This document shows, in pieces, positions 1-64,000 of a stretch of 64,000 nt of DNA. The position numbers and the translations under genes were made by a program. Under the pieces are notes generated by a model. It worked only from the letters and a program-made list of their open reading frames with translations. It was not told the origin of the DNA and searched no databases. The first letter of the stretch is position 1. The number at the start of each line of letters is the position of its first letter. Origin of the DNA: Methylobacterium sp. PvR107 (lineage in GTDB: Bacteria > Pseudomonadota > Alphaproteobacteria > Rhizobiales > Beijerinckiaceae); contig NZ_JAFIBW010000001.1 in the NCBI RefSeq assembly GCF_017833295.1, forward strand, positions 682,001 to 746,000, in the 5' to 3' direction.

Positions 1-155
1 TCGATCGGATCGTCGAGATCGGCGACCGTGCCGTCGAGCGCCATGGCGACGGTCCGCTTGGCCAGCGACTTGGCGATGCCCTCGACGACGGCGCGGCCGG
101 TGGTGCCGGCGGCGATCTTGCGGGTATTGCCGTCGGGGAAGGTGAGGATCGGCAT
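1..155 (-). CDS. thrS: Threonyl-tRNA synthetase, N-terminal fragment (cut by window edge)
   Basis: Only the first 51 codons are present; the rest lies beyond base 1. The translation opens [17 protein letters not shown] and continues with [15 protein letters not shown] and DLDDPI. This is the pattern of the TGS domain at the N-terminus of bacterial ThrS (compare the E. coli opening MPVITLPDGSQ). ThrS charges tRNA-Thr in the cytoplasm; the TGS domain precedes the editing and catalytic domains, which are not visible here. The ATG at 153-155 is preceded by GGAGACGC, a plausible ribosome binding site. Other TGS proteins exist (RelA/SpoT, Obg), but their TGS domains are not at the extreme N-terminus. 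Confidence 0.85.
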
Positions 156-391
156 GGTTCAAGCGTCTCCGGGCTCAGTCCTGCATACGGGGCAGGTAAG
201 CGGTTTCGAGGGAGCGGCCGTGTAGACCGATTTTTTCGATGAGGGAACGGCCGCGCCGCGCGTCCCTGGCCTCAGCCTGTCCTCACGCTGTGGGCCATCG
301 GCTCTGCGCATGTCGGGCCATCCCGGGGCGCTGCGCGCGACCAGGCGGCTCATGCGGTCGCCGCGTCACATCCTCGCCCGCCCCGTACCGC

Positions 392-535
392 CCCGTCATC
401 CCGGGGCCGCGCGGCGGGGCCCGGGATCCGGACCCGCCGAGGCGGCAAGGGCGTGCACCGCCGGCTTCTCTGGGTTGCCCGCCCCCGGCCTGCCCGTCCG
501 GGTCCGGGCCCGCCTGCGGCGCCCCGGAACGACGG
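392..535. repeat. Dispersed palindromic repeat, family A, copy 1
   Basis: The left arm reads GTCATCCCGGGGCCGCG and runs into GGCCCGGGATCCGG. The right arm, ending near 535, is its rough reverse complement (GCGCCCCGGAACGACGG). The same arms recur at 1211-1353, 12688-12798, 20991-21134, 48095-48136 and 54565-54681, always between genes. The layout resembles a REP/BIME-like element. Confidence 0.7.
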
Positions 536-1210
536 CGCGGGTGGCGGAACCGGCAGGGCCCCTCCCGCCATGCGCGATCGTCCCCGCGCGCCGTTTGGCG
601 CCGGGGGCATGGCCCAAGAAGCGACCACAGGGGACGCGGGACGCCGCGGGAACCCAGGTGTCGGCCAGTCAACGCGCGGGATCCGATCCCCGCGGCGCCC
701 GCGGCATCGGCCGGGCATGGTCCCCGGCCGATGCCGTCTTTCTCGTCGCGGCGTCTGTGCGACGTCCCGGTCCTGCGCCGGCCTGCCAAGCGGTCTCAGG
801 CGAGGCGCACGCGCCTCCGGAACCCGCTATCACTCTCCGTGGCCTTCCAGCCGTTCGCCCGCCTCGTCGTGGGCGGATCCGCAGGATGCGTGGGGTCGGC
901 CCAGACGCTGGTCGGCGCGGGGGCATTTCCGCCCCCGCCGGGCCAAGGGCCGCCCGGTCTCACGCCCGCCACCGAGACACGCCCCGTACCGGGCACGCCG
1001 CCCGGGGCGATGGCGGCTGAAAGCCACCGACGCGGGCGCCGCCCCACCCCCGGACCCGCCCGGTCAGCCACCGCACGGGACCCATGAAGGACGCCCCGGG
1101 ATCGCTCCCGAACCGCCGTGGGCAGGTGCGGCTAGGAAGCACAGAATAGGAATATTGTCAAGAGCGGTCATGCCCGTCGCCGTGCAGCCGGTGTGGATCA
1201 CGCCCCGCAT

Positions 1211-1353
1211 CGTCGTCCCGGGGCGCCGCAGGCGGGCCCGGACCCGCGGGGGCACGCCGGAGGCGGGCCGCCGAGCGCCGCCGCCGCGCCAGGATAGCGC
1301 GCCGCCCTCGGCTCCGGATCCCGGGTTCCGCTGCGCGGCCCCGGGATGACGGG
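1211..1353. repeat. Dispersed palindromic repeat, family A, copy 2
   Basis: The left arm starts CGTCGTCCCGGGGCGCCGC and the right arm ends GCGGCCCCGGGATGACGG. It sits about 75 bases beyond the rsmB stop codon and could fold as a long hairpin in the rsmB mRNA. Confidence 0.75.
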
Positions 1354-1427
1354 GGGACGCGGCGGCAACGATCCCCCAGAACGAGGATCGCGCCGTTTCC
1401 CGATCTGGAGATGCGGGCGTGCGAGCC

Positions 1428-2819
1428 TCACCCCGCGCGCTGCAGCCGGCTGGCAAAGAAGCCGTCCAGCCCGCCGCGGGCGCCCGGAACCTCGGGCAGG
1501 TGGCACGGCAGGGTCCGCAGATCGCCGTTGGCATCGATCAGCGCAGTGGCGCCACCGACCTCCTCGGGCCGCACCGGCACGCGTACGAACCGTGCGTCGC
1601 GGGCGAGGAACGCCGCGACCTGCGCCTCGCCCTCTTCCGGCTCCAGCGAGCAGGTGCAGTAGACGAGACGGCCGCCCGGTCGCACCAGCCCGGCCGCGTG
1701 GTCGAGGAGCCTGGTCTGGAGCGCGGCGAGCCGGGCGATATCGGTCTCGGCCTTGGTCCAGGCGACATCCGGGTGGCGCCGGATCGTGCCGGTGGCCGAA
1801 CACGGGGCGTCGAGGAGCACCGCATCGTGATCCCGGCCCTCGAGCGTCAGGGCATCGGCGACCGCAATCTCGACGGCGAGGCTGAGCCGCGCGACGTTCT
1901 CGCGCAGGCGCTCCAGCCGCGGCGCAGAGCGGTCGATTGCGGTGACGTGCGCCCCGGCGGCGGCGAGCTGCATGGTCTTGCCGCCGGGTGCGGCGCAGAG
2001 GTCGAGCACGCGGGTGCCCGGTCCGGGCGCGAGCAGCCGGGCCGGGATCGCCGCGGCGGCATCCTGCACCCACCATGCGCCCTCTTGGAAGCCCGGCAGC
2101 TCGGGGATCGCCGGCCCGTTCTCCGGCAGGCGCAGGGAGCCGGTGGGCAGCGTCACGGCGCCGAGCCGCTCGGCCCAGTCCCCCGGTTCCCCGCAGAGGG
2201 TGAGATCGATCGCCGCCCCCGCGAGATGGGCCTGCGCGATGGCGCCCGCGCGCTCCGGCCCGTAGGCCGCGTGCCAGCGGCGGGCGAGCCAGTCCGGCGT
2301 GTTGGTGGAGAGCGCGTCGGCGCCGCTCAGGATGGCGTCGCGCTCCCGGGCGATCCGGCGCAGCACCGCGTTGACGAGGCCGGCGAGATGCACCGTGCGG
2401 CTGTCCGCCTTGGCGAGCCGCACCGCGAGGTCGACGGCCGCATGGTCGGGGACCGCGAGGTCGAGGATCTGGGCGGTCGCGGTGGCCAGCAAGGCCGTGA
2501 GCTGTGGCTTGGCCACGGGGAGCCCGCGCTCCAGCCGGGCGGCGAGCGCCGCGCGGATCATCCCGTAGCGCCGGAAGGTCGCGACCGCGATGGCCCGCGC
2601 CAGCCCGGCATCCGCGGGCGCCAGAGCCTCGGACCGGATCGCCTGGGCGAGGGCTTCGTCGAGCGCCGGCGGCCGCTCTTGGCCGATCAGCGCGGCGACC
2701 GCCTGCTGCGCCGCGCGGCGCGCGCCGAGGCCGGCCGCATCGGGGCCTGCCGTGCCGGCCCCCGTGCCCCGTGCCGAAGTCCTGTCCCGCGTGTTGCGGC
2801 CTGTGTCCCGCGATGCCAC
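1428..2819 (-). CDS. rsmB: 16S rRNA (cytosine-C5) methyltransferase, RsmB/Fmu family
   Basis: A protein of 463 residues. It has an N-terminal NusB-like helical domain (about residues 30-160, including a VPDHAAVDLAV segment) and a C-terminal Rossmann-fold SAM methyltransferase domain. The SAM motif is VLDLCAAPGGKT. The two catalytic-cysteine motifs of m5C RNA methyltransferases are DAPCSATGT and YCTCSLEPEEGE. RsmB methylates C967 of 16S rRNA (E. coli numbering) before 30S assembly. The frame stays open far upstream but would collide with the divergent DUF1674 gene. GTG at 2819 follows GGAGAAGAA at good spacing and is preferred; GTG at 2861 is an alternative. Adjacency to DUF1674 is common in Rhizobiales. 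Confidence 0.9.
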   Translation of the reverse strand: MASRDTGRNTRDRTSARGTGAGTAGPDAAGLGARRAAQQAVAALIGQERPPALDEALAQAIRSEALAPADAGLARAIAVATFRRYGMIRAALAARLERGLPVAKPQLTALLATATAQILDLAVPDHAAVDLAVRLAKADSRTVHLAGLVNAVLRRIARERDAILSGADALSTNTPDWLARRWHAAYGPERAGAIAQAHLAGAAIDLTLCGEPGDWAERLGAVTLPTGSLRLPENGPAIPELPGFQEGAWWVQDAAAAIPARLLAPGPGTRVLDLCAAPGGKTMQLAAAGAHVTAIDRSAPRLERLRENVARLSLAVEIAVADALTLEGRDHDAVLLDAPCSATGTIRRHPDVAWTKAETDIARLAALQTRLLDHAAGLVRPGGRLVYCTCSLEPEEGEAQVAAFLARDARFVRVPVRPEEVGGATALIDANGDLRTLPCHLPEVPGARGGLDGFFASRLQRAG

Positions 2820-2876
2820 TTCTTCTCCCGAGCCGAATTCTATTCCGATCCACGCCCTCACACCCGAGCGAGCGCG

Positions 2877-3098
2877 ATGCAAGACCCGAACGGACACGAC
2901 CCGAAGGCAGCCGGCCCTGCGCGCCGCACCCTCAGCCCGGCGGCGGAGCGCGCCCTGGCCGAGGCGGCCGAGCGCCGCGCCGCGATCGACGCGCGCGCTG
3001 CCGAGATCAGCGCCCGACCCGAGCGCCTGGGCCGCGGCGGCCTGGAGCCGGTCCGCTACGACGACTGGGAGGTGAAAGGCCTCGCGGTCGATTTCTGA
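2877..3098 (+). CDS. DUF1674 family protein (SDHAF4/SdhF-like)
   Basis: A small protein of 73 residues. The N-terminal half is charged and Ala-rich and probably helical or disordered. The C-terminus carries the family signature GRGGLEPVRYDDWEVKG followed by a terminal DF. DUF1674 is the bacterial counterpart of succinate dehydrogenase assembly factor 4, which helps mature flavinylated SdhA. That role is known for the eukaryotic family and is inferred here. The gene diverges from rsmB with 57 bases between the starts, so the promoters must overlap. The ATG at 2877 is the first sensible start. Confidence 0.85.
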   Translation: MQDPNGHDPKAAGPARRTLSPAAERALAEAAERRAAIDARAAEISARPERLGRGGLEPVRYDDWEVKGLAVDF

Positions 3099-3157
3099 AG
3101 CCGGAACGCCGCGGCCCAAGGGCCGTTCCCCTGGCTGACCGACAGGGAGACCAGGCG

Positions 3158-3466
3158 ATGGCGACGAAGGTATCGGCACGGGGCGCGGCCGAGGGGCCGC
3201 ATGGCGAGATCCCGCTGGCCCGGGGCGAGCGGCTCGGGATGCGGATGTGGCGGGCCGAAGAGCCGAACGCCGACAAGCCGATGACCACCTCGCCCCACGA
3301 GACCGTGGGCTACGTGATCAGCGGGCGGGCCGAGCTGGTGATCCGCGGCGAGACGGTGGAACTGGCGGCCGGCGATTCGTACTGCGTCCCGGCCGGGGCC
3401 GAGCACACTTACCGGATCCTGGAGACCTTCACGGCCGTCGAGGCCACGGCCCCGCCGGCCGGCTGA
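3158..3466 (+). CDS. Small cupin-domain protein
   Basis: A protein of 102 residues that is almost entirely one cupin barrel. Cupin motif 1 is represented by SPHETVGYVISGRAELVI, with a His and a Glu in metal-ligand positions. Motif 2 is represented by GDSYCVPAGAEHTYRI, with the second His. The ligands suggest a metal-binding single-domain cupin of unknown substrate. ATG at 3158 follows CAGGGAGACCAGGCG, a good ribosome binding site. It is 59 bases downstream of the DUF1674 gene on the same strand and may share its transcript. Confidence 0.8.
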   Translation: MATKVSARGAAEGPHGEIPLARGERLGMRMWRAEEPNADKPMTTSPHETVGYVISGRAELVIRGETVELAAGDSYCVPAGAEHTYRILETFTAVEATAPPAG

Positions 3467-3602
3467 ACACGGCCGGATCTCATGGGCCGGTAGCCGAAGC
3501 TGCCGGCACACCTCTGCCAGATCCTTGTATCGCTGAGTGCGGACCTCGGGTGTGCAGCGGGTGTGCCGGCCTCCGAGGACGATGTCGGTCGGTCAATCCG
3601 AC

Positions 3603-3761
3603 CTACGGCTCCCGCGGACCCTTTTGCCCCGCTTCGCCGGTTTGCGTTCGGGGAGCGCGGGCCGGCAAGGGCAGACGGGTGATCTTGGCAGGCACCACGT
3701 GTTTCTTGGTGGTGTGCCACCCGGCCCGATCGAGCAGACGACCTGACATTCGGGCCTCCAT
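3603..3761 (-). pseudogene. IS630-family transposase remnant
   Basis: The minus-strand frame contains LDRAGWHTTKKHVVPAKIT and then LPLPARAP. This matches the region around the second catalytic Asp of IS630-type DDE transposases (family pattern roughly DRAGWHTTxKLVVPxNITLLPLPxRSPELNPVENxW). After ARAP the frame departs from the expected ELNPVEN, so the third catalytic acid is lost, apparently by a small indel, and a stop follows at 3603. No N-terminal part and no terminal repeats were found. It is a decayed fragment of a few tens of codons in the 365-base gap between the cupin and L,D-transpeptidase genes. Confidence 0.65.
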
Positions 3762-3831
3762 CAACGAGATGTTTCTCCTGGCTCACATCGTCCGGCACGG
3801 TGCCCGCCGATCCTCCGATCGCGCGCACATC

Positions 3832-4341
3832 TCAGTGGGTCATGTAGACCTGTGTGCCGACATCGACCCGCGCATAGAGATCGACGACGTCCTGGTTGAA
3901 CATCCGGATGCAGCCATAGGACGCGTAGGTACCGACCGAGCCCGGCCGGTTGGTGCCGTGGATGGCGTATTCACCGCCCGCCAGGGTCATGGCCGCCGCA
4001 CCCATCGGGTTGTGCGGCGAGCCGCCGGCGATGAGATTCGGCAGGCGCGGGTTGTCGCGCCGCACCTCGGCGGGGGGCGACCAGGCGGGGGCGACGTATT
4101 TCCCGTCGATGGGCTTGGTGCCGAACCATTGCTTGCCGGGCCGGCCCACCGCCACGGGGTAGCGGATCGCCGTCCCGTCGCCGTTCACCAGGTAGAGCTT
4201 GCGCTGCGACACGCTGATCACGATCGAGCCCGGCTCGACGCTGTTCTGGAACGGCACGATCTCGCGCGCCTGCGCCGTGCCGAAACAACCCGCCAGCACC
4301 GCGCCGGCCACTCCGAATAAAGCCGCGACCCGACCCGACAT
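3832..4341 (-). CDS. L,D-transpeptidase (YkuD domain), exported
   Basis: A protein of 169 residues. The N-terminus MSGRVAALFGVAGAVLAGC looks like a signal peptide; a Cys within it could be a lipobox but the context is weak. A YkuD catalytic domain follows, with IVISVSQRKLYLVNGDG at its start and the catalytic signature HGTNRPGSVG then YASYGCIRM. The His and Cys are both present; Tyr replaces the commoner His in SHGC. Such enzymes make 3-3 cross-links in peptidoglycan or anchor proteins to it in the periplasm. ATG at 4341 follows GAGGAACAGGTC, whereas the longer frame would need a TTG start. Confidence 0.9.
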   Translation of the reverse strand: MSGRVAALFGVAGAVLAGCFGTAQAREIVPFQNSVEPGSIVISVSQRKLYLVNGDGTAIRYPVAVGRPGKQWFGTKPIDGKYVAPAWSPPAEVRRDNPRLPNLIAGGSPHNPMGAAAMTLAGGEYAIHGTNRPGSVGTYASYGCIRMFNQDVVDLYARVDVGTQVYMTH

Positions 4342-4852
4342 GACCTGTTCCTCGACCGGCAAGAGCGTCTGCGCCCCAGTAATCCATGGTCGAGCTTGTC
4401 GTTCCAGGAAAAGCTATGGTTGATGACCCGTCGGTCCCTGAAATTGCAGGGAACGGTAAAGGAGCAACGTAAATCGACGGGGCGCGACCGGAGCGTCGTC
4501 GGATAAGAATTGCTTTCTCGGGATGGTTCAAAGATCTCGGCGGCGTTCATCCATCGGAGACTTGTTTGAACTGTTCGCAGCCCCGTCGCTCGGGCGGAGG
4601 CAGCGAAATCCGTGCGGCAGACCCGCCGGTGGGCCTGCCGCACGTTGCCGGGGATCGCCGGGACTGGCGCCGCAGCGGAGCGGAGGCCTCGAAGGAGGAT
4701 GCCGGGGATCGCGGTGCGCGCTGCAAAGCTCCTGCGCACCCTGCGGGCGCCGGCCCCTCGGGACGCGGTCGCGCTTCGGGTATCCAGCCGTGACGGAACC
4801 GGCCTAGAACAGTCGCGCTTGCCGGAGTTCCGGCGCCGAGACCGGTCGATCC
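4342..4852. other. 511-base intergenic region between divergent genes
   Basis: It separates the divergent L,D-transpeptidase and antiporter genes and should hold both promoters. The part at 4400-4600 is clearly lower in GC than the surroundings, as expected for promoters. A strong hairpin lies at 4612-4643. No coding frame here has family features. Confidence 0.5.
4612..4643. other. Strong inverted repeat (hairpin)
   Basis: GTGCGGCAG and CTGCCGCAC form a 9-bp perfect outer stem, with an additional CCC/GGG pairing inside. No T-run follows on either strand, so this is not a typical intrinsic terminator. It may be a protein-binding site or an mRNA structure in the antiporter leader. Confidence 0.5.
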
Positions 4853-6457
4853 ATGACATCCGTCGCCCTGTTCGAGCTGATCCTGGGCCTTCTCGGCGCG
4901 GCCCTGCTGCTGTCGCTGGCGGCCGGGCGTCTCGGCTTCCCGCCGGCCGCCGCGCTGGTCCTCGGCGGCATGGCGCTGGCGGTGGCACCGGGCCTGCCGG
5001 CCTTCGATCTCGATCCGGACCTGATCATGGTCCTGTTCCTGCCGCCGCTCCTGCTCGAATCGGCCTACTTCACCGTCTGGCGCGACTTCCGGGCGAGCTT
5101 GAGCCCGATCCTGTCCCTGTCGCTCGGGGCGGTCCTGTTCACGACCCTGGTGGTCGGGCTCGTGGCCCACGCGATGGTGCCCGCCCTGCCCTGGGCCGCC
5201 TGCTTCGCGCTCGGCGCGATCGTCTCGCCGCCGGACGCCGTGGCTGCCAAGGCGGTGCTCGCCCGCGTCGCCCTGCCCCGCCGGATGACCACGGTCCTGG
5301 AGGGCGAGAGCCTCGTCAACGATGCCTCCGGTCTCGTCCTCTACCGCTTCGCCGTGGCGGCCGCGCTCACGGGGAGCTTCAGCGCCTGGGCGGCGGCCGG
5401 CAGCTTCGCGTGGCTGGCGGTGGCCGGCGTCGCGGTCGGGTGCGCCTGCGGGTTGGCGGTGAATGCCGTGATGCGGCGGTTGCAGGACGCCAATGCCATC
5501 ACGGTGCTGAGCTTCCTGGCGGCCTACAGCGCCTACCTGTCGGCCGAGGAGATGCACGCCTCAGGCGTGCTCGCTGTCGTGGCCTGCGGGCTGATGATGG
5601 GCGGCCGCGAGCACGAGACCTTCGACGCGCAGGCCCGCCGCCATTCCGTGGCGGTGTGGGAATTCGTGGTGTTCGTGCTGGAGGCCCTGGTCTTCGTGCT
5701 GATCGGGCTGGCGCTCCGCGGCGTGCTGGCCCGGACCGGCGGCGAGGTCGGCGCGCTCTCGGCGGCGCTGCCGCTCGCGCTCGCCGTCACGGCGGCCTGC
5801 GTGGCCGCCCGCCTGCTCTGGGTGTTCCCCGCCGTCTACCTGCGGCGGCTCCTCTCGGCCCGGCTGCGGGCGCAGGAGCCGCCGACGAGCCCGGCCGTAC
5901 CGCTGATCCTCGGCTGGGCCGGCATGCGCGGGGTGGTGACCCTGGCGGCGGCGCTGGCGCTGCCCGCGGACTTCCCGGGCCGCGACGCGATCCTGATCGC
6001 GGCCTTCGTGGTCATCCTGTTCACCGTGCTGGTGCAGGGCACGACCCTGGGCCCGCTGATCCGGCGGCTGCGCCTCGATCCCACGGCGCACCTGCCCGAC
6101 GGCCACCTCGACGCGCCCATGGCCCGCGTTGTCGTGAACGAGGCCGGCCTCGGCGCCCTTGAGGGGCTGGTGTTTCCCGAGACCGGCGCGCTGCAGCACC
6201 CGCGCCTCGTGGAGGAGTATCGCCGCCGGGTCCGGGCCACGTCCCGGGACCGCGACGAACGGAAGGCCCTGGCGACCGAGAAGAGCGCGCATTTCGCCGC
6301 CGCGCTGCTCGCGGTCCGGTCAGGCCGGTCGGCGCTGATCGGCCTGCATCGGGAGAACCGGATCCACAGCTCGGTGCTGCGGCAGCTGGAGGCGGAGATC
6401 GACCTGGAGGAACTCCACCTCACGCGTCTGGCCGGGAGCGCCCCGGCCCACGGCTAG
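4853..6457 (+). CDS. Na+/H+ antiporter, CPA1 (NhaP-type) family
   Basis: A protein of 534 residues with about 12 predicted transmembrane segments in the first 400 residues and a soluble C-terminal tail of roughly 130 residues rich in Glu and Arg. Family motifs are present: FLPPLLLESAYF, GAIVSPPDAVAAKAV with the ion-binding Asp of CPA1 exchangers, and VLEGESLVNDASGLVL. Such proteins exchange cytoplasmic Na+ or K+ for protons across the inner membrane and serve pH and salt homeostasis. ATG at 4853 has only a weak ribosome binding site. The gene stands alone between divergent and convergent neighbours, so it is probably monocistronic. Confidence 0.9.
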   Translation: MTSVALFELILGLLGAALLLSLAAGRLGFPPAAALVLGGMALAVAPGLPAFDLDPDLIMVLFLPPLLLESAYFTVWRDFRASLSPILSLSLGAVLFTTLVVGLVAHAMVPALPWAACFALGAIVSPPDAVAAKAVLARVALPRRMTTVLEGESLVNDASGLVLYRFAVAAALTGSFSAWAAAGSFAWLAVAGVAVGCACGLAVNAVMRRLQDANAITVLSFLAAYSAYLSAEEMHASGVLAVVACGLMMGGREHETFDAQARRHSVAVWEFVVFVLEALVFVLIGLALRGVLARTGGEVGALSAALPLALAVTAACVAARLLWVFPAVYLRRLLSARLRAQEPPTSPAVPLILGWAGMRGVVTLAAALALPADFPGRDAILIAAFVVILFTVLVQGTTLGPLIRRLRLDPTAHLPDGHLDAPMARVVVNEAGLGALEGLVFPETGALQHPRLVEEYRRRVRATSRDRDERKALATEKSAHFAAALLAVRSGRSALIGLHRENRIHSSVLRQLEAEIDLEELHLTRLAGSAPAHG

Positions 6458-6472
6458 ACCGAGCCACGGCCC

Positions 6473-6751
6473 TCAATGGGCGGCGCAGCCATCCGCCGTC
6501 TGGCCGTAGCCGCCATAGACCACCCGCACCTTGCGCAGGCAGGGACCCTCGGCCTTCGCGGCCGTCGCCACGGGAGCGACCTCGACCGGCTGGACCCGGA
6601 GCGTCGCGGCGACCGGCTGGTCCTCCGACGTGGCCAGCGCGCGGCTGGCGCCCATCACGAACGGCGTGGCGACCAAGGACGAGATGGCGAGTGCGGCGAA
6701 GACGGCGATGTTCTTGCGGCCGAAGTCGTTAACGGTGCGAGCCGTGCGCAT
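6473..6751 (-). CDS. Small exported or membrane-anchored protein of unknown function
   Basis: A protein of 92 residues. A hydrophobic segment (about residues 14-35, IAVFAALAISSLVATPFVM) suggests an uncleaved signal anchor or a signal peptide ending near ASRALA. The rest is Val/Ala-rich with two Cys near the C-terminus (EGPCLRKVRVVYGGYG and DGCAAH) that could form a disulfide in the periplasm. ATG at 6751 follows GGAAGATCAGTC. A candidate sigma-EcfG-type promoter lies about 60 bases upstream. I do not recognise the family. It is convergent with the antiporter gene, 15 bases apart. Confidence 0.65.
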   Translation of the reverse strand: MRTARTVNDFGRKNIAVFAALAISSLVATPFVMGASRALATSEDQPVAATLRVQPVEVAPVATAAKAEGPCLRKVRVVYGGYGQTADGCAAH

Positions 6752-6810
6752 GACTGATCTTCCGACGTGTTCGGCAGCGCTGAGGTGCCGATATCCCCTG
6801 TTGCCGCGAT

Positions 6811-6836
6811 AACTTGGCCGCAGGCTTGACGGTTCC
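6811..6836 (-). promoter_or_regulatory. Candidate EcfG (general stress) promoter
   Basis: On the minus strand GGAAC (6836-6832) is followed after 17 bases by AGTT (6814-6811). The alphaproteobacterial EcfG consensus is GGAAC-N16-18-CGTT, so there is one mismatch in the -10 element. Its position about 60 bases before the ATG at 6751 fits. Such short motifs occur by chance. Confidence 0.3.
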
Positions 6837-6894
6837 AGCTATTGCCCGAAAACCGCCACGCTTGGGTGTCGCGCCGCACGCAGGAAGCCGGTGT

Positions 6895-7353
6895 TCAGAT
6901 GATCTTGCGATACTGCACGAAGCCCGATTTCTCCGCGATCCGGTCATAGAGCTGCATCGCGTCGGTATTCGTCTCGTGCGTCAGCCAGTGGACGCGGGAG
7001 CAGCCGGCGGCCTGGGCCGCCGCGTAGACATGCGCGATTAGCCGCCGGCCGATCCCGAGCCCCCGGGCTCCGTCGGCCACGAACAGGTCCTGGAGGTAGC
7101 AATAGTCGCCGATCGTCCAGGCCGAGCGGTGGCGGATATGGTGGACGAGGCCGATCGCCTCGGGGCCCCGCCAGGCCAGCGCGCCGTCGACCGGCTCGGC
7201 CGGGTCGTTGAGGCGGCTCCAGGTGGTGTCGGTGACCTCCGTCGCGAGGTCGATCTTGTAGAAGGTCTGGTACCCCCGCCAGAGCGGCCACCACGCCTCC
7301 CGGTCGCCGGGTCCGATCGGGCGAATCGCGATGCCGGCCGTGCCGCTGTCCAT
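6895..7353 (-). CDS. GNAT-family N-acetyltransferase
   Basis: A protein of 152 residues with the GNAT fold. Early strands read [18 protein letters not shown]. The acetyl-CoA-binding motif A is [20 protein letters not shown] (V-x4-G-x-G-I/L-G form), and the C-terminal part reads [24 protein letters not shown]. The substrate is not predictable: related proteins acetylate small amines, amino acids or protein N-termini. ATG at 7353 follows GGAGGAACAC, a near-ideal ribosome binding site. It diverges from glyQ with 164 bases between them. Confidence 0.88.
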
Positions 7354-7517
7354 GTGTTCCTCCGGTCGTGGTCCTGCGGGAACGGACCACCATCCGCCCC
7401 GCCTGTGCAACCCGAGGGGCTCGCCATCCGCCCTTCGCCTTGCACCCCCGCCCGCCCGCACCTAAACCGGCCCGCCAGCGGCCCGAGCCGCCGCGCGAGC
7501 CCGAGCCTCCGACACCC

Positions 7518-8426
7518 ATGTCCCAGAAAAAATCGTTCCAGGGTCTGATCCTGACGCTTCAGGAATTCTGGGCGGCGCAGGGCTGCGTGATCCTCCAGCC
7601 CTACGACATGGAGGTCGGCGCCGGCACCTTCCATCCGGCCACGACCCTGCGGGCGCTCGGCCCGAAGCCCTGGAAGGCGGCCTATGTCCAGCCCTCGCGC
7701 CGGCCCAAGGACGGCCGCTACGGCGAGAACCCGAACCGGCTCCAGCACTATTACCAGTTCCAGGTCATCCTGAAGCCGAACCCGCCCAACCTGCAGGAGC
7801 TCTACCTCGCCTCGCTCAACGCCATCGGGGTCGACCTGACGCTCCACGACATCCGCTTCGTCGAGGACGACTGGGAGAGCCCGACGCTCGGCGCCTGGGG
7901 TCTCGGCTGGGAATGCTGGTGCGACGGGATGGAGGTCTCGCAGTTCACCTACTTCCAGCAGGTCGCGGGCTTCGAGTGCGCGCCGGTGGCGGGCGAGCTG
8001 ACCTACGGGCTGGAGCGGCTGGCCATGTACGTCCAGGGCGTCGAGAACGTCTACGACCTCGACTTCAACGGCGCCGAGGGCCCGGACCGGATCACCTACG
8101 GCGACGTGTTCCTGCAGGCCGAGCAGGAATATTCCCGCCACAACTTCGAGACGGCCGACACCGCCATGCTGTTCCGGCAGTTCACCGACGCGGAGGCCGC
8201 CTGCCGGACCTATCTCGACGCGGGAGCGCCGTCCGCGGAGGGCGAGCGCCACCGCATGGCACAGCCGGCCTACGACCAGTGCATCAAGGCGAGCCACGTC
8301 TTCAACCTGCTCGACGCGCGCGGCGTGATCTCGGTGACGGAGCGCCAGAGCTACATCCTGCGGGTCCGGGACCTGGCCAAGGCCTGCGGGGCCGCGTGGC
8401 TGAGGACGGCGGCCGGGGGCGCGTGA
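7518..8426 (+). CDS. glyQ: Glycyl-tRNA synthetase alpha subunit
   Basis: A protein of 302 residues, the normal size of bacterial GlyQ. It shows the family hallmarks [55 protein letters not shown] and the class II motif region [19 protein letters not shown]. With GlyS it forms the alpha2-beta2 glycyl-tRNA synthetase that charges tRNA-Gly; the alpha subunit holds the catalytic core. ATG at 7518 is the start shared by the family ([10 protein letters not shown]). glyS lies downstream on the same strand after an intervening small gene. Confidence 0.97.
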
Positions 8427-8465
8427 GGCGCTCCGACCACGGCAATGCGCGTCGCGGAATTCGCG

Positions 8466-8556
8466 CGTCACGTCTTTGCGAGCGGAGCAACCCGGCGGCG
8501 CCCTGTTCGGTGGCGTGGCGCGACCCTGGGTCGCTGCGCTCGCTCGCGATGACGGA
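8466..8556. repeat. Dispersed palindromic repeat, family B, copy 1
   Basis: The arms read TTTGCGAGCGGAGCAA and CTGCGCTCGCTCGCGATGACGG. The same kind of element, built from GCGAGCG(G)AGCGAAGCAA and its reverse complement and bounded by CCGTC/GACGG-like ends, recurs at 16177-16272, 29078-29168 and 31905-31998. All copies are intergenic. Confidence 0.75.
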
Positions 8557-8652
8557 GCTGCCCCCCTATCGCGGAGCCCCTTGAGCCCTCGCGCGTTGCA
8601 ACCCCCGCCAACCGGCGCGCTCCGGCGCGTCCGCAGACGCGGGAACCTCGTG

Positions 8653-9096
8653 ATGAAAAAGACGATCCTCGCCCTCAGCCTCCTCGGGTTCGGCCTCGCC
8701 CCCGCGCTGGCGGCCGATCCGGGCCCGGAGGCCGTGGTCAAGAAGCTCTACGCCGAGCCGCACCCGAATCACTCCGCCGTGTATTCGAAGCGCCTCCAGA
8801 GCCTGTTCGATGCCGATGCGAAGCAGGCCAACGGCGCCACCGGCAACCTCGATTTCGACTACCGCCTCAACGGCGAGCCCCTGAAGCCCGACACGGTGAA
8901 GAGCCTGGCCTTCAAGGAGGCCACCGAGGGAAAGGACCAGGCGAAGGTCACGGTGGAGCGCAAGGGCGGCGACGGCTCGAAGGCGATCGTCTACGACCTC
9001 GTGCGCGAGGATGGCGGCTGGAAGGTGTCGGACGCCCACGCGATCGGCGACCGCAAGTGGCAGCTCTCGACCATCCTCAAGGGCGAGGCGCGCTGA
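8653..9096 (+). CDS. Small secreted protein, possibly DUF3828-like
   Basis: A protein of 147 residues. MKKTILALSLLGFGLAPALA is a clear signal peptide with cleavage after ALA. The mature part starts with a helix (PEAVVKKLYAEP) followed by a cone-like alternation of strands (KVTVERKGGDGSKAIVYDLVREDGGWKVSDA). This layout is seen in DUF3828 and other NTF2-like periplasmic proteins; the assignment is tentative. ATG at 8653 is chosen because it begins the signal peptide; a GTG one codon earlier is also possible. It lies between glyQ and glyS on the same strand and is likely co-transcribed with glyS. Confidence 0.75.
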   Translation: MKKTILALSLLGFGLAPALAADPGPEAVVKKLYAEPHPNHSAVYSKRLQSLFDADAKQANGATGNLDFDYRLNGEPLKPDTVKSLAFKEATEGKDQAKVTVERKGGDGSKAIVYDLVREDGGWKVSDAHAIGDRKWQLSTILKGEAR

Positions 9097-9147
9097 GGCG
9101 GGTCCCCGGCCCTCGACAGGTGTGCGGCGCGGCGATATGGCCGCGCC

Positions 9148-11247
9148 ATGCCCGACCTCCTGCTCGAACTCCGATCGGAAGAGATCCCCGCCCGCATGCA
9201 GCGGCGCGCGGCGGAGGATCTCAAGAAGCTCGTCACCGATGCTCTGGTGGCGCGCGGCTTCCTGTACGAGGGCGCCAAGGCGTTCTCGACCCCGCGCCGG
9301 CTGGCGCTCCACATCGCCGGCCTGCCCGCCCGGGGCGAGGCGGTGCGCGAGGAGCGCCGCGGCCCGCGGGTCGGCGCCCCCGAGGCGGCAATCCAGGGCT
9401 TCCTGAAGGGTGCTGGGCTGACGAGCCTCGATCAGGCCACGACCGTCACCGATCCCAAGAAGGGCGAATTCTACTTGGCGGTGATCGAGCGTCCCGGCCG
9501 CGAGACGCTCGACGTCCTGGCCGAGCTCCTGCCGGAGATCATCAAGAGCTTCCCCTGGCCGAAATCCATGCGCTGGGGCGCGGCCTCGGCCGAGCCGGGC
9601 TCCTTACGCTGGGTGCGCCCGCTGCAATCGATCGTCGCGACCTTCGGGCCGGAGACCGAGACGCCGGAGGTGGTGCCGTTCTCGGTCGGCGGGATCGCGG
9701 CCGGCACCACGACCTACGGCCACCGCTTCCTCGCGCCCGAGGCGATCGAGGTGCGGCGGTTCGACGATTACATCCAGGCCCTGGAGCGGGCGAGGGTCAT
9801 CCTCGACCCCGAGCGGCGCAAGGACGTGATCCTGCACGATGCCCGCGACCTCGCCTTCGCCCGCGGCCTCGACCTCGTCGAGGATGAGGGTCTGCTGGAC
9901 GAGGTCTCGGGCCTCGTGGAATGGCCGGTGGTGCTGATGGGCTCGTTCGACGAGTCCTTCCTCGACATCCCCGCCGAGGCGATCCGGGCGACGATCCGGG
10001 CGAACCAGAAGTGCTTCGTCCTGCGCAAGGGCGGCTCGGACGATCTGGCGCCGGCCTTCATCCTGGTCTCGAACCTCTTCGCCACCGACGGCGGGCTGGC
10101 GATCACTGCCGGCAACGAGCGCGTGGTGCGGGCGCGCCTCTCGGACGCGAAGTTCTTCTGGGAGACCGACAAGGCGACCCGCCTGGAAGACCGCCTGCCC
10201 AAGCTCGACAGCATCGTCTTCCACGAGAAGCTCGGCACGCAGGGCGAGCGGATCGCGCGCATCGCCGCCCTGGCGCAGGACCTGGCGCCGCGGGTCGGGG
10301 CCGATCCGGCGCTGGCCGGGCGTGCCGCCCGTCTCGCCAAGGCCGATCTCGTCACCGAGATGGTCGGTGAGTTCCCCGAGCTTCAGGGGCTGATGGGCCG
10401 CAAATATGCGGCGCTCCAGGGCGAGCACGACAGCGTCTGCGCGGCCATCGAGGAGCATTACAAGCCGCTCGGCCCCTCCGACCGGGTGCCGAGCGACCCG
10501 GTCTCGATCGCGGTGGCGCTGGCCGACAAGCTCGACACGCTGGCGGGGTTCTGGGCGATCGACGAGAAGCCCACAGGGAGCAAGGACCCGTTCGCCCTGC
10601 GCCGGGCGGCTCTGGGTGTGATCCGGCTGATCCTCGACCGCGGCCTGCGCCTGCGCCTCTTGGAGCAGGTGGGCGCGGCGGATCGCGGCCTCGCCGGCCG
10701 GGCCGGCGCGGATGCGAAGGACCTCCTCGCCTTCTTCGCCGATCGCCTGAAGGTCTATCTCCGCGACCAGGGTGCCCGCCACGACCTGATCGACGCCGTC
10801 TTTGCCCTGCCCGGCCAGGACGACCTGCTGATGGTGGTCCGCCGGGTCGAGGCGCTCGGGACATTTCTCGACACCGAGGACGGAAAAAACCTGCTCGCGG
10901 GCTACAAGCGCGCGGCCAACATCCTGCGCATCGAGGAGAAGAAGGACGGCCGCGCCTACGACGCCGAGCCCGACACCGCCCTGGCCGCCGCGGGCGAGCC
11001 GGCCGAGCGGGCGCTGGGCGCGGCCCTGGCCAAGGCGCGGGACACCGCCTCGGCGGCCGTGGCCCGCGAGGATTTCGCCGGCGCCATGCAGGCGCTCTCG
11101 ACGCTGCGTGCGCCGGTCGACGCGTTCTTCCAGGACGTGACCGTCAATGCGCCCGATCCGAAGCTCCGCGAGAACCGCCTGCTGCTGCTCAACGCGCTGC
11201 GCGCCGCGACGCGGGCGGTGGCGGAGTTCGCGAAGATCGAGGGGTGA
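9148..11247 (+). CDS. glyS: Glycyl-tRNA synthetase beta subunit
   Basis: A protein of 699 residues, typical of GlyS. It opens with the family start [18 protein letters not shown] and contains the HD-domain-like segment [21 protein letters not shown]. Further family motifs are [20 protein letters not shown] and the C-terminal [13 protein letters not shown] within an anticodon-binding-like region. The beta subunit supplies tRNA recognition to the heterotetramer with GlyQ. It is 51 bases downstream of the small secreted protein. No frameshift or truncation is seen. Confidence 0.97.
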
Positions 11248-11249
11248 GA

Positions 11250-11265
11250 CCGTCCTGTCGGACGG
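11250..11265. terminator. Hairpin after glyS
   Basis: CCGTCC-TGTC-GGACGG forms a 6-bp perfect stem just after the glyS stop codon, in the 36-base gap between the convergent glyS and bluB genes. There is no T-run, so any terminator role, possibly in both directions, is uncertain. Confidence 0.35.
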
Positions 11266-11283
11266 GCGCCGGGGAGCGCGGCC

Positions 11284-11922
11284 TCAGCGTTCCACCAGCG
11301 TGCAGCCCCGCCGGTCCTCCGCCTGCCAGCCGTGGCGCTCCAGCTCCGGGTCGAGATGCTCCTCAACCGGGTATCCGACGCAGAGATAGGCCACGAGCCG
11401 CCACGTCTCCGGCACCGCCAGGATCGTCGTGACCGCCGCCGGCTCCAGGATCGAGACCCAGCCGACGCCGAGCCCGCGCGCGCGGGCCGCGAGCCAGAAG
11501 CACTGCACCGCCCCCACCACCGAATAGGCCAGCGTTTCCGGCATGCTCGCGCGCCCGAGGCCGAGGCCGGTCTCGGTGACGACGTCGCAGAACGCCGCGA
11601 GATGCACCGGTGCCTCCTTGAGGCCGGCGAGCTTGAGGGTCCGGTACTGCGCGGCGCGGTCCGAATCGTAGCCCGCTGCCGCGGCGGCGTTGCAGCGGCC
11701 GAAGCTCTCCACGACGGCGGCGCGCCGAGCGGGATCCGAGACGCGCACGAAGCGCCACGGGCGGCTGTTGCCGACCGACGGCGCCCGGTGCGCCGCCGCC
11801 AGGCAGGCCTGCAGCGGCGCCTCCGCGACCGGATCCGTCCGGAAGCGGCGCACGTCGCGGCGCCACGCGAACAGCGCGTCGAGGTCGTGCAGGAAGGCGT
11901 CGTCGAAGGCGGGCGGGCCCAT
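11284..11922 (-). CDS. bluB: 5,6-dimethylbenzimidazole synthase, BluB
   Basis: A protein of 212 residues of the nitroreductase-like fold. BluB-specific segments are WRRDVRRFRTDPV, the FMN-contacting APSVGNSRPWRFVRV, and MPETLAYSVVGAVQCFWLAARARGLGVGWVSIL. BluB fragments reduced FMN with oxygen to make 5,6-dimethylbenzimidazole, the lower ligand of vitamin B12. Cobalamin is needed by methylmalonyl-CoA and ethylmalonyl-CoA mutases, which are central to serine-cycle methylotrophs. ATG at 11922 has only a weak ribosome binding site. A structured RNA element and an intrinsic terminator lie just upstream on the same strand, suggesting expression control in the leader. Confidence 0.92.
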   Translation of the reverse strand: MGPPAFDDAFLHDLDALFAWRRDVRRFRTDPVAEAPLQACLAAAHRAPSVGNSRPWRFVRVSDPARRAAVVESFGRCNAAAAAGYDSDRAAQYRTLKLAGLKEAPVHLAAFCDVVTETGLGLGRASMPETLAYSVVGAVQCFWLAARARGLGVGWVSILEPAAVTTILAVPETWRLVAYLCVGYPVEEHLDPELERHGWQAEDRRGCTLVER

Positions 11923-11965
11923 GATCCCGATGGCATACCCGCAACGCCGGTCGGACCGGAACCAG

Positions 11966-11993
11966 AAAAAAGGCCGCCCGGTCGGGGCGGCCT
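11966..11993 (-). terminator. Intrinsic terminator upstream of bluB
   Basis: On the minus strand AGGCCGCCC-CGACC-GGGCGGCCT, a 9-bp perfect stem, is followed by a run of six T. It points toward bluB and ends 43 bases before its ATG, and no minus-strand gene lies just upstream. It therefore ends either a short non-coding RNA or a bluB leader (attenuator). Confidence 0.85.
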
Positions 11994-12010
11994 GAAGTCT
12001 TGGGTCTCGA

Positions 12011-12103
12011 AACCTCGGAGTGCCGGATCCTGGGATCCCGAACGGCGACCGAGGGCTGGGGAGCTGGGTCTCGGGCGCCGGCCGGGCAAAACCCGGCGAG
12101 GTT
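12011..12103 (-). ncRNA. Putative structured RNA / leader element upstream of bluB
   Basis: Reading the minus strand, AACCTCG (12103-12097) can pair with CGAGGTT (12017-12011). Three hairpins fit between them: CCGGG-TTTTG-CCCGG (12096-12082); CGGCG-C-CCGAG with CTCGG-T-CGCCG (12080-12043, ten pairs with one mismatch); and GGATC-CCAG-GATCC (12038-12025). The whole is a four-way-junction-like fold and is followed 18 bases later by an intrinsic terminator. The conserved cobalamin-riboswitch sequences are not recognisable. It could be a metabolite-sensing leader, a small RNA or a chance fold in GC-rich DNA. The rest of the 356-base gap (11923-12278) holds the DUF2794 gene promoter on the other strand and nothing else that I can identify. 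Confidence 0.4.
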
Positions 12104-12278
12104 CAGCGGTTGTTGTGTCGTTGCAACGCGGCCCGCAAAAGGCGTGAATCGGGCAGAACCGTGTTTTTTGTCGCTTGGGCGTGTCCTGTGTGACACGGAC
12201 GTCGCGGCCGCGGCCACTCTTGCGGGCCGCTGCGGTGAGGCCCATCATCCGGCAAAGGAACGATTCCCGGGAGCCAAG

Positions 12279-12653
12279 ATGACCGAACGGACGAGCGCCG
12301 GGCCGAGGCCCGACGAAGCGGCGGGCCATGTCATTCCCTTCCCTGCCCGCGCGGCTCCTCCGCAGGTCGCCTTCAACCGGGACGAGCTGCGCACGATCTT
12401 CAATCTCTACGGACGGCAGGTCGCCGCGGGCGAGTGGCGCGACTACGCCCTCGATTTCCGCCGCGACAAGGCGGTGTTCTCGATCTACCGCCGCGCCTCC
12501 GAGATGCCGCTCTACCGGATCGAGAAGGACCCGAAGCTCGCCCGCCGCCAGGGCGCCTATGCGGTGATCGCCGCCAGCGGCCAGGTCCTCAAGCGCGGGA
12601 CGGACCTCGCCCGCGTGATCGCCGTTCTGGAGCCGGCGCCCCGGCCGGTCTGA
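12279..12653 (+). CDS. DUF2794 family protein
   Basis: A protein of 124 residues. After a variable N-terminus it carries the family core VAFNRDELRTIFNLYGRQVA, then GEWRDYALDFRRDKAVFSIY and MPLYRIEKDPKLARRQGAYA. DUF2794 is a conserved alphaproteobacterial family with no established function. There is no signal peptide or membrane segment, so it is presumably cytoplasmic. ATG at 12279 follows GGGAGCCAAG, a reasonable ribosome binding site. It diverges from the bluB leader. Confidence 0.88.
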   Translation: MTERTSAGPRPDEAAGHVIPFPARAAPPQVAFNRDELRTIFNLYGRQVAAGEWRDYALDFRRDKAVFSIYRRASEMPLYRIEKDPKLARRQGAYAVIAASGQVLKRGTDLARVIAVLEPAPRPV

Positions 12654-12687
12654 CCGCTCGCAGGCGCGGCTGAGAGGCGCTCGACGC

Positions 12688-12798
12688 CGGCATCCCGGGG
12701 CGCCGCAGGCGCGCCCGGAATTCGGACGCATCGACGGAGCAAGGCCTGGTGCCGGGCGCAGGTCCGGCTTCCGCTGCGCGGCCCTGGAATGACGGGGG
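12688..12798. repeat. Dispersed palindromic repeat, family A, copy 3
   Basis: The left arm is GGCATCCCGGGGCGCCGC followed by GCGCCCGGAATTCGG; the right arm is TTCCGCTGCGCGGCCCTGG then AATGACGGGG. It occupies almost all of the space between the convergent DUF2794 and DapA-like genes. Confidence 0.8.
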
Positions 12799-12810
12799 CA
12801 ACGCGGATGC

Positions 12811-13704
12811 TCAGGACAGGGATAGGTGCCGGACGGTCCGGGCGATCTCGGCCACCACCTCGGGCGCCAGAGGGCGAATCGGCTTCGGCGGCTCGGCGCG
12901 GCACAGGCCCATGAGATCGGCCAGGGCGTAGACCACCCGCAGGCTGGAATGCGTCCGGAACAGCGTCCACAGGGGTTCCAGCTCGGCATTGAGGCTGCGG
13001 GCCCGATCCACGTCGCCGGCCTCGACGGCCCGGACGATCGCCAGACAGCGCTTCGGAAACAGGCCCGCGGCCACGCTGAACCACGCCGTGCCGCCGGCGA
13101 TCAGGGCCTCGGTCACGTTCCAGTCGCCGCTGAAGCCGATCGGAAAGCCTGCCGGGACGGCCGCCCGCAGGGCCGCGACCCCGGCCGCGGCATGGGCTGG
13201 CTCCGGTGCGGCGCATTTGGCCGCCACGATGCCGGGCCGGCGCGCGATCCGGCCGATCAGGTCCGGCGAGAAGCGGAAATGCGTGGTCGCGGGATTGTCG
13301 TAGAGGACGAGCGGCAGGCCGCCCGCCTCCGCCACCGCGGTGAAATGCGCCTCGACCTCGGGCTCGGTCAGCGGCGTATAGGAGACGGGGGCGAGGAGCC
13401 CGACATCCGCCCCCGCCGCCCGCGCGTCCTGCGCCAGGCGGATGGCCTCGTCGGTGCGCAGGGCGCCGATGCCGACCAGGAGCGGGACGCGCCCGCCGAC
13501 CGCCGTGGCGGCGATCGCGACGGCCCGGCGTCGCTCGTCCCGGGACAGGTAGGCGTAGGTGCCGGTGCTGCCGAGCAGGCCGATCGAATCGATCCCGGCC
13601 GCCGCCAGCGGCTCCAGGAGCCGGCGCAGGGCGTCGGCGTCGACCCGGCCGTCGGCATCGCTCGGGGTGATCGGGAAGGCGGAGAGGCCGGCAATCGCGC
13701 GCAT
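12811..13704 (-). CDS. Dihydrodipicolinate synthase (DapA) superfamily aldolase/lyase
   Basis: A protein of 297 residues forming a complete TIM barrel of the N-acetylneuraminate lyase/DapA superfamily. Visible elements are the carboxylate-binding GSTGTY (residues 45-50), the catalytic Tyr in LVLYDNPATT (Tyr135) and the Schiff-base Lys in IVAAKCAAPEP (Lys163). The enzyme should catalyse a pyruvate- or keto-acid-dependent aldol cleavage or condensation. The Thr pair typical of true DapA is replaced by STGT, so a housekeeping lysine role is less likely than sugar-acid or hydroxyproline-type catabolism. It stands alone on the minus strand, so context gives no substrate. Confidence 0.85.
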   Translation of the reverse strand: MRAIAGLSAFPITPSDADGRVDADALRRLLEPLAAAGIDSIGLLGSTGTYAYLSRDERRRAVAIAATAVGGRVPLLVGIGALRTDEAIRLAQDARAAGADVGLLAPVSYTPLTEPEVEAHFTAVAEAGGLPLVLYDNPATTHFRFSPDLIGRIARRPGIVAAKCAAPEPAHAAAGVAALRAAVPAGFPIGFSGDWNVTEALIAGGTAWFSVAAGLFPKRCLAIVRAVEAGDVDRARSLNAELEPLWTLFRTHSSLRVVYALADLMGLCRAEPPKPIRPLAPEVVAEIARTVRHLSLS

Positions 13705-13741
13705 GGTCCGAGCCTAGCGCATCCGAACGCGGCGGCCAGAC

Positions 13742-13772
13742 AAAAAGAAACCCCGGCGGTTTCCCGCCGGGG
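13742..13772 (-). terminator. Intrinsic terminator of the BI-1 family gene
   Basis: On the minus strand CCCCGGCGG-GAAA-CCGCCGGGG is followed by TTTCTTTTT. It begins 28 bases after the BI-1 gene stop codon, the right place for its terminator. Confidence 0.88.
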
Positions 13773-13799
13773 CAATTCGCAACGCTCAGTCTCTGGAGC

Positions 13800-14570
13800 C
13801 TAGCGGCGATCGCCGATCAGGCTGAGCAGGAACTGGAACATGTTGATGAAGTCGAGATACAGCGTCAGGGCGCCGTTCACCGACATCTTGGCCGCCATCT
13901 CACCGTCGAAGCCGCCGTAGAGATACATCTCCTTGAGCTTCTGGGTGTCGTAGGCGGTCAGCCCCGCGAAGATCAGCACGCCCAGCACCGAGATGGCGAA
14001 TTGGAGGGCCGACGAGGCGAAGAAGATGTTCACCAGCGACGCGAGGATGATGCCGATCAGGCCCATCATCAGGAACGAGCCCATGCCCGAGAGGCTACGC
14101 TTCGTGGTGTAGCCCCAGAGGCTGAGCGAGCCGAAGGCCGCCGCCGTGATGAAGAACACCTGCACCACGCTGCCGCCGGTGAAGACCAGCAGGAGCGAGG
14201 ACATCGAGGCGCCCATCACCGCCGCGAAGGCGAAGAACATCGTCCGCGCCGACGAGGCCGACATGCGGTCCATCCGCATCGAGAAGACGAAGATGAACGC
14301 CAGCGGGGCGAGCATCAGGACCCACTTCAGCGGGCTGAGGTAGAGGGTCTGACCGAATTGGGTCAGGACCGGGCGCGTACCCTGGTAGGCCGCGACCGAC
14401 GCCATGTTCAGGCCGAGCGCGACGAGACCGGAGATGCCGAGCCCGATGACCATGTTGTTGTAGACGCCGAGCATGAAGGTGCGCAGGCCCTGGTCGACCT
14501 CGACCTGGGTGCCGGCGTAGCCCGTCGGCTGCTGGGCGCCGTACCGGAAGGGACTGTTTTCGAATGCCAT
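13800..14570 (-). CDS. Bax inhibitor-1 / YccA family membrane protein
   Basis: A protein of 256 residues with about seven transmembrane helices, the standard size of the family. The soluble N-terminus (about 25 residues) is followed by VDQGLRTFMLGVYNNMVIGL and helices such as WVLMLAPLAFIFVFSM. The C-terminal family signature is AGLTAYDTQKLKEMYLYG, containing the Asp of the BI-1 pH-sensor/pore region, and LTLYLDFINMFQFLL. BI-1 proteins are inner-membrane proteins with Ca2+-leak activity in some bacteria; here the role is unproven. ATG at 14570 follows AAGGAAACTCCC. A dedicated terminator follows the gene, so it is probably monocistronic. Confidence 0.92.
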   Translation of the reverse strand: MAFENSPFRYGAQQPTGYAGTQVEVDQGLRTFMLGVYNNMVIGLGISGLVALGLNMASVAAYQGTRPVLTQFGQTLYLSPLKWVLMLAPLAFIFVFSMRMDRMSASSARTMFFAFAAVMGASMSSLLLVFTGGSVVQVFFITAAAFGSLSLWGYTTKRSLSGMGSFLMMGLIGIILASLVNIFFASSALQFAISVLGVLIFAGLTAYDTQKLKEMYLYGGFDGEMAAKMSVNGALTLYLDFINMFQFLLSLIGDRR

Positions 14571-14908
14571 GGGAGTTTCCTTGCGGAGGCTCTCTCAGCG
14601 TGGTGTTCGGGCGAGGCCCACGCAGGACCTCTGGCGCCAGGCTGGCGCCTCGACCGGGAATATGTTGCGCCCGCGTCCGCGACACAAGTCCCCGGCCACG
14701 GTTGCGGTTCGTGTTTTCCGTGTCCGGAGGATGTAATTTTGTCCATCGCGCCGGGGATTAAAATGCATCTCCGACATTGTGGCCGGTATTTCGACTTCCG
14801 GTTGCCGGCCCGAGCCAGTTCGAAGGCTTAGAGGAAAGTCTTAACAGCTTCCGAATGCCGCGGCGTCGGACCGCCTTGTAACCGCAGAGGCGCCGGATGC
14901 CGGTCGCC
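14571..14908. other. 338-base intergenic region
   Basis: It lies upstream of the BI-1 gene and downstream of the dehydratase gene, both on the minus strand. The part at 14700-14860 is AT-richer than its surroundings and is the likely promoter zone of the BI-1 gene. No coding frame or strong hairpin is seen. Confidence 0.5.
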
Positions 14909-16036
14909 TCAGGCCAGGCTGCCGAATCCGGCGCTCTCGCGCGTCCACGCGAAGGCCTGCTCGCTCAAGGAGATCCCGAGGCCGGGCCGGGTCGGCACCA
15001 CCATACGCCCGTCCTTGAGTTCCAGGCGCTCGTTGAACAGCGGCTCGAGCCACTCGAAATGCTCGACCCAGGGCTCCCGCTGCATCGCGGCGGCGAGGTG
15101 GATGTGCAGCTCCATCGAGAAATGCGGCGCGATGGTCAGCCCGGCGAACTCTGCGAGTGCCGCCACCTTGAGGAAGGGCGTGATGCCGCCCACGCGCGGC
15201 GCGTCGGGCATCAGGAAATCGGCGCCGTTCTGCCGGATGAAGTCCCAGTGCTCGGCGACGCTCGTCAGCATCTCGCCGGTGGCGATCGGCGTGTCGAGGG
15301 CGGCGGCGAGCGCCGCGTGGCCTGCGGCGTCGGTGCAATCGAGGGGCTCCTCGATCCAGATCAGGTTGAAGCGTTCGAAGGTCCGGCCCATCCGCAGGGC
15401 GGTCGGCCGGTCCCATTGCTGGTTGGCATCGACCATGAGCGGGAAGCGGTCGCCGAGATGCTCGCGGACGCGGGTCACCCGCCGGATGTCCTCGGCCCCG
15501 TCGGGCTGGCCGACCTTCAGCTTGATGCCGCCGATGCCCTTTTCCCGAGAGGCGTCGGTATTGGTCAGCAACGCCTCCAGCGGGGTGTGCAGGAAGCCGC
15601 CGGAGGTGTTGTAGCAGCGCACCGCGTCGCGCTGCGCCCCGAGGAGCTTGGCGAGCGACAGGCCGGCCCGCTTCGCCTTGAGATCCCACAGGGCGACGTC
15701 GAAGGCGCCGATCGCCTGGACCGCAAGGCCGCTGCGGCCGGCCGAGGCGCCCGCCCAGGCGAGCTTGTCCCAGGCCTTGGCGATGTCGCTCGGATCCTCC
15801 CCGATGAGGGCCGGGGCGAGCTCGCGCGCATGGGCGAACTGGCCCGGCCCGCCGGCCCGCTTCGCATAGCTGATCCCGAGGCCGCGATGGCCGGCGCTGC
15901 TCTCGACCTCGCAGAACAGGATCGCGATCTCGGTCATCGGCTTCTGGCGGCCGGTGAGCACCTTCGCGTCGCTGATCGGGGTCTTCAGCGGCAGGTAGAC
16001 CGAGCGGAGCCGGATCCCGGTGACGGTCTCATCCAT
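14909..16036 (-). CDS. Enolase-superfamily dehydratase/racemase (mandelate racemase/MLE-like)
   Basis: A protein of 375 residues with the two-domain enolase-superfamily architecture: an N-terminal capping domain (about residues 1-120) and a C-terminal barrel. Barrel motifs include GIKLKVGQP (KxK catalytic lysines), LMVDANQQW and WIEEPLD (metal-binding Asp and Glu), PIATGEM (third ligand) and a His in IAPHFSMELH. The KxK plus His pattern fits the mandelate-racemase subgroup, such as L-talarate/galactarate-type acid-sugar dehydratases; the exact substrate cannot be read from sequence. ATG at 16036 (MDETVTGIRLRSVYLPLKTP) is preferred over longer starts because family homology begins there. Confidence 0.85.
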   Translation of the reverse strand: MDETVTGIRLRSVYLPLKTPISDAKVLTGRQKPMTEIAILFCEVESSAGHRGLGISYAKRAGGPGQFAHARELAPALIGEDPSDIAKAWDKLAWAGASAGRSGLAVQAIGAFDVALWDLKAKRAGLSLAKLLGAQRDAVRCYNTSGGFLHTPLEALLTNTDASREKGIGGIKLKVGQPDGAEDIRRVTRVREHLGDRFPLMVDANQQWDRPTALRMGRTFERFNLIWIEEPLDCTDAAGHAALAAALDTPIATGEMLTSVAEHWDFIRQNGADFLMPDAPRVGGITPFLKVAALAEFAGLTIAPHFSMELHIHLAAAMQREPWVEHFEWLEPLFNERLELKDGRMVVPTRPGLGISLSEQAFAWTRESAGFGSLA

Positions 16037-16176
16037 GGTCTGCCTCGCGACACGGCGGCGTTGAGCCGACACGCATTCATGATCGGGCAGATCGATCCTG
16101 TCCAAGCCGAAGGCTGAATGGCTCGATCCAGGATCAGCATCGATGGCCCGATACGCCTTCCGGGCGACGGACCCGC

Positions 16177-16272
16177 TCCGTCATCACGAGCGGAGCGAAG
16201 TGACCCAGTGTAGCGCGACTCCACAGAGCGTGGCGCCGTCTGGATTGCTTCGCTCCGCTCGCAAGGACGGCG
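16177..16272. repeat. Dispersed palindromic repeat, family B, copy 2
   Basis: The left arm is CCGTCATCACGAGCGGAGC then GAAG; the right arm is GATTGCTTCGCTCCGCTCGC then AAGGACGG. The two arms pair over most of their length. It sits in the 286-base space between two minus-strand genes. Confidence 0.8.
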
Positions 16273-16322
16273 AGCTGGCAACGATCACCCGGACAGGAAT
16301 CGACGGACCGGATCGCCCGCCA

Positions 16323-18902
16323 TCATCCGATCTGCCGCAGATACGGCGCCGGCTTCTGCCCCAGGATCCGCCACGTGCCGGCAAGCCCGAGCAGGATTGC
16401 CAGCGCTACGGCGGCCACCGCCGCCGCCAACGCCCCCGACAGGTCGAGGCGGAAGTCGAGGTGCATGACCTTGGCGACGATCACCCAGCCGGCGAGCGTC
16501 CCGGCCATCAGGCCGAACAGCGCTGTGGCGAGTCCCAGCGCGGCATACTCGATGCCGTAGGCGGTGAGCAGCCGCGCCCGGCTCGCGCCCAGGACCTTGA
16601 GCACGACGGCGTCGTAGAGCCGCGCCCGGTGACCGGCCGCGATGGCGCCGGCCAGCACGAACAGGCTCGCCAGCACCGCCACGGCGCTCGCCCCGCGGAT
16701 CGCCAGGACCAGCCGGCCGACAAGGTCGCCGATCGCGTCCAGCGCGTCCTTCACCCGCACGGCGCTCACCGACGGGAAGGTTTTCGCGACATCCCGCAGG
16801 ATGCGGTTCTCGGTGGCCGCGTCGGTGCCGCCGGGCAGCGTCAGGGTGGCGAGGTCGGAATGCGGTGCGCCCCGGAAGGTGCCCGGCGAGAACACCATCA
16901 CGAAGTTGATTCCGAGGTTGCGCCACTCCACCCGGCGCAGGTTGAAGATCGTCGCCGTGAGGTCGCGGCCGAGCACGTTCACCGTCACGGTGTCGCCGAG
17001 CTTGAGGCCGAGCTGGCGGGCGAGGTCGGCCTCGAAGGAGACGAGCGGCTTCGCGCCCTGCTCGGGACTCCACCACGCGCCCTCTGTGAGGCTCGAGCCG
17101 TCCGGCACCGTGTCGGCGTAGGTGATGCCGCGGTCGCCGTCGAGCACCCAGGCGGCGTCCTCCGGGGGCCGGATCTTGCTCGCCGGCACGCCGTTCAGGG
17201 CGACGATCCGGCCGCGCATCATCGGCACGTCCTCGATCTTCCCGTTCGGCGCCGAGCGCGCCAGGAACTCGCGGAACGCGCCCGCGTCCCGCGAGGGGAT
17301 GTCGAGGAAGAACAGGTTTGGCGCCTTGGCCGGCAGGGTCGCGCTGATCGTGCGGCGGACATTGGCATCGATCAGGCTGAGCGTCACGAGGAGCGTCACG
17401 CCGAGGCCGAGCGACAGCACGATGGCGGGCGTCAGGGCCCCGGGCCGGTGCAGGTTGGCGAGCGCCATCCGGGGCGCGGGCCAGCGCGGGTGCGGCAGCC
17501 GGCGGGCGAGCGCCATCAGGCCGAGCGCCACCCCATGCAGCAGGCCGAACGCGATGGCCGCGGCCGCGATGAAGATCAGCGCGACCCGCCGGTCGAAGGC
17601 GGTCGCCACCGACAGGCCGACGAGCGCCGCGAGGCTGAGGGCCAGGAGGACCCGGTAGCGCCAGCGCGGGCGGACCCGGGCCGGATCGACCGTGTCGCGG
17701 AACAGGCCGGAGACCGGCACGTCGTGGGCGCGGCCGAGCGGCGTGATCGCGAAGGCGAAGGCCGTGATCAGCCCGTAGGCGGCCGCGAGCGCCAGCTCGC
17801 CCGGGGCGAGCGTCGGGTTCAGCGGCAGCGGCAGGTCGGCGGAGAACAGCGCGTCGAGCACGAAGGGTAGGCTCGCGCCCATGACGAGGCCGATGAGGGT
17901 GCCGAGGCCGGCGATCAGCATCACCTGCGTCAGGTATAGGGCGACCACCTGTGAGCCCGGCGCGCCGACGCTCTTGAGCGTCGCGATCGACGGCCGCTTG
18001 CGCTCCACGAAGGCGTGGACGGCGTTGCCGACCCCGACGCCGCCGACGATCAGCGCGGTGAGCCCGACCAGGGTCAGGAACTGGGTGAACCGCTCGATGC
18101 TCTTGGCGAAGCGCGGGTCCGCGTTGGTGCGCGAGCGGATCTCCCAGCCGGCCTCGGGGGTCGCGGCGCGGATCCGGGCCTGCGCCGCGTCGAGCTCGGC
18201 ATCCGGCGTGCCGGGCGGCAGGAGGAGGCGGTAGCTCCAGCGGTTGAGGCTGCCGGGCTGGACGAGGCCGGTGGCGCGCAAGGTCGGCTCGGAGATCATC
18301 AGCCGGGGCCCGAAACCGATGCCGCCGGCGATCTTGTCGGGCTCCGACACGATGGTGCCGCGGATGGCGACCGGATGGCCGGCCAGGGTGATCCGGTCGC
18401 CGACCTTGACGTCGAGGCGGGTGAGCAGAGCCGGGTCGGCGAGCGCCCCCGGCACCCCGTCGCGCTCCGCCAGCAGGTCGGCCGGGCGCCCCGGCGGATC
18501 GGTGACGAGCTCGCCCGCGGCCGGATAGGTCGCGGGATCGACGGCCTTCAGCTCGACCAGGGCCGCGTCGCCGCCCGGCGCCACCGCCATGGCCCGCAGG
18601 GAGGCGACGCTGTCGAGGCGGCCTTCCCGCGCGAGCGCCTGCTTCTCCGCGTCGGTCGCCTCGCGGTTGATGAGGTTGTAGGCGAGATCGCCCCCGAGGA
18701 TCCGCCGGCCCTCCCGGCCGAGCCCGTCCGAGAGCGAGCGCGAGATCGACGCCACGCCGGCGATCGCCATGACGCCCAGCGCGATGCAGGCGAGGAACAC
18801 CGCGAAGCCGTTGAGCCCGGCCCGCAACTCGCGCAGCGCGAGGCGCAGGGTCAGCGGGATCCGGCGGGGCGCGGGGTCGGGGCGGGTGATCGTGCCGTGC
18901 AT
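16323..18902 (-). CDS. ABC transporter permease, FtsX-like (YbbP type)
   Basis: A protein of 859 residues with the duplicated FtsX/MacB-like permease layout. One membrane segment near residues 25-45 (FAVFLACIALGVMAIAGVAS) is followed by a large periplasmic domain, a block of transmembrane helices around residues 260-500, a second periplasmic domain, and three helices at the C-terminus (LAIRGASAVAVLASLFVLAG onward). E. coli YbbP is about 800 residues and pairs with YbbA. The first base of its ATG is the last base of the upstream ATPase gene stop codon (TGATG), so the two are translationally coupled. The cargo is unknown; proximity to a TesA-type esterase suggests a lipid or lysophospholipid role. 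Confidence 0.9.
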   Translation of the reverse strand: MHGTITRPDPAPRRIPLTLRLALRELRAGLNGFAVFLACIALGVMAIAGVASISRSLSDGLGREGRRILGGDLAYNLINREATDAEKQALAREGRLDSVASLRAMAVAPGGDAALVELKAVDPATYPAAGELVTDPPGRPADLLAERDGVPGALADPALLTRLDVKVGDRITLAGHPVAIRGTIVSEPDKIAGGIGFGPRLMISEPTLRATGLVQPGSLNRWSYRLLLPPGTPDAELDAAQARIRAATPEAGWEIRSRTNADPRFAKSIERFTQFLTLVGLTALIVGGVGVGNAVHAFVERKRPSIATLKSVGAPGSQVVALYLTQVMLIAGLGTLIGLVMGASLPFVLDALFSADLPLPLNPTLAPGELALAAAYGLITAFAFAITPLGRAHDVPVSGLFRDTVDPARVRPRWRYRVLLALSLAALVGLSVATAFDRRVALIFIAAAAIAFGLLHGVALGLMALARRLPHPRWPAPRMALANLHRPGALTPAIVLSLGLGVTLLVTLSLIDANVRRTISATLPAKAPNLFFLDIPSRDAGAFREFLARSAPNGKIEDVPMMRGRIVALNGVPASKIRPPEDAAWVLDGDRGITYADTVPDGSSLTEGAWWSPEQGAKPLVSFEADLARQLGLKLGDTVTVNVLGRDLTATIFNLRRVEWRNLGINFVMVFSPGTFRGAPHSDLATLTLPGGTDAATENRILRDVAKTFPSVSAVRVKDALDAIGDLVGRLVLAIRGASAVAVLASLFVLAGAIAAGHRARLYDAVVLKVLGASRARLLTAYGIEYAALGLATALFGLMAGTLAGWVIVAKVMHLDFRLDLSGALAAAVAAVALAILLGLAGTWRILGQKPAPYLRQIG

Positions 18903-19603
18903 CAGGCGGTCACCGCCTCCTCGATCCGCCCCGAGCGCAGGCGCACGGTGCGGTCGCACAGGCGGGCGAGGCCGTTGTCGTGGGTGACCAGCACGAGCGT
19001 CGCGCCGCGGTCCCGCTTCAGCCGGAACAGCAGGTCGACGATCTGCCGGCCGGTGGTCTCGTCAAGATTCCCGGTGGGCTCGTCGGCGACCAGGATCGCC
19101 GGGTCGGGGGCGACCGCCCGGGCGATGGCGACGCGCTGCTGCTCGCCGCCCGAGAGCTGCGCCGGGTAATGGTGCAGCCGGTGCCCGAGGCCGACCGCCT
19201 CCAGCTCGGCGCGGGCGCGCTCCAGGGCGCCGGGCCGGTCGGCGAGTTCCAGCGGCAGGGCCACGTTCTCCAGCGCCGTCATGGTCGGCACGAGGTGGAA
19301 GGCCTGGAACACGATGCCGATCCGCCGGCCGCGGAACCGGGCGAGCGCGTCCTCGTCGAGGCGGACGAGGTCGGTCTCCTCGATGACGACGCCGCCGGAA
19401 TCGGGCCGCTCCAGCCCGGCCATGACCATCAGCAGCGTCGATTTGCCGGAGCCCGAGGGGCCGACGAGGCCGACTGCCTCGCCGCGGTCGACGGCGAGCG
19501 AGATGCCGCGCAGGACGTGGACGCGGGCGGCGCCGCGGCCGAGGCTGAGGTCGATGTCCGACAGCGCGATCGCGGGCTCGCGCAGCACCTTGCCTTGGCT
19601 CAC
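18902..19603 (-). CDS. ABC transporter ATP-binding protein (YbbA/LolD type)
   Basis: A protein of 233 residues with all ABC ATPase motifs: Walker A GPSGSGKST, a Q-loop in GIVFQAFHLVPTMTALENV, the signature LSGGEQQRVAIARA, Walker B ILVADEPTGNLD, and the switch His in LVTHDNG. The family (MacB/LolD/YbbA) powers mechanotransmission or lipoprotein extraction rather than classical import. The start is uncertain: the frame runs upstream, but GTG at 19603 (MSQGKVLREPAIALSDIDL) leaves room for the divergent tesA promoter and starts at the family boundary. It overlaps the permease gene by one base. Confidence 0.9.
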   Translation of the reverse strand: MSQGKVLREPAIALSDIDLSLGRGAARVHVLRGISLAVDRGEAVGLVGPSGSGKSTLLMVMAGLERPDSGGVVIEETDLVRLDEDALARFRGRRIGIVFQAFHLVPTMTALENVALPLELADRPGALERARAELEAVGLGHRLHHYPAQLSGGEQQRVAIARAVAPDPAILVADEPTGNLDETTGRQIVDLLFRLKRDRGATLVLVTHDNGLARLCDRTVRLRSGRIEEAVTA

Positions 19604-19696
19604 CGGTGAGCCGATCTGTGGGCGATGACGAGCATGGCGCGCGAGGTCCTCGGGTGGGGTCGATCTTGGCTGCACGGTCCGCGGTTGCACCGCGAT

Positions 19697-20404
19697 ATGG
19701 GTTGGGCATTGGGGCCGCGCCATGACGGACGCGCTGTGTTCCGGCGCACGGCCCTGTTTGCCGCAGCGCTAGCCTGTCTCGTCCTCCCTTTGATGACGGC
19801 CTCCATGCCAGACGCCCACGCCGCCCCGGGCGACCCGGTCAAGCTCGTCGCCCTCGGTGACAGCCTGACCGCCGGCTATCGCCTTCCCGCCGACGCCGCC
19901 TTCCCGACGGTGCTGGAGCGCCTGCTCAAGGCCAAGGGCGAGGACGTCATCGTGGCCAATGCCGGCGTCTCCGGCGATACCGCCACCGGCGGCCTCGACC
20001 GGGTCGACTGGTCGGTGCCGGACGGGACCGCGGGGGTGATCCTCGAACTCGGCGCCAACGACATGCTGCGCGGCACCGACCCGAAGGTCACCGCGGGGGC
20101 GCTGTCGGCGATCATCGAGCGGCTGAAGGCGCGGGGCATCCCGGTCCTGCTCGCCGGCATGCAGGCGGCACCCAATCTCGGGCCGGACTACAAGGCCCGG
20201 TTCGACGCGATCTACCCGGCGCTCGCCGAGCGCTATGGGCTGACGCTCTACCCGTTCTTCCTCGACGGGATCGTCGGCGACCGGGCGCAGCACCTCGACG
20301 ACATGCTGCACCCGAACCGGCAGGGCGTGGAGACCATCGCGGCGCGCATGCTGCCGACGGTCGAGACGTTCTTGGGAGGCCTCCGGCAGGGGGCATCGCG
20401 GTAG
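19697..20404 (+). CDS. tesA: Arylesterase / acyl-CoA thioesterase I-like SGNH hydrolase (TesA)
   Basis: A protein of 235 residues. A signal peptide occupies the first 42 residues (FRRTALFAAALACLVLP up to AHA). The SGNH blocks follow: ALGDSLTAGY with the nucleophile Ser near residue 56, Gly in NAGVSGDT, Asn in LGANDM, and the Asp/His pair in DDMLHPNRQG. TesA is a periplasmic multifunctional thioesterase/esterase/lysophospholipase. The adjacency with ybbA-ybbP is the same as in E. coli, though the ABC genes are divergent. ATG at 19697 is chosen; downstream Met codons would truncate the signal peptide. The stop overlaps the next gene by one base. Confidence 0.9.
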   Translation: MGWALGPRHDGRAVFRRTALFAAALACLVLPLMTASMPDAHAAPGDPVKLVALGDSLTAGYRLPADAAFPTVLERLLKAKGEDVIVANAGVSGDTATGGLDRVDWSVPDGTAGVILELGANDMLRGTDPKVTAGALSAIIERLKARGIPVLLAGMQAAPNLGPDYKARFDAIYPALAERYGLTLYPFFLDGIVGDRAQHLDDMLHPNRQGVETIAARMLPTVETFLGGLRQGASR

Positions 20405-20943
20405 TGCCGCGGCTGTTCACCGGGCTCGCCGTGCCGCAAGCGGTCGCCGAGGCGCTGACCCTCTATCAGGGCGGCCTGCCCGGCGCCCGCTGGATCGAGC
20501 CGGGCGATTTCCATGTGACCCTGCGGTTCATCGGCGATGTCGAGGCGACGACCGCCGACGAGGTGGTGGAGGCGCTCTCCGAGATGCGGGCGCGCCCTCC
20601 CCTGACGGTGACGCTCGAGGGCCTCGGCCTGTTCGGCGGCAACAAGCCGCGGGCACTCTACGCCGCGGTCAGCCCCGATCCGGCCCTGACCGATCTCCAG
20701 GCCGAGCAGGAGCGTCTGGTCCGCCGGGCCGGGTTGGAGCCGGAACGGCGCAAATTCACCCCGCACGTCACCCTGGCCCGGCTGCGGCGCGACGCCACGC
20801 CGGAGGCGGCCGCGATGTACCTGTCGCAGGCGCCGGTCTTCGCGCCGGTGACGTTCGCGGTCGACCGGGTGACGCTGTTCTCGGCGCGGGACTCGACCGG
20901 GGGCGGGCCGTATGTGGCGGAGGGCGAGTTTCCGTTCCCGTGA
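20404..20943 (+). CDS. thpR: RNA 2',3'-cyclic phosphodiesterase (2H family)
   Basis: A protein of 179 residues, the standard size for ThpR/LigT. Both HxTx catalytic motifs are present: DFHVTLRFIG (His37) and FTPHVTLARL (His121). Such enzymes hydrolyse 2',3'-cyclic phosphodiesters in RNA and can ligate tRNA half molecules in vitro. The GTG start at 20404 shares its G with the TAG stop of tesA, so it is almost certainly co-translated with it. Confidence 0.92.
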   Translation: MPRLFTGLAVPQAVAEALTLYQGGLPGARWIEPGDFHVTLRFIGDVEATTADEVVEALSEMRARPPLTVTLEGLGLFGGNKPRALYAAVSPDPALTDLQAEQERLVRRAGLEPERRKFTPHVTLARLRRDATPEAAAMYLSQAPVFAPVTFAVDRVTLFSARDSTGGGPYVAEGEFPFP

Positions 20944-20990
20944 GATGTGCGACGGTGTCGCCCTTTCATCGGCCGGCCCCGAGACCCGTC

Positions 20991-21134
20991 CCGCCTCATT
21001 CCGGGGCGCGCCGCAGGCGAGAGCCCGGAATCCAGAGCCGCTTCCGAGGCCCGGGGATGGCCGGTCCTGCGCCGAACCGAACGCGCGGCGTGGTTCCGGA
21101 TTCCGGGCTCCGCTGCGCCGACCCGGAAGGACCG
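20991..21134. repeat. Dispersed palindromic repeat, family A, copy 4
   Basis: The left arm is CCTCATTCCGGGGCGCGCC followed by GAGAGCCCGGAATCC; the right arm is GATTCCGGGCTCCGCTGCG followed by CCGACCCGGAAGGACCGG. It fills most of the 227-base gap between the convergent thpR and coaA genes. Confidence 0.75.
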
Positions 21135-21170
21135 GCGCGTTTCACAGATCGCCCCGGCTGCGCGTCACCC

Positions 21171-22160
21171 TTAGAGCCGCCGCAAAGCCACGCTCTCGAT
21201 CCGGTGGCTCGCGCCCTTGGTGAGGATCAGGCTCGCCCGCTGGCGCGTCGGGACGATGTTCTCGCGCAGGTTCGGCAGGTTGATCGTGGTCCAGAGCCGG
21301 TCGGCGATGTCGAGCGCCTCGGTCTCGGGGATCTCGGCGTATTTCCGGAAGTACGAGCGCGGGTCGCGGAACGCGGTCTGGCGCAGCTTCATGAAGCGCG
21401 TGACGTACCAGCGGTGCAGGTCGTCCTCGTGGCCGTCGAGATAGATCGAGAAGTCGAAGAAGTCGGAGACGAAGGGAATCGCGGTCCCGTCCCGGGGCAG
21501 GCGGGCGGGCTGGAGCACGTTCAGCCCCTCGACGATCAGGATGTCGGGACTCTCCACCACCCGCTCCTCACCGGGCACCCGGTCGTAGACGAGGTGCGAG
21601 TAGAGCGGCGCGGTCACGCGCTTGTGGCCGGCCTTCACGTCGTGAAGGAAGCGCAGCAGCGCGGCGGTGTCGTAGCTCTCGGGAAAGCCTTTGCGCTCCA
21701 TCAGCCCGTTGGCGGCGAGCTCGGCGTTGGGCAGCAGGAACCCGTCGGTGGTGACGAGATCGACCTTCGGGGTGTTGGGCCAGCGCGCCAGCAGGGCGGT
21801 CAGGATGCGGGCCGTGGTCGACTTGCCCACCGCCACCGACCCGGCGAGCCCGATGATGTAGGGCGCCTTGGTCTCGCGTTCGGCCAGCAGGAAGCGCTGC
21901 GTCGCCTTGAACAGCCCCTGGGTCGCCGCGACGTAGAGGGCGAGGAGCCGCGACAGCGGCAGGTAGATCGCCTCGACCTCCTCCACCGAGATCGGGTCGT
22001 TGATCGATTGCAGCCGCTCGAGATCCTCCTGCTTGAGGGTGAGCGGCGTGTCGGCGCGGAGCTGCGCCCATTCCTCGCGGCTGAAGCGGCGATACGGCGA
22101 CAGCCGGTCGGACGCTTCGAGGATCGCCTCGACCGAGCCCGGCAGCACGGCCGCGTTCAC
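21171..22160 (-). CDS. coaA: Pantothenate kinase, type I
   Basis: A protein of 329 residues, typical of type I CoaA. It has the P-loop [15 protein letters not shown], the DGFLLPN motif, SYD followed by [11 protein letters not shown], and [10 protein letters not shown]. It phosphorylates pantothenate, the committed step of coenzyme A synthesis, in the cytoplasm. The GTG start at 22160 lies within the GTGA overlap with the hisE stop codon (4 bases), so the two genes are translationally coupled. The hisE-coaA pair is conserved in many alphaproteobacteria. Confidence 0.95.
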
Positions 22161-22480
22161 GCGGGGCGCCTCGCGGCCTTCTCGGCGATGCCGCTCTGGG
22201 CGGTGCGCCGCTCCAGCTCGGCCATCACGTCGGTGAGGTCTACGCCCCCGGCCCGCAACAGCACCACGAGGTGGTAGAGCACGTCGGCGGCCTCGTCGCG
22301 CAGGCCGGTCTTGTCGCCCTGCACGGCCGCGATCGCCGCCTCCACCGCCTCCTCGCCGAGCTTCTTGGCCGCCTTGGCGGGGCCTTCGGACAGGAGCTTG
22401 GCCGTGTAGGAAGTGGCGGGATCGGTCCCGGCACGGCTCGCCACGAGGGCGGCGAGGTCGGCGAGCGTGTAGGCGGTCAT
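22157..22480 (-). CDS. hisE: Phosphoribosyl-ATP pyrophosphatase
   Basis: A protein of 107 residues, the all-helical MazG-like fold. Metal-binding motifs are [20 protein letters not shown] (EExxE type) and [16 protein letters not shown] (ExxD). HisE removes pyrophosphate from phosphoribosyl-ATP, the second step of histidine synthesis. The remaining his genes are not in this window. The start at 22480 gives the family-typical N-terminus [12 protein letters not shown]. Confidence 0.95.
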
Positions 22481-22604
22481 GAAGCGATCTGCATGTTACG
22501 ACGGCCCTTTATACGGATCAGGACCGGATTTCGGCAGGAAACTGCGCCACGGCCAGCCCGCGGGCAAGCGGGGCGGGTGAAGGCCGCCCGGCTTTGTCCG
22601 GGAC

Positions 22605-23546
<942 letters not shown>

Positions 23547-23850
23547 GATGAGGCCCGGGTGTAGGTGCCGCGCGCCCGGCGGGCAAGGCTGTTCGGCACG
23601 GACCTCACCAGAGGAGGAAGAGGAGCAACCGTCTCCAGGTCTCCCCCTCCTCCGCGGAGGGGGGAGGGCGCGTGGGTGGATCGTTGTTCTCGAGCTTCGG
23701 CGTGTGAGCCGGCACCTCCGCAAGGTGAGCCGCCGCCTGCGGCCTTTTTTCCGGCCGATGGTAACCGAACGGCCCTGCCCCACGTATTCGCCCGAACGGT
23801 CGGGATCCGTACGTTGCCCGGCTCCGCACCGCCGATCGGGATCCCAACGC
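23547..23850. other. 304-base intergenic region between pyrB and the cytochrome b gene
   Basis: Divergent promoters are expected here. It holds a C/G-rich palindrome at 23636-23664 (CTCCCCCTCC and GGAGGGGGGAG arms; family C) and a small hairpin, GCCGC-CT-GCGGC at 23732-23743, followed by CTTTTTT on the plus strand. The latter looks like an intrinsic terminator for a short plus-strand leader, about 100 bases before the cytochrome gene. No coding frame has family features. Confidence 0.45.
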
Positions 23851-24711
23851 TTGGCCGCCTCCCCTGCCCTCGAAGCCCCCGAGACCGTCGACCGGCAGGG
23901 GCGCCGCTGGTTCTACCGCCACCCGCTGGTGATCCGGCTGGCGCACTGGATCAATGCGGCGGTCCTGCTGGTGCTGCTGATGAGCGGCCTGCAGATCTTC
24001 AACGCCCATCCGGCCCTCTACTGGGGCGCGACCTCGACCTTCGACAGCCCGGCCCTCGCCATCACCAGCGAGCAGGGGCGCGACGGCACCAACCGCGGCG
24101 TCGTCACGGTCGGGGCCCACACCCTCGACACCACCGGCGTCCTCGGCCTGTCGAAGGAGCGCGGAACCGAGGTGGAGCGCGCCTTCCCCGCCTGGGCGAC
24201 CCTGCCGGCCAATCAGGACCTCGCCACGGGGCGGCGCTGGCACTTCCTGTTCGCGTGGCTGCTGGTGATCAACGGCGCGGTCTACCTGCTCTACGGCCTC
24301 GTCAGCGGCCAGCTCCGCCGCCGCCTGATCCCGGACGGCGACCAGATCCGCGACTTCGGCGGCTCCGTGAAGGAGCACCTCCTCCTGCGCTTCCCCGAAG
24401 GCACGGAGGCCAAGCGCTACAATGTCATCCAGAAGCTCACCTATCTGCTTCTGATTCTAGGCCTCCTGCCCGCCATGGTGCTCGCCGGCCTTGCCATGTC
24501 GCCGGGGATGGACGCGGCCTGGCCGTGGCTGACGGAGCTGTTCGGCGGCCGGCAATCGGCGCGCAGCATCCACTTCATCGCGGCCGGGCTGATCGTGCTG
24601 TTCGTGGTGGTCCACGTGCTGCTCGTGATCGTCTCCGGGCTCGTCAACAACATGCGCGGCATGATCACCGGCTGGTTCAGCCTCGGCCGCGACCGGGAGA
24701 GCGTGCGATGA
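23851..24711 (+). CDS. Membrane cytochrome b (b561/b6-type) subunit
   Basis: A protein of 286 residues with four to five transmembrane helices. Candidate heme-binding His residues lie in [40 protein letters not shown] and [13 protein letters not shown]. This is the di-heme cytochrome b fold used as quinone-linked anchor of periplasmic oxidoreductases. The start is uncertain: TTG at 23851 begins the family-like region, and an in-frame ATG at 23758 would add 31 residues of low-complexity sequence. Its stop overlaps the next gene (ATGA), so it is the likely membrane partner of that molybdoenzyme. Confidence 0.8.
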
Positions 24712-25682
24712 TCCTCCACCGCCGCAAGCTCCTCAGCGCCGGCGCGGGCCTGATGGGCACGGCCCTGCTCGGCGGCTGCGATCGGTTCGCCGGCACCGAG
24801 ACGGGGCAGCGCACCCTCCAGATCGGCGAGGATGCCAACCGTTACGTCCAGCGCCTGCTGATGTCGCCCGCGACGCTGGCCCGGGAATTCCCGGCCTCGA
24901 TGATCTCGCCCTGGTTCAAGCCGAACGGCACGATCGACCCGCCGGACCGCGCCTATCGGGCGCTGGCGGCGCGGACATTTTCGGAGTTCAAGCTCGCCGT
25001 CGACGGGCTCGTCCAGACGCCGCTGTCGCTGAGCCTCGCGGATCTCCGCGCCCTGCCCGCGCGCAGCCAGATCACCCGGCACGATTGCGTCGAGGGCTGG
25101 AGCTGCATCGGGCAATGGGCCGGCGTACCGCTCGGCGAGGTGCTGAAGAAGGCCGGGCTGAAGCCGCAGGCGCGCTACGCGGTGTTCCACTGCGCCGATA
25201 CGCTGGAATACGAGGCCGGACCCAAGGGTGGTTCCAAGGGGCGCGGCCAGGGGGCATCCCTGTGGCGCCCGACCCATCCGGGCGCGGTCCGCGAGGCCTA
25301 TGTCCAGCTTGCCGCCGCCGACGATTGGGGCGGCCCGGCCGCCGCCACCGACGCGCCCAAGACGGACTCCCCGAACGACGATTGGGGCCAGGGCAGCCCG
25401 GCCGCGGAGCCCGAGCCGACGGGGATCCCGATCCGCTACTACGAGAGCATCGACCTCTACGACGCCTTCAACCCGCAGACGATCCTGGCCTACGACCTCA
25501 ACGGCAAGCCGCTGCCGGTCTCGAACGGCGCGCCCCTGCGCCTGCGGGTCGAGCGCCAGCTCGGCTACAAGCAGGCCAAGTACGTGATGCGGGTCGAGAT
25601 GGTTGAGTCGCTGGCCGGGATCGGACAAGGCAGCGGCGGGTATTGGGAGGACCGCGGCTACGAATGGTACGCGGGGATCTGA
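24708..25682 (+). CDS. Sulfite-oxidase-family molybdopterin oxidoreductase, Tat lipoprotein candidate
   Basis: A protein of 324 residues. The N-terminus [17 protein letters not shown] has a twin-arginine-like motif and is followed by a lipobox-like LLGGC, suggesting a Tat-exported lipoprotein. The SuoX/MsrP-like core contains FKLAVDGLV, the Moco-ligand Cys in RHDCVEGWSCIGQW, HCADTLEY and IRYYESIDLYDAFNPQT. The overlap with the cytochrome b gene implies a two-subunit periplasmic system like MsrPQ (YedYZ), although the cytochrome is not YedZ-like. Unusual is an insert at about residues 201-240, Asp/Pro/Ala-rich with two DDWG motifs, breaking the domain between the catalytic Cys and the C-terminal strands. 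The substrate is unknown. Confidence 0.85.
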   Translation: MILHRRKLLSAGAGLMGTALLGGCDRFAGTETGQRTLQIGEDANRYVQRLLMSPATLAREFPASMISPWFKPNGTIDPPDRAYRALAARTFSEFKLAVDGLVQTPLSLSLADLRALPARSQITRHDCVEGWSCIGQWAGVPLGEVLKKAGLKPQARYAVFHCADTLEYEAGPKGGSKGRGQGASLWRPTHPGAVREAYVQLAAADDWGGPAAATDAPKTDSPNDDWGQGSPAAEPEPTGIPIRYYESIDLYDAFNPQTILAYDLNGKPLPVSNGAPLRLRVERQLGYKQAKYVMRVEMVESLAGIGQGSGGYWEDRGYEWYAGI

Positions 25683-25687
25683 CCGTT

Positions 25688-26015
25688 CAGCGAGACCTCG
25701 CCGCGCGCTCGCGCTCGATCGCTCCATCGGCACGGCGTCGATGCGGGCCTGCCAACCTGGACCCTGAGCGCGGAAATGCGCGACGCTCTCGGGAAGGGGC
25801 TGGATCGCGACCGCGTCGTCGGACCTGCCAGCCGATCCACGCCGCGCGAAGCGGTCGCCGACATAGAATTCAGCGCGCGCGGGCATCGCGTCGGTCGGTT
25901 CGGGGACCTTGTCGTGCGCCTCCGGCGTGATCGTCTGCGCGTCCACCTTGGCCAAGTCGCTCCTGATCGCGGCCTCAGGGGATCAGCTTTGCGCAGTGCT
26001 TCTGCTCTCTGACAT
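25688..26015 (-). pseudogene. BrnA-like antitoxin gene, broken by a stop codon and a frameshift
   Basis: From ATG at 26015 (preceded by GGGGAAGG) the frame reads MSESRSTAQS and then TGA at codon 11. It continues in phase as DLAKVDAQTITPEAHDKVPE, then MPARAEFYVGDRFARRG, IQPLPESVAHFRAQGPGWQ and ARIDAV. The PGWQ(A/T)RI(D/N)A segment preceded by a ribbon-helix-helix-like VxHFRAxG is typical of BrnA antitoxins. After ARIDAV the phase must change by one base (near 25735) to give AIERERAARSR and a TGA at 25690-25688. No BrnT toxin was found upstream. A shorter protein could still start from TTG at 25955. Confidence 0.55.
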
Positions 26016-26361
26016 GGGCCTTCCCCATCGAGAATGGTACGGGCGCATCCCCCCGCAGTGGGGGGCGGGAGCGCGCGTGGGAGGTCTGGTCCGCCAAGTT
26101 CATCGGCCGGGCGGCGATCCCGAACCCGATTTGGCCGGATCATCGGTGATCGCTGTCTTGCACGACTCATAAGCCCCATGCGCGGCCTACGCCGCCGCCG
26201 TCGGGCGAGGCTTGCGTCACCCCCGCCATTTGACATCCCGCCGCCCGTGACCCACTTGTCCCCGGCGCGCGGCCCCGGCCCGACGGCGGGCATACGTCCC
26301 ACGCGAATCTCGAAAAGAATTCGTCCGTCGCGCCCAGGCTCCGTCAGGGGCAGAGGTCTGA
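26016..26361. other. 346-base region upstream of topA
   Basis: It holds a C/G-rich hairpin of the family C type near 26053-26075 and presumably the topA promoter, in the AT-richer stretch 26300-26350. No brnT-like or other coding frame is recognised. Confidence 0.45.
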
Positions 26362-29046
26362 ATGAAAGTCGTCGTCGTCGAGTCGCCGGCCAAAGCGAAG
26401 ACAATCAATAAGTATCTCGGCCGCGACTATGAAGTCATCGCCTCCTTCGGGCATATCCGAGACCTGCCAGCCAAGGACGGCTCGGTCGATCCCGAGCAGG
26501 ACTTCCACATGGTCTGGGAGCTGGCCGACCGTGGGGCGAGCCGGGTCTCGGAGATCGCCAAGGCGGTCAAGGGTGCCGACAAGCTGATCCTGGCGACCGA
26601 CCCGGATCGCGAGGGCGAGGCGATCTCCTGGCACGTGCTGGAGGCGCTGAACGCCCGCAAGGTGCTCAAGGGCATCCCGGTCGAGCGCGTGACCTTCAAC
26701 GCCATCACCAAGTCCTCGGTCGAGGCGGCGATGCGCAAGCCGCGCGAGATCGACCAGGCGCTGGTCGATGCCTATCTGGCGCGCCGGGCGCTCGACTATC
26801 TCGTCGGGTTCAACCTCTCGCCGGTCCTGTGGCGGAAGCTCCCGGGCGCCCGTTCGGCGGGCCGCGTGCAGTCGGTGGCGTTGCGCCTCGTGGTCGAACG
26901 CGAGATGGAGATCGAGCGGTTCAAGCCGCGCGAGTACTGGACGCTCATCGCCACGCTGACGACCGCCGATGGAGCGACCTTCGAGGCCCGCCTCGTGGGC
27001 GCCGACGGCAAGCGCATCCAGCGCCTCGATGTCGGCACGGGCGAGGAGGCCGCTGCCTTCAAGCGCGACCTCGAACTCGCGACCTTCCAGGTGGCGAGCG
27101 TCGAGGCCAAGCCCGCCAAGCGCCATCCTCAGCCGCCCTTCACCACCTCGACCCTTCAGCAGGAGGCCTCGCGCAAACTCGGGATGGCGCCGGCCCAGAC
27201 CATGCGGGTCGCCCAGCGCCTCTATGAGGGCGTCGATGTCGGCGGCGAGACGGTGGGCATCATCACCTACATGCGGACCGACGGCGTCGACATGGCGCCG
27301 GAGGCGATTCAGGACACCCGCCGGGTGATCGGCAAGGAGTTCGGCGACCGCTACGTGCCGGACGTGCCGCGCAAGTACAGCGTTAAGGCCAAGAACGCCC
27401 AGGAGGCGCACGAGGCCGTGCGGCCGACCGATATGGGCCGGCTGCCTAAGGCGGTCGCGCGCCACCTCGAGCCCGAGCAGGCCAAGCTCTACGACCTGAT
27501 CTGGACCCGCACCATGGCGAGCCAGATGGAATCGGCCGAGCTGGAGCGAACCACCGTGGACGTCACCGCGACGGTCGGCCCGCGGCAGATCGACCTGCGC
27601 GCCACCGGGCAGGTGGTGAAGTTCGACGGCTTCCTGGCCCTCTACCAGGAGGGCAAGGACGACGAGGAGGACGAGGAGAGCCGTCGCCTGCCGCCCATGA
27701 AGGCCGGCGATCCGCTCAAGCGCGAGCGGATCAGCTCGACCCAGCACTTCACCGAGCCGCCGCCGCGCTATTCCGAGGCGAGCCTCGTGAAGCGCATGGA
27801 GGAACTCGGCATCGGCCGCCCATCGACTTATGCGGCCGTGCTCCAAACCCTGCGGGATCGCGAATACGTCAAGATCGAGAAAAAACGGCTGCAGCCGGAG
27901 GATAAGGGGCGGCTCGTCACGGGCTTCCTCGAGAGCTTCTTCCGGCGCTATGTCGAGTACGACTTCACAGCCAGCCTGGAGGAGCAGCTCGACCGCGTCT
28001 CCAACGCCGAGATCGACTGGCGGGCGGTGCTGCGCGACTTCTGGCGCGATTTCTCCGCCGCGATCGGCGAGACCAAGGAGTTGCGCGTCACCGACGTGCT
28101 GGAGGCGCTGAACGGTCTCCTCGGGCCGCACATCTTCCCCGACAAGGGCGACGGCTCGAACCCGCGCACCTGCCCGACCTGCGGGGCCGGCCAGCTGTCG
28201 CTGAAGCTCGGCAAGTTCGGCGCCTTCATCGGTTGCTCGAACTATCCGGAGTGCAAGTACACCCGCCAGCTCTCGGCCTCGGGCGTCGAGGGCGAGGGGG
28301 ACGGCTCGTCCGCCGAGGGCGGCCAGCCGGGCGTGCGGGTGCTGGGCAACGATCCCGTCACCGGGATGCCGGTGACGATCCGCGACGGGCGGTTCGGGCC
28401 GTTCGTCCAGCTCGGCGAGGCCTCCACCGAGAAGGACGCCGCGAAGCCGAGGCGCTCGTCGCTGCCCAAGGGGCTCAGCCCCTCGGACGTGGATCTCAAC
28501 AAGGCGCTGGCCCTGCTGGCGCTGCCGCGCGAGGTGGCGCGCCACCCCGAGACCGGCGAGCCGATCCTGGCCAATCTCGGCCGGTTCGGGCCCTACGTGC
28601 AGCACGGGAAGACCTACGCCAATCTCGGCAAGGACGACGACGTGCTGGAGATCGGCGGCAACCGCGCCATCGACCTGATCGTCGCCAAGGAGCAGGGCGG
28701 CGGCCGCGGCCGTCCGGCCGCCGATCCCGGCCGGCCGCTCGGCAAGGACGAGACCAGCGGGCGCGACCTCGTGGTCAAGGCCGGCAAGTACGGCCCCTAC
28801 GTCACGGACGGCGAGGTGAACGCCACGCTGCCGAAGACGATGGCCGCCGAGGCGCTGACGCTGGACGAGGCGATCGCCCTGGTGAACGCCAAGCGGGCGT
28901 CGGGCGGCGGCAAGCCGGCCAAGCGCGGGGCGGTCCGGAAGAGTTCAGCGCGTGGTGCGAGCGGTGATAAGCCCGCCGCGAAGAAGACCGCGACGAAAAA
29001 GCCGGCGGCGAAGAAGGCGGCGGCGAAGAAGACGGGCGCGGGCTGA
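26362..29046 (+). CDS. topA: DNA topoisomerase I (type IA)
   Basis: A protein of 894 residues. The Toprim domain opens MKVVVVESPAKAKTINKYLG, with metal ligands in LATDPDREGEAISWH. The catalytic Tyr lies in GIITYMRTDGVD (about residue 303). A single four-Cys zinc motif (CPTCGAG to CSNYPECKY) is near residue 600. After it come Gly/Lys-rich topo-C repeats containing RFGPFVQLGE, RFGPYVQHGK and KYGPYVTDGE. The tail is Lys/Ala-rich (KKTATKKPAAKKAAAKK), as in many actinobacterial and alphaproteobacterial enzymes. It relaxes negative supercoils. ATG at 26362 is the family start. Confidence 0.97.
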   Translation: MKVVVVESPAKAKTINKYLGRDYEVIASFGHIRDLPAKDGSVDPEQDFHMVWELADRGASRVSEIAKAVKGADKLILATDPDREGEAISWHVLEALNARKVLKGIPVERVTFNAITKSSVEAAMRKPREIDQALVDAYLARRALDYLVGFNLSPVLWRKLPGARSAGRVQSVALRLVVEREMEIERFKPREYWTLIATLTTADGATFEARLVGADGKRIQRLDVGTGEEAAAFKRDLELATFQVASVEAKPAKRHPQPPFTTSTLQQEASRKLGMAPAQTMRVAQRLYEGVDVGGETVGIITYMRTDGVDMAPEAIQDTRRVIGKEFGDRYVPDVPRKYSVKAKNAQEAHEAVRPTDMGRLPKAVARHLEPEQAKLYDLIWTRTMASQMESAELERTTVDVTATVGPRQIDLRATGQVVKFDGFLALYQEGKDDEEDEESRRLPPMKAGDPLKRERISSTQHFTEPPPRYSEASLVKRMEELGIGRPSTYAAVLQTLRDREYVKIEKKRLQPEDKGRLVTGFLESFFRRYVEYDFTASLEEQLDRVSNAEIDWRAVLRDFWRDFSAAIGETKELRVTDVLEALNGLLGPHIFPDKGDGSNPRTCPTCGAGQLSLKLGKFGAFIGCSNYPECKYTRQLSASGVEGEGDGSSAEGGQPGVRVLGNDPVTGMPVTIRDGRFGPFVQLGEASTEKDAAKPRRSSLPKGLSPSDVDLNKALALLALPREVARHPETGEPILANLGRFGPYVQHGKTYANLGKDDDVLEIGGNRAIDLIVAKEQGGGRGRPAADPGRPLGKDETSGRDLVVKAGKYGPYVTDGEVNATLPKTMAAEALTLDEAIALVNAKRASGGGKPAKRGAVRKSSARGASGDKPAAKKTATKKPAAKKAAAKKTGAG

Positions 29047-29051
29047 CGCCG

Positions 29052-29078
29052 CGGGGCGGCTCAGACCGGGGCCGCCCC
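29052..29078. terminator. Hairpin after topA
   Basis: CGGGGCGGC and GCCGCCCCG form a 9-bp stem six bases beyond the topA stop codon, with a 9-base loop. The tail TCCTTGCG is poor in T, so termination may be weak. Confidence 0.5.
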
Positions 29079-29168
29079 GTCCTTGCGCGCGGAGCGAAGC
29101 AAGCCGGGGCAGAGCGAGGCTGTCGAACGGGGCGCCGATTGGGCTGCTTCGCTTCGCGCGCAACGACG
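29078..29168. repeat. Dispersed palindromic repeat, family B, copy 3
   Basis: The left arm is GTCCTTGCGCGCGGAGCGAA, the right arm TGCTTCGCTTCGCGCGCAAC then GACG. It follows the topA hairpin directly. Confidence 0.8.
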
Positions 29169-29228
29169 CCGGTGAGGCAGCGACGCCGCCCGCTCACCGC
29201 GGGCTGCGGTCAGCGCTCGGGAGCGGGT

Positions 29229-29417
29229 TCAGACCAGGTAGGTGATCGTCGCAGCCAAGGCCGTCGCGAAAGTCGCCAGCGCCAGCGTGGTTGCGTTGAC
29301 CAATGCGCGGGTGGGCGGCACGCCGGCCGCGTCCTCATCGCATCCGAAGGCGGCGCCGGCCGCGTGCTCGAAGCGGATCAATGTGAGGCGGCGGGCCTCG
29401 ATCGCGGCGTCGCTCAT
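29229..29417 (-). CDS. Small membrane protein of unknown function
   Basis: A protein of 62 residues. The first 40 residues are polar (MSDAAIEARRLTLIRFEHAA) with one Cys. The C-terminus is one transmembrane helix (ALVNATTLALATFATALAAT then ITYLV) ending the protein. ATG at 29417 follows GGGAG at 10 bases. The frame is open further upstream, but no better start is seen. I do not recognise a family; the tail-anchored layout and intact frame support a real gene. It is convergent with topA, beyond the repeat. Confidence 0.55.
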   Translation of the reverse strand: MSDAAIEARRLTLIRFEHAAGAAFGCDEDAAGVPPTRALVNATTLALATFATALAATITYLV

Positions 29418-29774
29418 GGACTGCGGCTCCCTGACCACGGCCAAGACTCTCTCGACCGTCAACGTCGATTGTCCCGTTCTGTTCCGGTGCGGGCTGTGGA
29501 CGCCGAACGGGCCGGTCACGAGAAAGCTTTAACCCATTGTTGTGCAACGTCGTCATGACGGACGGCCCTGCCCTTCCGGGCCCCGGCGTCATTCCGGCCC
29601 TCGCTCGCGGCAACGCAGCATGCGATGATGCATGCGCGTCGCCGAAGGGCGAACGGCTTTGATGTTTATGTTTTGTTCCGCTATCATGCGGGGATGAAGG
29701 CGCATGCTCCACGACCCAAGACCCGTCTGCGCGAATCCGAGCCGGCCGATGCGCCGCGCCCGCGGAGGCCGCGC
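29418..29774. other. 357-base region upstream of parE
   Basis: It separates the small minus-strand membrane gene from parE. The part at 29520-29700 is AT-richer and probably holds the parE promoter. An ATG at 29694 is in frame with parE and could start a longer protein with an Arg/Pro-rich leader. No other gene is seen. Confidence 0.45.
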
Positions 29775-31835
29775 GTGAGCGATCCGGCGCGGGATCTGTT
29801 CGGGCCGGGCGGCAAGGGCCCGGCCGCCCGGCCGCCCGAGCCGCGGCGGCGCCTGGACGCCTCGGCCTCCGTGGCGACGCTCGCCGCCGCCGAGCCGGAG
29901 GGCGGCTACACCGCCTCCGACATCGAGGTCCTGGAGGGGTTGGAGCCGGTCCGGCGCCGCCCCGGCATGTATATCGGCGGCACCGACGAGCGGGCGCTGC
30001 ACCACCTCTTCGCCGAGGTGATCGACAATTCGATGGACGAGGCAGTGGCGGGCCACGCCAGCTTCATCGAGGTGGAGCTGGAGGAATCCGGCGCCCTCGT
30101 GGTGACCGATAACGGCCGCGGCATCCCGGTCGATCCGCATCCGAAATTCCCCGGCAAGTCGGCGCTTGAGGTCATCATGACCACGCTGCACGCCGGCGGT
30201 AAGTTCGACTCGAAGGTCTACGAGACCTCCGGCGGCCTGCACGGCGTCGGCATCTCGGTGGTCAACGCGCTGTCCGATCTCCTGGAGGTCGAGGTGGCCC
30301 GCAACCAGACCCTCTACCGCCAGACCTTCTCGCGGGGCCATGCGCAGGGGGCGCTGGAGCTGGTCGGCCGGGTTCAGAACCGGCGTGGCACCCGGGTCCG
30401 CTTCCATCCGGACGCACAGATCTTCGGCTCGCTGAAGTTCGACCCGCGCCGCCTGTTCAAGATGGCGCGCTCGAAGGCCTACCTGTTCGGCGGCGTCGAG
30501 ATCCGCTGGCGCTGCGCCCCTGCCCTGCTCGAAGGCCTGGAGGGTGTGCCGGCGGAAGCCGTCCACCGCTTCCCCGACGGGCTGCGCGACTATCTCGCCC
30601 GGGACATCGACGGCAAGGAGCTCGTCACCGAGGCGATGTTCTGCGGCAAGATCACCAAGCCGGGCTCGCACGGGTCGCTCGAATGGGCGGTGGCCTGGAT
30701 GGTCACCGAGGACGGGGTCTCGCATTCCTACTGCAACACGATCCCGACGCCCGAGGGCGGCACCCACGAGGCCGGCTTAAGGGTCGCGCTGCTCCGCGGC
30801 CTGCGCGAGCACGCCGAGCGGGTGAACCAGGCCAAGCGCATGAATGCGGTGACCACCGACGACGTCATGGCGACCTGCGCGTCGATGCTGTCGGTGTTCA
30901 TCCGCGAGCCCGAGTTCCAGGGTCAGACCAAGGACAAGCTCGCCACCGTCGAGGCGCAGCGCATCGTCGAGACGGCGGTGCGCGACGCCTTCGACCATTG
31001 GCTCGCCGCCTCCCCGGCCCAGGCCAACAAGGTGCTGGACTGGGTGATCGACCGGGCCGAGGAGCGCCTGCGCCGCCGCCAGGAGAAGGAGGTCGCCCGC
31101 AAGAGCGCCACCCGCAAGCTGCGCCTTCCCGGCAAGCTCGCCGATTGCTCGGCGGCCGGCACCGCCGGCTCGGAGATCTTCATCGTCGAGGGCGATTCCG
31201 CCGGCGGGTCTGCCAAGCAGGCCCGCGACCGGGCGACCCAGGCGATCCTCCCCTTGCGCGGCAAGATCCTCAACGTCGCCTCGGCCTCGCGGGACAAGCT
31301 CGGCGCCAACCAGCTGATCTCGGATCTCACCCTCGCGCTCGGATGCGGCACGGGCGCGGCCTTCCGCGAGGCGGATCTCCGCTACGACAAGGTGATCATC
31401 ATGACGGACGCCGACGTCGACGGCGCCCACATCGCCTCGCTGCTGATCACCTTCTTCTACCGGCAGATGCCGAAGCTGATCGACCGCGGGCACCTCTACC
31501 TCGCGATTCCGCCGCTCTACCGGCTGCAGCAGGGCTCGAAGGTGGCCTACGCCCGGGACGACGCCGATCGCGAGCGGATCACCAAGACGGTGTTCAAGGG
31601 CGGCAAGGTCGAGATCGGGCGGTTCAAGGGCCTGGGCGAGATGATGCCGGCCCAGCTCAAGGAGACCACCATGGATCCGAAGAAGCGCACGCTGCTGCGC
31701 GTCGCGATCCTGGACGAGGCCCGGGAATCGACCGGCGACACGGTCGAGCGCCTGATGGGCAACAAGCCCGAGGCGCGCTTCGCCTTCATCAGCGAGCGCG
31801 CGGCCTTCACCGAGGGCGCCGACCTCGACATCTGA
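29775..31835 (+). CDS. parE: DNA topoisomerase IV subunit B
   Basis: A protein of 686 residues from GTG at 29775. GHKL ATPase motifs are EVIDNSMDEAVAG, VTDNGRGIPVDPH and GGLHGVGISVVNALS. The Toprim region has EIFIVEGDSAGGSAKQARDR, then PLRGKILNV and IMTDADVDGAHI. ParC/ParE decatenates daughter chromosomes. The GTG follows GGAGGCCGCGC, a good ribosome binding site, and gives a family-sized protein starting MSDPARDLFG. The in-frame ATG at 29694 would add 27 Arg/Pro-rich residues. GyrB was considered, but the size without a large Toprim insert and the DLFG-type start favour ParE. Confidence 0.93.
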   Translation: MSDPARDLFGPGGKGPAARPPEPRRRLDASASVATLAAAEPEGGYTASDIEVLEGLEPVRRRPGMYIGGTDERALHHLFAEVIDNSMDEAVAGHASFIEVELEESGALVVTDNGRGIPVDPHPKFPGKSALEVIMTTLHAGGKFDSKVYETSGGLHGVGISVVNALSDLLEVEVARNQTLYRQTFSRGHAQGALELVGRVQNRRGTRVRFHPDAQIFGSLKFDPRRLFKMARSKAYLFGGVEIRWRCAPALLEGLEGVPAEAVHRFPDGLRDYLARDIDGKELVTEAMFCGKITKPGSHGSLEWAVAWMVTEDGVSHSYCNTIPTPEGGTHEAGLRVALLRGLREHAERVNQAKRMNAVTTDDVMATCASMLSVFIREPEFQGQTKDKLATVEAQRIVETAVRDAFDHWLAASPAQANKVLDWVIDRAEERLRRRQEKEVARKSATRKLRLPGKLADCSAAGTAGSEIFIVEGDSAGGSAKQARDRATQAILPLRGKILNVASASRDKLGANQLISDLTLALGCGTGAAFREADLRYDKVIIMTDADVDGAHIASLLITFFYRQMPKLIDRGHLYLAIPPLYRLQQGSKVAYARDDADRERITKTVFKGGKVEIGRFKGLGEMMPAQLKETTMDPKKRTLLRVAILDEARESTGDTVERLMGNKPEARFAFISERAAFTEGADLDI

Positions 31836-31838
31836 CGC

Positions 31839-31876
31839 GCTGGAGCCGACGCCGCACCCGCCGTGTCGGCTCCAGC
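31839..31876 (+). terminator. Strong hairpin terminator after parE
   Basis: GCTGGAGCCGAC and GTCGGCTCCAGC pair perfectly over 12 bp with a 14-base loop, starting four bases after the parE stop codon. No T-run follows, but the position and strength support a terminator or mRNA-end stabiliser. Confidence 0.6.
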
Positions 31877-31904
31877 GGCTACGGGTCCGAGGCGGCAAAA
31901 CCGG

Positions 31905-31998
31905 CGCCGTCCCTGCGAGCGGCGCGAAGCAATCCAGCCGCGCCGCGTTCGGAAGCATCCCGCTGCCCTGGGTCGCTTCGCTGCGCTCGCGATGACGG
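31905..31998. repeat. Dispersed palindromic repeat, family B, copy 4
   Basis: The left arm is CCGTCCCTGCGAGCGGCGCG then AAGCAATCC; the right arm is GGGTCGCTTCGCTGCGCTCG then CGATGACGG. It lies between the convergent parE and PRC-barrel genes. Confidence 0.8.
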
Positions 31999-32015
31999 AT
32001 GCCGTGACGGCTCTG

Positions 32016-32507
32016 CTAGGGCGCGGACATTGCCTTCGCGGGATCGAAGGGCTGCGCCGCCGCCACCGTGTCCTTGCTCATGTTGAGGACCGCCGAGTAC
32101 CGGTCGCCGCCGGGCCGCAGCACCAGGGCGCCCGGCTCCACCGCGATGAGCTTGCTGCCCAGCCCGAGGAAGCCGCCGACATCGATCACCACCGCCCGGA
32201 GCAGGCTGCCGTCGGTGATCAGAAGGTCCTCGATCTTGCCGACGCTGTCGCCCGCGGCGTTGCGGACGGTCACGCCGATCATTTTGGTGCTCAGGAAGGC
32301 GGCGGGCTTGAGCCCCTGACGCTTGGCGGCGTCCTCGGCGCTCGCCGCCTCCATCAGCCGCCCGACGCCCTTGCCGTCCGTCGAGGTGCCCGGCCCCGTG
32401 CCCGGCAGGACCGTATCCTTGCCGATCACGGTGGCGTCCTGCGCGGCCACCGCTGTGCCCGCCAGCGCGAGGGCGGCGAGCGACAGGAGAAGGGTTCGGC
32501 TCTTCAT
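32016..32507 (-). CDS. Exported PRC-barrel domain protein
   Basis: A protein of 162 residues. MKSRTLLLSLAALALAGTAV then AAQD is a clear signal peptide. The C-terminal two thirds hold a PRC barrel: FLSTKMIGVTVRNAAGDSVG, KIEDLLITDGSLLRAVVIDV and SKLIAVEPGALVL. PRC-barrel proteins in this family are periplasmic and of unknown function, often stress-linked in Rhizobiales. ATG at 32507 begins the signal peptide; a longer frame upstream has no good start. Confidence 0.85.
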   Translation of the reverse strand: MKSRTLLLSLAALALAGTAVAAQDATVIGKDTVLPGTGPGTSTDGKGVGRLMEAASAEDAAKRQGLKPAAFLSTKMIGVTVRNAAGDSVGKIEDLLITDGSLLRAVVIDVGGFLGLGSKLIAVEPGALVLRPGGDRYSAVLNMSKDTVAAAQPFDPAKAMSAP

Positions 32508-32641
32508 GGCTGATCGCTCCGGTGCGCCCGGTCCGTCTTCGGTGGATGTCTCAGGGGCCCGCGGTCTCAATCGCGGACGGCACGCACGGTTCCGGCCCTC
32601 CCTGTCCTATCCGGCCCGCCCGATAGGCCGCCCGAAACGCG

Positions 32642-32669
32642 AAAAGGCCCGGCCTTGCGGCCGGGCCCT
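32642..32669 (-). terminator. Intrinsic terminator of the outer-membrane protein gene
   Basis: On the minus strand GGGCCCGGCC-GCAA-GGCCGGGCC is followed by TTTTC. It lies about 43 bases after the stop codon of the beta-barrel gene. Confidence 0.8.
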
Positions 32670-32711
32670 TCCGTTGCGCGGAGCCGATCGTGTCGGCTCC
32701 GGCTTTCGCTC

Positions 32712-33578
32712 TTAGTACGAGCCGAACTTGTAGTTCAGGCCGGCGCGGACGACGGCGAACTCGGTCTTCGCGGCGGCGCCGTTGAGGTAGGCGGTGCCGT
32801 TCGGGGCCAGGAGGTTGCCGTAGAACACGCCGCCGGCGGCGTTCTTCTGGCGGTCGAGGCTGACATACAGACCTTCGACCTTCAGCGTCACGGCCGAGGA
32901 GCGGAAGAAGTTCAGGAACGAGTCGGTGGGGAGCGCGTACTCGACGCCACCGCCGGCGGCCCAGCCGGTGCGGAAGCTGTCGCGGAAGCGGTTGCCGGCG
33001 AAGTTCTGATCGTCCTGGCCCGAACCGTAGGCGAAACCACCGGTGCCGTACACGAGGGTGCGGTCGAAGGCGTAGCCGAGGCGGCCGCGGACGGTGCCGA
33101 AGTAGTCGAGGCCGTTGCCGCTGGTGGCGACGAAGGCGCGCGGGGGGGCGAAGGCGATGCCGGTGGTGCCGCCGAACGCGTAGTTCTGGGTGGCGTTGGC
33201 GCGACGGGCGAAGTCGACGTACTGGGCGTCGGCCTCAAAGCCGATCACGACACCCGAGCCCGGCGTGAACTGGTAATTGTAGCCGATCTGGGCGCCGCCC
33301 GAGAAGCCGTCGTTGTTGCTGCGGTTGTTGACGCTCACGACGCCGGCGGTGCCGGGCGAGTTGATCAGCGAGCCGGCCGGCAGCGCGTAGTTGCTGGTGT
33401 TGCGGCTGCTGGCGTCGAAGCCGTAGCCGGCGTTCACACCGACGTAGAAGCCGGTCCAGGTGAAGACCGGCACCGGCGTGAAGACCGGCGGCGGCGCGGC
33501 GCGGCGCGGAAGATCGGCCGCGGACGCGGCAGCCGTCATGCCGGCCAGCACGGTGGATGCGAGGAGGAGCTTCTTCAT
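32712..33578 (-). CDS. Outer-membrane beta-barrel protein (Omp25/RopB-like porin family)
   Basis: A protein of 288 residues. MKKLLLASTVLAGMTAAASA is the signal peptide. The start of the mature protein is Pro-rich (APPPVFTPVPVF), then FTWTGFYVGVNAGYGF, the standard first strand of alphaproteobacterial Omp25/Omp31-type barrels. Alternating amphipathic strands follow, including GAQIGYNYQF, GTVRGRLGYAFDRTLVYGTG and VEYALPTDSF, and the C-terminus ends VVRAGLNYKFGSY with a near-terminal aromatic. ATG at 33578 follows AGGACCCACGACACC. It has its own terminator and a long AT-richer upstream region, suggesting an abundant monocistronic mRNA. Confidence 0.9.
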   Translation of the reverse strand: MKKLLLASTVLAGMTAAASAADLPRRAAPPPVFTPVPVFTWTGFYVGVNAGYGFDASSRNTSNYALPAGSLINSPGTAGVVSVNNRSNNDGFSGGAQIGYNYQFTPGSGVVIGFEADAQYVDFARRANATQNYAFGGTTGIAFAPPRAFVATSGNGLDYFGTVRGRLGYAFDRTLVYGTGGFAYGSGQDDQNFAGNRFRDSFRTGWAAGGGVEYALPTDSFLNFFRSSAVTLKVEGLYVSLDRQKNAAGGVFYGNLLAPNGTAYLNGAAAKTEFAVVRAGLNYKFGSY

Positions 33579-33981
33579 GGTGTCGTGGGTCCTGGTTTGG
33601 CTTGAGCCGGCGGCCTGCAAGGTGCCCTGGGATGGCGTGTCTGTCGCGTTCCTGCAACAAGCATCCTCAGACTAGCTTGATCTCGTCAACGAAAGGTGAA
33701 GACTAACGCCCCGTATCTCACAGCACTGTCGCCCTTCGACTCGCGACAGGCGGCAAAGACCAGCGAAAAGGCCCAGACGATTGTCCGGAACTTGCGGCCC
33801 GGACGTGCGCCCCATCGCAGGCGCCGGGCCCGACATTATCCGCGCCCGATAAGAGAGGCCGAAGAGCCGACGTTTTATTTCGGCACATCTGACGTGGGAC
33901 CGGTAATGCGGCGTAAGGCGACGGTTAACCGTGTTGTCCGATGGTCCGAGGGCCAGCGTCTCGGCCGGTGAGGGTATTGCC
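33579..33981. other. 403-base region between divergent genes
   Basis: It is AT-richer than its surroundings, especially at 33680-33720 and 33850-33930, and should contain the promoters of the porin (minus) and the small membrane protein (plus). A perfect 12-bp palindrome lies at 33921-33932. No coding frame is supported. Confidence 0.5.
33921..33932. promoter_or_regulatory. 12-bp perfect palindrome, possible operator
   Basis: ACGGTTAACCGT is perfectly self-complementary, in the AT-richer region 50 bases before the ATG at 33982. It may bind a dimeric regulator; nothing identifies which. Confidence 0.3.
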
Positions 33982-34338
33982 ATGCACATCCGCGACGCGC
34001 AGGGCGCGAAGCCGTTCGGCAGGCGGCGGACCCCGGCCGAAGCGGGCGGGGGCGGCCTGGCACAAGCGGGTGCTGATCGGCTCAGGCCCGACCGGCCGGC
34101 GGGCGCGCTCGGCTGGGCGTTGCGGATCTCGGGGATCGCCGGACTCCTGGCAATCGCCGCCGGCTCGTATCTTGCCCGTGTGAGCCAGCCGGGTCCGGCC
34201 CCCACCATGGCGGCGATCGACGCGCGTCATGCGCTCGCCGACCCTGAGACGACCGGCTCGCTAACCGCCGCCGGGGCAGCCGCGGCCACGCGCCTGGACC
34301 CCTGCCAGATGCCGGCTGCCGACCGCCTCAGGCCCTGA
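33982..34338 (+). CDS. Single-pass membrane protein of unknown function
   Basis: A protein of 118 residues. A basic and Gly-rich N-terminus (about 45 residues) is followed by one predicted transmembrane helix (ALRISGIAGLLAIAAGSYLA) and an Ala-rich C-terminus with one Cys near the end. The order suggests a cytoplasmic N-terminus and a periplasmic tail. ATG at 33982 follows GAGGGTATTGCC. I do not recognise the family. It precedes rhlE on the same strand by 187 bases. Confidence 0.6.
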   Translation: MHIRDAQGAKPFGRRRTPAEAGGGGLAQAGADRLRPDRPAGALGWALRISGIAGLLAIAAGSYLARVSQPGPAPTMAAIDARHALADPETTGSLTAAGAAAATRLDPCQMPAADRLRP

Positions 34339-34525
34339 TCGCTTGTGCGTTGCGGCGTCTTGGTGCGCATTGCGAGATTGACAAGCCGCGCCAAGGCCCT
34401 AACTGACAGGAAGCATGCGCCCCGCGGCCCCGGGAGCATCCGAGCGTCCCGCGCGTGCCTTTCCCAGCCGTTGCCGCGACGGTGTCCATCGCGCCGGCCG
34501 GGCGCGCAACGGTTCCTGATTGCAG

Positions 34526-36046
34526 ATGCCTTTTACCGACCTGGGACTGAGCGAGAAAGTCCTGAACGCCGTCCAGACGGCGGGTTACACCGAGCCCACG
34601 CCGATCCAGGCCGAAGCCATCCCGCATGTGCTGGCGCGCCGCGATGTCCTCGGCATCGCGCAGACCGGAACCGGCAAGACAGCGGCGTTCACCCTGCCGA
34701 TGCTGACGCTGCTGGAGAATGGCCGCGCCCGCGCTCGGATGCCGCGTACGCTGATCCTGGAGCCGACGCGCGAGCTGGCTGCCCAGGTGGTGGAGAATTT
34801 CGACCGCTACGGCACCAATCACAAGCTCAACGTGGCGCTGATCATCGGCGGCGTGTCCTTCGCCGATCAGGATGCCAAGCTGATGCGCGGCACCGACGTG
34901 CTGATCGCGACGCCGGGCCGCCTGCTCGACCATTTCGAGCGCGGCAAGCTGCTGCTCACCGGCGTCGAGCTGCTGGTGATCGACGAGGCGGACCGCATGC
35001 TCGACATGGGGTTCATCCCCGATATCGAGCGCATCGTGAAGATGGTGCCGTTCACCCGGCAGACCCTGTTCTTCTCCGCCACCATGCCGCCGGAGATCGA
35101 GCGGCTGGCCGACATGTTCCTGCATAACCCGCAGCGGGTCGAGGTCGCCCGGCCCGCTTCGACCGCGACCACAATCACCCAGCGCCTGGTCGCCACCGGC
35201 TCGGAAGGCCACGCCAAGCGCGAGCGCCTGCGGGATCTGATCCGCGGCGAGGGCGAACTCAACAACGGGATCATCTTCTGCAATCGCAAGCGCGATGTCG
35301 CCCTGCTCCAGAAGTCCCTGGTGAGCCATGGATTCGATGCCGCCGCGCTGCACGGCGACATGGATCAGCGCGCCCGCACCACCGCCCTCGACGCGTTCCG
35401 CGCCGGTGAGACGGCCCTGCTCGTCGCCAGCGACGTGGCGGCCCGGGGCCTCGATATCCCGGCGGTCAGCCACGTCTTCAACTTCGACGTGCCGCACCAT
35501 CCGGAGGATTACGTCCACCGGATCGGCCGCACCGGCCGCGCCGGCCGCGCCGGCACGGCCTACACCCTCGTGTCCCCGGAGGATTCCCGCTCGCTCGGGG
35601 CCATCGAGGCGCTGATCGGTCAGCCGATCCCCTGGTTCGACGGCGACCTGTCCACGGTGGCCGAGACCTCCTCCGAGACCGGCACGCGCCATCGCGGCCG
35701 TTCGAGCGACGGCCGCCGCAGCGGCCGTACGGCTAAGGCCGGCGGGCGGAGCGCCGGTGAGGCCTCAGGCAGGCCCAGAGCCCGCAGCGGAGGCGGCACA
35801 GCGGCCGCTGCGCGCGCCGAAACCCCTCCTCGCGCCGAAACCCCTCGCGCCGAGTCTCCTCGCGCTGAGTCCCGGCCACACGCCGAGACCCGGCGCGTCG
35901 AGACACTGCGGCCCGAGGCGCGCCGCGAGCCCGTGCGCGAGGAGCGCGGACGCCGGCACGAGGCCGAGGGCGATACGCCGATCGGGCTCGGTTCGCATGT
36001 GCCGGCCTTCCTTCTTCGACCAGTTCTGGCGAAGAAGGACAAGTAA
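34526..36046 (+). CDS. rhlE: DEAD-box RNA helicase, RhlE type
   Basis: A protein of 506 residues. All helicase motifs are seen: the Q motif in GYTEPTPIQAEAIPHV, motif I AQTGTGKTAAF, Ia PTRELAAQ, motif II VIDEADRMLDMGF, motif III FFSATMP, and motif VI HRIGRTGRAGRAG. The C-terminal 130 residues are a low-complexity Arg/Ala/Glu-rich tail with repeats of the form PRAE(T/S)P, typical of RNA-binding extensions. It probably remodels rRNA or mRNA, especially in the cold. ATG at 34526 (MPFTDLGLSEKVL) is the family start. Confidence 0.92.
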   Translation: MPFTDLGLSEKVLNAVQTAGYTEPTPIQAEAIPHVLARRDVLGIAQTGTGKTAAFTLPMLTLLENGRARARMPRTLILEPTRELAAQVVENFDRYGTNHKLNVALIIGGVSFADQDAKLMRGTDVLIATPGRLLDHFERGKLLLTGVELLVIDEADRMLDMGFIPDIERIVKMVPFTRQTLFFSATMPPEIERLADMFLHNPQRVEVARPASTATTITQRLVATGSEGHAKRERLRDLIRGEGELNNGIIFCNRKRDVALLQKSLVSHGFDAAALHGDMDQRARTTALDAFRAGETALLVASDVAARGLDIPAVSHVFNFDVPHHPEDYVHRIGRTGRAGRAGTAYTLVSPEDSRSLGAIEALIGQPIPWFDGDLSTVAETSSETGTRHRGRSSDGRRSGRTAKAGGRSAGEASGRPRARSGGGTAAAARAETPPRAETPRAESPRAESRPHAETRRVETLRPEARREPVREERGRRHEAEGDTPIGLGSHVPAFLLRPVLAKKDK

Positions 36047-36149
36047 CAGGATTCTTTTCGGGCTTAACTCTCCAGCTACCAAGCTGTCTTAGACCAGTTT
36101 AGGGCGACGATGCGTCGGAGCATCGGGCGTCCCGGGCGGCAGGACACGG

Positions 36150-37208
36150 ATGAGCCAGGAGACCTATTCGGATCGCGACCGGAGCTTCGCGCTGGCGAAG
36201 CGGAGTCACGACCTGATCCGCGATTACGGCCCCTCCGCGACGCCGCGCGCCTACGCGGTCTGGTACGCCTACGTGTCGGCGGAGCTCCCACTGCTGAGCG
36301 ACGCGGTGAAGCGGCTGACCGCGCAGAACGGCTGCCTCACCGAGGCCGATATCGACGATCTGCACGAGAGCTATCTGGACGGGCGCCGCCTGGCGAGCGC
36401 CACCGGCGACATCAGTCGCGTCGTTCTGAGCGAGATCGAGGCCATCACCGAGATCCTCGACCTGTCGCTCGGTTCCACGACCCAATACGGCGAATCCCTG
36501 CGCGGCTTGGCACAGGATCTGGCGCAGGGCCTGCCCAACGGGGCGAGACTCGGCGAGATCGTGTCGACGCTGGTGTCCAAGACGCGCGAGGTTGCGGTCA
36601 ACAACCGGGTTCTCGAGGCGCGGATGCGCGAGACCCGCAGCGAGATCGAGACCCTGCGCGAGAAGCTCGAGGCGACGCGGCTGGAGAGCCTCACCGACAC
36701 CCTGACCGGCCTGTCGAACCGCAAGCATTTCGAGGAAACCCTGAAGGCGACCCTGGAGGCCGCGCGCGCGCGCCTCACCCCGATGAGCCTGATCATCCTC
36801 GACATCGACTTCTTCAAGCGCTTCAACGACCTGTACGGCCATCTCACGGGCGATCAGGTCCTGCGGCTCGTGGCGATCGTGATGCGGGAGAATGCCGGCA
36901 AGCAGGCGCATCTCGCCCGGTTCGGCGGCGAGGAATTCGGGATCGTGCTGCCGGGGGCTGACCGCGCCGCCGCGCGGCAGGTGGCCGAGACCGTCCGCGC
37001 CAGCGTGATGGGGCGCGAGCTGGTCAAGCGCTCGACCGGCGAGTCCCTCGGCAAGGTCACCGTGTCGCTGGGGGTGGCGGTGTTCCGCCAGGGCGACACG
37101 CCGGCCTCGCTGATGGAGCGGGCCGACCTGTGCATGTTCGCCGCCAAGCGGGGTGGGCGCAACCGGGTCGTGGACGACACCGCCGAGGCGCTGTCCCAGG
37201 TCGCCTGA
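36150..37208 (+). CDS. GGDEF-domain diguanylate cyclase
   Basis: A protein of 352 residues. The N-terminal about 150 residues are soluble and helical, without membrane segments (FALAKRSHDLIRDYGPSATP). A coiled-coil-like linker (RMRETRSEIETLREKLEATR) leads to the GGDEF domain: SLTDTLTGLSNRKHFEE, LDIDFFKRFNDLYGH and the active-site GGEEF in ARFGGEEFGIVLPG. It should make cyclic di-GMP from GTP in the cytoplasm. No RxxD inhibitory site is seen five residues before GGEEF. ATG at 36150 has GGACACGG upstream. The 11 bases to the next gene are convergent. Confidence 0.9.
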   Translation: MSQETYSDRDRSFALAKRSHDLIRDYGPSATPRAYAVWYAYVSAELPLLSDAVKRLTAQNGCLTEADIDDLHESYLDGRRLASATGDISRVVLSEIEAITEILDLSLGSTTQYGESLRGLAQDLAQGLPNGARLGEIVSTLVSKTREVAVNNRVLEARMRETRSEIETLREKLEATRLESLTDTLTGLSNRKHFEETLKATLEAARARLTPMSLIILDIDFFKRFNDLYGHLTGDQVLRLVAIVMRENAGKQAHLARFGGEEFGIVLPGADRAAARQVAETVRASVMGRELVKRSTGESLGKVTVSLGVAVFRQGDTPASLMERADLCMFAAKRGGRNRVVDDTAEALSQVA

Positions 37209-37219
37209 GCGGAGCGCCC

Positions 37220-37597
37220 TCAGACCTGGGCCGGGATCCGGTCGGCCGAGACCGGCGTGATCGCCACCGATTCGCCGCAGCCGCAGGCCGACGTCTGGTT
37301 CGGATTGTTGAAGACGAATTGCGACGCCAGCTTGTTGGTCGTGAAATCCATTTCGGTGCCGAGCAGGAACAGCACCGCCTTCGGATCGACGAAGACGCGC
37401 ACGCCGCGATCCTCGACCACATCCTCACCGGGCTTGACCGCCTCGGCATATTCCATCGTGTAGGACATGCCGGCGCAGCCGCCGTTGCGGACGCCGACCC
37501 GCAGGCCGGCGATCGGCCGGTCGGCCTCCGCCATGATCGCCTTGATCCGGTCGGCGGCCCGATCGGTCAGCGAGAGAACCTTGAACCCAGTCGACAT
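37220..37597 (-). CDS. sufA: HesB/IscA-type iron-sulfur cluster assembly protein
   Basis: A protein of 125 residues of the A-type carrier family. Its three conserved Cys are in RNGGCAGMSYTMEY and SACGCGESV (the C-x-C pair), and the core contains LTDRAADRIKAIMAE. It accepts and passes Fe-S clusters to target proteins. In Rhizobiales the homologue closes the suf operon; here no other suf gene is visible on the right side of the gene, and to the left it is convergent with the GGDEF gene. ATG at 37597 follows GGAGGGTGACG, an excellent ribosome binding site. Other A-type names such as ErpA or IscA cannot be excluded. Confidence 0.88.
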   Translation of the reverse strand: MSTGFKVLSLTDRAADRIKAIMAEADRPIAGLRVGVRNGGCAGMSYTMEYAEAVKPGEDVVEDRGVRVFVDPKAVLFLLGTEMDFTTNKLASQFVFNNPNQTSACGCGESVAITPVSADRIPAQV

Positions 37598-37719
37598 CGT
37601 CACCCTCCCGCCCATCCGGGTTCAAGGCCCGGGGACGCGCATTCTGACACCGACAAGATAAGCATTGGGTGGCAGTCGGTCCACCGCGCCCGGGTCACAC
37701 CCGCCCGGCATTCGGCGCC

Positions 37720-38703
37720 TCAGGCGGTGAGCTGCGCGAAAGTCGCGAGATCGACGTTGCCGCCGCTGATCACCACCCCGACGCGCTTGCCCCGGACATC
37801 CACGAGCCCGTTCAGCACCGCCGCCGCCGCGAGACAGCCGGTCGGCTCGACCATGAGCTTCATCCGGGTCGCGAAGAACCGCATCGTCTCGACGAGCTGA
37901 TCGTCGGTGACGGTGAGGATGTCGGCGACGTGTCGGCGGATGATCGCGAAGGTGAGGTCGCCGAGCGCCGTCGACTGCGCCCCGTCCGCGATGGTCCGGG
38001 GCACCGGGATCGTCACGATCCGGCCGTCACGGAACGAGCGCTGGCCGTCATTGCCGGCTTCCGGCTCGACGCCGATCACCCGGCAGCCCGGGGACAGTTC
38101 CGCGGCCGCGAGCGCGCAGCCCGCGAGCTGGCCGCCGCCGCCGAGGCAGGCCACCAGCACGTCGAGCGGGCCCACGGTCTCGATCAGCTCCTGGGCCAGC
38201 GTCCCCTGCCCGGCGATGACGTCGGGATGGTTGAAGGGCGGGATCAGCGTCAGGCCCCGGGGGCCCGCGATCGACCGGCCGAGCGCCTCGCGGTCCTGGC
38301 TGTAGCGGTCGTACAGGATCACCTCGGCGCCGTAGCCGCGGGTGCCCTCGATCTTCGCCGCGGGTGCGTCCTCCGGCATGATGATCGTGGCCGGGGCCCC
38401 GAGCAGGCGGCAGGCCAGGGCGACCGCCTGGGCGTGGTTGCCCGACGAGAAGGTGATCACCCCGCGGGCGCGCTCCACTTCGCCCAAGGCGCTGATGGCG
38501 TTGTAGGCCCCGCGGAACTTGAAGGCGCCGGCCCGCTGCAGGTTCTCGGCCTTGAAGAACAGGTTTGCGCCGGTTCGCGCGTCGGCGGTGCGGGAGGTGA
38601 GCACCGGCGTGCGGTGCGCGGCCCCCGCGATCCGCTCGGCCGCGCGCGCCACGTCCGCGAAAGTGGGAAGGCCTGCTGCCGCTTCGACCTGTTCGCCCTG
38701 CAT
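37720..38703 (-). CDS. Threonine/serine dehydratase-like PLP enzyme
   Basis: A protein of 327 residues, the short (catabolic or racemase-like) form without an ACT domain. The PLP-binding Lys is in FKFRGAYNAI, the substrate loop is SSGNHAQAVALA, the phosphate-binding loop is GGGGQLAG, and the C-terminal PLP-ring contact is in VISGGNVD. It should deaminate threonine or serine to the 2-keto acid, or act as a serine racemase or beta-hydroxyaspartate dehydratase; the sequence does not decide. ATG at 38703 (MQGEQVEAAAGLPTFADV) is preferred to the longer frame. Confidence 0.87.
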   Translation of the reverse strand: MQGEQVEAAAGLPTFADVARAAERIAGAAHRTPVLTSRTADARTGANLFFKAENLQRAGAFKFRGAYNAISALGEVERARGVITFSSGNHAQAVALACRLLGAPATIIMPEDAPAAKIEGTRGYGAEVILYDRYSQDREALGRSIAGPRGLTLIPPFNHPDVIAGQGTLAQELIETVGPLDVLVACLGGGGQLAGCALAAAELSPGCRVIGVEPEAGNDGQRSFRDGRIVTIPVPRTIADGAQSTALGDLTFAIIRRHVADILTVTDDQLVETMRFFATRMKLMVEPTGCLAAAAVLNGLVDVRGKRVGVVISGGNVDLATFAQLTA

Positions 38704-38924
38704 CGGATCCCGCCTTGCTCCCGCTTCGTGAAGCGGCGAGTCATACGGGCCATCGGCGTCGCGCGCATCCCAATCCAATGCACAGGTCGAAGCGGAGCCA
38801 TTCGGCGGCTCACGGTTTATCCTGGTGAGGCCGATCTGGCCGGAACGCTGGGGGGCGTCATCACAATGCGAACGAAGATCCGGGACAGGATTTCGGTCAG
38901 CCGGTCGGCCTGCGCAGGAGTCTC

Positions 38925-39149
38925 GTGAGCGCCTGGGTCCGCGAGCGGCCTTCGGACGACGGGTCGACCACGGTCACGTTCCGCGGTCGGGGGCTGGCGG
39001 TGCGGTCCGGCACGCAGCTGATCCTGCTTGTCTGCCCGCTGTGCTCCCAGCGCAATGCGCAGCGCGGCGCCGAGCGGGGCGTCTGCGAGTGGTGCGCCTA
39101 CGTTCCGTCGCCGGAGCAGGCGGAGCCGGTGGAGGCGGGCGGCCGCTGA
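38925..39149 (+). CDS. Small zinc-ribbon-like protein
   Basis: A protein of 74 residues. Two CxxC pairs 15 residues apart (VCPLCSQRNAQRGAE and GVCEWCAYVP) form a zinc-ribbon or rubredoxin-like knuckle. There is no signal peptide. GTG at 38925 follows CAGGAGTCTC, a good ribosome binding site. It may bind DNA, RNA or protein; no named family is recognised. It is convergent with lpdA. Confidence 0.65.
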   Translation: MSAWVRERPSDDGSTTVTFRGRGLAVRSGTQLILLVCPLCSQRNAQRGAERGVCEWCAYVPSPEQAEPVEAGGR

Positions 39150-39195
39150 GGACGGCGCTGCGGCCGGGTATGGCCGCAGACGCACAGGGCCCCGC

Positions 39196-40635
<1,440 letters not shown>

Positions 40636-41106
40636 TTACCTCTCCGCGAACGCCCCTCCCCCTCGCGGGGACAGGGCTGGGGGTGGGGGTGGCTCCGCCT
40701 GGCCGGCCGAATCCGGAAGAGGCGTCTCGAATGCGGCAAGGGCCGCGTGGATCGTGTCGAGGACGGTGTCGATCTCCCGCGGGACCATGCGCTTCGGGAC
40801 GCGCAGGAGGCGGAAGCCTTCAGAGTGAAGATAGGTATCCCGGCGAATATCGTAGGCCGTGCCCGCCTCGAAGCCGTGCGGCTCGCCGTCGACCTCGACG
40901 ATGAGCCGGGCCGACGGGCGGCAGGAATCCGCCCCGTCGGGGCCGGGGGCGATCTGCCTGCGGCAATGCGAGCCCTCCACCGGCAGGCGATGGCGCAGAT
41001 GCCACCAGAGGCGCCTCTCTGCCACGGTGCGCGAACGCCGCAGCGTCTTCGCGTTCGCGGCCGCTCTGGGCGAGGCTGCTCTCCGGGTCTGCTGGTTCCA
41101 GGGCAT
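40636..41106 (-). CDS. DUF559 (PD-(D/E)XK nuclease-fold) protein
   Basis: A protein of 156 residues. The DUF559 core is visible: LRRSRTVAERRLWWHLRHRL, HCRRQIAPGPDGADS, ARLIVEVDGEPHGFE (the ExD of the nuclease fold) and GFRLLRVPKRMVPREIDTVL. It is related to Vsr-like endonucleases, but no cellular role is established. Some usual residues are changed (DSCRPSARL where DFxCxxARL is common), so activity is doubtful. The Pro-rich C-terminus (EPPPPPALSPRGGGAFAER) is encoded by a C/G-rich palindromic repeat. It lies between pdhC and lpdA. Confidence 0.8.
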   Translation of the reverse strand: MPWNQQTRRAASPRAAANAKTLRRSRTVAERRLWWHLRHRLPVEGSHCRRQIAPGPDGADSCRPSARLIVEVDGEPHGFEAGTAYDIRRDTYLHSEGFRLLRVPKRMVPREIDTVLDTIHAALAAFETPLPDSAGQAEPPPPPALSPRGGGAFAER

Positions 41107-41242
41107 CCGGCGGCAGGTCAATCGAACGTGGCTGATGGGCGCATGCTCCCCGTGAGCATGGAGCACGGCCTATCGCACCGGGATGGCGTGTTCTGACCGA
41201 TGCCTGCCACCTTCCCCCACCTCGACATTCGCTGACGCACTT

Positions 41243-41347
41243 TCCCCTCCCCTTTGTGGGGAGGGGCCAGGGGTGGTGCCGGATCGAGCGCTGCGGTGCC
41301 TTCTGCGCCACCCCCACCTCCAACTCCTCCCCACAAGGGGGAGGAGA
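41243..41347. repeat. C/G-rich palindromic repeat (family C) between pdhC and the DUF559 gene
   Basis: CCCCTCCCC and GGGGAGGGG arms lie at 41244-41266, and a second related pair (CTCCTCCCC and GGGGGAGGAG) at 41327-41347. Similar C/G-rich palindromes occur at 23636-23664, 26053-26075 and, inside the DUF559 gene end, near 40650-40690. Confidence 0.65.
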
Positions 41348-41357
41348 GAAGGTGCGC

Positions 41358-42767
41358 TCACACCAGCATGCCCATCGGGTTCTCGATCAGCCCCTTGAAG
41401 GCCGAGACCAGCTCCGCGCCGAGCGCTCCGTCGAGCACCCGGTGGTCGCACGACAGCGTCGCCGTCATCACCTGGACCACGGCCGGCGCCCCGTCCTTCA
41501 CGACGACGCGCTTCTCGCCCGCGCCCACCGCCAGGATGCTCGATTGCGGCGGGTTGATCACCGCGGTGAAGTGCTTGATGCCGAACATGCCGAGGTTCGA
41601 CACGGAGGTGACGCCGCCCTGGTATTCCTCGGGCTTCAGCTTCTTGGCGCGGGCGCGGGCGGCAAAGTCCTTCATCTCGTTGGAGATGGTCGAGAGCGTC
41701 TTCTCGTTGGCGCGGCGGATCACCGGGGTGAACAGCCCGCCGTCGATCGCCACCGCGACGCCGACCTCGGCGTTCTTGAAGCGCAGGATCCGGTCCTCGG
41801 CCCAGACCGCGTTGGCGGCCGGCACCCGGGTCAGCGCGAGGCCCATGGCCTTGATGACGAAGTCGTTCACCGAGAGCTTGAAGGCGGGCTTGCCGTCCCT
41901 GTCCTTGCCGGCGGAGCCGTTGAGCGTCTCGCGCAGCTTCATCAGCGCGTCGAGCTCGCAATCCACCGTCAGGTAGAAGTGCGGGGCGACCTGCATCGCC
42001 TCGGTGAGGCGCTTGGCGATGGTCTTGCGCATCCCGTCGAGCGGCACTTCCTCGTAGGAATCCTTGGCGAAGAAGCCCCGGACCTGATCGGTCGTGAGCC
42101 CGGCCGGCGCGCCGCCCGCAGCGGCGGCCTTCGGGGCGGGGGCGGCCTTCGGCGCCTCGGCGGCGGGCTGCGCGGCGGCGGGTGCCTTGGTGGTGCCGGC
42201 GGCCTTCGCGGCCTGGACGTCGCGTGCAATGATGCGGCCGTGCGGGCCGCTGCCCTGGACGGCTCCGAGCTCGACACCCTCCTGCTTGGCGATCCGGCGG
42301 GCCAACGGCGATGCGAAGACCCGGCCGCCCGAGTCACCCTGCGGCGTCCCGCTTGGCTGCGCGCCCTCCGGAGCGGCATTGATCCGCTCGTACGACATGT
42401 GGCCGCCGCCGGGCGTGGTGTTCTGATCGGCCGCCGAGGCCCCGGCCGCCGGTTCGGGCTTGGCCGCGCCGTTGGACGCCGCCTTCGGCGCATCGCCGCC
42501 GGCCTGGACGCTGGCCGGGTCCTCGCCCTCGGAGGCGATGATGGCGATCAGGTCGTTGACCGGCACATCCGCGGTGCCCTCCGGCACGAGGATCTTGGCG
42601 AGCACGCCCTCGTCGATGGCCTCCACCTCCATGGTGGCCTTGTCGGTCTCGATCTCGGCCAGCACGTCGCCGGACTTGATCGGGTCGCCCTCCTTCTTGA
42701 GCCACTTGGCGAGGTTGCCCTTCTCCATGGTGGGCGACAGCGCGGGCATCAGCACGTTGATCGGCAT
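41358..42767 (-). CDS. pdhC: Pyruvate dehydrogenase E2, dihydrolipoyl acetyltransferase
   Basis: A protein of 469 residues. The lipoyl domain (residues 1-80) has the lipoyl Lys43 in [13 protein letters not shown]. An Ala/Pro-rich linker follows, then the peripheral-subunit-binding domain (VFASPLARRIAKQEGVEL), a second linker and the catalytic domain from about residue 235 (EVPLDGMRKTIAKRLTEAMQ). The active-site signature near the end is LSCDHRVLDGALG. It forms the core of the complex. It follows the Uma2 gene with 4 bases between. Confidence 0.96.
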   Translation of the reverse strand: MPINVLMPALSPTMEKGNLAKWLKKEGDPIKSGDVLAEIETDKATMEVEAIDEGVLAKILVPEGTADVPVNDLIAIIASEGEDPASVQAGGDAPKAASNGAAKPEPAAGASAADQNTTPGGGHMSYERINAAPEGAQPSGTPQGDSGGRVFASPLARRIAKQEGVELGAVQGSGPHGRIIARDVQAAKAAGTTKAPAAAQPAAEAPKAAPAPKAAAAGGAPAGLTTDQVRGFFAKDSYEEVPLDGMRKTIAKRLTEAMQVAPHFYLTVDCELDALMKLRETLNGSAGKDRDGKPAFKLSVNDFVIKAMGLALTRVPAANAVWAEDRILRFKNAEVGVAVAIDGGLFTPVIRRANEKTLSTISNEMKDFAARARAKKLKPEEYQGGVTSVSNLGMFGIKHFTAVINPPQSSILAVGAGEKRVVVKDGAPAVVQVMTATLSCDHRVLDGALGAELVSAFKGLIENPMGMLV

Positions 42768-42771
42768 GGCA

Positions 42772-43359
42772 TCAGGTCTCGGGCAAGGCCGGGGCGGCCG
42801 GATCGTCGAAGGGGAAGAGGTCGTCGAGGGGGAACGGGACGGCGTCGAAGCACGGCAGGGCCACGCTCTCGCCGCGCTGGACCGTGGCGAGGCGCACCCA
42901 GCGCCCGTCCGCGAGGGCGAAGCCTTCCAGCACGCCCGCGGCCGGATCGAGCAGCCGGCGGTGGCCGATCCCGGCCTCGCCGGAGATGCTGCGTTTGCGG
43001 CCTCGATCGAGGCGGATCGTGGACGGCGAGAGGATCTCGCAGACCCAGTCCGGCGAAGTCTCGATCTCGGCGCCCTCGGGCTCGGTTGGCATCCGCGTGC
43101 GGCGCCAACCTGCGAGATCGGCCACCACGATCTGAGATCCGAGATGGAGCTCCGGCTCGATCATGACGATCCAGCCTCGGGGACCACCTCGTCCACGGTT
43201 GAAGGTGAGATCAAGCTCACCGCCGAGCCGCACGGCTGCGCCGGCTTGCCGCGGCTGCGGATGGACCTCCGGCACCCCGTCGATGATCCCGGCCACGAGA
43301 TGCTCGGGGACCGCTTCGAGATCCGCGTAGGTCGCCTGCCGGACAGCCGCCTCAGCCAT
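42772..43359 (-). CDS. Uma2 family (DUF820) putative endonuclease
   Basis: A protein of 195 residues. Family motifs: ATYADLEAVPEHLVAGIIDG, GGELDLTFNRGRGGPRGW, IEPELHLGSQIVVADLAGWR, then SPDWVCEILSPST and RLDRGRKRSI. The fold is PD-(D/E)XK restriction-endonuclease-like; Uma2 proteins are abundant in cyanobacteria and some Methylobacterium but have no established role. It lies within the pdh operon between a DUF5076 gene and pdhC. Confidence 0.85.
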   Translation of the reverse strand: MAEAAVRQATYADLEAVPEHLVAGIIDGVPEVHPQPRQAGAAVRLGGELDLTFNRGRGGPRGWIVMIEPELHLGSQIVVADLAGWRRTRMPTEPEGAEIETSPDWVCEILSPSTIRLDRGRKRSISGEAGIGHRRLLDPAAGVLEGFALADGRWVRLATVQRGESVALPCFDAVPFPLDDLFPFDDPAAPALPET

Positions 43360-43374
43360 GGTCGGATGCCATCG

Positions 43375-43662
43375 CTAATTGAGGCCGCCAGGGTCGAGCC
43401 CCTCGGCCTCCCACCCGGCGCGGATGCGCTCCACCGCCTCCTCTTCCGACATGTCGGTCTCCAGCGCGTAGGCGCGGGCGGCCTGCCGGGCGAGGTCGGC
43501 CAGGAGCCGGCCCCAGGTCGCCGGATCATCGAAGGAGCGGCGCAGCGCGACGCTCACCGCGCCGTCGACCACGGCCGCGCGCAGCACCTCGATACCGCCC
43601 TGTGCGCGGGCATCGGGCGGGATGGCGAGTTCGGCGAAGTCGTTGCTGGGATCTTGGCTCAT
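43375..43662 (-). CDS. DUF5076 family protein
   Basis: A protein of 95 residues with the family features ELAIPPDARAQGGIEVLRAA, VSVALRRSFDDPATWGRLLA and a C-terminal EEAVERIRAGWEAE. No catalytic motif is obvious. The gene recurs next to pdhB in Rhizobiales, which suggests a role tied to the complex, but none is known. ATG at 43662 (MSQDPSNDFAELAI) is used; the open frame continues upstream into pdhB. Confidence 0.82.
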   Translation of the reverse strand: MSQDPSNDFAELAIPPDARAQGGIEVLRAAVVDGAVSVALRRSFDDPATWGRLLADLARQAARAYALETDMSEEEAVERIRAGWEAEGLDPGGLN

Positions 43663-43720
43663 GGCGCGCCGGCTGTTCCTCGAGTCCGTGCCGTGGGCGA
43701 CGGCGTCGCCCGCGCGCCGG

Positions 43721-45163
<1,443 letters not shown>

Positions 45164-45219
45164 GCTCAGCTCTGCGGTCGTTTGTTCGGTATGGGGGCGG
45201 CCAGCTTTGTCGTCCGCGC

Positions 45220-46323
45220 TCAGGCGTGCGCTTCGAGCAGGATATCGGTCCAGAGCTCGGAGGGATCCGGCTCGGGATCGTTGGTGGCGAACTCGGCCGA
45301 GGCGTTGACCGTCTCGCGGACCTTGGCGTCGGTGGCCTTCAGATCGGCCTCGGGCACCCCGTGCAGCTCGAGCAGGCGCTTGCGCACCATCTCGATCGGG
45401 TCGTGCTCGTCGCGCATCTTCGAGACCTCGTCCTTGGTCCGGTACTTGGCCGGATCGGACATGGAGTGGCCGCGATAGCGGTAGGTCTGCATCTCCAGGA
45501 TGTAGGGGCCCTGGCCGGTGCGGGCGTGCCCGATCGCCCGTGTCGCGGCTTCGCGGACGGTGCGGACGTCCATGCCGTCGACCTGCTCCCCCGGGATGCC
45601 GAAGGAGAGGCCGCGCTTCGAGAAGTCGGTCTGCGCCGAGGCGCGGGCGACCGAGGTGCCCATGGCGTAGCGGTTGTTCTCGATCACGTAGACGACCGGC
45701 AGCTTCCAGAGCGCGGCCATGTTGAAGCTTTCGTAGACCTGGCCCTGGTTGGCGGCACCGTCGCCCATATAGGTCAGGCTGACCTTGCCGTTCTCCCGGT
45801 AATGGTCCGCGAAGGCGAGGCCGGTGCCGAGCGAGACCTGCGCGCCGACGATGCCGTGACCGCCGAAGAACTGCTTCTCGCGGCTGAACATGTGCATCGA
45901 GCCGCCCTTGCCGCGGCTGTAGCCGCCGCGCCGACCGGTCAGCTCGGCCATGACGCCCTTCGGGTCCATGCCGCAGGCCAGCATGTGGCCGTGGTCGCGA
46001 TAGCCGGTGATGACCTGGTCGCCGTCGACCGAGGCCATCTGCATGCCGATCACCACGGCCTCCTGGCCGATATAGAGGTGGCAGAAGCCGCCGATCAGAC
46101 CCATGCCGTAAAGCTGGCCGGCCTTCTCCTCGAAGCGCCGGATCAGCAGCATCTCATGATAGGCGTGGAGGTCTTCGTCCCGCGTGAATTGCGGCATGTT
46201 CGGCGCCGGCTTGTGCGCCTCGCTGACCTGAGGACTTCCGGCCTGAGGACTTCCGGCCTGAGGACTCGCGGCCTGCGAAGCCGAGGACGCAGCGTCCTTG
46301 GCGGGCTCCTTGGCGGCATCCAT
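45220..46323 (-). CDS. pdhA: Pyruvate dehydrogenase E1 alpha
   Basis: A protein of 367 residues. The ThDP motif is [20 protein letters not shown] with Asn in [10 protein letters not shown]. The phosphorylation-loop-like region [15 protein letters not shown] is typical of E1-alpha. The first 50 residues are an Ala/Pro/Ser-rich extension with the tandem repeat [14 protein letters not shown], absent from most homologues. ATG at 46323 starts the extension; family homology begins at [20 protein letters not shown]. It heads the operon pdhA-pdhB-DUF5076-Uma2-pdhC and probably onward to lpdA. Confidence 0.96.
46231..46275. repeat. 15-bp tandem repeat, three copies, in pdhA
   Basis: AGGACTTCCGGCCTG occurs twice without change (46231-46260), then AGGACTCGCGGCCTG (46261-46275). 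The repeat unit codes for five residues of the pdhA N-terminal extension. Such a repeat can gain or lose units without frameshift. Confidence 0.9.
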
Positions 46324-46461
46324 CGGCGCTCTCCCCGTGATTCCACGCGACTTCGTGGGGGTGTAGGACAGCGACGGTTGGAAAGCGAGGGCAGCCACTC
46401 TGACAGGAGAGCGCTCTTGTCAGAGACATTTTGGGACTAGGGGAATGCTGTGCGGCGACGC

Positions 46462-46773
46462 TCAGGGGGTGATGATGACCACGTCGTTGGCGTGGACCCG
46501 GCCCAATACGATCCGAGCGCGCTCCTCGAGGAGGTCTCGGTCGATCTGATCACTCTTCAGGAGGGTGACCCGGTGCTCCCAGATGGCGCGCTCGGCTTTC
46601 ACGGTGGCGAGTTCCTGGGACAGGACATAGGCGCGGATCTTCAGCGCCTTCTTGGCTTCCAGGCCGCGGTTGCCACTTTCCGCCTGCCACACGAAATAGC
46701 CGACGACGAGCGCCGACAGGGTCCAGAGACCCAGCGGCAACACGACCATTCTGACTCTGCGGCGCACGACCAT
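46462..46773 (-). CDS. ftsB: FtsB/DivIC-type septum formation initiator
   Basis: A protein of 103 residues. A basic start (MVVRRRVRM) is followed by one transmembrane helix (VLPLGLWTLSALVVGYFVW) and a periplasmic coiled coil (LEAKKALKIRAYVLSQELAT onward). The C-terminal family residues read DRDLLEERARIVLGRVHAND. FtsB bridges FtsL and FtsQ in the divisome. ATG at 46773 gives the family length. Position between eno and pdhA is conserved in Rhizobiales. Confidence 0.88.
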   Translation of the reverse strand: MVVRRRVRMVVLPLGLWTLSALVVGYFVWQAESGNRGLEAKKALKIRAYVLSQELATVKAERAIWEHRVTLLKSDQIDRDLLEERARIVLGRVHANDVVIITP

Positions 46774-46855
46774 GGCACGACCCTCGCGCGGAAAGGTTAA
46801 CGGATCTTTGCGATCTCGCGCCACGACCGGCACGAGCAGAGGGCGAGCCTAAGGG

Positions 46856-48058
46856 ATGGACCTGACGCATCTGGGTCGCTGGATCGCCGAGCACGCCACG
46901 GCGAGCGACGATCACGACATCCTGCTGACCGGCTTCTGCGAGACCCTGGCCGGCGCCGATATCCCGATCTGGCGGGTCAGCGTCATGGCCCCGGCCCTCG
47001 ACCCGACGCTGCGCGGCGTCAGCCTGAACTGGCACGCAGGCGAGGGGCTGTCCTTCGTGGCCAATGCCCACGGGGCCGACGCGGAGATCGACTGGCTCTT
47101 CAGCCCCGTCTACGCGCTGGTGGAGAAGGACGAGAGCTTCGGCCGGTGGCGCCTCGACGCGCCGGAGCGGGAGGCGGACTTCCCGGTCCTGCGGGCCCTC
47201 GGGGCGCAGGGCGGGACCGACTACGCGCTCCACATCGTCGCGTTCGCCCCCGGCACTGCCCTGCGCGGCATCGCGGTCTCGTTCTGCACCCGTGAGGCCG
47301 CCGGCTTCACCGACGCGCATCTGTCGGCCATCGCCGGCGTCCTGCCGTTCCTGACGCTGGCGATCGCCAAGATGGGGCTGGCCCACACGTTTCGCGAAGT
47401 CTCGGCGACCTATCTCGGCCGATCCACCGCCGAGCGCGTCCTCGACGGCCAGATCCGTCGGGGCGAGGGACGGGCCGTACCGGCCGCCATCCTGCTGACG
47501 GATCTGCGCGGCTTCACGGCGCTGGCCGACCGGGTCGACCCGGCCGACATGGTCGCGTGGCTCAACGAGCATTTCGACGCCCTCGGCGACCCGGTGGCGC
47601 GGCACGGCGGCGAGATCCTGAAATTCCTGGGGGACGGATTCCTGGCGATCTTCCCGATTCCCGAGGCCGACGCCCTCCCCTGCTCGATCTGCGGCGCCGC
47701 CCTCGACGCCGCGACCGAGGGGCTCGCCGCCAACGCCGCGCTCAACGCCCGCCGCCGCGCCGCGGGGCTGCCCGAACTGCCGGCCGAATGCGTCGTGCAT
47801 TTCGGGACGGTGATCTACGGCAATGTCGGGACCGAGCGGCGGCTCGATTTCACCATCATCGGGCGGGCGGTGAACGAGGCCAGCCGGATCGAGAGCCAGT
47901 GCGCGGTGCTCGGCCACGAGCTGCTGGTGTCGGAGGCCTTCGCCGAGCGTTGTCCGCGGCCGCTGGAGCCGGTCGGGACGATCGAGTTGCGCGGCCTGTC
48001 GCGGCCGATGCGGGTCTGGACCGTGCCAGGGCAGCGATACAGGCCTGCGAAGGCCTGA
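46856..48058 (+). CDS. Class III adenylate/guanylate cyclase
   Basis: A protein of 400 residues. A GAF-like or otherwise unassigned N-terminal sensor (about 200 residues) precedes the class III cyclase domain. Metal-binding Asp residues are in AAILLTDLRGFTALADRV (first Asp) and HGGEILKFLGDGFLAIFP (second Asp). The base/transition-state region is HFGTVIYGNVGTERRLDF then TIIGRAVNEASRIES. No membrane segment is seen, so it is a cytoplasmic cAMP (or cGMP) synthase. ATG at 46856 follows GGGCGAGCCTAAGG. It lies in opposite orientation inside an otherwise minus-strand block. Confidence 0.9.
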   Translation: MDLTHLGRWIAEHATASDDHDILLTGFCETLAGADIPIWRVSVMAPALDPTLRGVSLNWHAGEGLSFVANAHGADAEIDWLFSPVYALVEKDESFGRWRLDAPEREADFPVLRALGAQGGTDYALHIVAFAPGTALRGIAVSFCTREAAGFTDAHLSAIAGVLPFLTLAIAKMGLAHTFREVSATYLGRSTAERVLDGQIRRGEGRAVPAAILLTDLRGFTALADRVDPADMVAWLNEHFDALGDPVARHGGEILKFLGDGFLAIFPIPEADALPCSICGAALDAATEGLAANAALNARRRAAGLPELPAECVVHFGTVIYGNVGTERRLDFTIIGRAVNEASRIESQCAVLGHELLVSEAFAERCPRPLEPVGTIELRGLSRPMRVWTVPGQRYRPAKA

Positions 48059-48094
48059 GGCGAGAGGGGGTCTTCCGGCGATCCGCGATCCGCC

Positions 48095-48136
48095 CCGTCA
48101 TTCCGGGGCCGCGCAGCGGAGCCCGGAATGACGGGG
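48095..48136. repeat. Dispersed palindromic repeat, family A, compact copy 5
   Basis: CCGTCATTCCGGGGCCGCG is followed directly by CAGCGGAGCCCGGAATGACG. The arms GTCATTCCGGG and CCCGGAATGAC pair perfectly. This compact form defines the core of family A. It lies between the convergent cyclase and DUF3574 genes. Confidence 0.88.
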
Positions 48137-48203
48137 CGAAGCGTCAGCTCTGAAGGACGGAGGGAGGCCGTACGTCGCTGTGACAGAGCGCCGTGCCGGG
48201 CCC

Positions 48204-49939
<1,736 letters not shown>

Positions 49940-50087
49940 TCAGGGGTGCGGCGCATCGCGGCGGCTTATCCGCCAAGGCGCGCCCGGCGGCAAGCGCCGG
50001 GGCGGCCGGCACCGCGCCCGATCCTCCGGAGAAAGCGCCGCGGATCAGGTGGATGCGCGCGGCGGCGGCGCGCTTTATATGCGCCTC

Positions 50088-50540
50088 ATGACGACCTCCA
50101 GCGATCTCCAGCTCGGCCAGCCGACGCCATTCCCGACCTCGCCCGAGGAGGCCCGGCTCGACCGGGTCCCGAACCCGCACGCGGATACCGACTACGTCGC
50201 CCGCTTCACCGCGCCCGAATTCACCTCGATCTGCCCGGTCACCGGCCAGCCGGACTTCGCGATTCTGGTGATCGACTACGTGCCCGGTGACTGGCTGGTG
50301 GAGTCGAAGTCGCTGAAGCTCTACCTCGGGTCGTTCCGCAACCACGGGGCTTTCCACGAGGATTGCACGGTGGCGATCGGCAAGCGGCTCCGCGACCTCC
50401 TGGAGCCGCGCTACCTGCGGATCGGCGGGTTCTGGTACCCCCGCGGCGGCATCCCGATCGACGTGTTCTGGCAGACGGGTGCGCTGCCGAAGAACGCCTG
50501 GCTGCCGGATCCGGGCGTTCCCCCCTATCGCGGGCGGTAA
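50088..50540 (+). CDS. queF: NADPH-dependent 7-cyano-7-deazaguanine reductase
   Basis: A protein of 150 residues, the short (unimodular, tunnel-fold) form. The thioimide-forming Cys is in [14 protein letters not shown], and the QueF motif [20 protein letters not shown] is intact. It reduces preQ0 to preQ1 in queuosine synthesis. An ATG three codons earlier at 50079 could also be used; neither has a strong ribosome binding site. It diverges from eno over 193 bases. Confidence 0.94.
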
Positions 50541-50604
50541 ACAACCTCCGGTTCGATGCGGTCCCTCGCAGGCCGACCGCGAGTCGGCGGCTTGGAGCGG
50601 CCAC

Positions 50605-50636
50605 GAAAAAGGGCGACCGGCTTGCGCCGGTCGCCC
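50605..50636 (-). terminator. Intrinsic terminator of the Gly/Tyr-rich protein gene
   Basis: On the minus strand GGGCGACCGG-CGCAAG-CCGGTCGCCC, a 10-bp perfect stem, is followed by TTTTTC. It begins 24 bases after the stop codon at 50660. It also separates queF from the gene. Confidence 0.9.
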
Positions 50637-50659
50637 CCGATCCGTCCGGATCTCAGATC

Positions 50660-51004
50660 TTAGTAGCCGTAGCCGTAATAGCCGTAGCCCGGGGCCGCGT
50701 AGCCGTAGCCGCCGCCGTAGACCGGGGCGTAGCCGTAGCCGTAGGACGGGGCGTAGCCGTAGCCGCCGCCATAATAGCTGTCGCGCGCCGCGCCGGCGGC
50801 GATCGCACCGGCCGCCAGTCCGGCGATGCCGAGGCCGATCGCGGCGCCGGTGCCGATGCCGCGACGGCCGCCGCGGTAATAGCCACCGTGATAGCCACCG
50901 TACCCGCCGTGATAGCCGTAGGGACGCGCCTCGGCGCCCGTGGTGGCGGCGACGCTGCCGATGGCGAGGGCGGCAGCAGTGGCGATGATACCGATCTTGC
51001 GCAT
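50660..51004 (-). CDS. Exported Gly/Tyr-rich repeat protein
   Basis: A protein of 114 residues. MRKIGIIATAAALAIGSVAA then TTGAEA is a signal peptide. The mature part has a GYHGGYGGYHGGYYRGGRRG segment, a hydrophobic Gly/Ala-rich helix (GTGAAIGLGIAGLAAGAIAA, possibly a glycine-zipper membrane segment) and a tail of imperfect repeats such as GYGYAP and YGYG. Such proteins occur in many Methylobacterium and Bradyrhizobium, with unknown role. ATG at 51004 follows AGAAGGAACACT. It has its own terminator. Confidence 0.82.
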   Translation of the reverse strand: MRKIGIIATAAALAIGSVAATTGAEARPYGYHGGYGGYHGGYYRGGRRGIGTGAAIGLGIAGLAAGAIAAGAARDSYYGGGYGYAPSYGYGYAPVYGGGYGYAAPGYGYYGYGY

Positions 51005-51337
51005 AGTGTTCCTTCTCGATCCTCGATCGAACATGCCCAATAACGTGGCCGCACCGGGACAGTTCCAAGTTTCGGCATGTCTTGCCGTGCGGGCGCACAC
51101 GCAGGCTGAATTATGAACCGCGGTTCATCATCCTGTCCGATCCGGCCGGTTGGTGAGAGCTTGACCGTTGGGCCTCTCTGACGGCTGAAAAGCTCGTGAA
51201 GCCTTCTCCGCCACGAGCAGAGTCTACCCTGCCGGCAGGGCGCCAGTCCTGCCTTGGGACATTCGGCCGATCCCCAGCGTGGACATCTCCGCCCCTTCTG
51301 CCATGGCTGTGCGACGCCTGAGCCGATGGAGAGACCG
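51005..51337. other. 333-base region between divergent genes
   Basis: It contains the promoters of the Gly/Tyr-rich protein (minus) and the methyltransferase (plus). A perfect 16-bp palindrome lies at 51113-51128. No coding frame is supported. Confidence 0.5.
51113..51128. promoter_or_regulatory. 16-bp perfect palindrome, likely operator
   Basis: ATGAACCGCGGTTCAT is perfectly self-complementary and lies about 110 bases upstream of the Gly/Tyr-rich protein start. The size and TGAACC half-sites are like TetR-family operators, but no regulator gene is adjacent. Confidence 0.5.
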
Positions 51338-52012
51338 ATGGATGCCTTGAGTCTGATCCGGGACGCGCTCGCCCCGCTGCCGGGCAAGCGCGTCCTCGAT
51401 ATCGGATGCGGTCCGGGAACCTTGGCGCTGCGGCTGGCAGAGGATGGGGCGGCGGTCACCGGGATCGACCCCGGCGAGGCGGCGCTCGCCAGGGCCCGAG
51501 CCGCCGTGCCGGCCGCGCGGTTCGAGGCGGCCTCGGGCGAGGCCTTGCCGTTCCCGGACGGAAGCTTCGACGGGGCCGTGATGCTCAATGCCCTGCATCA
51601 TGTCCCGAACCCGGCCGGCGCCCTGTCCGAGGCCGCGCGGGTTCTGGTGCCGGGCGGCGTCCTTGTGGTGGTGGAACCGCTGGCGGAGGGCAGCTTCTTC
51701 GAGGCTCTGCGGCCGATCGAGGACGAGAGTGTCGTCCGGGCGGGTGCCCAGGCCGCGATTGCGGCTGCCCTCAGCCACGGCACCTTCGCGTGCCATCGCG
51801 ACGTGACCGTCGCACGCCGGGAGAGCTTCGCGTCCTTGGACGCCTTCCTGGCCCGGGTCAGCACGGTGGATCCCGCCCGCGAGGCGACGATCCGGGCGCG
51901 GCGCGCCATCGTGGAGGACGCGTTCCTGCAGGCGGCCGAGCGCGGGGCCGACGGGTCCTACGGCCTCGTCCAGCCCCTGCGCATCCACGTTCTGGAGCCC
52001 GTCGGCGCCTGA
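51338..52012 (+). CDS. Class I SAM-dependent methyltransferase
   Basis: A protein of 224 residues. The SAM-binding motif I is RVLDIGCGPGTLALRLAEDG, followed by VTGIDPGEAAL, then LPFPDGSFDGAVMLNALHHV, the pattern of UbiE/COQ5-like and small-molecule methyltransferases (Methyltransf_11). The substrate is unknown. ATG at 51338 follows GGAGAGACCG; an in-frame ATG four codons earlier is also possible. It is convergent with kdsA, 5 bases apart. Confidence 0.85.
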   Translation: MDALSLIRDALAPLPGKRVLDIGCGPGTLALRLAEDGAAVTGIDPGEAALARARAAVPAARFEAASGEALPFPDGSFDGAVMLNALHHVPNPAGALSEAARVLVPGGVLVVVEPLAEGSFFEALRPIEDESVVRAGAQAAIAAALSHGTFACHRDVTVARRESFASLDAFLARVSTVDPAREATIRARRAIVEDAFLQAAERGADGSYGLVQPLRIHVLEPVGA

Positions 52013-52017
52013 ACCCG

Positions 52018-52872
52018 TCACCCTGCCCGGCGCTTGGCGATCCGGTCGAAGGCGAGGAGTTCCTCGAGCAGGGCCGGCATGTCCTTCAGGGCGACCATGT
52101 TCGGGCCGTCGGAGGGCGCCCGGTCGGGATCGGGATGGGTCTCGATGAAGACGCCCGCCACGCCGACGGCTACGGCGGCCCGGGCCAGGACGGACACGAA
52201 TTCCCGCTGGCCGCCGGAGCTGGCGCCCTGCCCGCCCGGCTGCTGGACGGAGTGGGTGGCGTCGAACACCACCGGCGCACCCTGCGTCACCTGCGCCATG
52301 ATCGGCAGGCTGCGCATGTCCGAGACCAGGGTGTTGTAGCCGAAGGAGGCGCCGCGCTCGGTGACGATGACGTTGGGGTTGCCGGCTTCCGTCACCTTGG
52401 CGGCCACGTGCTTCATGTCCCAGGGCGCCAGGAACTGGCCCTTCTTGATGTTGACCGCCCGGCCGGTGGCGGCGGCGGCCAGCAGCAGGTCGGTCTGGCG
52501 GCACAGGAAGGCGGGAATCTGGAGCACGTCCACGGCCTCGGCGGCGCGGGCGCATTGCTCGGCGGCGTGCACGTCGGTGAGCACCGGCAGCCCCAAGGAC
52601 TCGCGGATCTCCGCAAAGACCGGCAGCGCCTCGTCGAGGCCGACGCCCCTGGCCGCACTGCCGGAGGTGCGGTTGGCCTTGTCGAAGGAGGTCTTGAACA
52701 CGAGGCCAAGCCCCAGGCTCGCGGCCATCTCCTTGAGGGCGGCCGCGATCTCCAGGGCGTGGCTGCGCCCTTCGAGCTGGCAGGGGCCGGCGATCAGCGC
52801 CAGCGGCAGATGGTTGGCGAAGCGCGTGCCGCCGACCTGGACGACGGCGCCGTGTGTCTCGGGATTCGACAT
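52018..52872 (-). CDS. kdsA: 3-deoxy-8-phosphooctulonate (KDO-8-P) synthase
   Basis: A protein of 284 residues. Motifs: [73 protein letters not shown] and [11 protein letters not shown]. The Cys in GPCQLE fits a metal-dependent form. It joins phosphoenolpyruvate and arabinose-5-phosphate for lipopolysaccharide. In Rhizobiales it lies near pyrG and eno; here four genes separate it from eno. Confidence 0.96.
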
Positions 52873-52881
52873 GCGTGCGGT

Positions 52882-53370
52882 CTAGCCCGCGCGGCGGATC
52901 CGCGAAAGCCCGGCCCGGGGCGCGATCCGGCAGACCGTGAGATCCTCCCGCAGCGCGTCGGTGCGCGGGCCGGTCTCGCACAGCATCAGGGCGCGGCCGG
53001 TACCGCCGCGCTGCGGCGCGCTCGCGAGCAGGCTGGCCTGGTGGAGGTTGAGCGCCAGCACCTCGGCGGCGGCAGAATCCGCCCCGGCGAGCGCCCGGGC
53101 CGCGCGACCGATCAGCACGAAGTAGGCGGGCGGCGGCTCCCGGTCGAGGGAGGCCACGGTGATCCGCGCCGGCGCGCGGCAATCGAGGCTCATCCGCTCG
53201 GCGTCCTGCGCCCGAAACACCGCGACCGGCCCGGCCCGTCCAGCCAGGGACGCGCCGGTGGTGCGGATCACCTTCGCGGTGAGCGCGTCGCAGGCATCCG
53301 CGGCGCGGGCCGGCGCCGGCCCGAGGACGAGGGCGCCGGCAAGGATCGTCAGGACGGAGGGGCGCAGCAT
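52882..53370 (-). CDS. Exported protein of unknown function
   Basis: A protein of 162 residues. MLRPSVLTILAGALVLGPAP then ARAAD is a signal peptide. The mature part has four Cys (ACDALTAKV, MSLDCRAPARITV, ALMLCETGPRT and LTVCRIAP), probably two disulfides in the periplasm. I do not recognise the family. ATG at 53370 begins the signal peptide; the frame is open further upstream only because it overlaps the divergent hydrolase gene. It ends 10 bases before the kdsA start and may be in its operon. Confidence 0.72.
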   Translation of the reverse strand: MLRPSVLTILAGALVLGPAPARAADACDALTAKVIRTTGASLAGRAGPVAVFRAQDAERMSLDCRAPARITVASLDREPPPAYFVLIGRAARALAGADSAAAEVLALNLHQASLLASAPQRGGTGRALMLCETGPRTDALREDLTVCRIAPRAGLSRIRRAG

Positions 53371-53535
53371 CGGGACATCCGCGGCAGGACAGGTCGGCAC
53401 GCAGCAGATAGCGCGGGGCGACCGAACCGCGAAGCCGCGCCGCGGCGGATGCCGGCGGTGCATGGACAGGGCGACCCGGATGCCCGATCTGGGCGGGCGG
53501 CGCGGCACCACGTTCCGCGCGCAGAACAGGCTCCG

Positions 53536-54555
53536 ATGAAGCCCATGCTCCGAACCGCCCTCCCCGTCCTCCTGCTGGCGCTGGCGCTGCCCGCCCACAG
53601 CACGGCCGAACCGATGCCGCAGCCGGCCTTCGGGCCGGAACTCGAGGGCTTCGACTATCCCTTCCCGGTACAGCGCTTCACCTTCCCGTCGCAGCGCCAG
53701 GCGCTCCAAATGGCCTATCTCGACGTGCCGGCCGGGACGCCGAACGGCCGAACCGCCGTGCTGCTCCACGGCAAGAACTTCTGCGCCGCCACCTGGGAAA
53801 GCCAGATCCGCGCGTTGAACGCGGCCGGATACCGGGTGATCGCGCCGGACCAGATCGGCTTCTGCAAGTCGAGCAAGCCGGCTGCCTATCAGTTCAGCTT
53901 CCGGCAGCTCGCCGAGAACACCCACGCATTGCTGGACAAGCTCGGGGTCGAGCGCCCGATCCTGGTCGGCCATTCCACGGGCGGCATGCTCGCCGCGCAC
54001 TACGCCCTGCTCTACCCGAAGGCGGTCGAGCAGCTCGTCCTGGTCAATCCGGTCGGTCTGGAGGATTGGAGCGCCAAGGGCCTGCCGCCGATCTCCCTGG
54101 CGCAATGGTACCAGCGCGAGCTGAAGACCTCGGCGGAGTCGATCCGCGCCTACGAGACCGCGACCTATTACGCGGGCCGATGGGAGCCCCGCTACGAGCC
54201 GTGGGTGACGATGCTCGCCGGCCTCAACAACGGGCCCGGCAAGGAGGCGGTCGCCTGGGATTCGGCACTCGTCTACGACATGATCGTCACCGAGCCGGTG
54301 GTCTACCGGTTCCCGCAGATCGCGGTGCCGACCCTGCTGCTGATCGGCCAGAAGGACAACACGGCGATCGGCAAGGATCTCGCCCCGGCGGAGCTGCGGC
54401 CGAAGCTCGGCAACTATCCCGAACTCGGCAACGAAGCCGCCAAGGCCATCCCGGGGGCGCGGCTGGTGGAGTTTCCCGAACTCGGCCACGCCCCGCAGAT
54501 GTCCGACCCGGAGGGGTTCAACCGGGCCCTGATCGAAGGGGTCGCGGCGCGCTGA
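53536..54555 (+). CDS. Exported alpha/beta hydrolase
   Basis: A protein of 339 residues. MKPMLRTALPVLLLALALPA then HSTAEP is a signal peptide. The alpha/beta hydrolase fold has the oxyanion region AVLLHGKNFCAATWESQI, the nucleophile elbow LVGHSTGGMLAAHYAL (catalytic Ser), an acid in LLLIGQKDNTAIG and a His in FPELGHAPQMSDPEGF. It is similar to periplasmic epoxide-hydrolase or haloperoxidase-like esterases; substrate unknown. ATG at 53536 has CAGG upstream. It diverges from the four-Cys exported protein. Confidence 0.9.
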   Translation: MKPMLRTALPVLLLALALPAHSTAEPMPQPAFGPELEGFDYPFPVQRFTFPSQRQALQMAYLDVPAGTPNGRTAVLLHGKNFCAATWESQIRALNAAGYRVIAPDQIGFCKSSKPAAYQFSFRQLAENTHALLDKLGVERPILVGHSTGGMLAAHYALLYPKAVEQLVLVNPVGLEDWSAKGLPPISLAQWYQRELKTSAESIRAYETATYYAGRWEPRYEPWVTMLAGLNNGPGKEAVAWDSALVYDMIVTEPVVYRFPQIAVPTLLLIGQKDNTAIGKDLAPAELRPKLGNYPELGNEAAKAIPGARLVEFPELGHAPQMSDPEGFNRALIEGVAAR

Positions 54556-54564
54556 GCCTCACGT

Positions 54565-54681
54565 CCCGTCATTCCGGGGCGCCGCGGGCGAGCCCGGAAC
54601 CCACAACCTCCGACGGCGTCAGGATTGGCACCGTCGGAGCGTCCGGATTCCGGGCTCCGCTCCGCGGCCCCGGAATGACGG
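54565..54681. repeat. Dispersed palindromic repeat, family A, copy 6
   Basis: The left arm is CCCGTCATTCCGGGGCGCCG then GAGCCCGGAACCC; the right arm is GATTCCGGGCTCCGCTCCGC then GGCCCCGGAATGACGG. It fills the gap between the convergent hydrolase and amidinotransferase genes. Confidence 0.85.
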
Positions 54682-54693
54682 AGGGTTCGGCGC

Positions 54694-55869
54694 CTAGAAG
54701 TACGACTTCAGCACGCCCCGGCGCCGCACGTCGAGCGTGGCGCAGTGGAACGAGCCGCCGAACGGGCCGTAGCTGAGGAACGGCGCCGGGATCGGGTCGA
54801 AGCCCCAATCCTTGAGCGCCTTGATCAGCGTCGGCTGGCTCTGGTCGACGACGATCTTCTTCTCGGTGATCGCCAGGACGTTGATCGAGGTCCAGGGCGA
54901 GCACATCGAGATCTTGCTCATGAAGCCCTCGACCGGGTCGGGGCGCGGGGCGATCAGCACGTCCCACTTCTTGAGCACGGCCGGCAGCTTCTCGACGTCG
55001 ACGTAGTCCGGGTTCACCAGCACCTTGCCGGGGGCCAGCGGCATGAACGACGAATCGATATGCATCGGCTGCGGGCAGCGGCTCTCGATCTCGTGGATGC
55101 GGAAGCCCGGGCCGAGGTGGCGGCGCAGCCACTCGATGCCCATCAGGTTGGTCACGTTCGAGCGGGTGACGAACAAGTCGCGGCCGCAGCGGACGAAGTC
55201 GGCGGCGTCGAAGACCGGCTCGAACTCGTTGACGGTGAACTGCATGGGCTCGCCGGCCTTCAGGTTCGGCACCCGGTAATCGTAATTGTAGAGGTCGTCG
55301 GTCAGCTGCGGCCGCGGCGCCGAGGTCCAGCGGGCGCCGGCGCGGAAGTATTCCTTGAACAGCGACCGGTAGGCGTCGCCCTCGAAGTAGCGCGAGCGCC
55401 AGCACATCGGGCTCTCGATGATCTCGTCGCCGATGACGAGGTACGGGTCGCGCGGGCAGGCGACGCAGAAGCCCCGGGAGGTCCAGCGCGGCGCCTTGAA
55501 CTTCTTGGAGAAGTCCACCGTGTCGGGGCGGCGGACCTTCACGCCCTCACCGGCCAGGATGGTGATGAAGTTGTCGAGCTCGGCCTGGGCGAGCTTCTTC
55601 ATGAACTTCGGATACTTCCAGCCGCTCGCCAGCCGGTAGAACGGTTGCGCGGCGCGCGGCAGGTTGAAGATCACGGTCAGGTGGTGGGTCGGGATCGTGG
55701 CGCCGTCGAGCGAACCGACGATCACCTCCTCCAGCGGATCCCACTCGTTCCAGGCCATCACCGGGGATTGCGGAGCCGGCACGCCCGGCCCCGTTCCACC
55801 CGGGAGGCCGCCGGCATGCGTGTCGTCGGTCACGGCCTCCACGGCCGTGATCGGTGATTCGCGCTCCAT
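54694..55869 (-). CDS. L-arginine:glycine amidinotransferase-like enzyme; candidate hopanoid amidinotransferase
   Basis: A protein of 391 residues, close to vertebrate AGAT in length. After a Pro/Gly-rich N-terminus, homology starts at MAWNEWDPLEEVIVGSLDGA. It shares ESPMCWRSRYFEGDAYR, EPVFDAADFVRCGRDLF (catalytic Asp, about residue 221), GIEWLRRHLGP, PMHIDSSFMPLAPGKVL (catalytic His270) and GGSFHCATLDVRRRG (nucleophile Cys376). The reaction should be transfer of the amidino group of arginine to an amine through a Cys-amidine intermediate. It diverges from hpnL with a 210-base promoter region. Inference: its acceptor may be the amino-cyclitol head group made by HpnI, HpnK and HpnJ. Glycine (creatine-like), lysine or inosamine are alternative acceptors. 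Confidence 0.88.
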   Translation of the reverse strand: MERESPITAVEAVTDDTHAGGLPGGTGPGVPAPQSPVMAWNEWDPLEEVIVGSLDGATIPTHHLTVIFNLPRAAQPFYRLASGWKYPKFMKKLAQAELDNFITILAGEGVKVRRPDTVDFSKKFKAPRWTSRGFCVACPRDPYLVIGDEIIESPMCWRSRYFEGDAYRSLFKEYFRAGARWTSAPRPQLTDDLYNYDYRVPNLKAGEPMQFTVNEFEPVFDAADFVRCGRDLFVTRSNVTNLMGIEWLRRHLGPGFRIHEIESRCPQPMHIDSSFMPLAPGKVLVNPDYVDVEKLPAVLKKWDVLIAPRPDPVEGFMSKISMCSPWTSINVLAITEKKIVVDQSQPTLIKALKDWGFDPIPAPFLSYGPFGGSFHCATLDVRRRGVLKSYF

Positions 55870-56079
55870 GACGTGTGCCCCTTCTGCGACGAGCCGCGAC
55901 CTTCTGCGTAGGCTCCTCGGCCCCGCCGCCGCTTTGGCCCCCGGTGTGTCAAACGGGTGATAGACACCGGTAATCCGTGCTGCAACGTGACAGAAACGTT
56001 CACGACCCGGCGGACCTATTTCTGCCGCGACCGTGGCCGATTTCCCGCATCAAGCCTGTTGCGAGCTTGAAAGACGACA

Positions 56080-57189
56080 ATGAAGCGCCTGACGACCCTG
56101 GCCTCGATCGCCGGTCTCTGCACGGTCGTCGGCCTGTTCATGTCCTCCGGCCTTGAGGATGTGTCGGCCGCCGTCGTGAGTGCCGGTTGGGGCGCCGCCC
56201 TCGTGGTGCTGGCCCGCCTCGTGGCCGTCGCCTGGGCAGGCCTCGGCTGGTACGTGGTGTTTCCGGCCGGGACGGCCAAGCTCGCCGACTGCGTCTCGCT
56301 CCGATTCGTGCGCGAGGGCATCAACACCCTCCTGCCCGTCGCCACCGTCGGCGGCGACTTCGTTGGCGCGCGCCTGCTCGCCAAGCGCGGCGTCACCGGC
56401 GCGCTCGCCGGTGCCAGCATGTTCGTCGACCTGATGACGCAGGCCCTGACGCAGCTTCTGTTCACGGTGCTCGGTCTGGCCCTGCTGGTCCTGATCTGCG
56501 GCGACGGGCCGATCGCCCGGACCGTCGAGGGCGGGCTGGCCCTGGCGGTGCCGGCGCTCGGCGCCTTCTACCTGATCCAGCGCCGGGCCGGGCACCGACT
56601 CATCCAGGGGTTGCTCAGCCGCTTCGCCTCCGGGCGCGAGTGGCGGGCCTTCGGTGCCATCGACCAGCTCTACGACAGCCTGCGCCGGCTCTACGGCAAC
56701 CGCGGCCGGTTCGTGTTCGCGCTGGCGGTCCACTTCGTCGGCTGGGTGATCGGAACGCTCGAAGTCTACGTCTGCCTGCGTTTCATGGGCTATCCCATCG
56801 ATTTCGCGCAGGCGCTGATGATCGAGAGCCTCGCTCAGGCGGTACGCGGCGCGGCCTTCGCGGTGCCCGGCGCCCTCGGGGCCCAGGAAGGCGGCCTGAT
56901 CGCCCTGTGCGGCCTGTTCGACATCCCGGTGGAGGCGGCGCTCGCCCTGTCCCTGGTCAAGCGCTTCGCAGATCTCGGCGTCGGGCTTCCGAGCCTGCTG
57001 CTCTGGCATCGGATCGAGGCCAGGATCCGGGCCGAGGCGCCGGATGAGGAGGATGCGCCGGTGGCGGATGCCGGGCGCAATGCCAAGCGGGTCGCGCAGC
57101 CGGTCACGCTCGGGCCGTTCTACAGCTACGCGCCGCCCCGGATGGGCGCGCGGCTCGGCGACGGCGAGGAGTTGAAGAAGTGCGCCTGA
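56080..57189 (+). CDS. hpnL: Hopanoid-associated membrane protein HpnL
   Basis: A protein of 369 residues with about eight transmembrane helices of the lysylphosphatidylglycerol-synthase TM / UPF0104 family. Family features are LRFVREGINTLLPVATVGGD, GARLLAKRGVTGALAGASMF and the segment IESLAQAVRGAAFAVPGALG then AQEGGLIAL. HpnL recurs in hopanoid clusters; it is proposed to act in hopanoid movement, but its role is not firmly shown. The gene opens a run of five hpn genes on the plus strand and overlaps hpnM by 10 bases. Confidence 0.9.
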   Translation: MKRLTTLASIAGLCTVVGLFMSSGLEDVSAAVVSAGWGAALVVLARLVAVAWAGLGWYVVFPAGTAKLADCVSLRFVREGINTLLPVATVGGDFVGARLLAKRGVTGALAGASMFVDLMTQALTQLLFTVLGLALLVLICGDGPIARTVEGGLALAVPALGAFYLIQRRAGHRLIQGLLSRFASGREWRAFGAIDQLYDSLRRLYGNRGRFVFALAVHFVGWVIGTLEVYVCLRFMGYPIDFAQALMIESLAQAVRGAAFAVPGALGAQEGGLIALCGLFDIPVEAALALSLVKRFADLGVGLPSLLLWHRIEARIRAEAPDEEDAPVADAGRNAKRVAQPVTLGPFYSYAPPRMGARLGDGEELKKCA

Positions 57190-57791
57190 CCCGTCGCCTC
57201 GCCGCCGCCCTCATCGCCGTCCCCCTGCTCGTCCCGGTCCCGTCATGGGCCGCGGACGATCCGGCCGTTCAGACGGTGCGCGACCTTTACGCCGCCTTCA
57301 CGGCCGCGCTGAAGGACGGACCCGGTCCCCTGCCCGCCCGGGTCGAAGCGGTGGGGCCGGCCATCGACAAGGCGTTCGACTTCCCCGCCATGACCCGCAT
57401 CGCCGTCGGCGCGAAGTGGGCGAGCTTCACGCCGGAGCAGCAGGCGGCGGTCATCGACGCGTTCAAGCGCAGCCTGACCGTGACCTATGCCAACCGGTTG
57501 GCCCGCGCGGCTGGCGGCAAGTTCGACGTCACCCCCAAGGTCGAGGAGCGCGGTGCCCAGCGCGTGGTCGTGACCCGTGTCACCGCGTCGGACGGCGACG
57601 ATTCCGAGGTCGACTTCGTCGTCAACGCCAGCAACCGCATCCAGGACGTCCTGCTCAACGGTGACGTGAGCGAGGTCGCGGCCCAGCGCAACGCGCTCTC
57701 CGCGCCGCTGAAGACCGGCGGAGCCGACGGGGTCGTCAAGTTTCTCCGCCAGCGGGCCGACGGGATGCTGGCCGCCAAACCGACGCCGTGA
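57180..57791 (+). CDS. hpnM: Hopanoid-associated periplasmic protein HpnM (MlaC-like)
   Basis: A protein of 203 residues from GTG at 57180. MRLTRRLAAALIAVPLLVPV then PSWA is a signal peptide. The mature part is an MlaC/Ttg2D-like lipid-binding fold: DKAFDFPAMTRIAVGAKWAS, FTPEQQAAVIDAFKRSLTVT, then VTRVTASDGDDSEVDFVVN and IQDVLLNGDVSEV. It may carry hopanoids or phospholipids across the periplasm. The start is inside hpnL, so the two are coupled. Confidence 0.9.
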   Translation: MRLTRRLAAALIAVPLLVPVPSWAADDPAVQTVRDLYAAFTAALKDGPGPLPARVEAVGPAIDKAFDFPAMTRIAVGAKWASFTPEQQAAVIDAFKRSLTVTYANRLARAAGGKFDVTPKVEERGAQRVVVTRVTASDGDDSEVDFVVNASNRIQDVLLNGDVSEVAAQRNALSAPLKTGGADGVVKFLRQRADGMLAAKPTP

Positions 57792-57877
57792 CCAGCGCCT
57801 CGCATGGGGCCGAACTGAGCCGGCCGTTCGCGGCCATTGCCGCCTGACGCGGCCGACGATCGCACGGACCCGACCGG

Positions 57878-59086
57878 ATGGATCTCTCCTCGCTGGCGCT
57901 GAACGGGCTTTCGTGGCTGTCGCTGATCTGCCTGATCCTGGCGGCGTCGGGCGGCCTCTACAGCTTGGCCGCAGCCTTTTGCGCCGGCCGTTACGCGGCG
58001 CGGGCCATGCCGGAACTGGCCCCCGGCGCGCCCCGGCCGTCCGTGACCATGCTCAAGCCGCTCTGCGGCCTGGAGCCGAATCTCTACGAGAACCTCGAGA
58101 CCGTGCTGCGCCAGGATTATGCCGGCGCCGTCCAAGTGATCTTCGGCGTCCAGAGAGCCAGTGATCCCGCCATCGGCGTAGTCGATCGGCTGCGGCAGGC
58201 CTATCCCGCCGCGCGCATCGACCTCGTGATCGACGGCCGCCAGCACGGCTCGAACCGCAAGGTCTCAAACCTGATCAACATGGCCGAGCGGATCGCGCAC
58301 GACGTCGTGGTGCTGGCCGACAGCGACATGCTGGTCCGGCCCGATTACCTGGAGCGCCTGGTCGCGGAGCTGTCGCAGGACGGCGTCTCGGGCGTGACCT
58401 GCCTCTATCACGGCGTACCCGCCTATCGTGGCCTCTATGACCAGCTCTCGACGCTGGCGATCGACACCCACTTCCTGCCCAACGTCGTGATGGGCCTGAG
58501 CCTCGGGCTGGCGAAGCCCTGCTTCGGCTCCACCATCGCCTTCACCCGGGCGAGCCTCGACGCGGTGGGCGGATTCCGCAGCTTCCGCGACGACCTGGCG
58601 GACGATTACGCGATCGGGGCGGCCCTGCGCGGCCTTGGCGGCCGGGTGGTGATCCCGAGCTTCACCATCGGCCATACCAGCGTCGACACGGACTTGTCCG
58701 GCCTCTGGCGGCACGAGCTGCGCTGGAACCGCACGATCCGCAACGTCGATCCGGCCGGCTATGCTGGATCTATCGTCACGCATGCCTTCCCGCTGGCCCT
58801 GCTCGGGGCCCTGCTGCCGGGCGCCGGCACCGGCGCACTCTGGATCGCCGCGGCGGCGCTGGCGAGCCGTGTCTTGCTCTGCCGGCAGCTCGAACGCGCC
58901 TTCGGCCTCACCCCGCACCCCTACGGACTGTTGCCGATTCGCGACATCCTGTCCTTCCTGAACTTCGCCTGGGCCTTCATGTCGGGGGCGGTGACATGGA
59001 AAGGTCACGATTATCACGTGGTTGCGGATGGCACCCTGATCCCGGACGCCGAACTCGGCCGCGATGCCGGCGCGCCGCTCCGCTGA
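57878..59086 (+). CDS. hpnI: Hopanoid glycosyltransferase HpnI
   Basis: A protein of 402 residues. One N-terminal transmembrane helix is followed by a GT21-type (ceramide glucosyltransferase-like) domain, VTMLKPLCGLEPNLYENLET, with D1/D2 motifs in VVVLADSDMLVRPDYL and DDLADDYAIG and the (Q/R)xxRW motif in HELRWNRTIRN. Three C-terminal hydrophobic segments anchor it. In Burkholderia HpnI adds N-acetylglucosamine to bacteriohopanetetrol. It lies 86 bases after hpnM. Confidence 0.93.
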   Translation: MDLSSLALNGLSWLSLICLILAASGGLYSLAAAFCAGRYAARAMPELAPGAPRPSVTMLKPLCGLEPNLYENLETVLRQDYAGAVQVIFGVQRASDPAIGVVDRLRQAYPAARIDLVIDGRQHGSNRKVSNLINMAERIAHDVVVLADSDMLVRPDYLERLVAELSQDGVSGVTCLYHGVPAYRGLYDQLSTLAIDTHFLPNVVMGLSLGLAKPCFGSTIAFTRASLDAVGGFRSFRDDLADDYAIGAALRGLGGRVVIPSFTIGHTSVDTDLSGLWRHELRWNRTIRNVDPAGYAGSIVTHAFPLALLGALLPGAGTGALWIAAAALASRVLLCRQLERAFGLTPHPYGLLPIRDILSFLNFAWAFMSGAVTWKGHDYHVVADGTLIPDAELGRDAGAPLR

Positions 59087-59143
59087 ACCCGGCTTCCTCG
59101 TCCCTCCGCCCTCCCCCGGCATTGCCCTGAGGCCTTGAACCCC

Positions 59144-60577
59144 ATGCGCACGCTCTTCCTCCAGGCCCCCACCTTCGACGGTTTCGACGGCGGTGCCGGC
59201 TCCCGCTATCAGGCCAAGCGCGAGATCAAGTCGTTCTGGTACCCGACCTGGCTGGCCCAGCCGGCCGCCCTGGTGCCGAACTCGAAGCTGATCGACGCGC
59301 CGCCGCACAACATCAAGCTTCCCGAGATCGTGGCCCAGGCCAACGACTTCGATCTCGTCGTGCTCCACACCTCGGTGCCGTCGTTCAAGTCGGACGTGAA
59401 GACGATCGAGGCGCTGAAGGCCGCCAATCCGAAGCTCATCGCCGGCCTGATCGGCGCCAAGGTCGCGGTCGACGCCGCCGGCGCCATGGCCCAGGCCCCG
59501 GTGGTCGATTTCTGCGCCCGCAACGAGTTCGACTTCACCGTGAAGGAAGTCGCCGACGGCGTGCCGATGGCGCAGATCAAGGGTCTGTCCTATCGCGATG
59601 CCAACGGTGTCGTGGTCCACAACGAGGACCGCGAGATCATGACCGACATGGATCAGCTGCCCTTCGTCACCAGCGTCTACAAGCGCGACCTGGAGATGGA
59701 GAAGTACTTCATCGGTTACCTGAAGCACCCCTACATCTCGTTCTATTCGGGCCGGGGCTGCAAGAGCCGCTGCACCTTCTGCCTCTGGCCGCAGACGGTC
59801 GGCGGCCACACCTACCGCACCCGCTCGGTCGCCCACGTGATCGAGGAGATCAAGTACTGCCTGAAGGAATTCCCTCAGACCAAGGAGTTCTTCTTCGACG
59901 ACGACACCTTCACCGACAACCTGCCGCGCGCCGAGGAGATCGCCCGCGAGCTCGGCAAGCTCGGCGTCACGTGGTCGTGCAACGCCAAGGCAAACGTGCC
60001 GCGTGAGACCCTGAAGGTGCTCAAGGAGAACGGCCTGCGCCTGCTGCTGGTCGGCTACGAATCCGGCAACCAGACCATCCTGCACAACATCAAGAAGGGC
60101 ATGCGGGTCGAGGTCGCCGAGAAGTTCACCCAGGATTGCCACGACCTCGGCATCGCCATCCACGGCACCTTCATCCTCGGCCTGCCGGGCGAGACCAAGG
60201 AGACGATCCAGGAGACGATCGCCTTCGCCAAGCGGATCAACCCGCACACGATCCAGGTCTCCCTGGCGGCGCCCTACCCGGGCACCTTCCTGTACAAGCA
60301 GGCGGTGGAGAACGGCTGGCTCGACATCGAGAATGCCGAGCTCGTCGACGAGAACGGCGTGCAGGTCGCACCGCTGCACTACCCGCACCTCTCGCACACC
60401 GAGATCTTCACCTCGGTCGAGGAGTTCTACAAGAAGTTCTACTTCCGGGCGCCGAAGATCGCCTCGATCGTCAGCGAGATGGTGCGTTCGCCCGACATGA
60501 TGAAGCGTCGCCTGCGCGAGGGCGTCGAGTTCTACCGCTTCCTCAAGGAGCGTCAGGGCACCGCCAAGGCGGCGTAA
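59144..60577 (+). CDS. hpnJ: Hopanoid radical SAM enzyme HpnJ
   Basis: A protein of 477 residues. An N-terminal B12-binding-like Rossmann region (MRTLFLQAPTFDGFDGGAGS onward) precedes the radical SAM core with the cluster motif GRGCKSRCTFCLWPQ (Cys206, Cys210, Cys213). Further features are EFFFDDDTFTDNLPRAEEIA and LLVGYESGNQTILHNIKKGM. HpnJ converts the glucosaminyl group of bacteriohopanetetrol into the cyclitol ether by ring contraction. ATG at 59144 is used; a TTG three codons earlier is closer to GAGG but less likely. Confidence 0.95.
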   Translation: MRTLFLQAPTFDGFDGGAGSRYQAKREIKSFWYPTWLAQPAALVPNSKLIDAPPHNIKLPEIVAQANDFDLVVLHTSVPSFKSDVKTIEALKAANPKLIAGLIGAKVAVDAAGAMAQAPVVDFCARNEFDFTVKEVADGVPMAQIKGLSYRDANGVVVHNEDREIMTDMDQLPFVTSVYKRDLEMEKYFIGYLKHPYISFYSGRGCKSRCTFCLWPQTVGGHTYRTRSVAHVIEEIKYCLKEFPQTKEFFFDDDTFTDNLPRAEEIARELGKLGVTWSCNAKANVPRETLKVLKENGLRLLLVGYESGNQTILHNIKKGMRVEVAEKFTQDCHDLGIAIHGTFILGLPGETKETIQETIAFAKRINPHTIQVSLAAPYPGTFLYKQAVENGWLDIENAELVDENGVQVAPLHYPHLSHTEIFTSVEEFYKKFYFRAPKIASIVSEMVRSPDMMKRRLREGVEFYRFLKERQGTAKAA

Positions 60578-60586
60578 GTCAGGGGT

Positions 60587-60632
60587 CCGGGGCCTGCGGC
60601 CCCGGCGGGGGCGGGGGGCAGAGCCCCGCCCC
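60587..60632. other. Two G/C-rich hairpins between hpnJ and hpnK
   Basis: CCGGGGCC-TGC-GGCCCCGG (60587-60605) is followed by a second G/C-rich hairpin with GGGGCGGGG and CCCCGCCCC arms (60606-60632). No T-run follows. They may limit read-through or protect the hpnJ mRNA 3' end; similar G/C-rich hairpins are common between Methylobacterium genes. Confidence 0.5.
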
Positions 60633-60683
60633 CTCTTCGCCGGCTCCGCCCTGGACCCGTCGACACCCAGGACTGAGGTTCTC

Positions 60684-61526
60684 GTGAAGCGTCTGGTCGT
60701 CACCGCCGACGATTTTGGGCTGAGCCCCGAGGTCAACGAGGCCGTCGAGCGGGCGCACCGCGACGGGATCCTCACCGCGGCGAGCCTGATGGTCTCGGCC
60801 CCGGCCGCCGCCGACGCGGTGGCCCGGGCCAAGCGGATGCCGTCCCTGCGGGTCGGGCTGCACCTCGTCCTCGTGGAGGCGTGGCCCACCCTTCCGGCGG
60901 CGGACCTGCCCGACCTGACCGACACGGCCGGCCTGATGCGCGCCGATATGGGTCGCCTGGGCCTCGACTTCGCCCGCAAGCCCGCGGCCCGCCGCCAGCT
61001 CGCCGCCGAAATCCGCGCGCAGTTCGAGGCCTATCGGGCGACCGGTCTGCCGCTGGACCACGTCAACGCCCACAAGCACTTCCATGTTCACCCGCTGATC
61101 GCGGGCGCGGTGCTGCGCATCGGCCGGGATTTCGGGATGCGCGCCCTGCGGGTGCCCCGGGAGCCGCGGGAGATCCTGCGCCGCGCCGAGCCCGGCGCCC
61201 GGCCGCGGCCGGCCCTCGACATCGCCCCCTGGGCGGCGCTGCTCGCGGTCCGCGCCCGGCAGGCCGGGCTGCTGATCCCCGACCGCACCCTCGGCCTCGC
61301 GTGGTCCGGCGCCATGACGCCCGCTCGCGTCGCCGCTCTGCTGACCGAACTCCCGAACGGCCTGACCGAGCTCTACACCCACCCGGCCACCGCCGGCGGC
61401 TTCCCGGGCGAGGCACCGGGCTACCGCTACGTCGACGAGCGGAACGCGTTGATCGCCCCCGCCTCGCGGTCGGCCGCCGACGCGTCGGGCGCGATCCGCG
61501 GCGGGTTCTCCGACTTCCTCGGTTGA
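60684..61526 (+). CDS. hpnK: Hopanoid deacetylase HpnK (YdjC family)
   Basis: A protein of 280 residues. It has the YdjC/ChbG motifs LVVTADDFGLSPEVNEAVE (metal Asp pair), LRVGLHLVLVEAWP (His) and LDHVNAHKHFHVHPLIAGAV (metal His cluster). HpnK removes the acetyl group from the N-acetylglucosaminyl hopanoid made by HpnI, freeing the amine needed for the cyclitol-amine head group. GTG at 60684 follows GAGGTTCTC, a good ribosome binding site. Confidence 0.93.
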   Translation: MKRLVVTADDFGLSPEVNEAVERAHRDGILTAASLMVSAPAAADAVARAKRMPSLRVGLHLVLVEAWPTLPAADLPDLTDTAGLMRADMGRLGLDFARKPAARRQLAAEIRAQFEAYRATGLPLDHVNAHKHFHVHPLIAGAVLRIGRDFGMRALRVPREPREILRRAEPGARPRPALDIAPWAALLAVRARQAGLLIPDRTLGLAWSGAMTPARVAALLTELPNGLTELYTHPATAGGFPGEAPGYRYVDERNALIAPASRSAADASGAIRGGFSDFLG

Positions 61527-61536
61527 CCGCAGCCGA

Positions 61537-61556
61537 TATCTGACTTTAGTCAGATA
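61537..61556. promoter_or_regulatory. Palindromic operator at the start of the MarR-GNAT gene
   Basis: TATCTGACT-TT-AGTCAGATA has 9-bp perfect arms and ends two bases before the ATG at 61559. MarR proteins usually bind 16-20-bp palindromes at their own promoter, so autoregulation is likely. It also occupies the ribosome binding site, where no other Shine-Dalgarno sequence is seen, which suggests a leaderless mRNA. Confidence 0.7.
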
Positions 61557-61558
61557 AA

Positions 61559-62434
61559 ATGACGTCGATCGACATCGCCCGCGTCCGCCGATTCGCGCGG
61601 GCCGTCACCGCCGAGGTCGGTGCGCTCGACGGCTCGTTCCTGGGACGAGGCCGACCGCTCGGGGTCGCGCGCGTCCTGAACGCCATCGGCGCCGGGCGGA
61701 CCGAGATCGGCGAGATCCGCGCCTATCTGGGCCTCGATTCCGGACTGATGAGCCGCCTTCTGCGGAGCCTGGAGGTCGAGGGCCTGGTGGTGACGGCGCC
61801 GCATCCCACCGATGCCCGCCGCCGGATCGCGTCGCTGACGGCAGCGGGGCAGCGGGAATTCGAGGCCTACGAGGCTCTGTCGAACGCCCGCGCGGCCCTC
61901 CTGCTCGAGCGCACGCCGCACACGGACGAACTCCTGCGCGCCATGGATCGGGTCGCCCTCGCGCTCGGCCAGCACGCCATCGCCGTTGCGGAGGCTGATC
62001 CGCGCGGCGCGGCGGCCGGCGCCTGCCTCGGCGCCTACTATGCCGAACTGGGCCGTCGCTTCGCTTCGGGGTTCGACGTCGCGCTGTCCTGCGACCCGGA
62101 GGCGGCGGACATGGTCCGGCCGCGCGGCATCTTCCTGCTCGCCGTCGCGGACGGCCCCCCGGTCGGATGCGTCGGGCTCAAGGGCAACGGCGGCCCGGTG
62201 GCGGAGGTCAAGCGGCTCTGGATCGATCCCGCCGCGCGAGGCCTCGGCCTCGCCAAGCGCCTGATGCACGACGTCGAGAATGCGGCCCGGGACCTCGGCA
62301 TCCGGACATTGCGGCTCGATACCAGCAGCGCCCTCCCCGAGGCTCTGTCGCTCTACCGGCGCTCCGGCTGGGTCGAGATCGACCGGTTCAACGACGACCC
62401 CTACCCGGACCACTTCTTCGAGAAGGTTCTCTGA
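61559..62434 (+). CDS. MarR-type regulator fused to a GNAT acetyltransferase
   Basis: A protein of 291 residues. The first 140 residues are a MarR winged helix (RTEIGEIRAYLGLDSGLMSR as recognition region; GLVVTAPHPTDARRRIASLT as wing). From about residue 150 a GNAT domain follows, with GIFLLAVADGPPVGCVGLKG, KRLWIDPAARGLGLAKRLMH (acetyl-CoA-binding motif A) and a C-terminal GWVEIDRFNDDPYPDHFFEK. The fusion is found in several Actinobacteria and Proteobacteria; the ligand is unknown. It is convergent with hpnN, 7 bases apart, and downstream of hpnK. Confidence 0.9.
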   Translation: MTSIDIARVRRFARAVTAEVGALDGSFLGRGRPLGVARVLNAIGAGRTEIGEIRAYLGLDSGLMSRLLRSLEVEGLVVTAPHPTDARRRIASLTAAGQREFEAYEALSNARAALLLERTPHTDELLRAMDRVALALGQHAIAVAEADPRGAAAGACLGAYYAELGRRFASGFDVALSCDPEAADMVRPRGIFLLAVADGPPVGCVGLKGNGGPVAEVKRLWIDPAARGLGLAKRLMHDVENAARDLGIRTLRLDTSSALPEALSLYRRSGWVEIDRFNDDPYPDHFFEKVL

Positions 62435-62441
62435 CCGGCGC

Positions 62442-64000
62442 CTACTTGGCCGGCACCGGTTCCTTCCGCGCCACGCTCTTCCGCAGGGCCGCACCGACGG
62501 CCTTCTCAGCCTCGGGACGGTCTTCGTCGGGCTGTGCCGGCGGCTCGCCGAGCGTCGCCGGGACCACGAAGAACGCCGCCACCAGGGTGAAGAACAGCGA
62601 GAGCGCGAGCAGCTTGCCCATGCTCGCGGTGCCCGGATGGCTCGACAGGACCAGCGACCCGAAGGCGCTGCCGGTGGTGAGCGCCGAGAAGAAGATCGCG
62701 CGGGTCAGGCTGGAGGCGAGCATGTCGTTCACGCCCGCCCGCCACGCGATCACGTAGTAGATGTGGAACGCCACGCCGACCGCGAGCATCAGCGGCAGCG
62801 CGATGATGTTGGCGAAGTTGAGCGGCATGCCGACGATGCGCAGGGCCATCAGCGTCCAGAGGGTCGCGATCACCAGCGGGCCCAGGGTCATCGCGACGTC
62901 CCAGGGCTTGCGCAGGGCCACCGACAGGATGACGAAGATCAGCACGAAGGCCGTGACCGCCGCCTGCACGAAGGCGCCCAGGATCGTGTAGCTCGACTGC
63001 GTGGTCGCGACGGGCGCGCCTGTGGCATGGGGCGCAACCTTCAGGACCTCGTCCGAGAAGGTCCGGAGCACCTGGTCGTCGTTCGAGTCGCCCTTCGGAT
63101 GGACCTCGATCCGCGCCCGCCCGTCGGCGGCGACCCAGTCGGCCTTGAGCTGCGGCGGCAGGTTGTCCAGCGTGATCTTGTCGGGGTGCAGCAGGTCGCG
63201 CAGGCGTGCCAGCAGCGGACCCAGATCCTTCGTCAGCGCGAAGGACGCGGCCTCGCGCTGCGGGACCGGACCGGCGGCGAGCTTGTCCAGGGTGCCGGCG
63301 AGCTGCTTGGCCGCCTGCGCTCCTTTCGCATCGCCCTTGGCCTCGCCCGCGACGCCGTTGAGGGCCGTCGCGGCATCCTTCAGCGCCTTCACGTTGTCGG
63401 CGTCGGTCGGCGGCGGCGGCCGGCGGCCGGGGTTCAGCACCGGATCGAGAAGCTGGGCCGTATCGGCGATCTGCGCGAGCTTCTTGTCCTGGTCCCGGGG
63501 CACGAACGTATCGATGCTGTTGACCGAAGCCGTCACCGGCAGCGCCGCCAGCGTCTTCGTCAGCGCCGGGACCGCTTCGACATTCGGGGCCAGCACGTCG
63601 ATGAGGTTCGGGCTGGTCTCCGGGTTCTTGATCAGGTCGAGATAGGTCGCGATCGACTGCGTCTTCGGACTGCGCAGATGCATCGGGTTGGAGTCGAACG
63701 GCAGGTTCCAGAGCAGCGGCGCGCCCGCCAGCGTCACAAGCCCGACGGCGAGCAGGATCGGCTTGCGATGGCGGATGATCCACGGATCGACGCCGACGAG
63801 CCACTCGGTCTGAACCGCGGACTTCTCGCCCTCCGGCTTGAACACCGCGATCAGCGCCGGGAGCAGCGTCAGGGAGAACAGGAAGGCCACGACCATGCCG
63901 ACGCCGGCGATCAGGCCGAGCTCGGACACGCCCCGGAAGGCGGTCGGCAGGAACGCGAAGAAGCCCGCCACCAGGGACACCGCGGCGAGGGTCAGCGACC
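62442..64000 (-). CDS. hpnN: Hopanoid RND transporter HpnN, C-terminal part (cut by window edge)
   Basis: About 519 residues of the C-terminal part are present; HpnN is normally about 870 residues, so the start lies beyond base 64000. Two RND-type transmembrane blocks flank a large periplasmic domain: GVSELGLIAGVGMVVAFLFS at the left, and AFVLIFVILSVALRKPWDV to FANIIALPLMLAVGVAFHIY at the right. The periplasmic part includes FDSNPMHLRSPKTQSIATYL. HpnN moves hopanoids to the outer membrane (shown in Rhodopseudomonas palustris). The gene runs against the hpn genes and ends 7 bases from the MarR-GNAT gene. Confidence 0.93.
   Translation of the reverse strand, partial: SLTLAAVSLVAGFFAFLPTAFRGVSELGLIAGVGMVVAFLFSLTLLPALIAVFKPEGEKSAVQTEWLVGVDPWIIRHRKPILLAVGLVTLAGAPLLWNLPFDSNPMHLRSPKTQSIATYLDLIKNPETSPNLIDVLAPNVEAVPALTKTLAALPVTASVNSIDTFVPRDQDKKLAQIADTAQLLDPVLNPGRRPPPPTDADNVKALKDAATALNGVAGEAKGDAKGAQAAKQLAGTLDKLAAGPVPQREAASFALTKDLGPLLARLRDLLHPDKITLDNLPPQLKADWVAADGRARIEVHPKGDSNDDQVLRTFSDEVLKVAPHATGAPVATTQSSYTILGAFVQAAVTAFVLIFVILSVALRKPWDVAMTLGPLVIATLWTLMALRIVGMPLNFANIIALPLMLAVGVAFHIYYVIAWRAGVNDMLASSLTRAIFFSALTTGSAFGSLVLSSHPGTASMGKLLALSLFFTLVAAFFVVPATLGEPPAQPDEDRPEAEKAVGAALRKSVARKEPVPAK

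Follow-up and report, generated by a model that had tools for sequence, protein, structure and literature searches.

We consider it likely, from sequence and genomic context, that an AGAT-type amidinotransferase (AT) of Methylobacterium sp. PvR107 is a hopanoid head-group amidinotransferase. Its gene lies among hpn genes in the stretch of 64,000 nucleotides that was analysed (the window). The initial annotation of this DNA had proposed that the enzyme moves the amidino group of arginine to the hopanoid amine, and this is the best-supported of the explanations weighed here. The reading is based on the integrity of the gene, the catalytic residues, the fold family, the conserved divergence from hpnL and the co-occurrence with HpnJ. 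We infer the donor, the acceptor and the order of the steps, the acceptor from the genomic context and the arginine donor and Cys376 intermediate from the family.

The amidinotransferase gene and its hpn neighbours

The initial annotation had described a full-length AGAT homologue with FDAADF, MHID and GGSFHC motifs, divergent from hpnL-hpnM-hpnI-hpnJ-hpnK across a 210-base gap. Both descriptions were borne out: the 391-codon reading frame is intact with all catalytic residues there, and the gap is as stated (Table 1). The motifs start at residues 220, 269 and 371, and the residues that align with the 300-flap of AGAT are C265-P-Q-P-M269. AT is the sole match to itself in its own 6.36-Mb single-contig genome (E <= 1e-3). 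When the protein was aligned to AGAT, its catalytic residues D141, D221, H270, D272 and C376 corresponded to D170, D254, H303, D305 and C407, and these were identical in 101 of 101 bacterial rows aligned (37 Methylobacteriaceae including the window, 36 other hopanoid-lineage, 16 Streptomyces, 7 SMR-type and 5 distant rows).

A phmmer search of the PDB returned SxtG (9e-131), human AGAT (6e-102), HsvA (2e-93) and StrB1 (3e-73), and a profile search ranked these solved relatives in the same order. The top structural matches of an AlphaFold2 model were the same proteins. The model is mediocre (mean pLDDT 69) and served for fold membership alone; its Foldseek match to SxtG (6u1r; E 1.4e-40, TM 0.78/0.85) places it in the amidinotransferase (pentein-type) fold. 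Pfam and PADLOC assigned no family to AT, and the single NCBIfam match was far under its cut-off (20.2 of 340 bits). The Asp/His/Cys set and the fold argue that AT is an AGAT-type amidinotransferase, which as a member of that family would transfer the amidino group of arginine.

Table 1. Features of the window at and around the amidinotransferase gene
Feature	Position	Strand	Remarks
AGAT-type amidinotransferase (AT)	54694..55869	minus	intact ORF, 391 aa
Intergenic region between AT and hpnL	55870..56079	none	210 bp, divergent, common to both
Conserved intergenic block, candidate promoter/operator	55928..55986	none	GCCGCTTTG, GTGTGTC, CGGGTGATAGACA, GCTGCAAC
hpnL, flippase-like membrane protein	56080..57189	+	TIGR03476 333.8 bits, above cut-off
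hpnM, MlaC-like	57180..57791	+	PF05494 99.5 bits, above cut-off; TIGR03481 104.6 bits, under 160.1 cut-off
hpnI, BHT N-acetylglucosaminyltransferase	57878..59086	+	TIGR03472 432.3 bits, above cut-off
hpnJ, radical SAM enzyme, cyclitol ether formation	59135..60577	+	TIGR03471 812 bits, above cut-off
hpnK, YdjC-type deacetylase freeing amine	60684..61526	+	TIGR03473 357.1 bits, above cut-off
hpnN, hopanoid transporter, C-terminal part near window edge	62442..63980	minus	NF052374 616.8 bits

The hpnN part covers positions 381-857 of the 858 in its profile and scores under the cut-off of 1100, as a partial gene would. Downstream of hpnK and before hpnN lies a MarR-GNAT fusion gene (61559-62434). 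It had matches in just three of the 35 Methylobacteriaceae loci in the best 80 of 307 relatives (L100, L113 and L122); some of these flanks were short.

In all 35 of these Methylobacteriaceae loci AT and hpnL are divergent across 205-298 bp, a constancy that chance does not explain. An alignment of the window with 23 of the 35 loci revealed the conserved block listed in Table 1; a scan of the intergenic region for the sigma-70 consensus found no site. The block is compatible with co-regulation of AT and the hpn genes, which would then form two jointly controlled units.

Distribution of the amidinotransferase and of HpnJ

The best 80 of 307 confirmed relatives were scanned as loci (35 Methylobacteriaceae, 29 other non-Streptomyces, 16 Streptomyces). 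By tblastn, hpnL, hpnI and hpnJ were in the flank of all 35 Methylobacteriaceae loci, and an hpn-type gene flanked 17 of the 29 other non-Streptomyces loci, Sphingomonas and Hyphomicrobium MAGs among them, and none of the 16 from Streptomyces. The adjacency of AT and hpn genes is thus kept across cyanobacteria, a planctomycete, Sphingomonas and Burkholderia. Genes of the hpnI/J/K type adjoin AT in Scytonema and, by tblastn, in Rhizonema. The Scytonema locus has HpnJ (752 bits) and two HpnK above cut-off and HpnI at 296 bits, just under its cut-off of 310; HpnJ at the planctomycete locus scored 731 bits, above cut-off. At five loci (L030, L054, L059, L069, L091) AT is away from hpnIJK, yet adjoins an HpnL that passes TIGR03476; the HpnL beside AT in L053 fails that model (138 bits).

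Several other features of these loci were observed. Scytonema and Rhizonema (L045, L047) carry two AT copies in a row, the second of which is 60-63% identical to that of the window. A family of proteins of about 280 aa (L045, L046, L047, L049, L162 and L032) lies beside AT or inside the hpn cluster in cyanobacteria and also, truncated where the contig stops, in an alphaproteobacterium; Pfam gave no match for the two of them that were scanned, those of L045 and L049. Genome G174 has a second hpnL near hpnJ (L031). The Streptomyces AT proteins are 57-64% identical to AT (16 loci).

HpnJ was searched in 36 of the 37 genomes whose AT flanks showed none, L054 being left out. It was present in 14 of the 20 non-Streptomyces genomes (13 above cut-off and one, G690, split over two contig ends) and in none of the 16 Streptomyces genomes. 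With 8 genomes that have HpnJ in the flank added and one double-counted genome removed, HpnJ accompanies AT in 21 of 27 genomes outside Methylobacteriaceae and Streptomyces, again among the best 80 of 307. The six without it, which count against the reading, are a 1.8-Mb Gloeocapsa MAG, Crenalkalicoccus roseus, a Baikal Acetobacteraceae MAG, the delta MAG CSP1-8, SZAS-1 and an Acidobacteriota MAG. Four are titled MAG, and C. roseus is an isolate; a near relative of CSP1-8 (L060) has HpnJ, and the AT of SZAS-1 falls outside the hopanoid lineage in the AT tree.

We also searched whole-genome samples of the family (119 genomes), class (240) and phylum (349), 673 distinct genomes together, with AT (E <= 1e-20) and the HpnJ model. 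HpnJ was above cut-off in 53 of the 673. AT of at least 63% identity was present in 12 genomes of 5 genera, all 12 with HpnJ above cut-off; the two genes were on one contig, 0.9 to 6.0 kb apart, in 10, and on separate contigs in the draft genomes G174 and G301. None of the 8 genomes with AT of 52-61% identity had HpnJ above cut-off (G102 had a partial match of 540 bits, cut-off 577.6), nor did any of 9 further genomes with relatives of 35-42% (the match in G399 was 363 bits). The association of HpnJ with AT of at least 63% identity has a Fisher p of about 1.6e-14 with shared ancestry ignored; since the genomes are related, 5 genera is the fairer count. The 63% line was drawn after the identities had been seen, and the AT tree supports it. 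HpnJ occurred without such an AT in 41 of the 53 genomes, the pattern that an optional guanidine step would give.

In the AT tree, as built from tblastn-oriented proteins, 16 Streptomyces and 6 alphaproteobacteria without above-cut-off HpnJ (22 rows) form a branch apart from 44 others, with support of 100/99.8, and they are grouped in a second AT tree as well. These 6 sister-lineage alphaproteobacteria and a planctomycete, L063, which is placed weakly with them, constitute the SMR-type group. The AT genes of this group have no hopanoid genes beside them. An SMR transporter gene is next to AT in six of its seven loci (L035, L036, L037, L038, L040 and L063; called by Pfam in four and by tblastn in L036 and L038), which suggests that this group may export a guanidino product. 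By tblastn, hpn genes were absent from the 16 Streptomyces flanks, whose gene orders have little in common. One planctomycete genome has both types of AT, L063 next to an SMR gene and L070 next to hpnIJK; the genome of L063 therefore has HpnJ. Every hopanoid-lineage row (73 of 73) and every distant row (5 of 5) has Ser at the position of AGAT Ser355, which we take to be an active-site position, but the Streptomyces and SMR-type rows have Gly there (23 of 23). That the lineages differ in the genes beside AT, in the presence of HpnJ and at this position argues against a single housekeeping function for both. According to the initial annotation, its proposal would be refuted if most homologues came from genomes lacking hpnJ. 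This is not the situation in the window lineage (HpnJ in 12 of 12 sampled genomes and, among the best 80 of 307, at 35 of 35 Methylobacteriaceae loci by tblastn and in 21 of 27 other genomes), but it does hold for the sister lineage (Streptomyces 0 of 16, alphaproteobacteria 0 of 6 above cut-off).

Two further samples, from other phyla, contained results that count against the reading. In the first, from the order to which Iningainema belongs (130 genomes), 5 genomes had AT at 73% identity or more, 16 had HpnJ and 3 had both (p about 0.013). The two with AT and without HpnJ are the Gloeocapsa MAG and G758; 13 of the 16 HpnJ genomes were without such an AT, and 8 genomes with lower-identity or broken AT relatives all lacked HpnJ. 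One genome with HpnJ and no AT, G749, was considered as evidence on the reported lipid producers and set aside as uninformative about them, since the cluster to which its HpnJ is 98% identical is named Cyanobacterium aponinum, not Dolichospermum. For the phylum of a Syntrophobacteraceae MAG (141 genomes), HpnJ was found in 13 and AT (E <= 1e-60) only in the seed MAG. The 12 of 13 HpnJ genomes without AT, in a sample that may or may not include Geobacter, weigh most heavily, of the genomic results, against a universal role, given that the lipid has been reported from Geobacter sulfurreducens. Geobacter was absent among the organism-named entries, a minority, of the 120 best matches listed for a deltaproteobacterial AT.

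Proposed reaction and alternative acceptors

Guanidine-substituted bacteriohopanetetrol (BHT) cyclitol ether is reported from some methylotrophs, Zymomonas mobilis, G. sulfurreducens, Dolichospermum, Aphanizomenon and a Gloeocapsa enrichment (PMC5642901); the Gloeocapsa MAG mentioned above (L049) carries AT. The lipid is also reported for M. extorquens (PMC5358736), in agreement with the statement of the initial annotation that Methylobacterium contains it. The annotation had further held that the enzyme adding the guanidine is unassigned. The literature searched, with most subscription journals outside its scope, yielded no assignment, and no paper in it joined 'amidinotransferase' and 'hopanoid'. 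A 2025 alphaproteobacterial survey lists 63 BHPD structures, and 'guanid' appears nowhere in its main text (PMC12583986). The species cultured for that survey include M. soli, M. oxalidis and M. rhodesianum (PMC12583986), and AT is present in M. soli (L073), M. oxalidis (L082) and M. rhodesianum (L093, a strain other than the surveyed one). This counts against the reading; either the cultures lacked the lipid in the conditions used, or the survey did not look for it.

The proposed sequence starts from the HpnI-HpnK-HpnJ cyclitol ether pathway of Schmerk et al. 2015, as described in PMC12583986. HpnI puts GlcNAc on bacteriohopanetetrol, HpnK frees the amine of the sugar, and HpnJ converts the sugar to the amino-cyclitol ether. 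AT would then load the amidino group of L-arginine onto Cys376 as an amidino-cysteine intermediate, with Asp221 and His270 assisting the transfer as in AGAT, and pass it to the head-group amine. The products would be guanidine-substituted BHT cyclitol ether and ornithine. BHT-glucosamine may be another acceptor.

If BHT-glucosamine is used before HpnJ acts, guanidine cyclitol ether could arise via guanidino-BHT-glucosamine, alone or alongside the route above. PMC5642901 describes guanidine BHT glucosamine from non-axenic Dolichospermum BIR53 and mentions unpublished data on it for Nostoc CCY9926. Four cyanobacterial loci (L045-L048) have AT immediately after an hpnI-type gene, and HpnJ is missing from 6 of the 27 AT genomes among the best 80 of 307. 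However, four of these six are MAGs and HpnJ is present in 12 of 12 proteobacterial AT genomes, and we regard this order of steps as rather unlikely. Another amine considered is that of 35-aminobacteriohopanetriol, the HpnO product. The chemistry would be the same, and PMC12583986 records aminotriol from 15 alphaproteobacterial species, of which only three lie outside the Hyphomicrobiales. In a comparison of genes of the hpnI/J/K and hpnL kind, AT clusters with these, and we regard this acceptor as very improbable. We know of no guanidino-aminotriol.

A general arginine:glycine (or lysine, or polyamine) amidinotransferase with a small guanidino product, adjacent to hpn genes through shared regulation or ancestry, was also considered and ranked low. 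The fold and catalytic set of AT are those of AGAT and HsvA, and the SMR transporter gene at six of seven loci of the related SMR-type group fits a small guanidino product there. The co-occurrence, and the fact that AT clusters with hpn genes again and again in different phyla, speak against such an enzyme in the window, as does the lack of conservation of AGAT N300 and of R322, presumably a carboxylate-binding residue (Q267 and Y289 in AT); we think it improbable, more so than action on BHT-glucosamine.

Implications and comparison with known systems

Transfer to the hopanoid head group as the function of AT provides a specific, testable gene for the last step towards guanidine-hopanoids, a step with no assignment in the literature found. 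If this is true, AT would be a genomic marker for guanidine-hopanoids, lipids proposed as tracers of source organisms (PMC5642901), clean mutants could probe the effect of a permanent positive charge on hopanoids, and a membrane lipid would join the known acceptors of the amidinotransferase family. Tentatively, the AT lineage may be a dedicated lipid-acceptor branch and such a marker. Together with hpnI/J/K, or paired with hpnL, it would have reached cyanobacteria, planctomycetes, Rokubacteria, Acetobacteraceae, Sphingomonas and Burkholderia, and its HpnL partner would move the cationic hopanoid across the membrane.

The HpnI/HpnK/HpnJ pathway supplies the proposed acceptor and its genes are adjacent to AT, but no amidinotransferase step has been assigned to it in the papers found. 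AGAT (GATM, 1jdw) has the same fold, and D254, H303, D305, C407 and D170 are all kept in AT. The two differ in context, that of AT being hopanoid, and at R322, which is Y289 in AT. They also differ in the 300-flap, which is DPNPM in AGAT (PMC4887976) and CPQPM in AT. At the glycine-site positions, where N300 and M302 are catalytic-site residues of AGAT (PMC3684758), M302 is kept, N300 is replaced by Q267 and D298 by C265; AT was not classed as a glycine enzyme.

StrB1 (1bwd), named as an inosamine-phosphate enzyme in PMC4887976, is the chemical precedent for transfer of an arginine amidino group to an aminocyclitol. It is more distant from AT (250 bits; 39% in the fold match), and its acceptor is soluble and phosphorylated, without lipid. 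The closest solved relative by both sequence (439 bits) and fold (TM 0.78/0.85) is SxtG (6u1r), whose acceptor is larger than an amino acid. SxtG differs in belonging to the saxitoxin pathway, whereas the AT of the window lies amid hpn genes, and the PMHID of AT stands at the aligned site where SxtG has ALHID.
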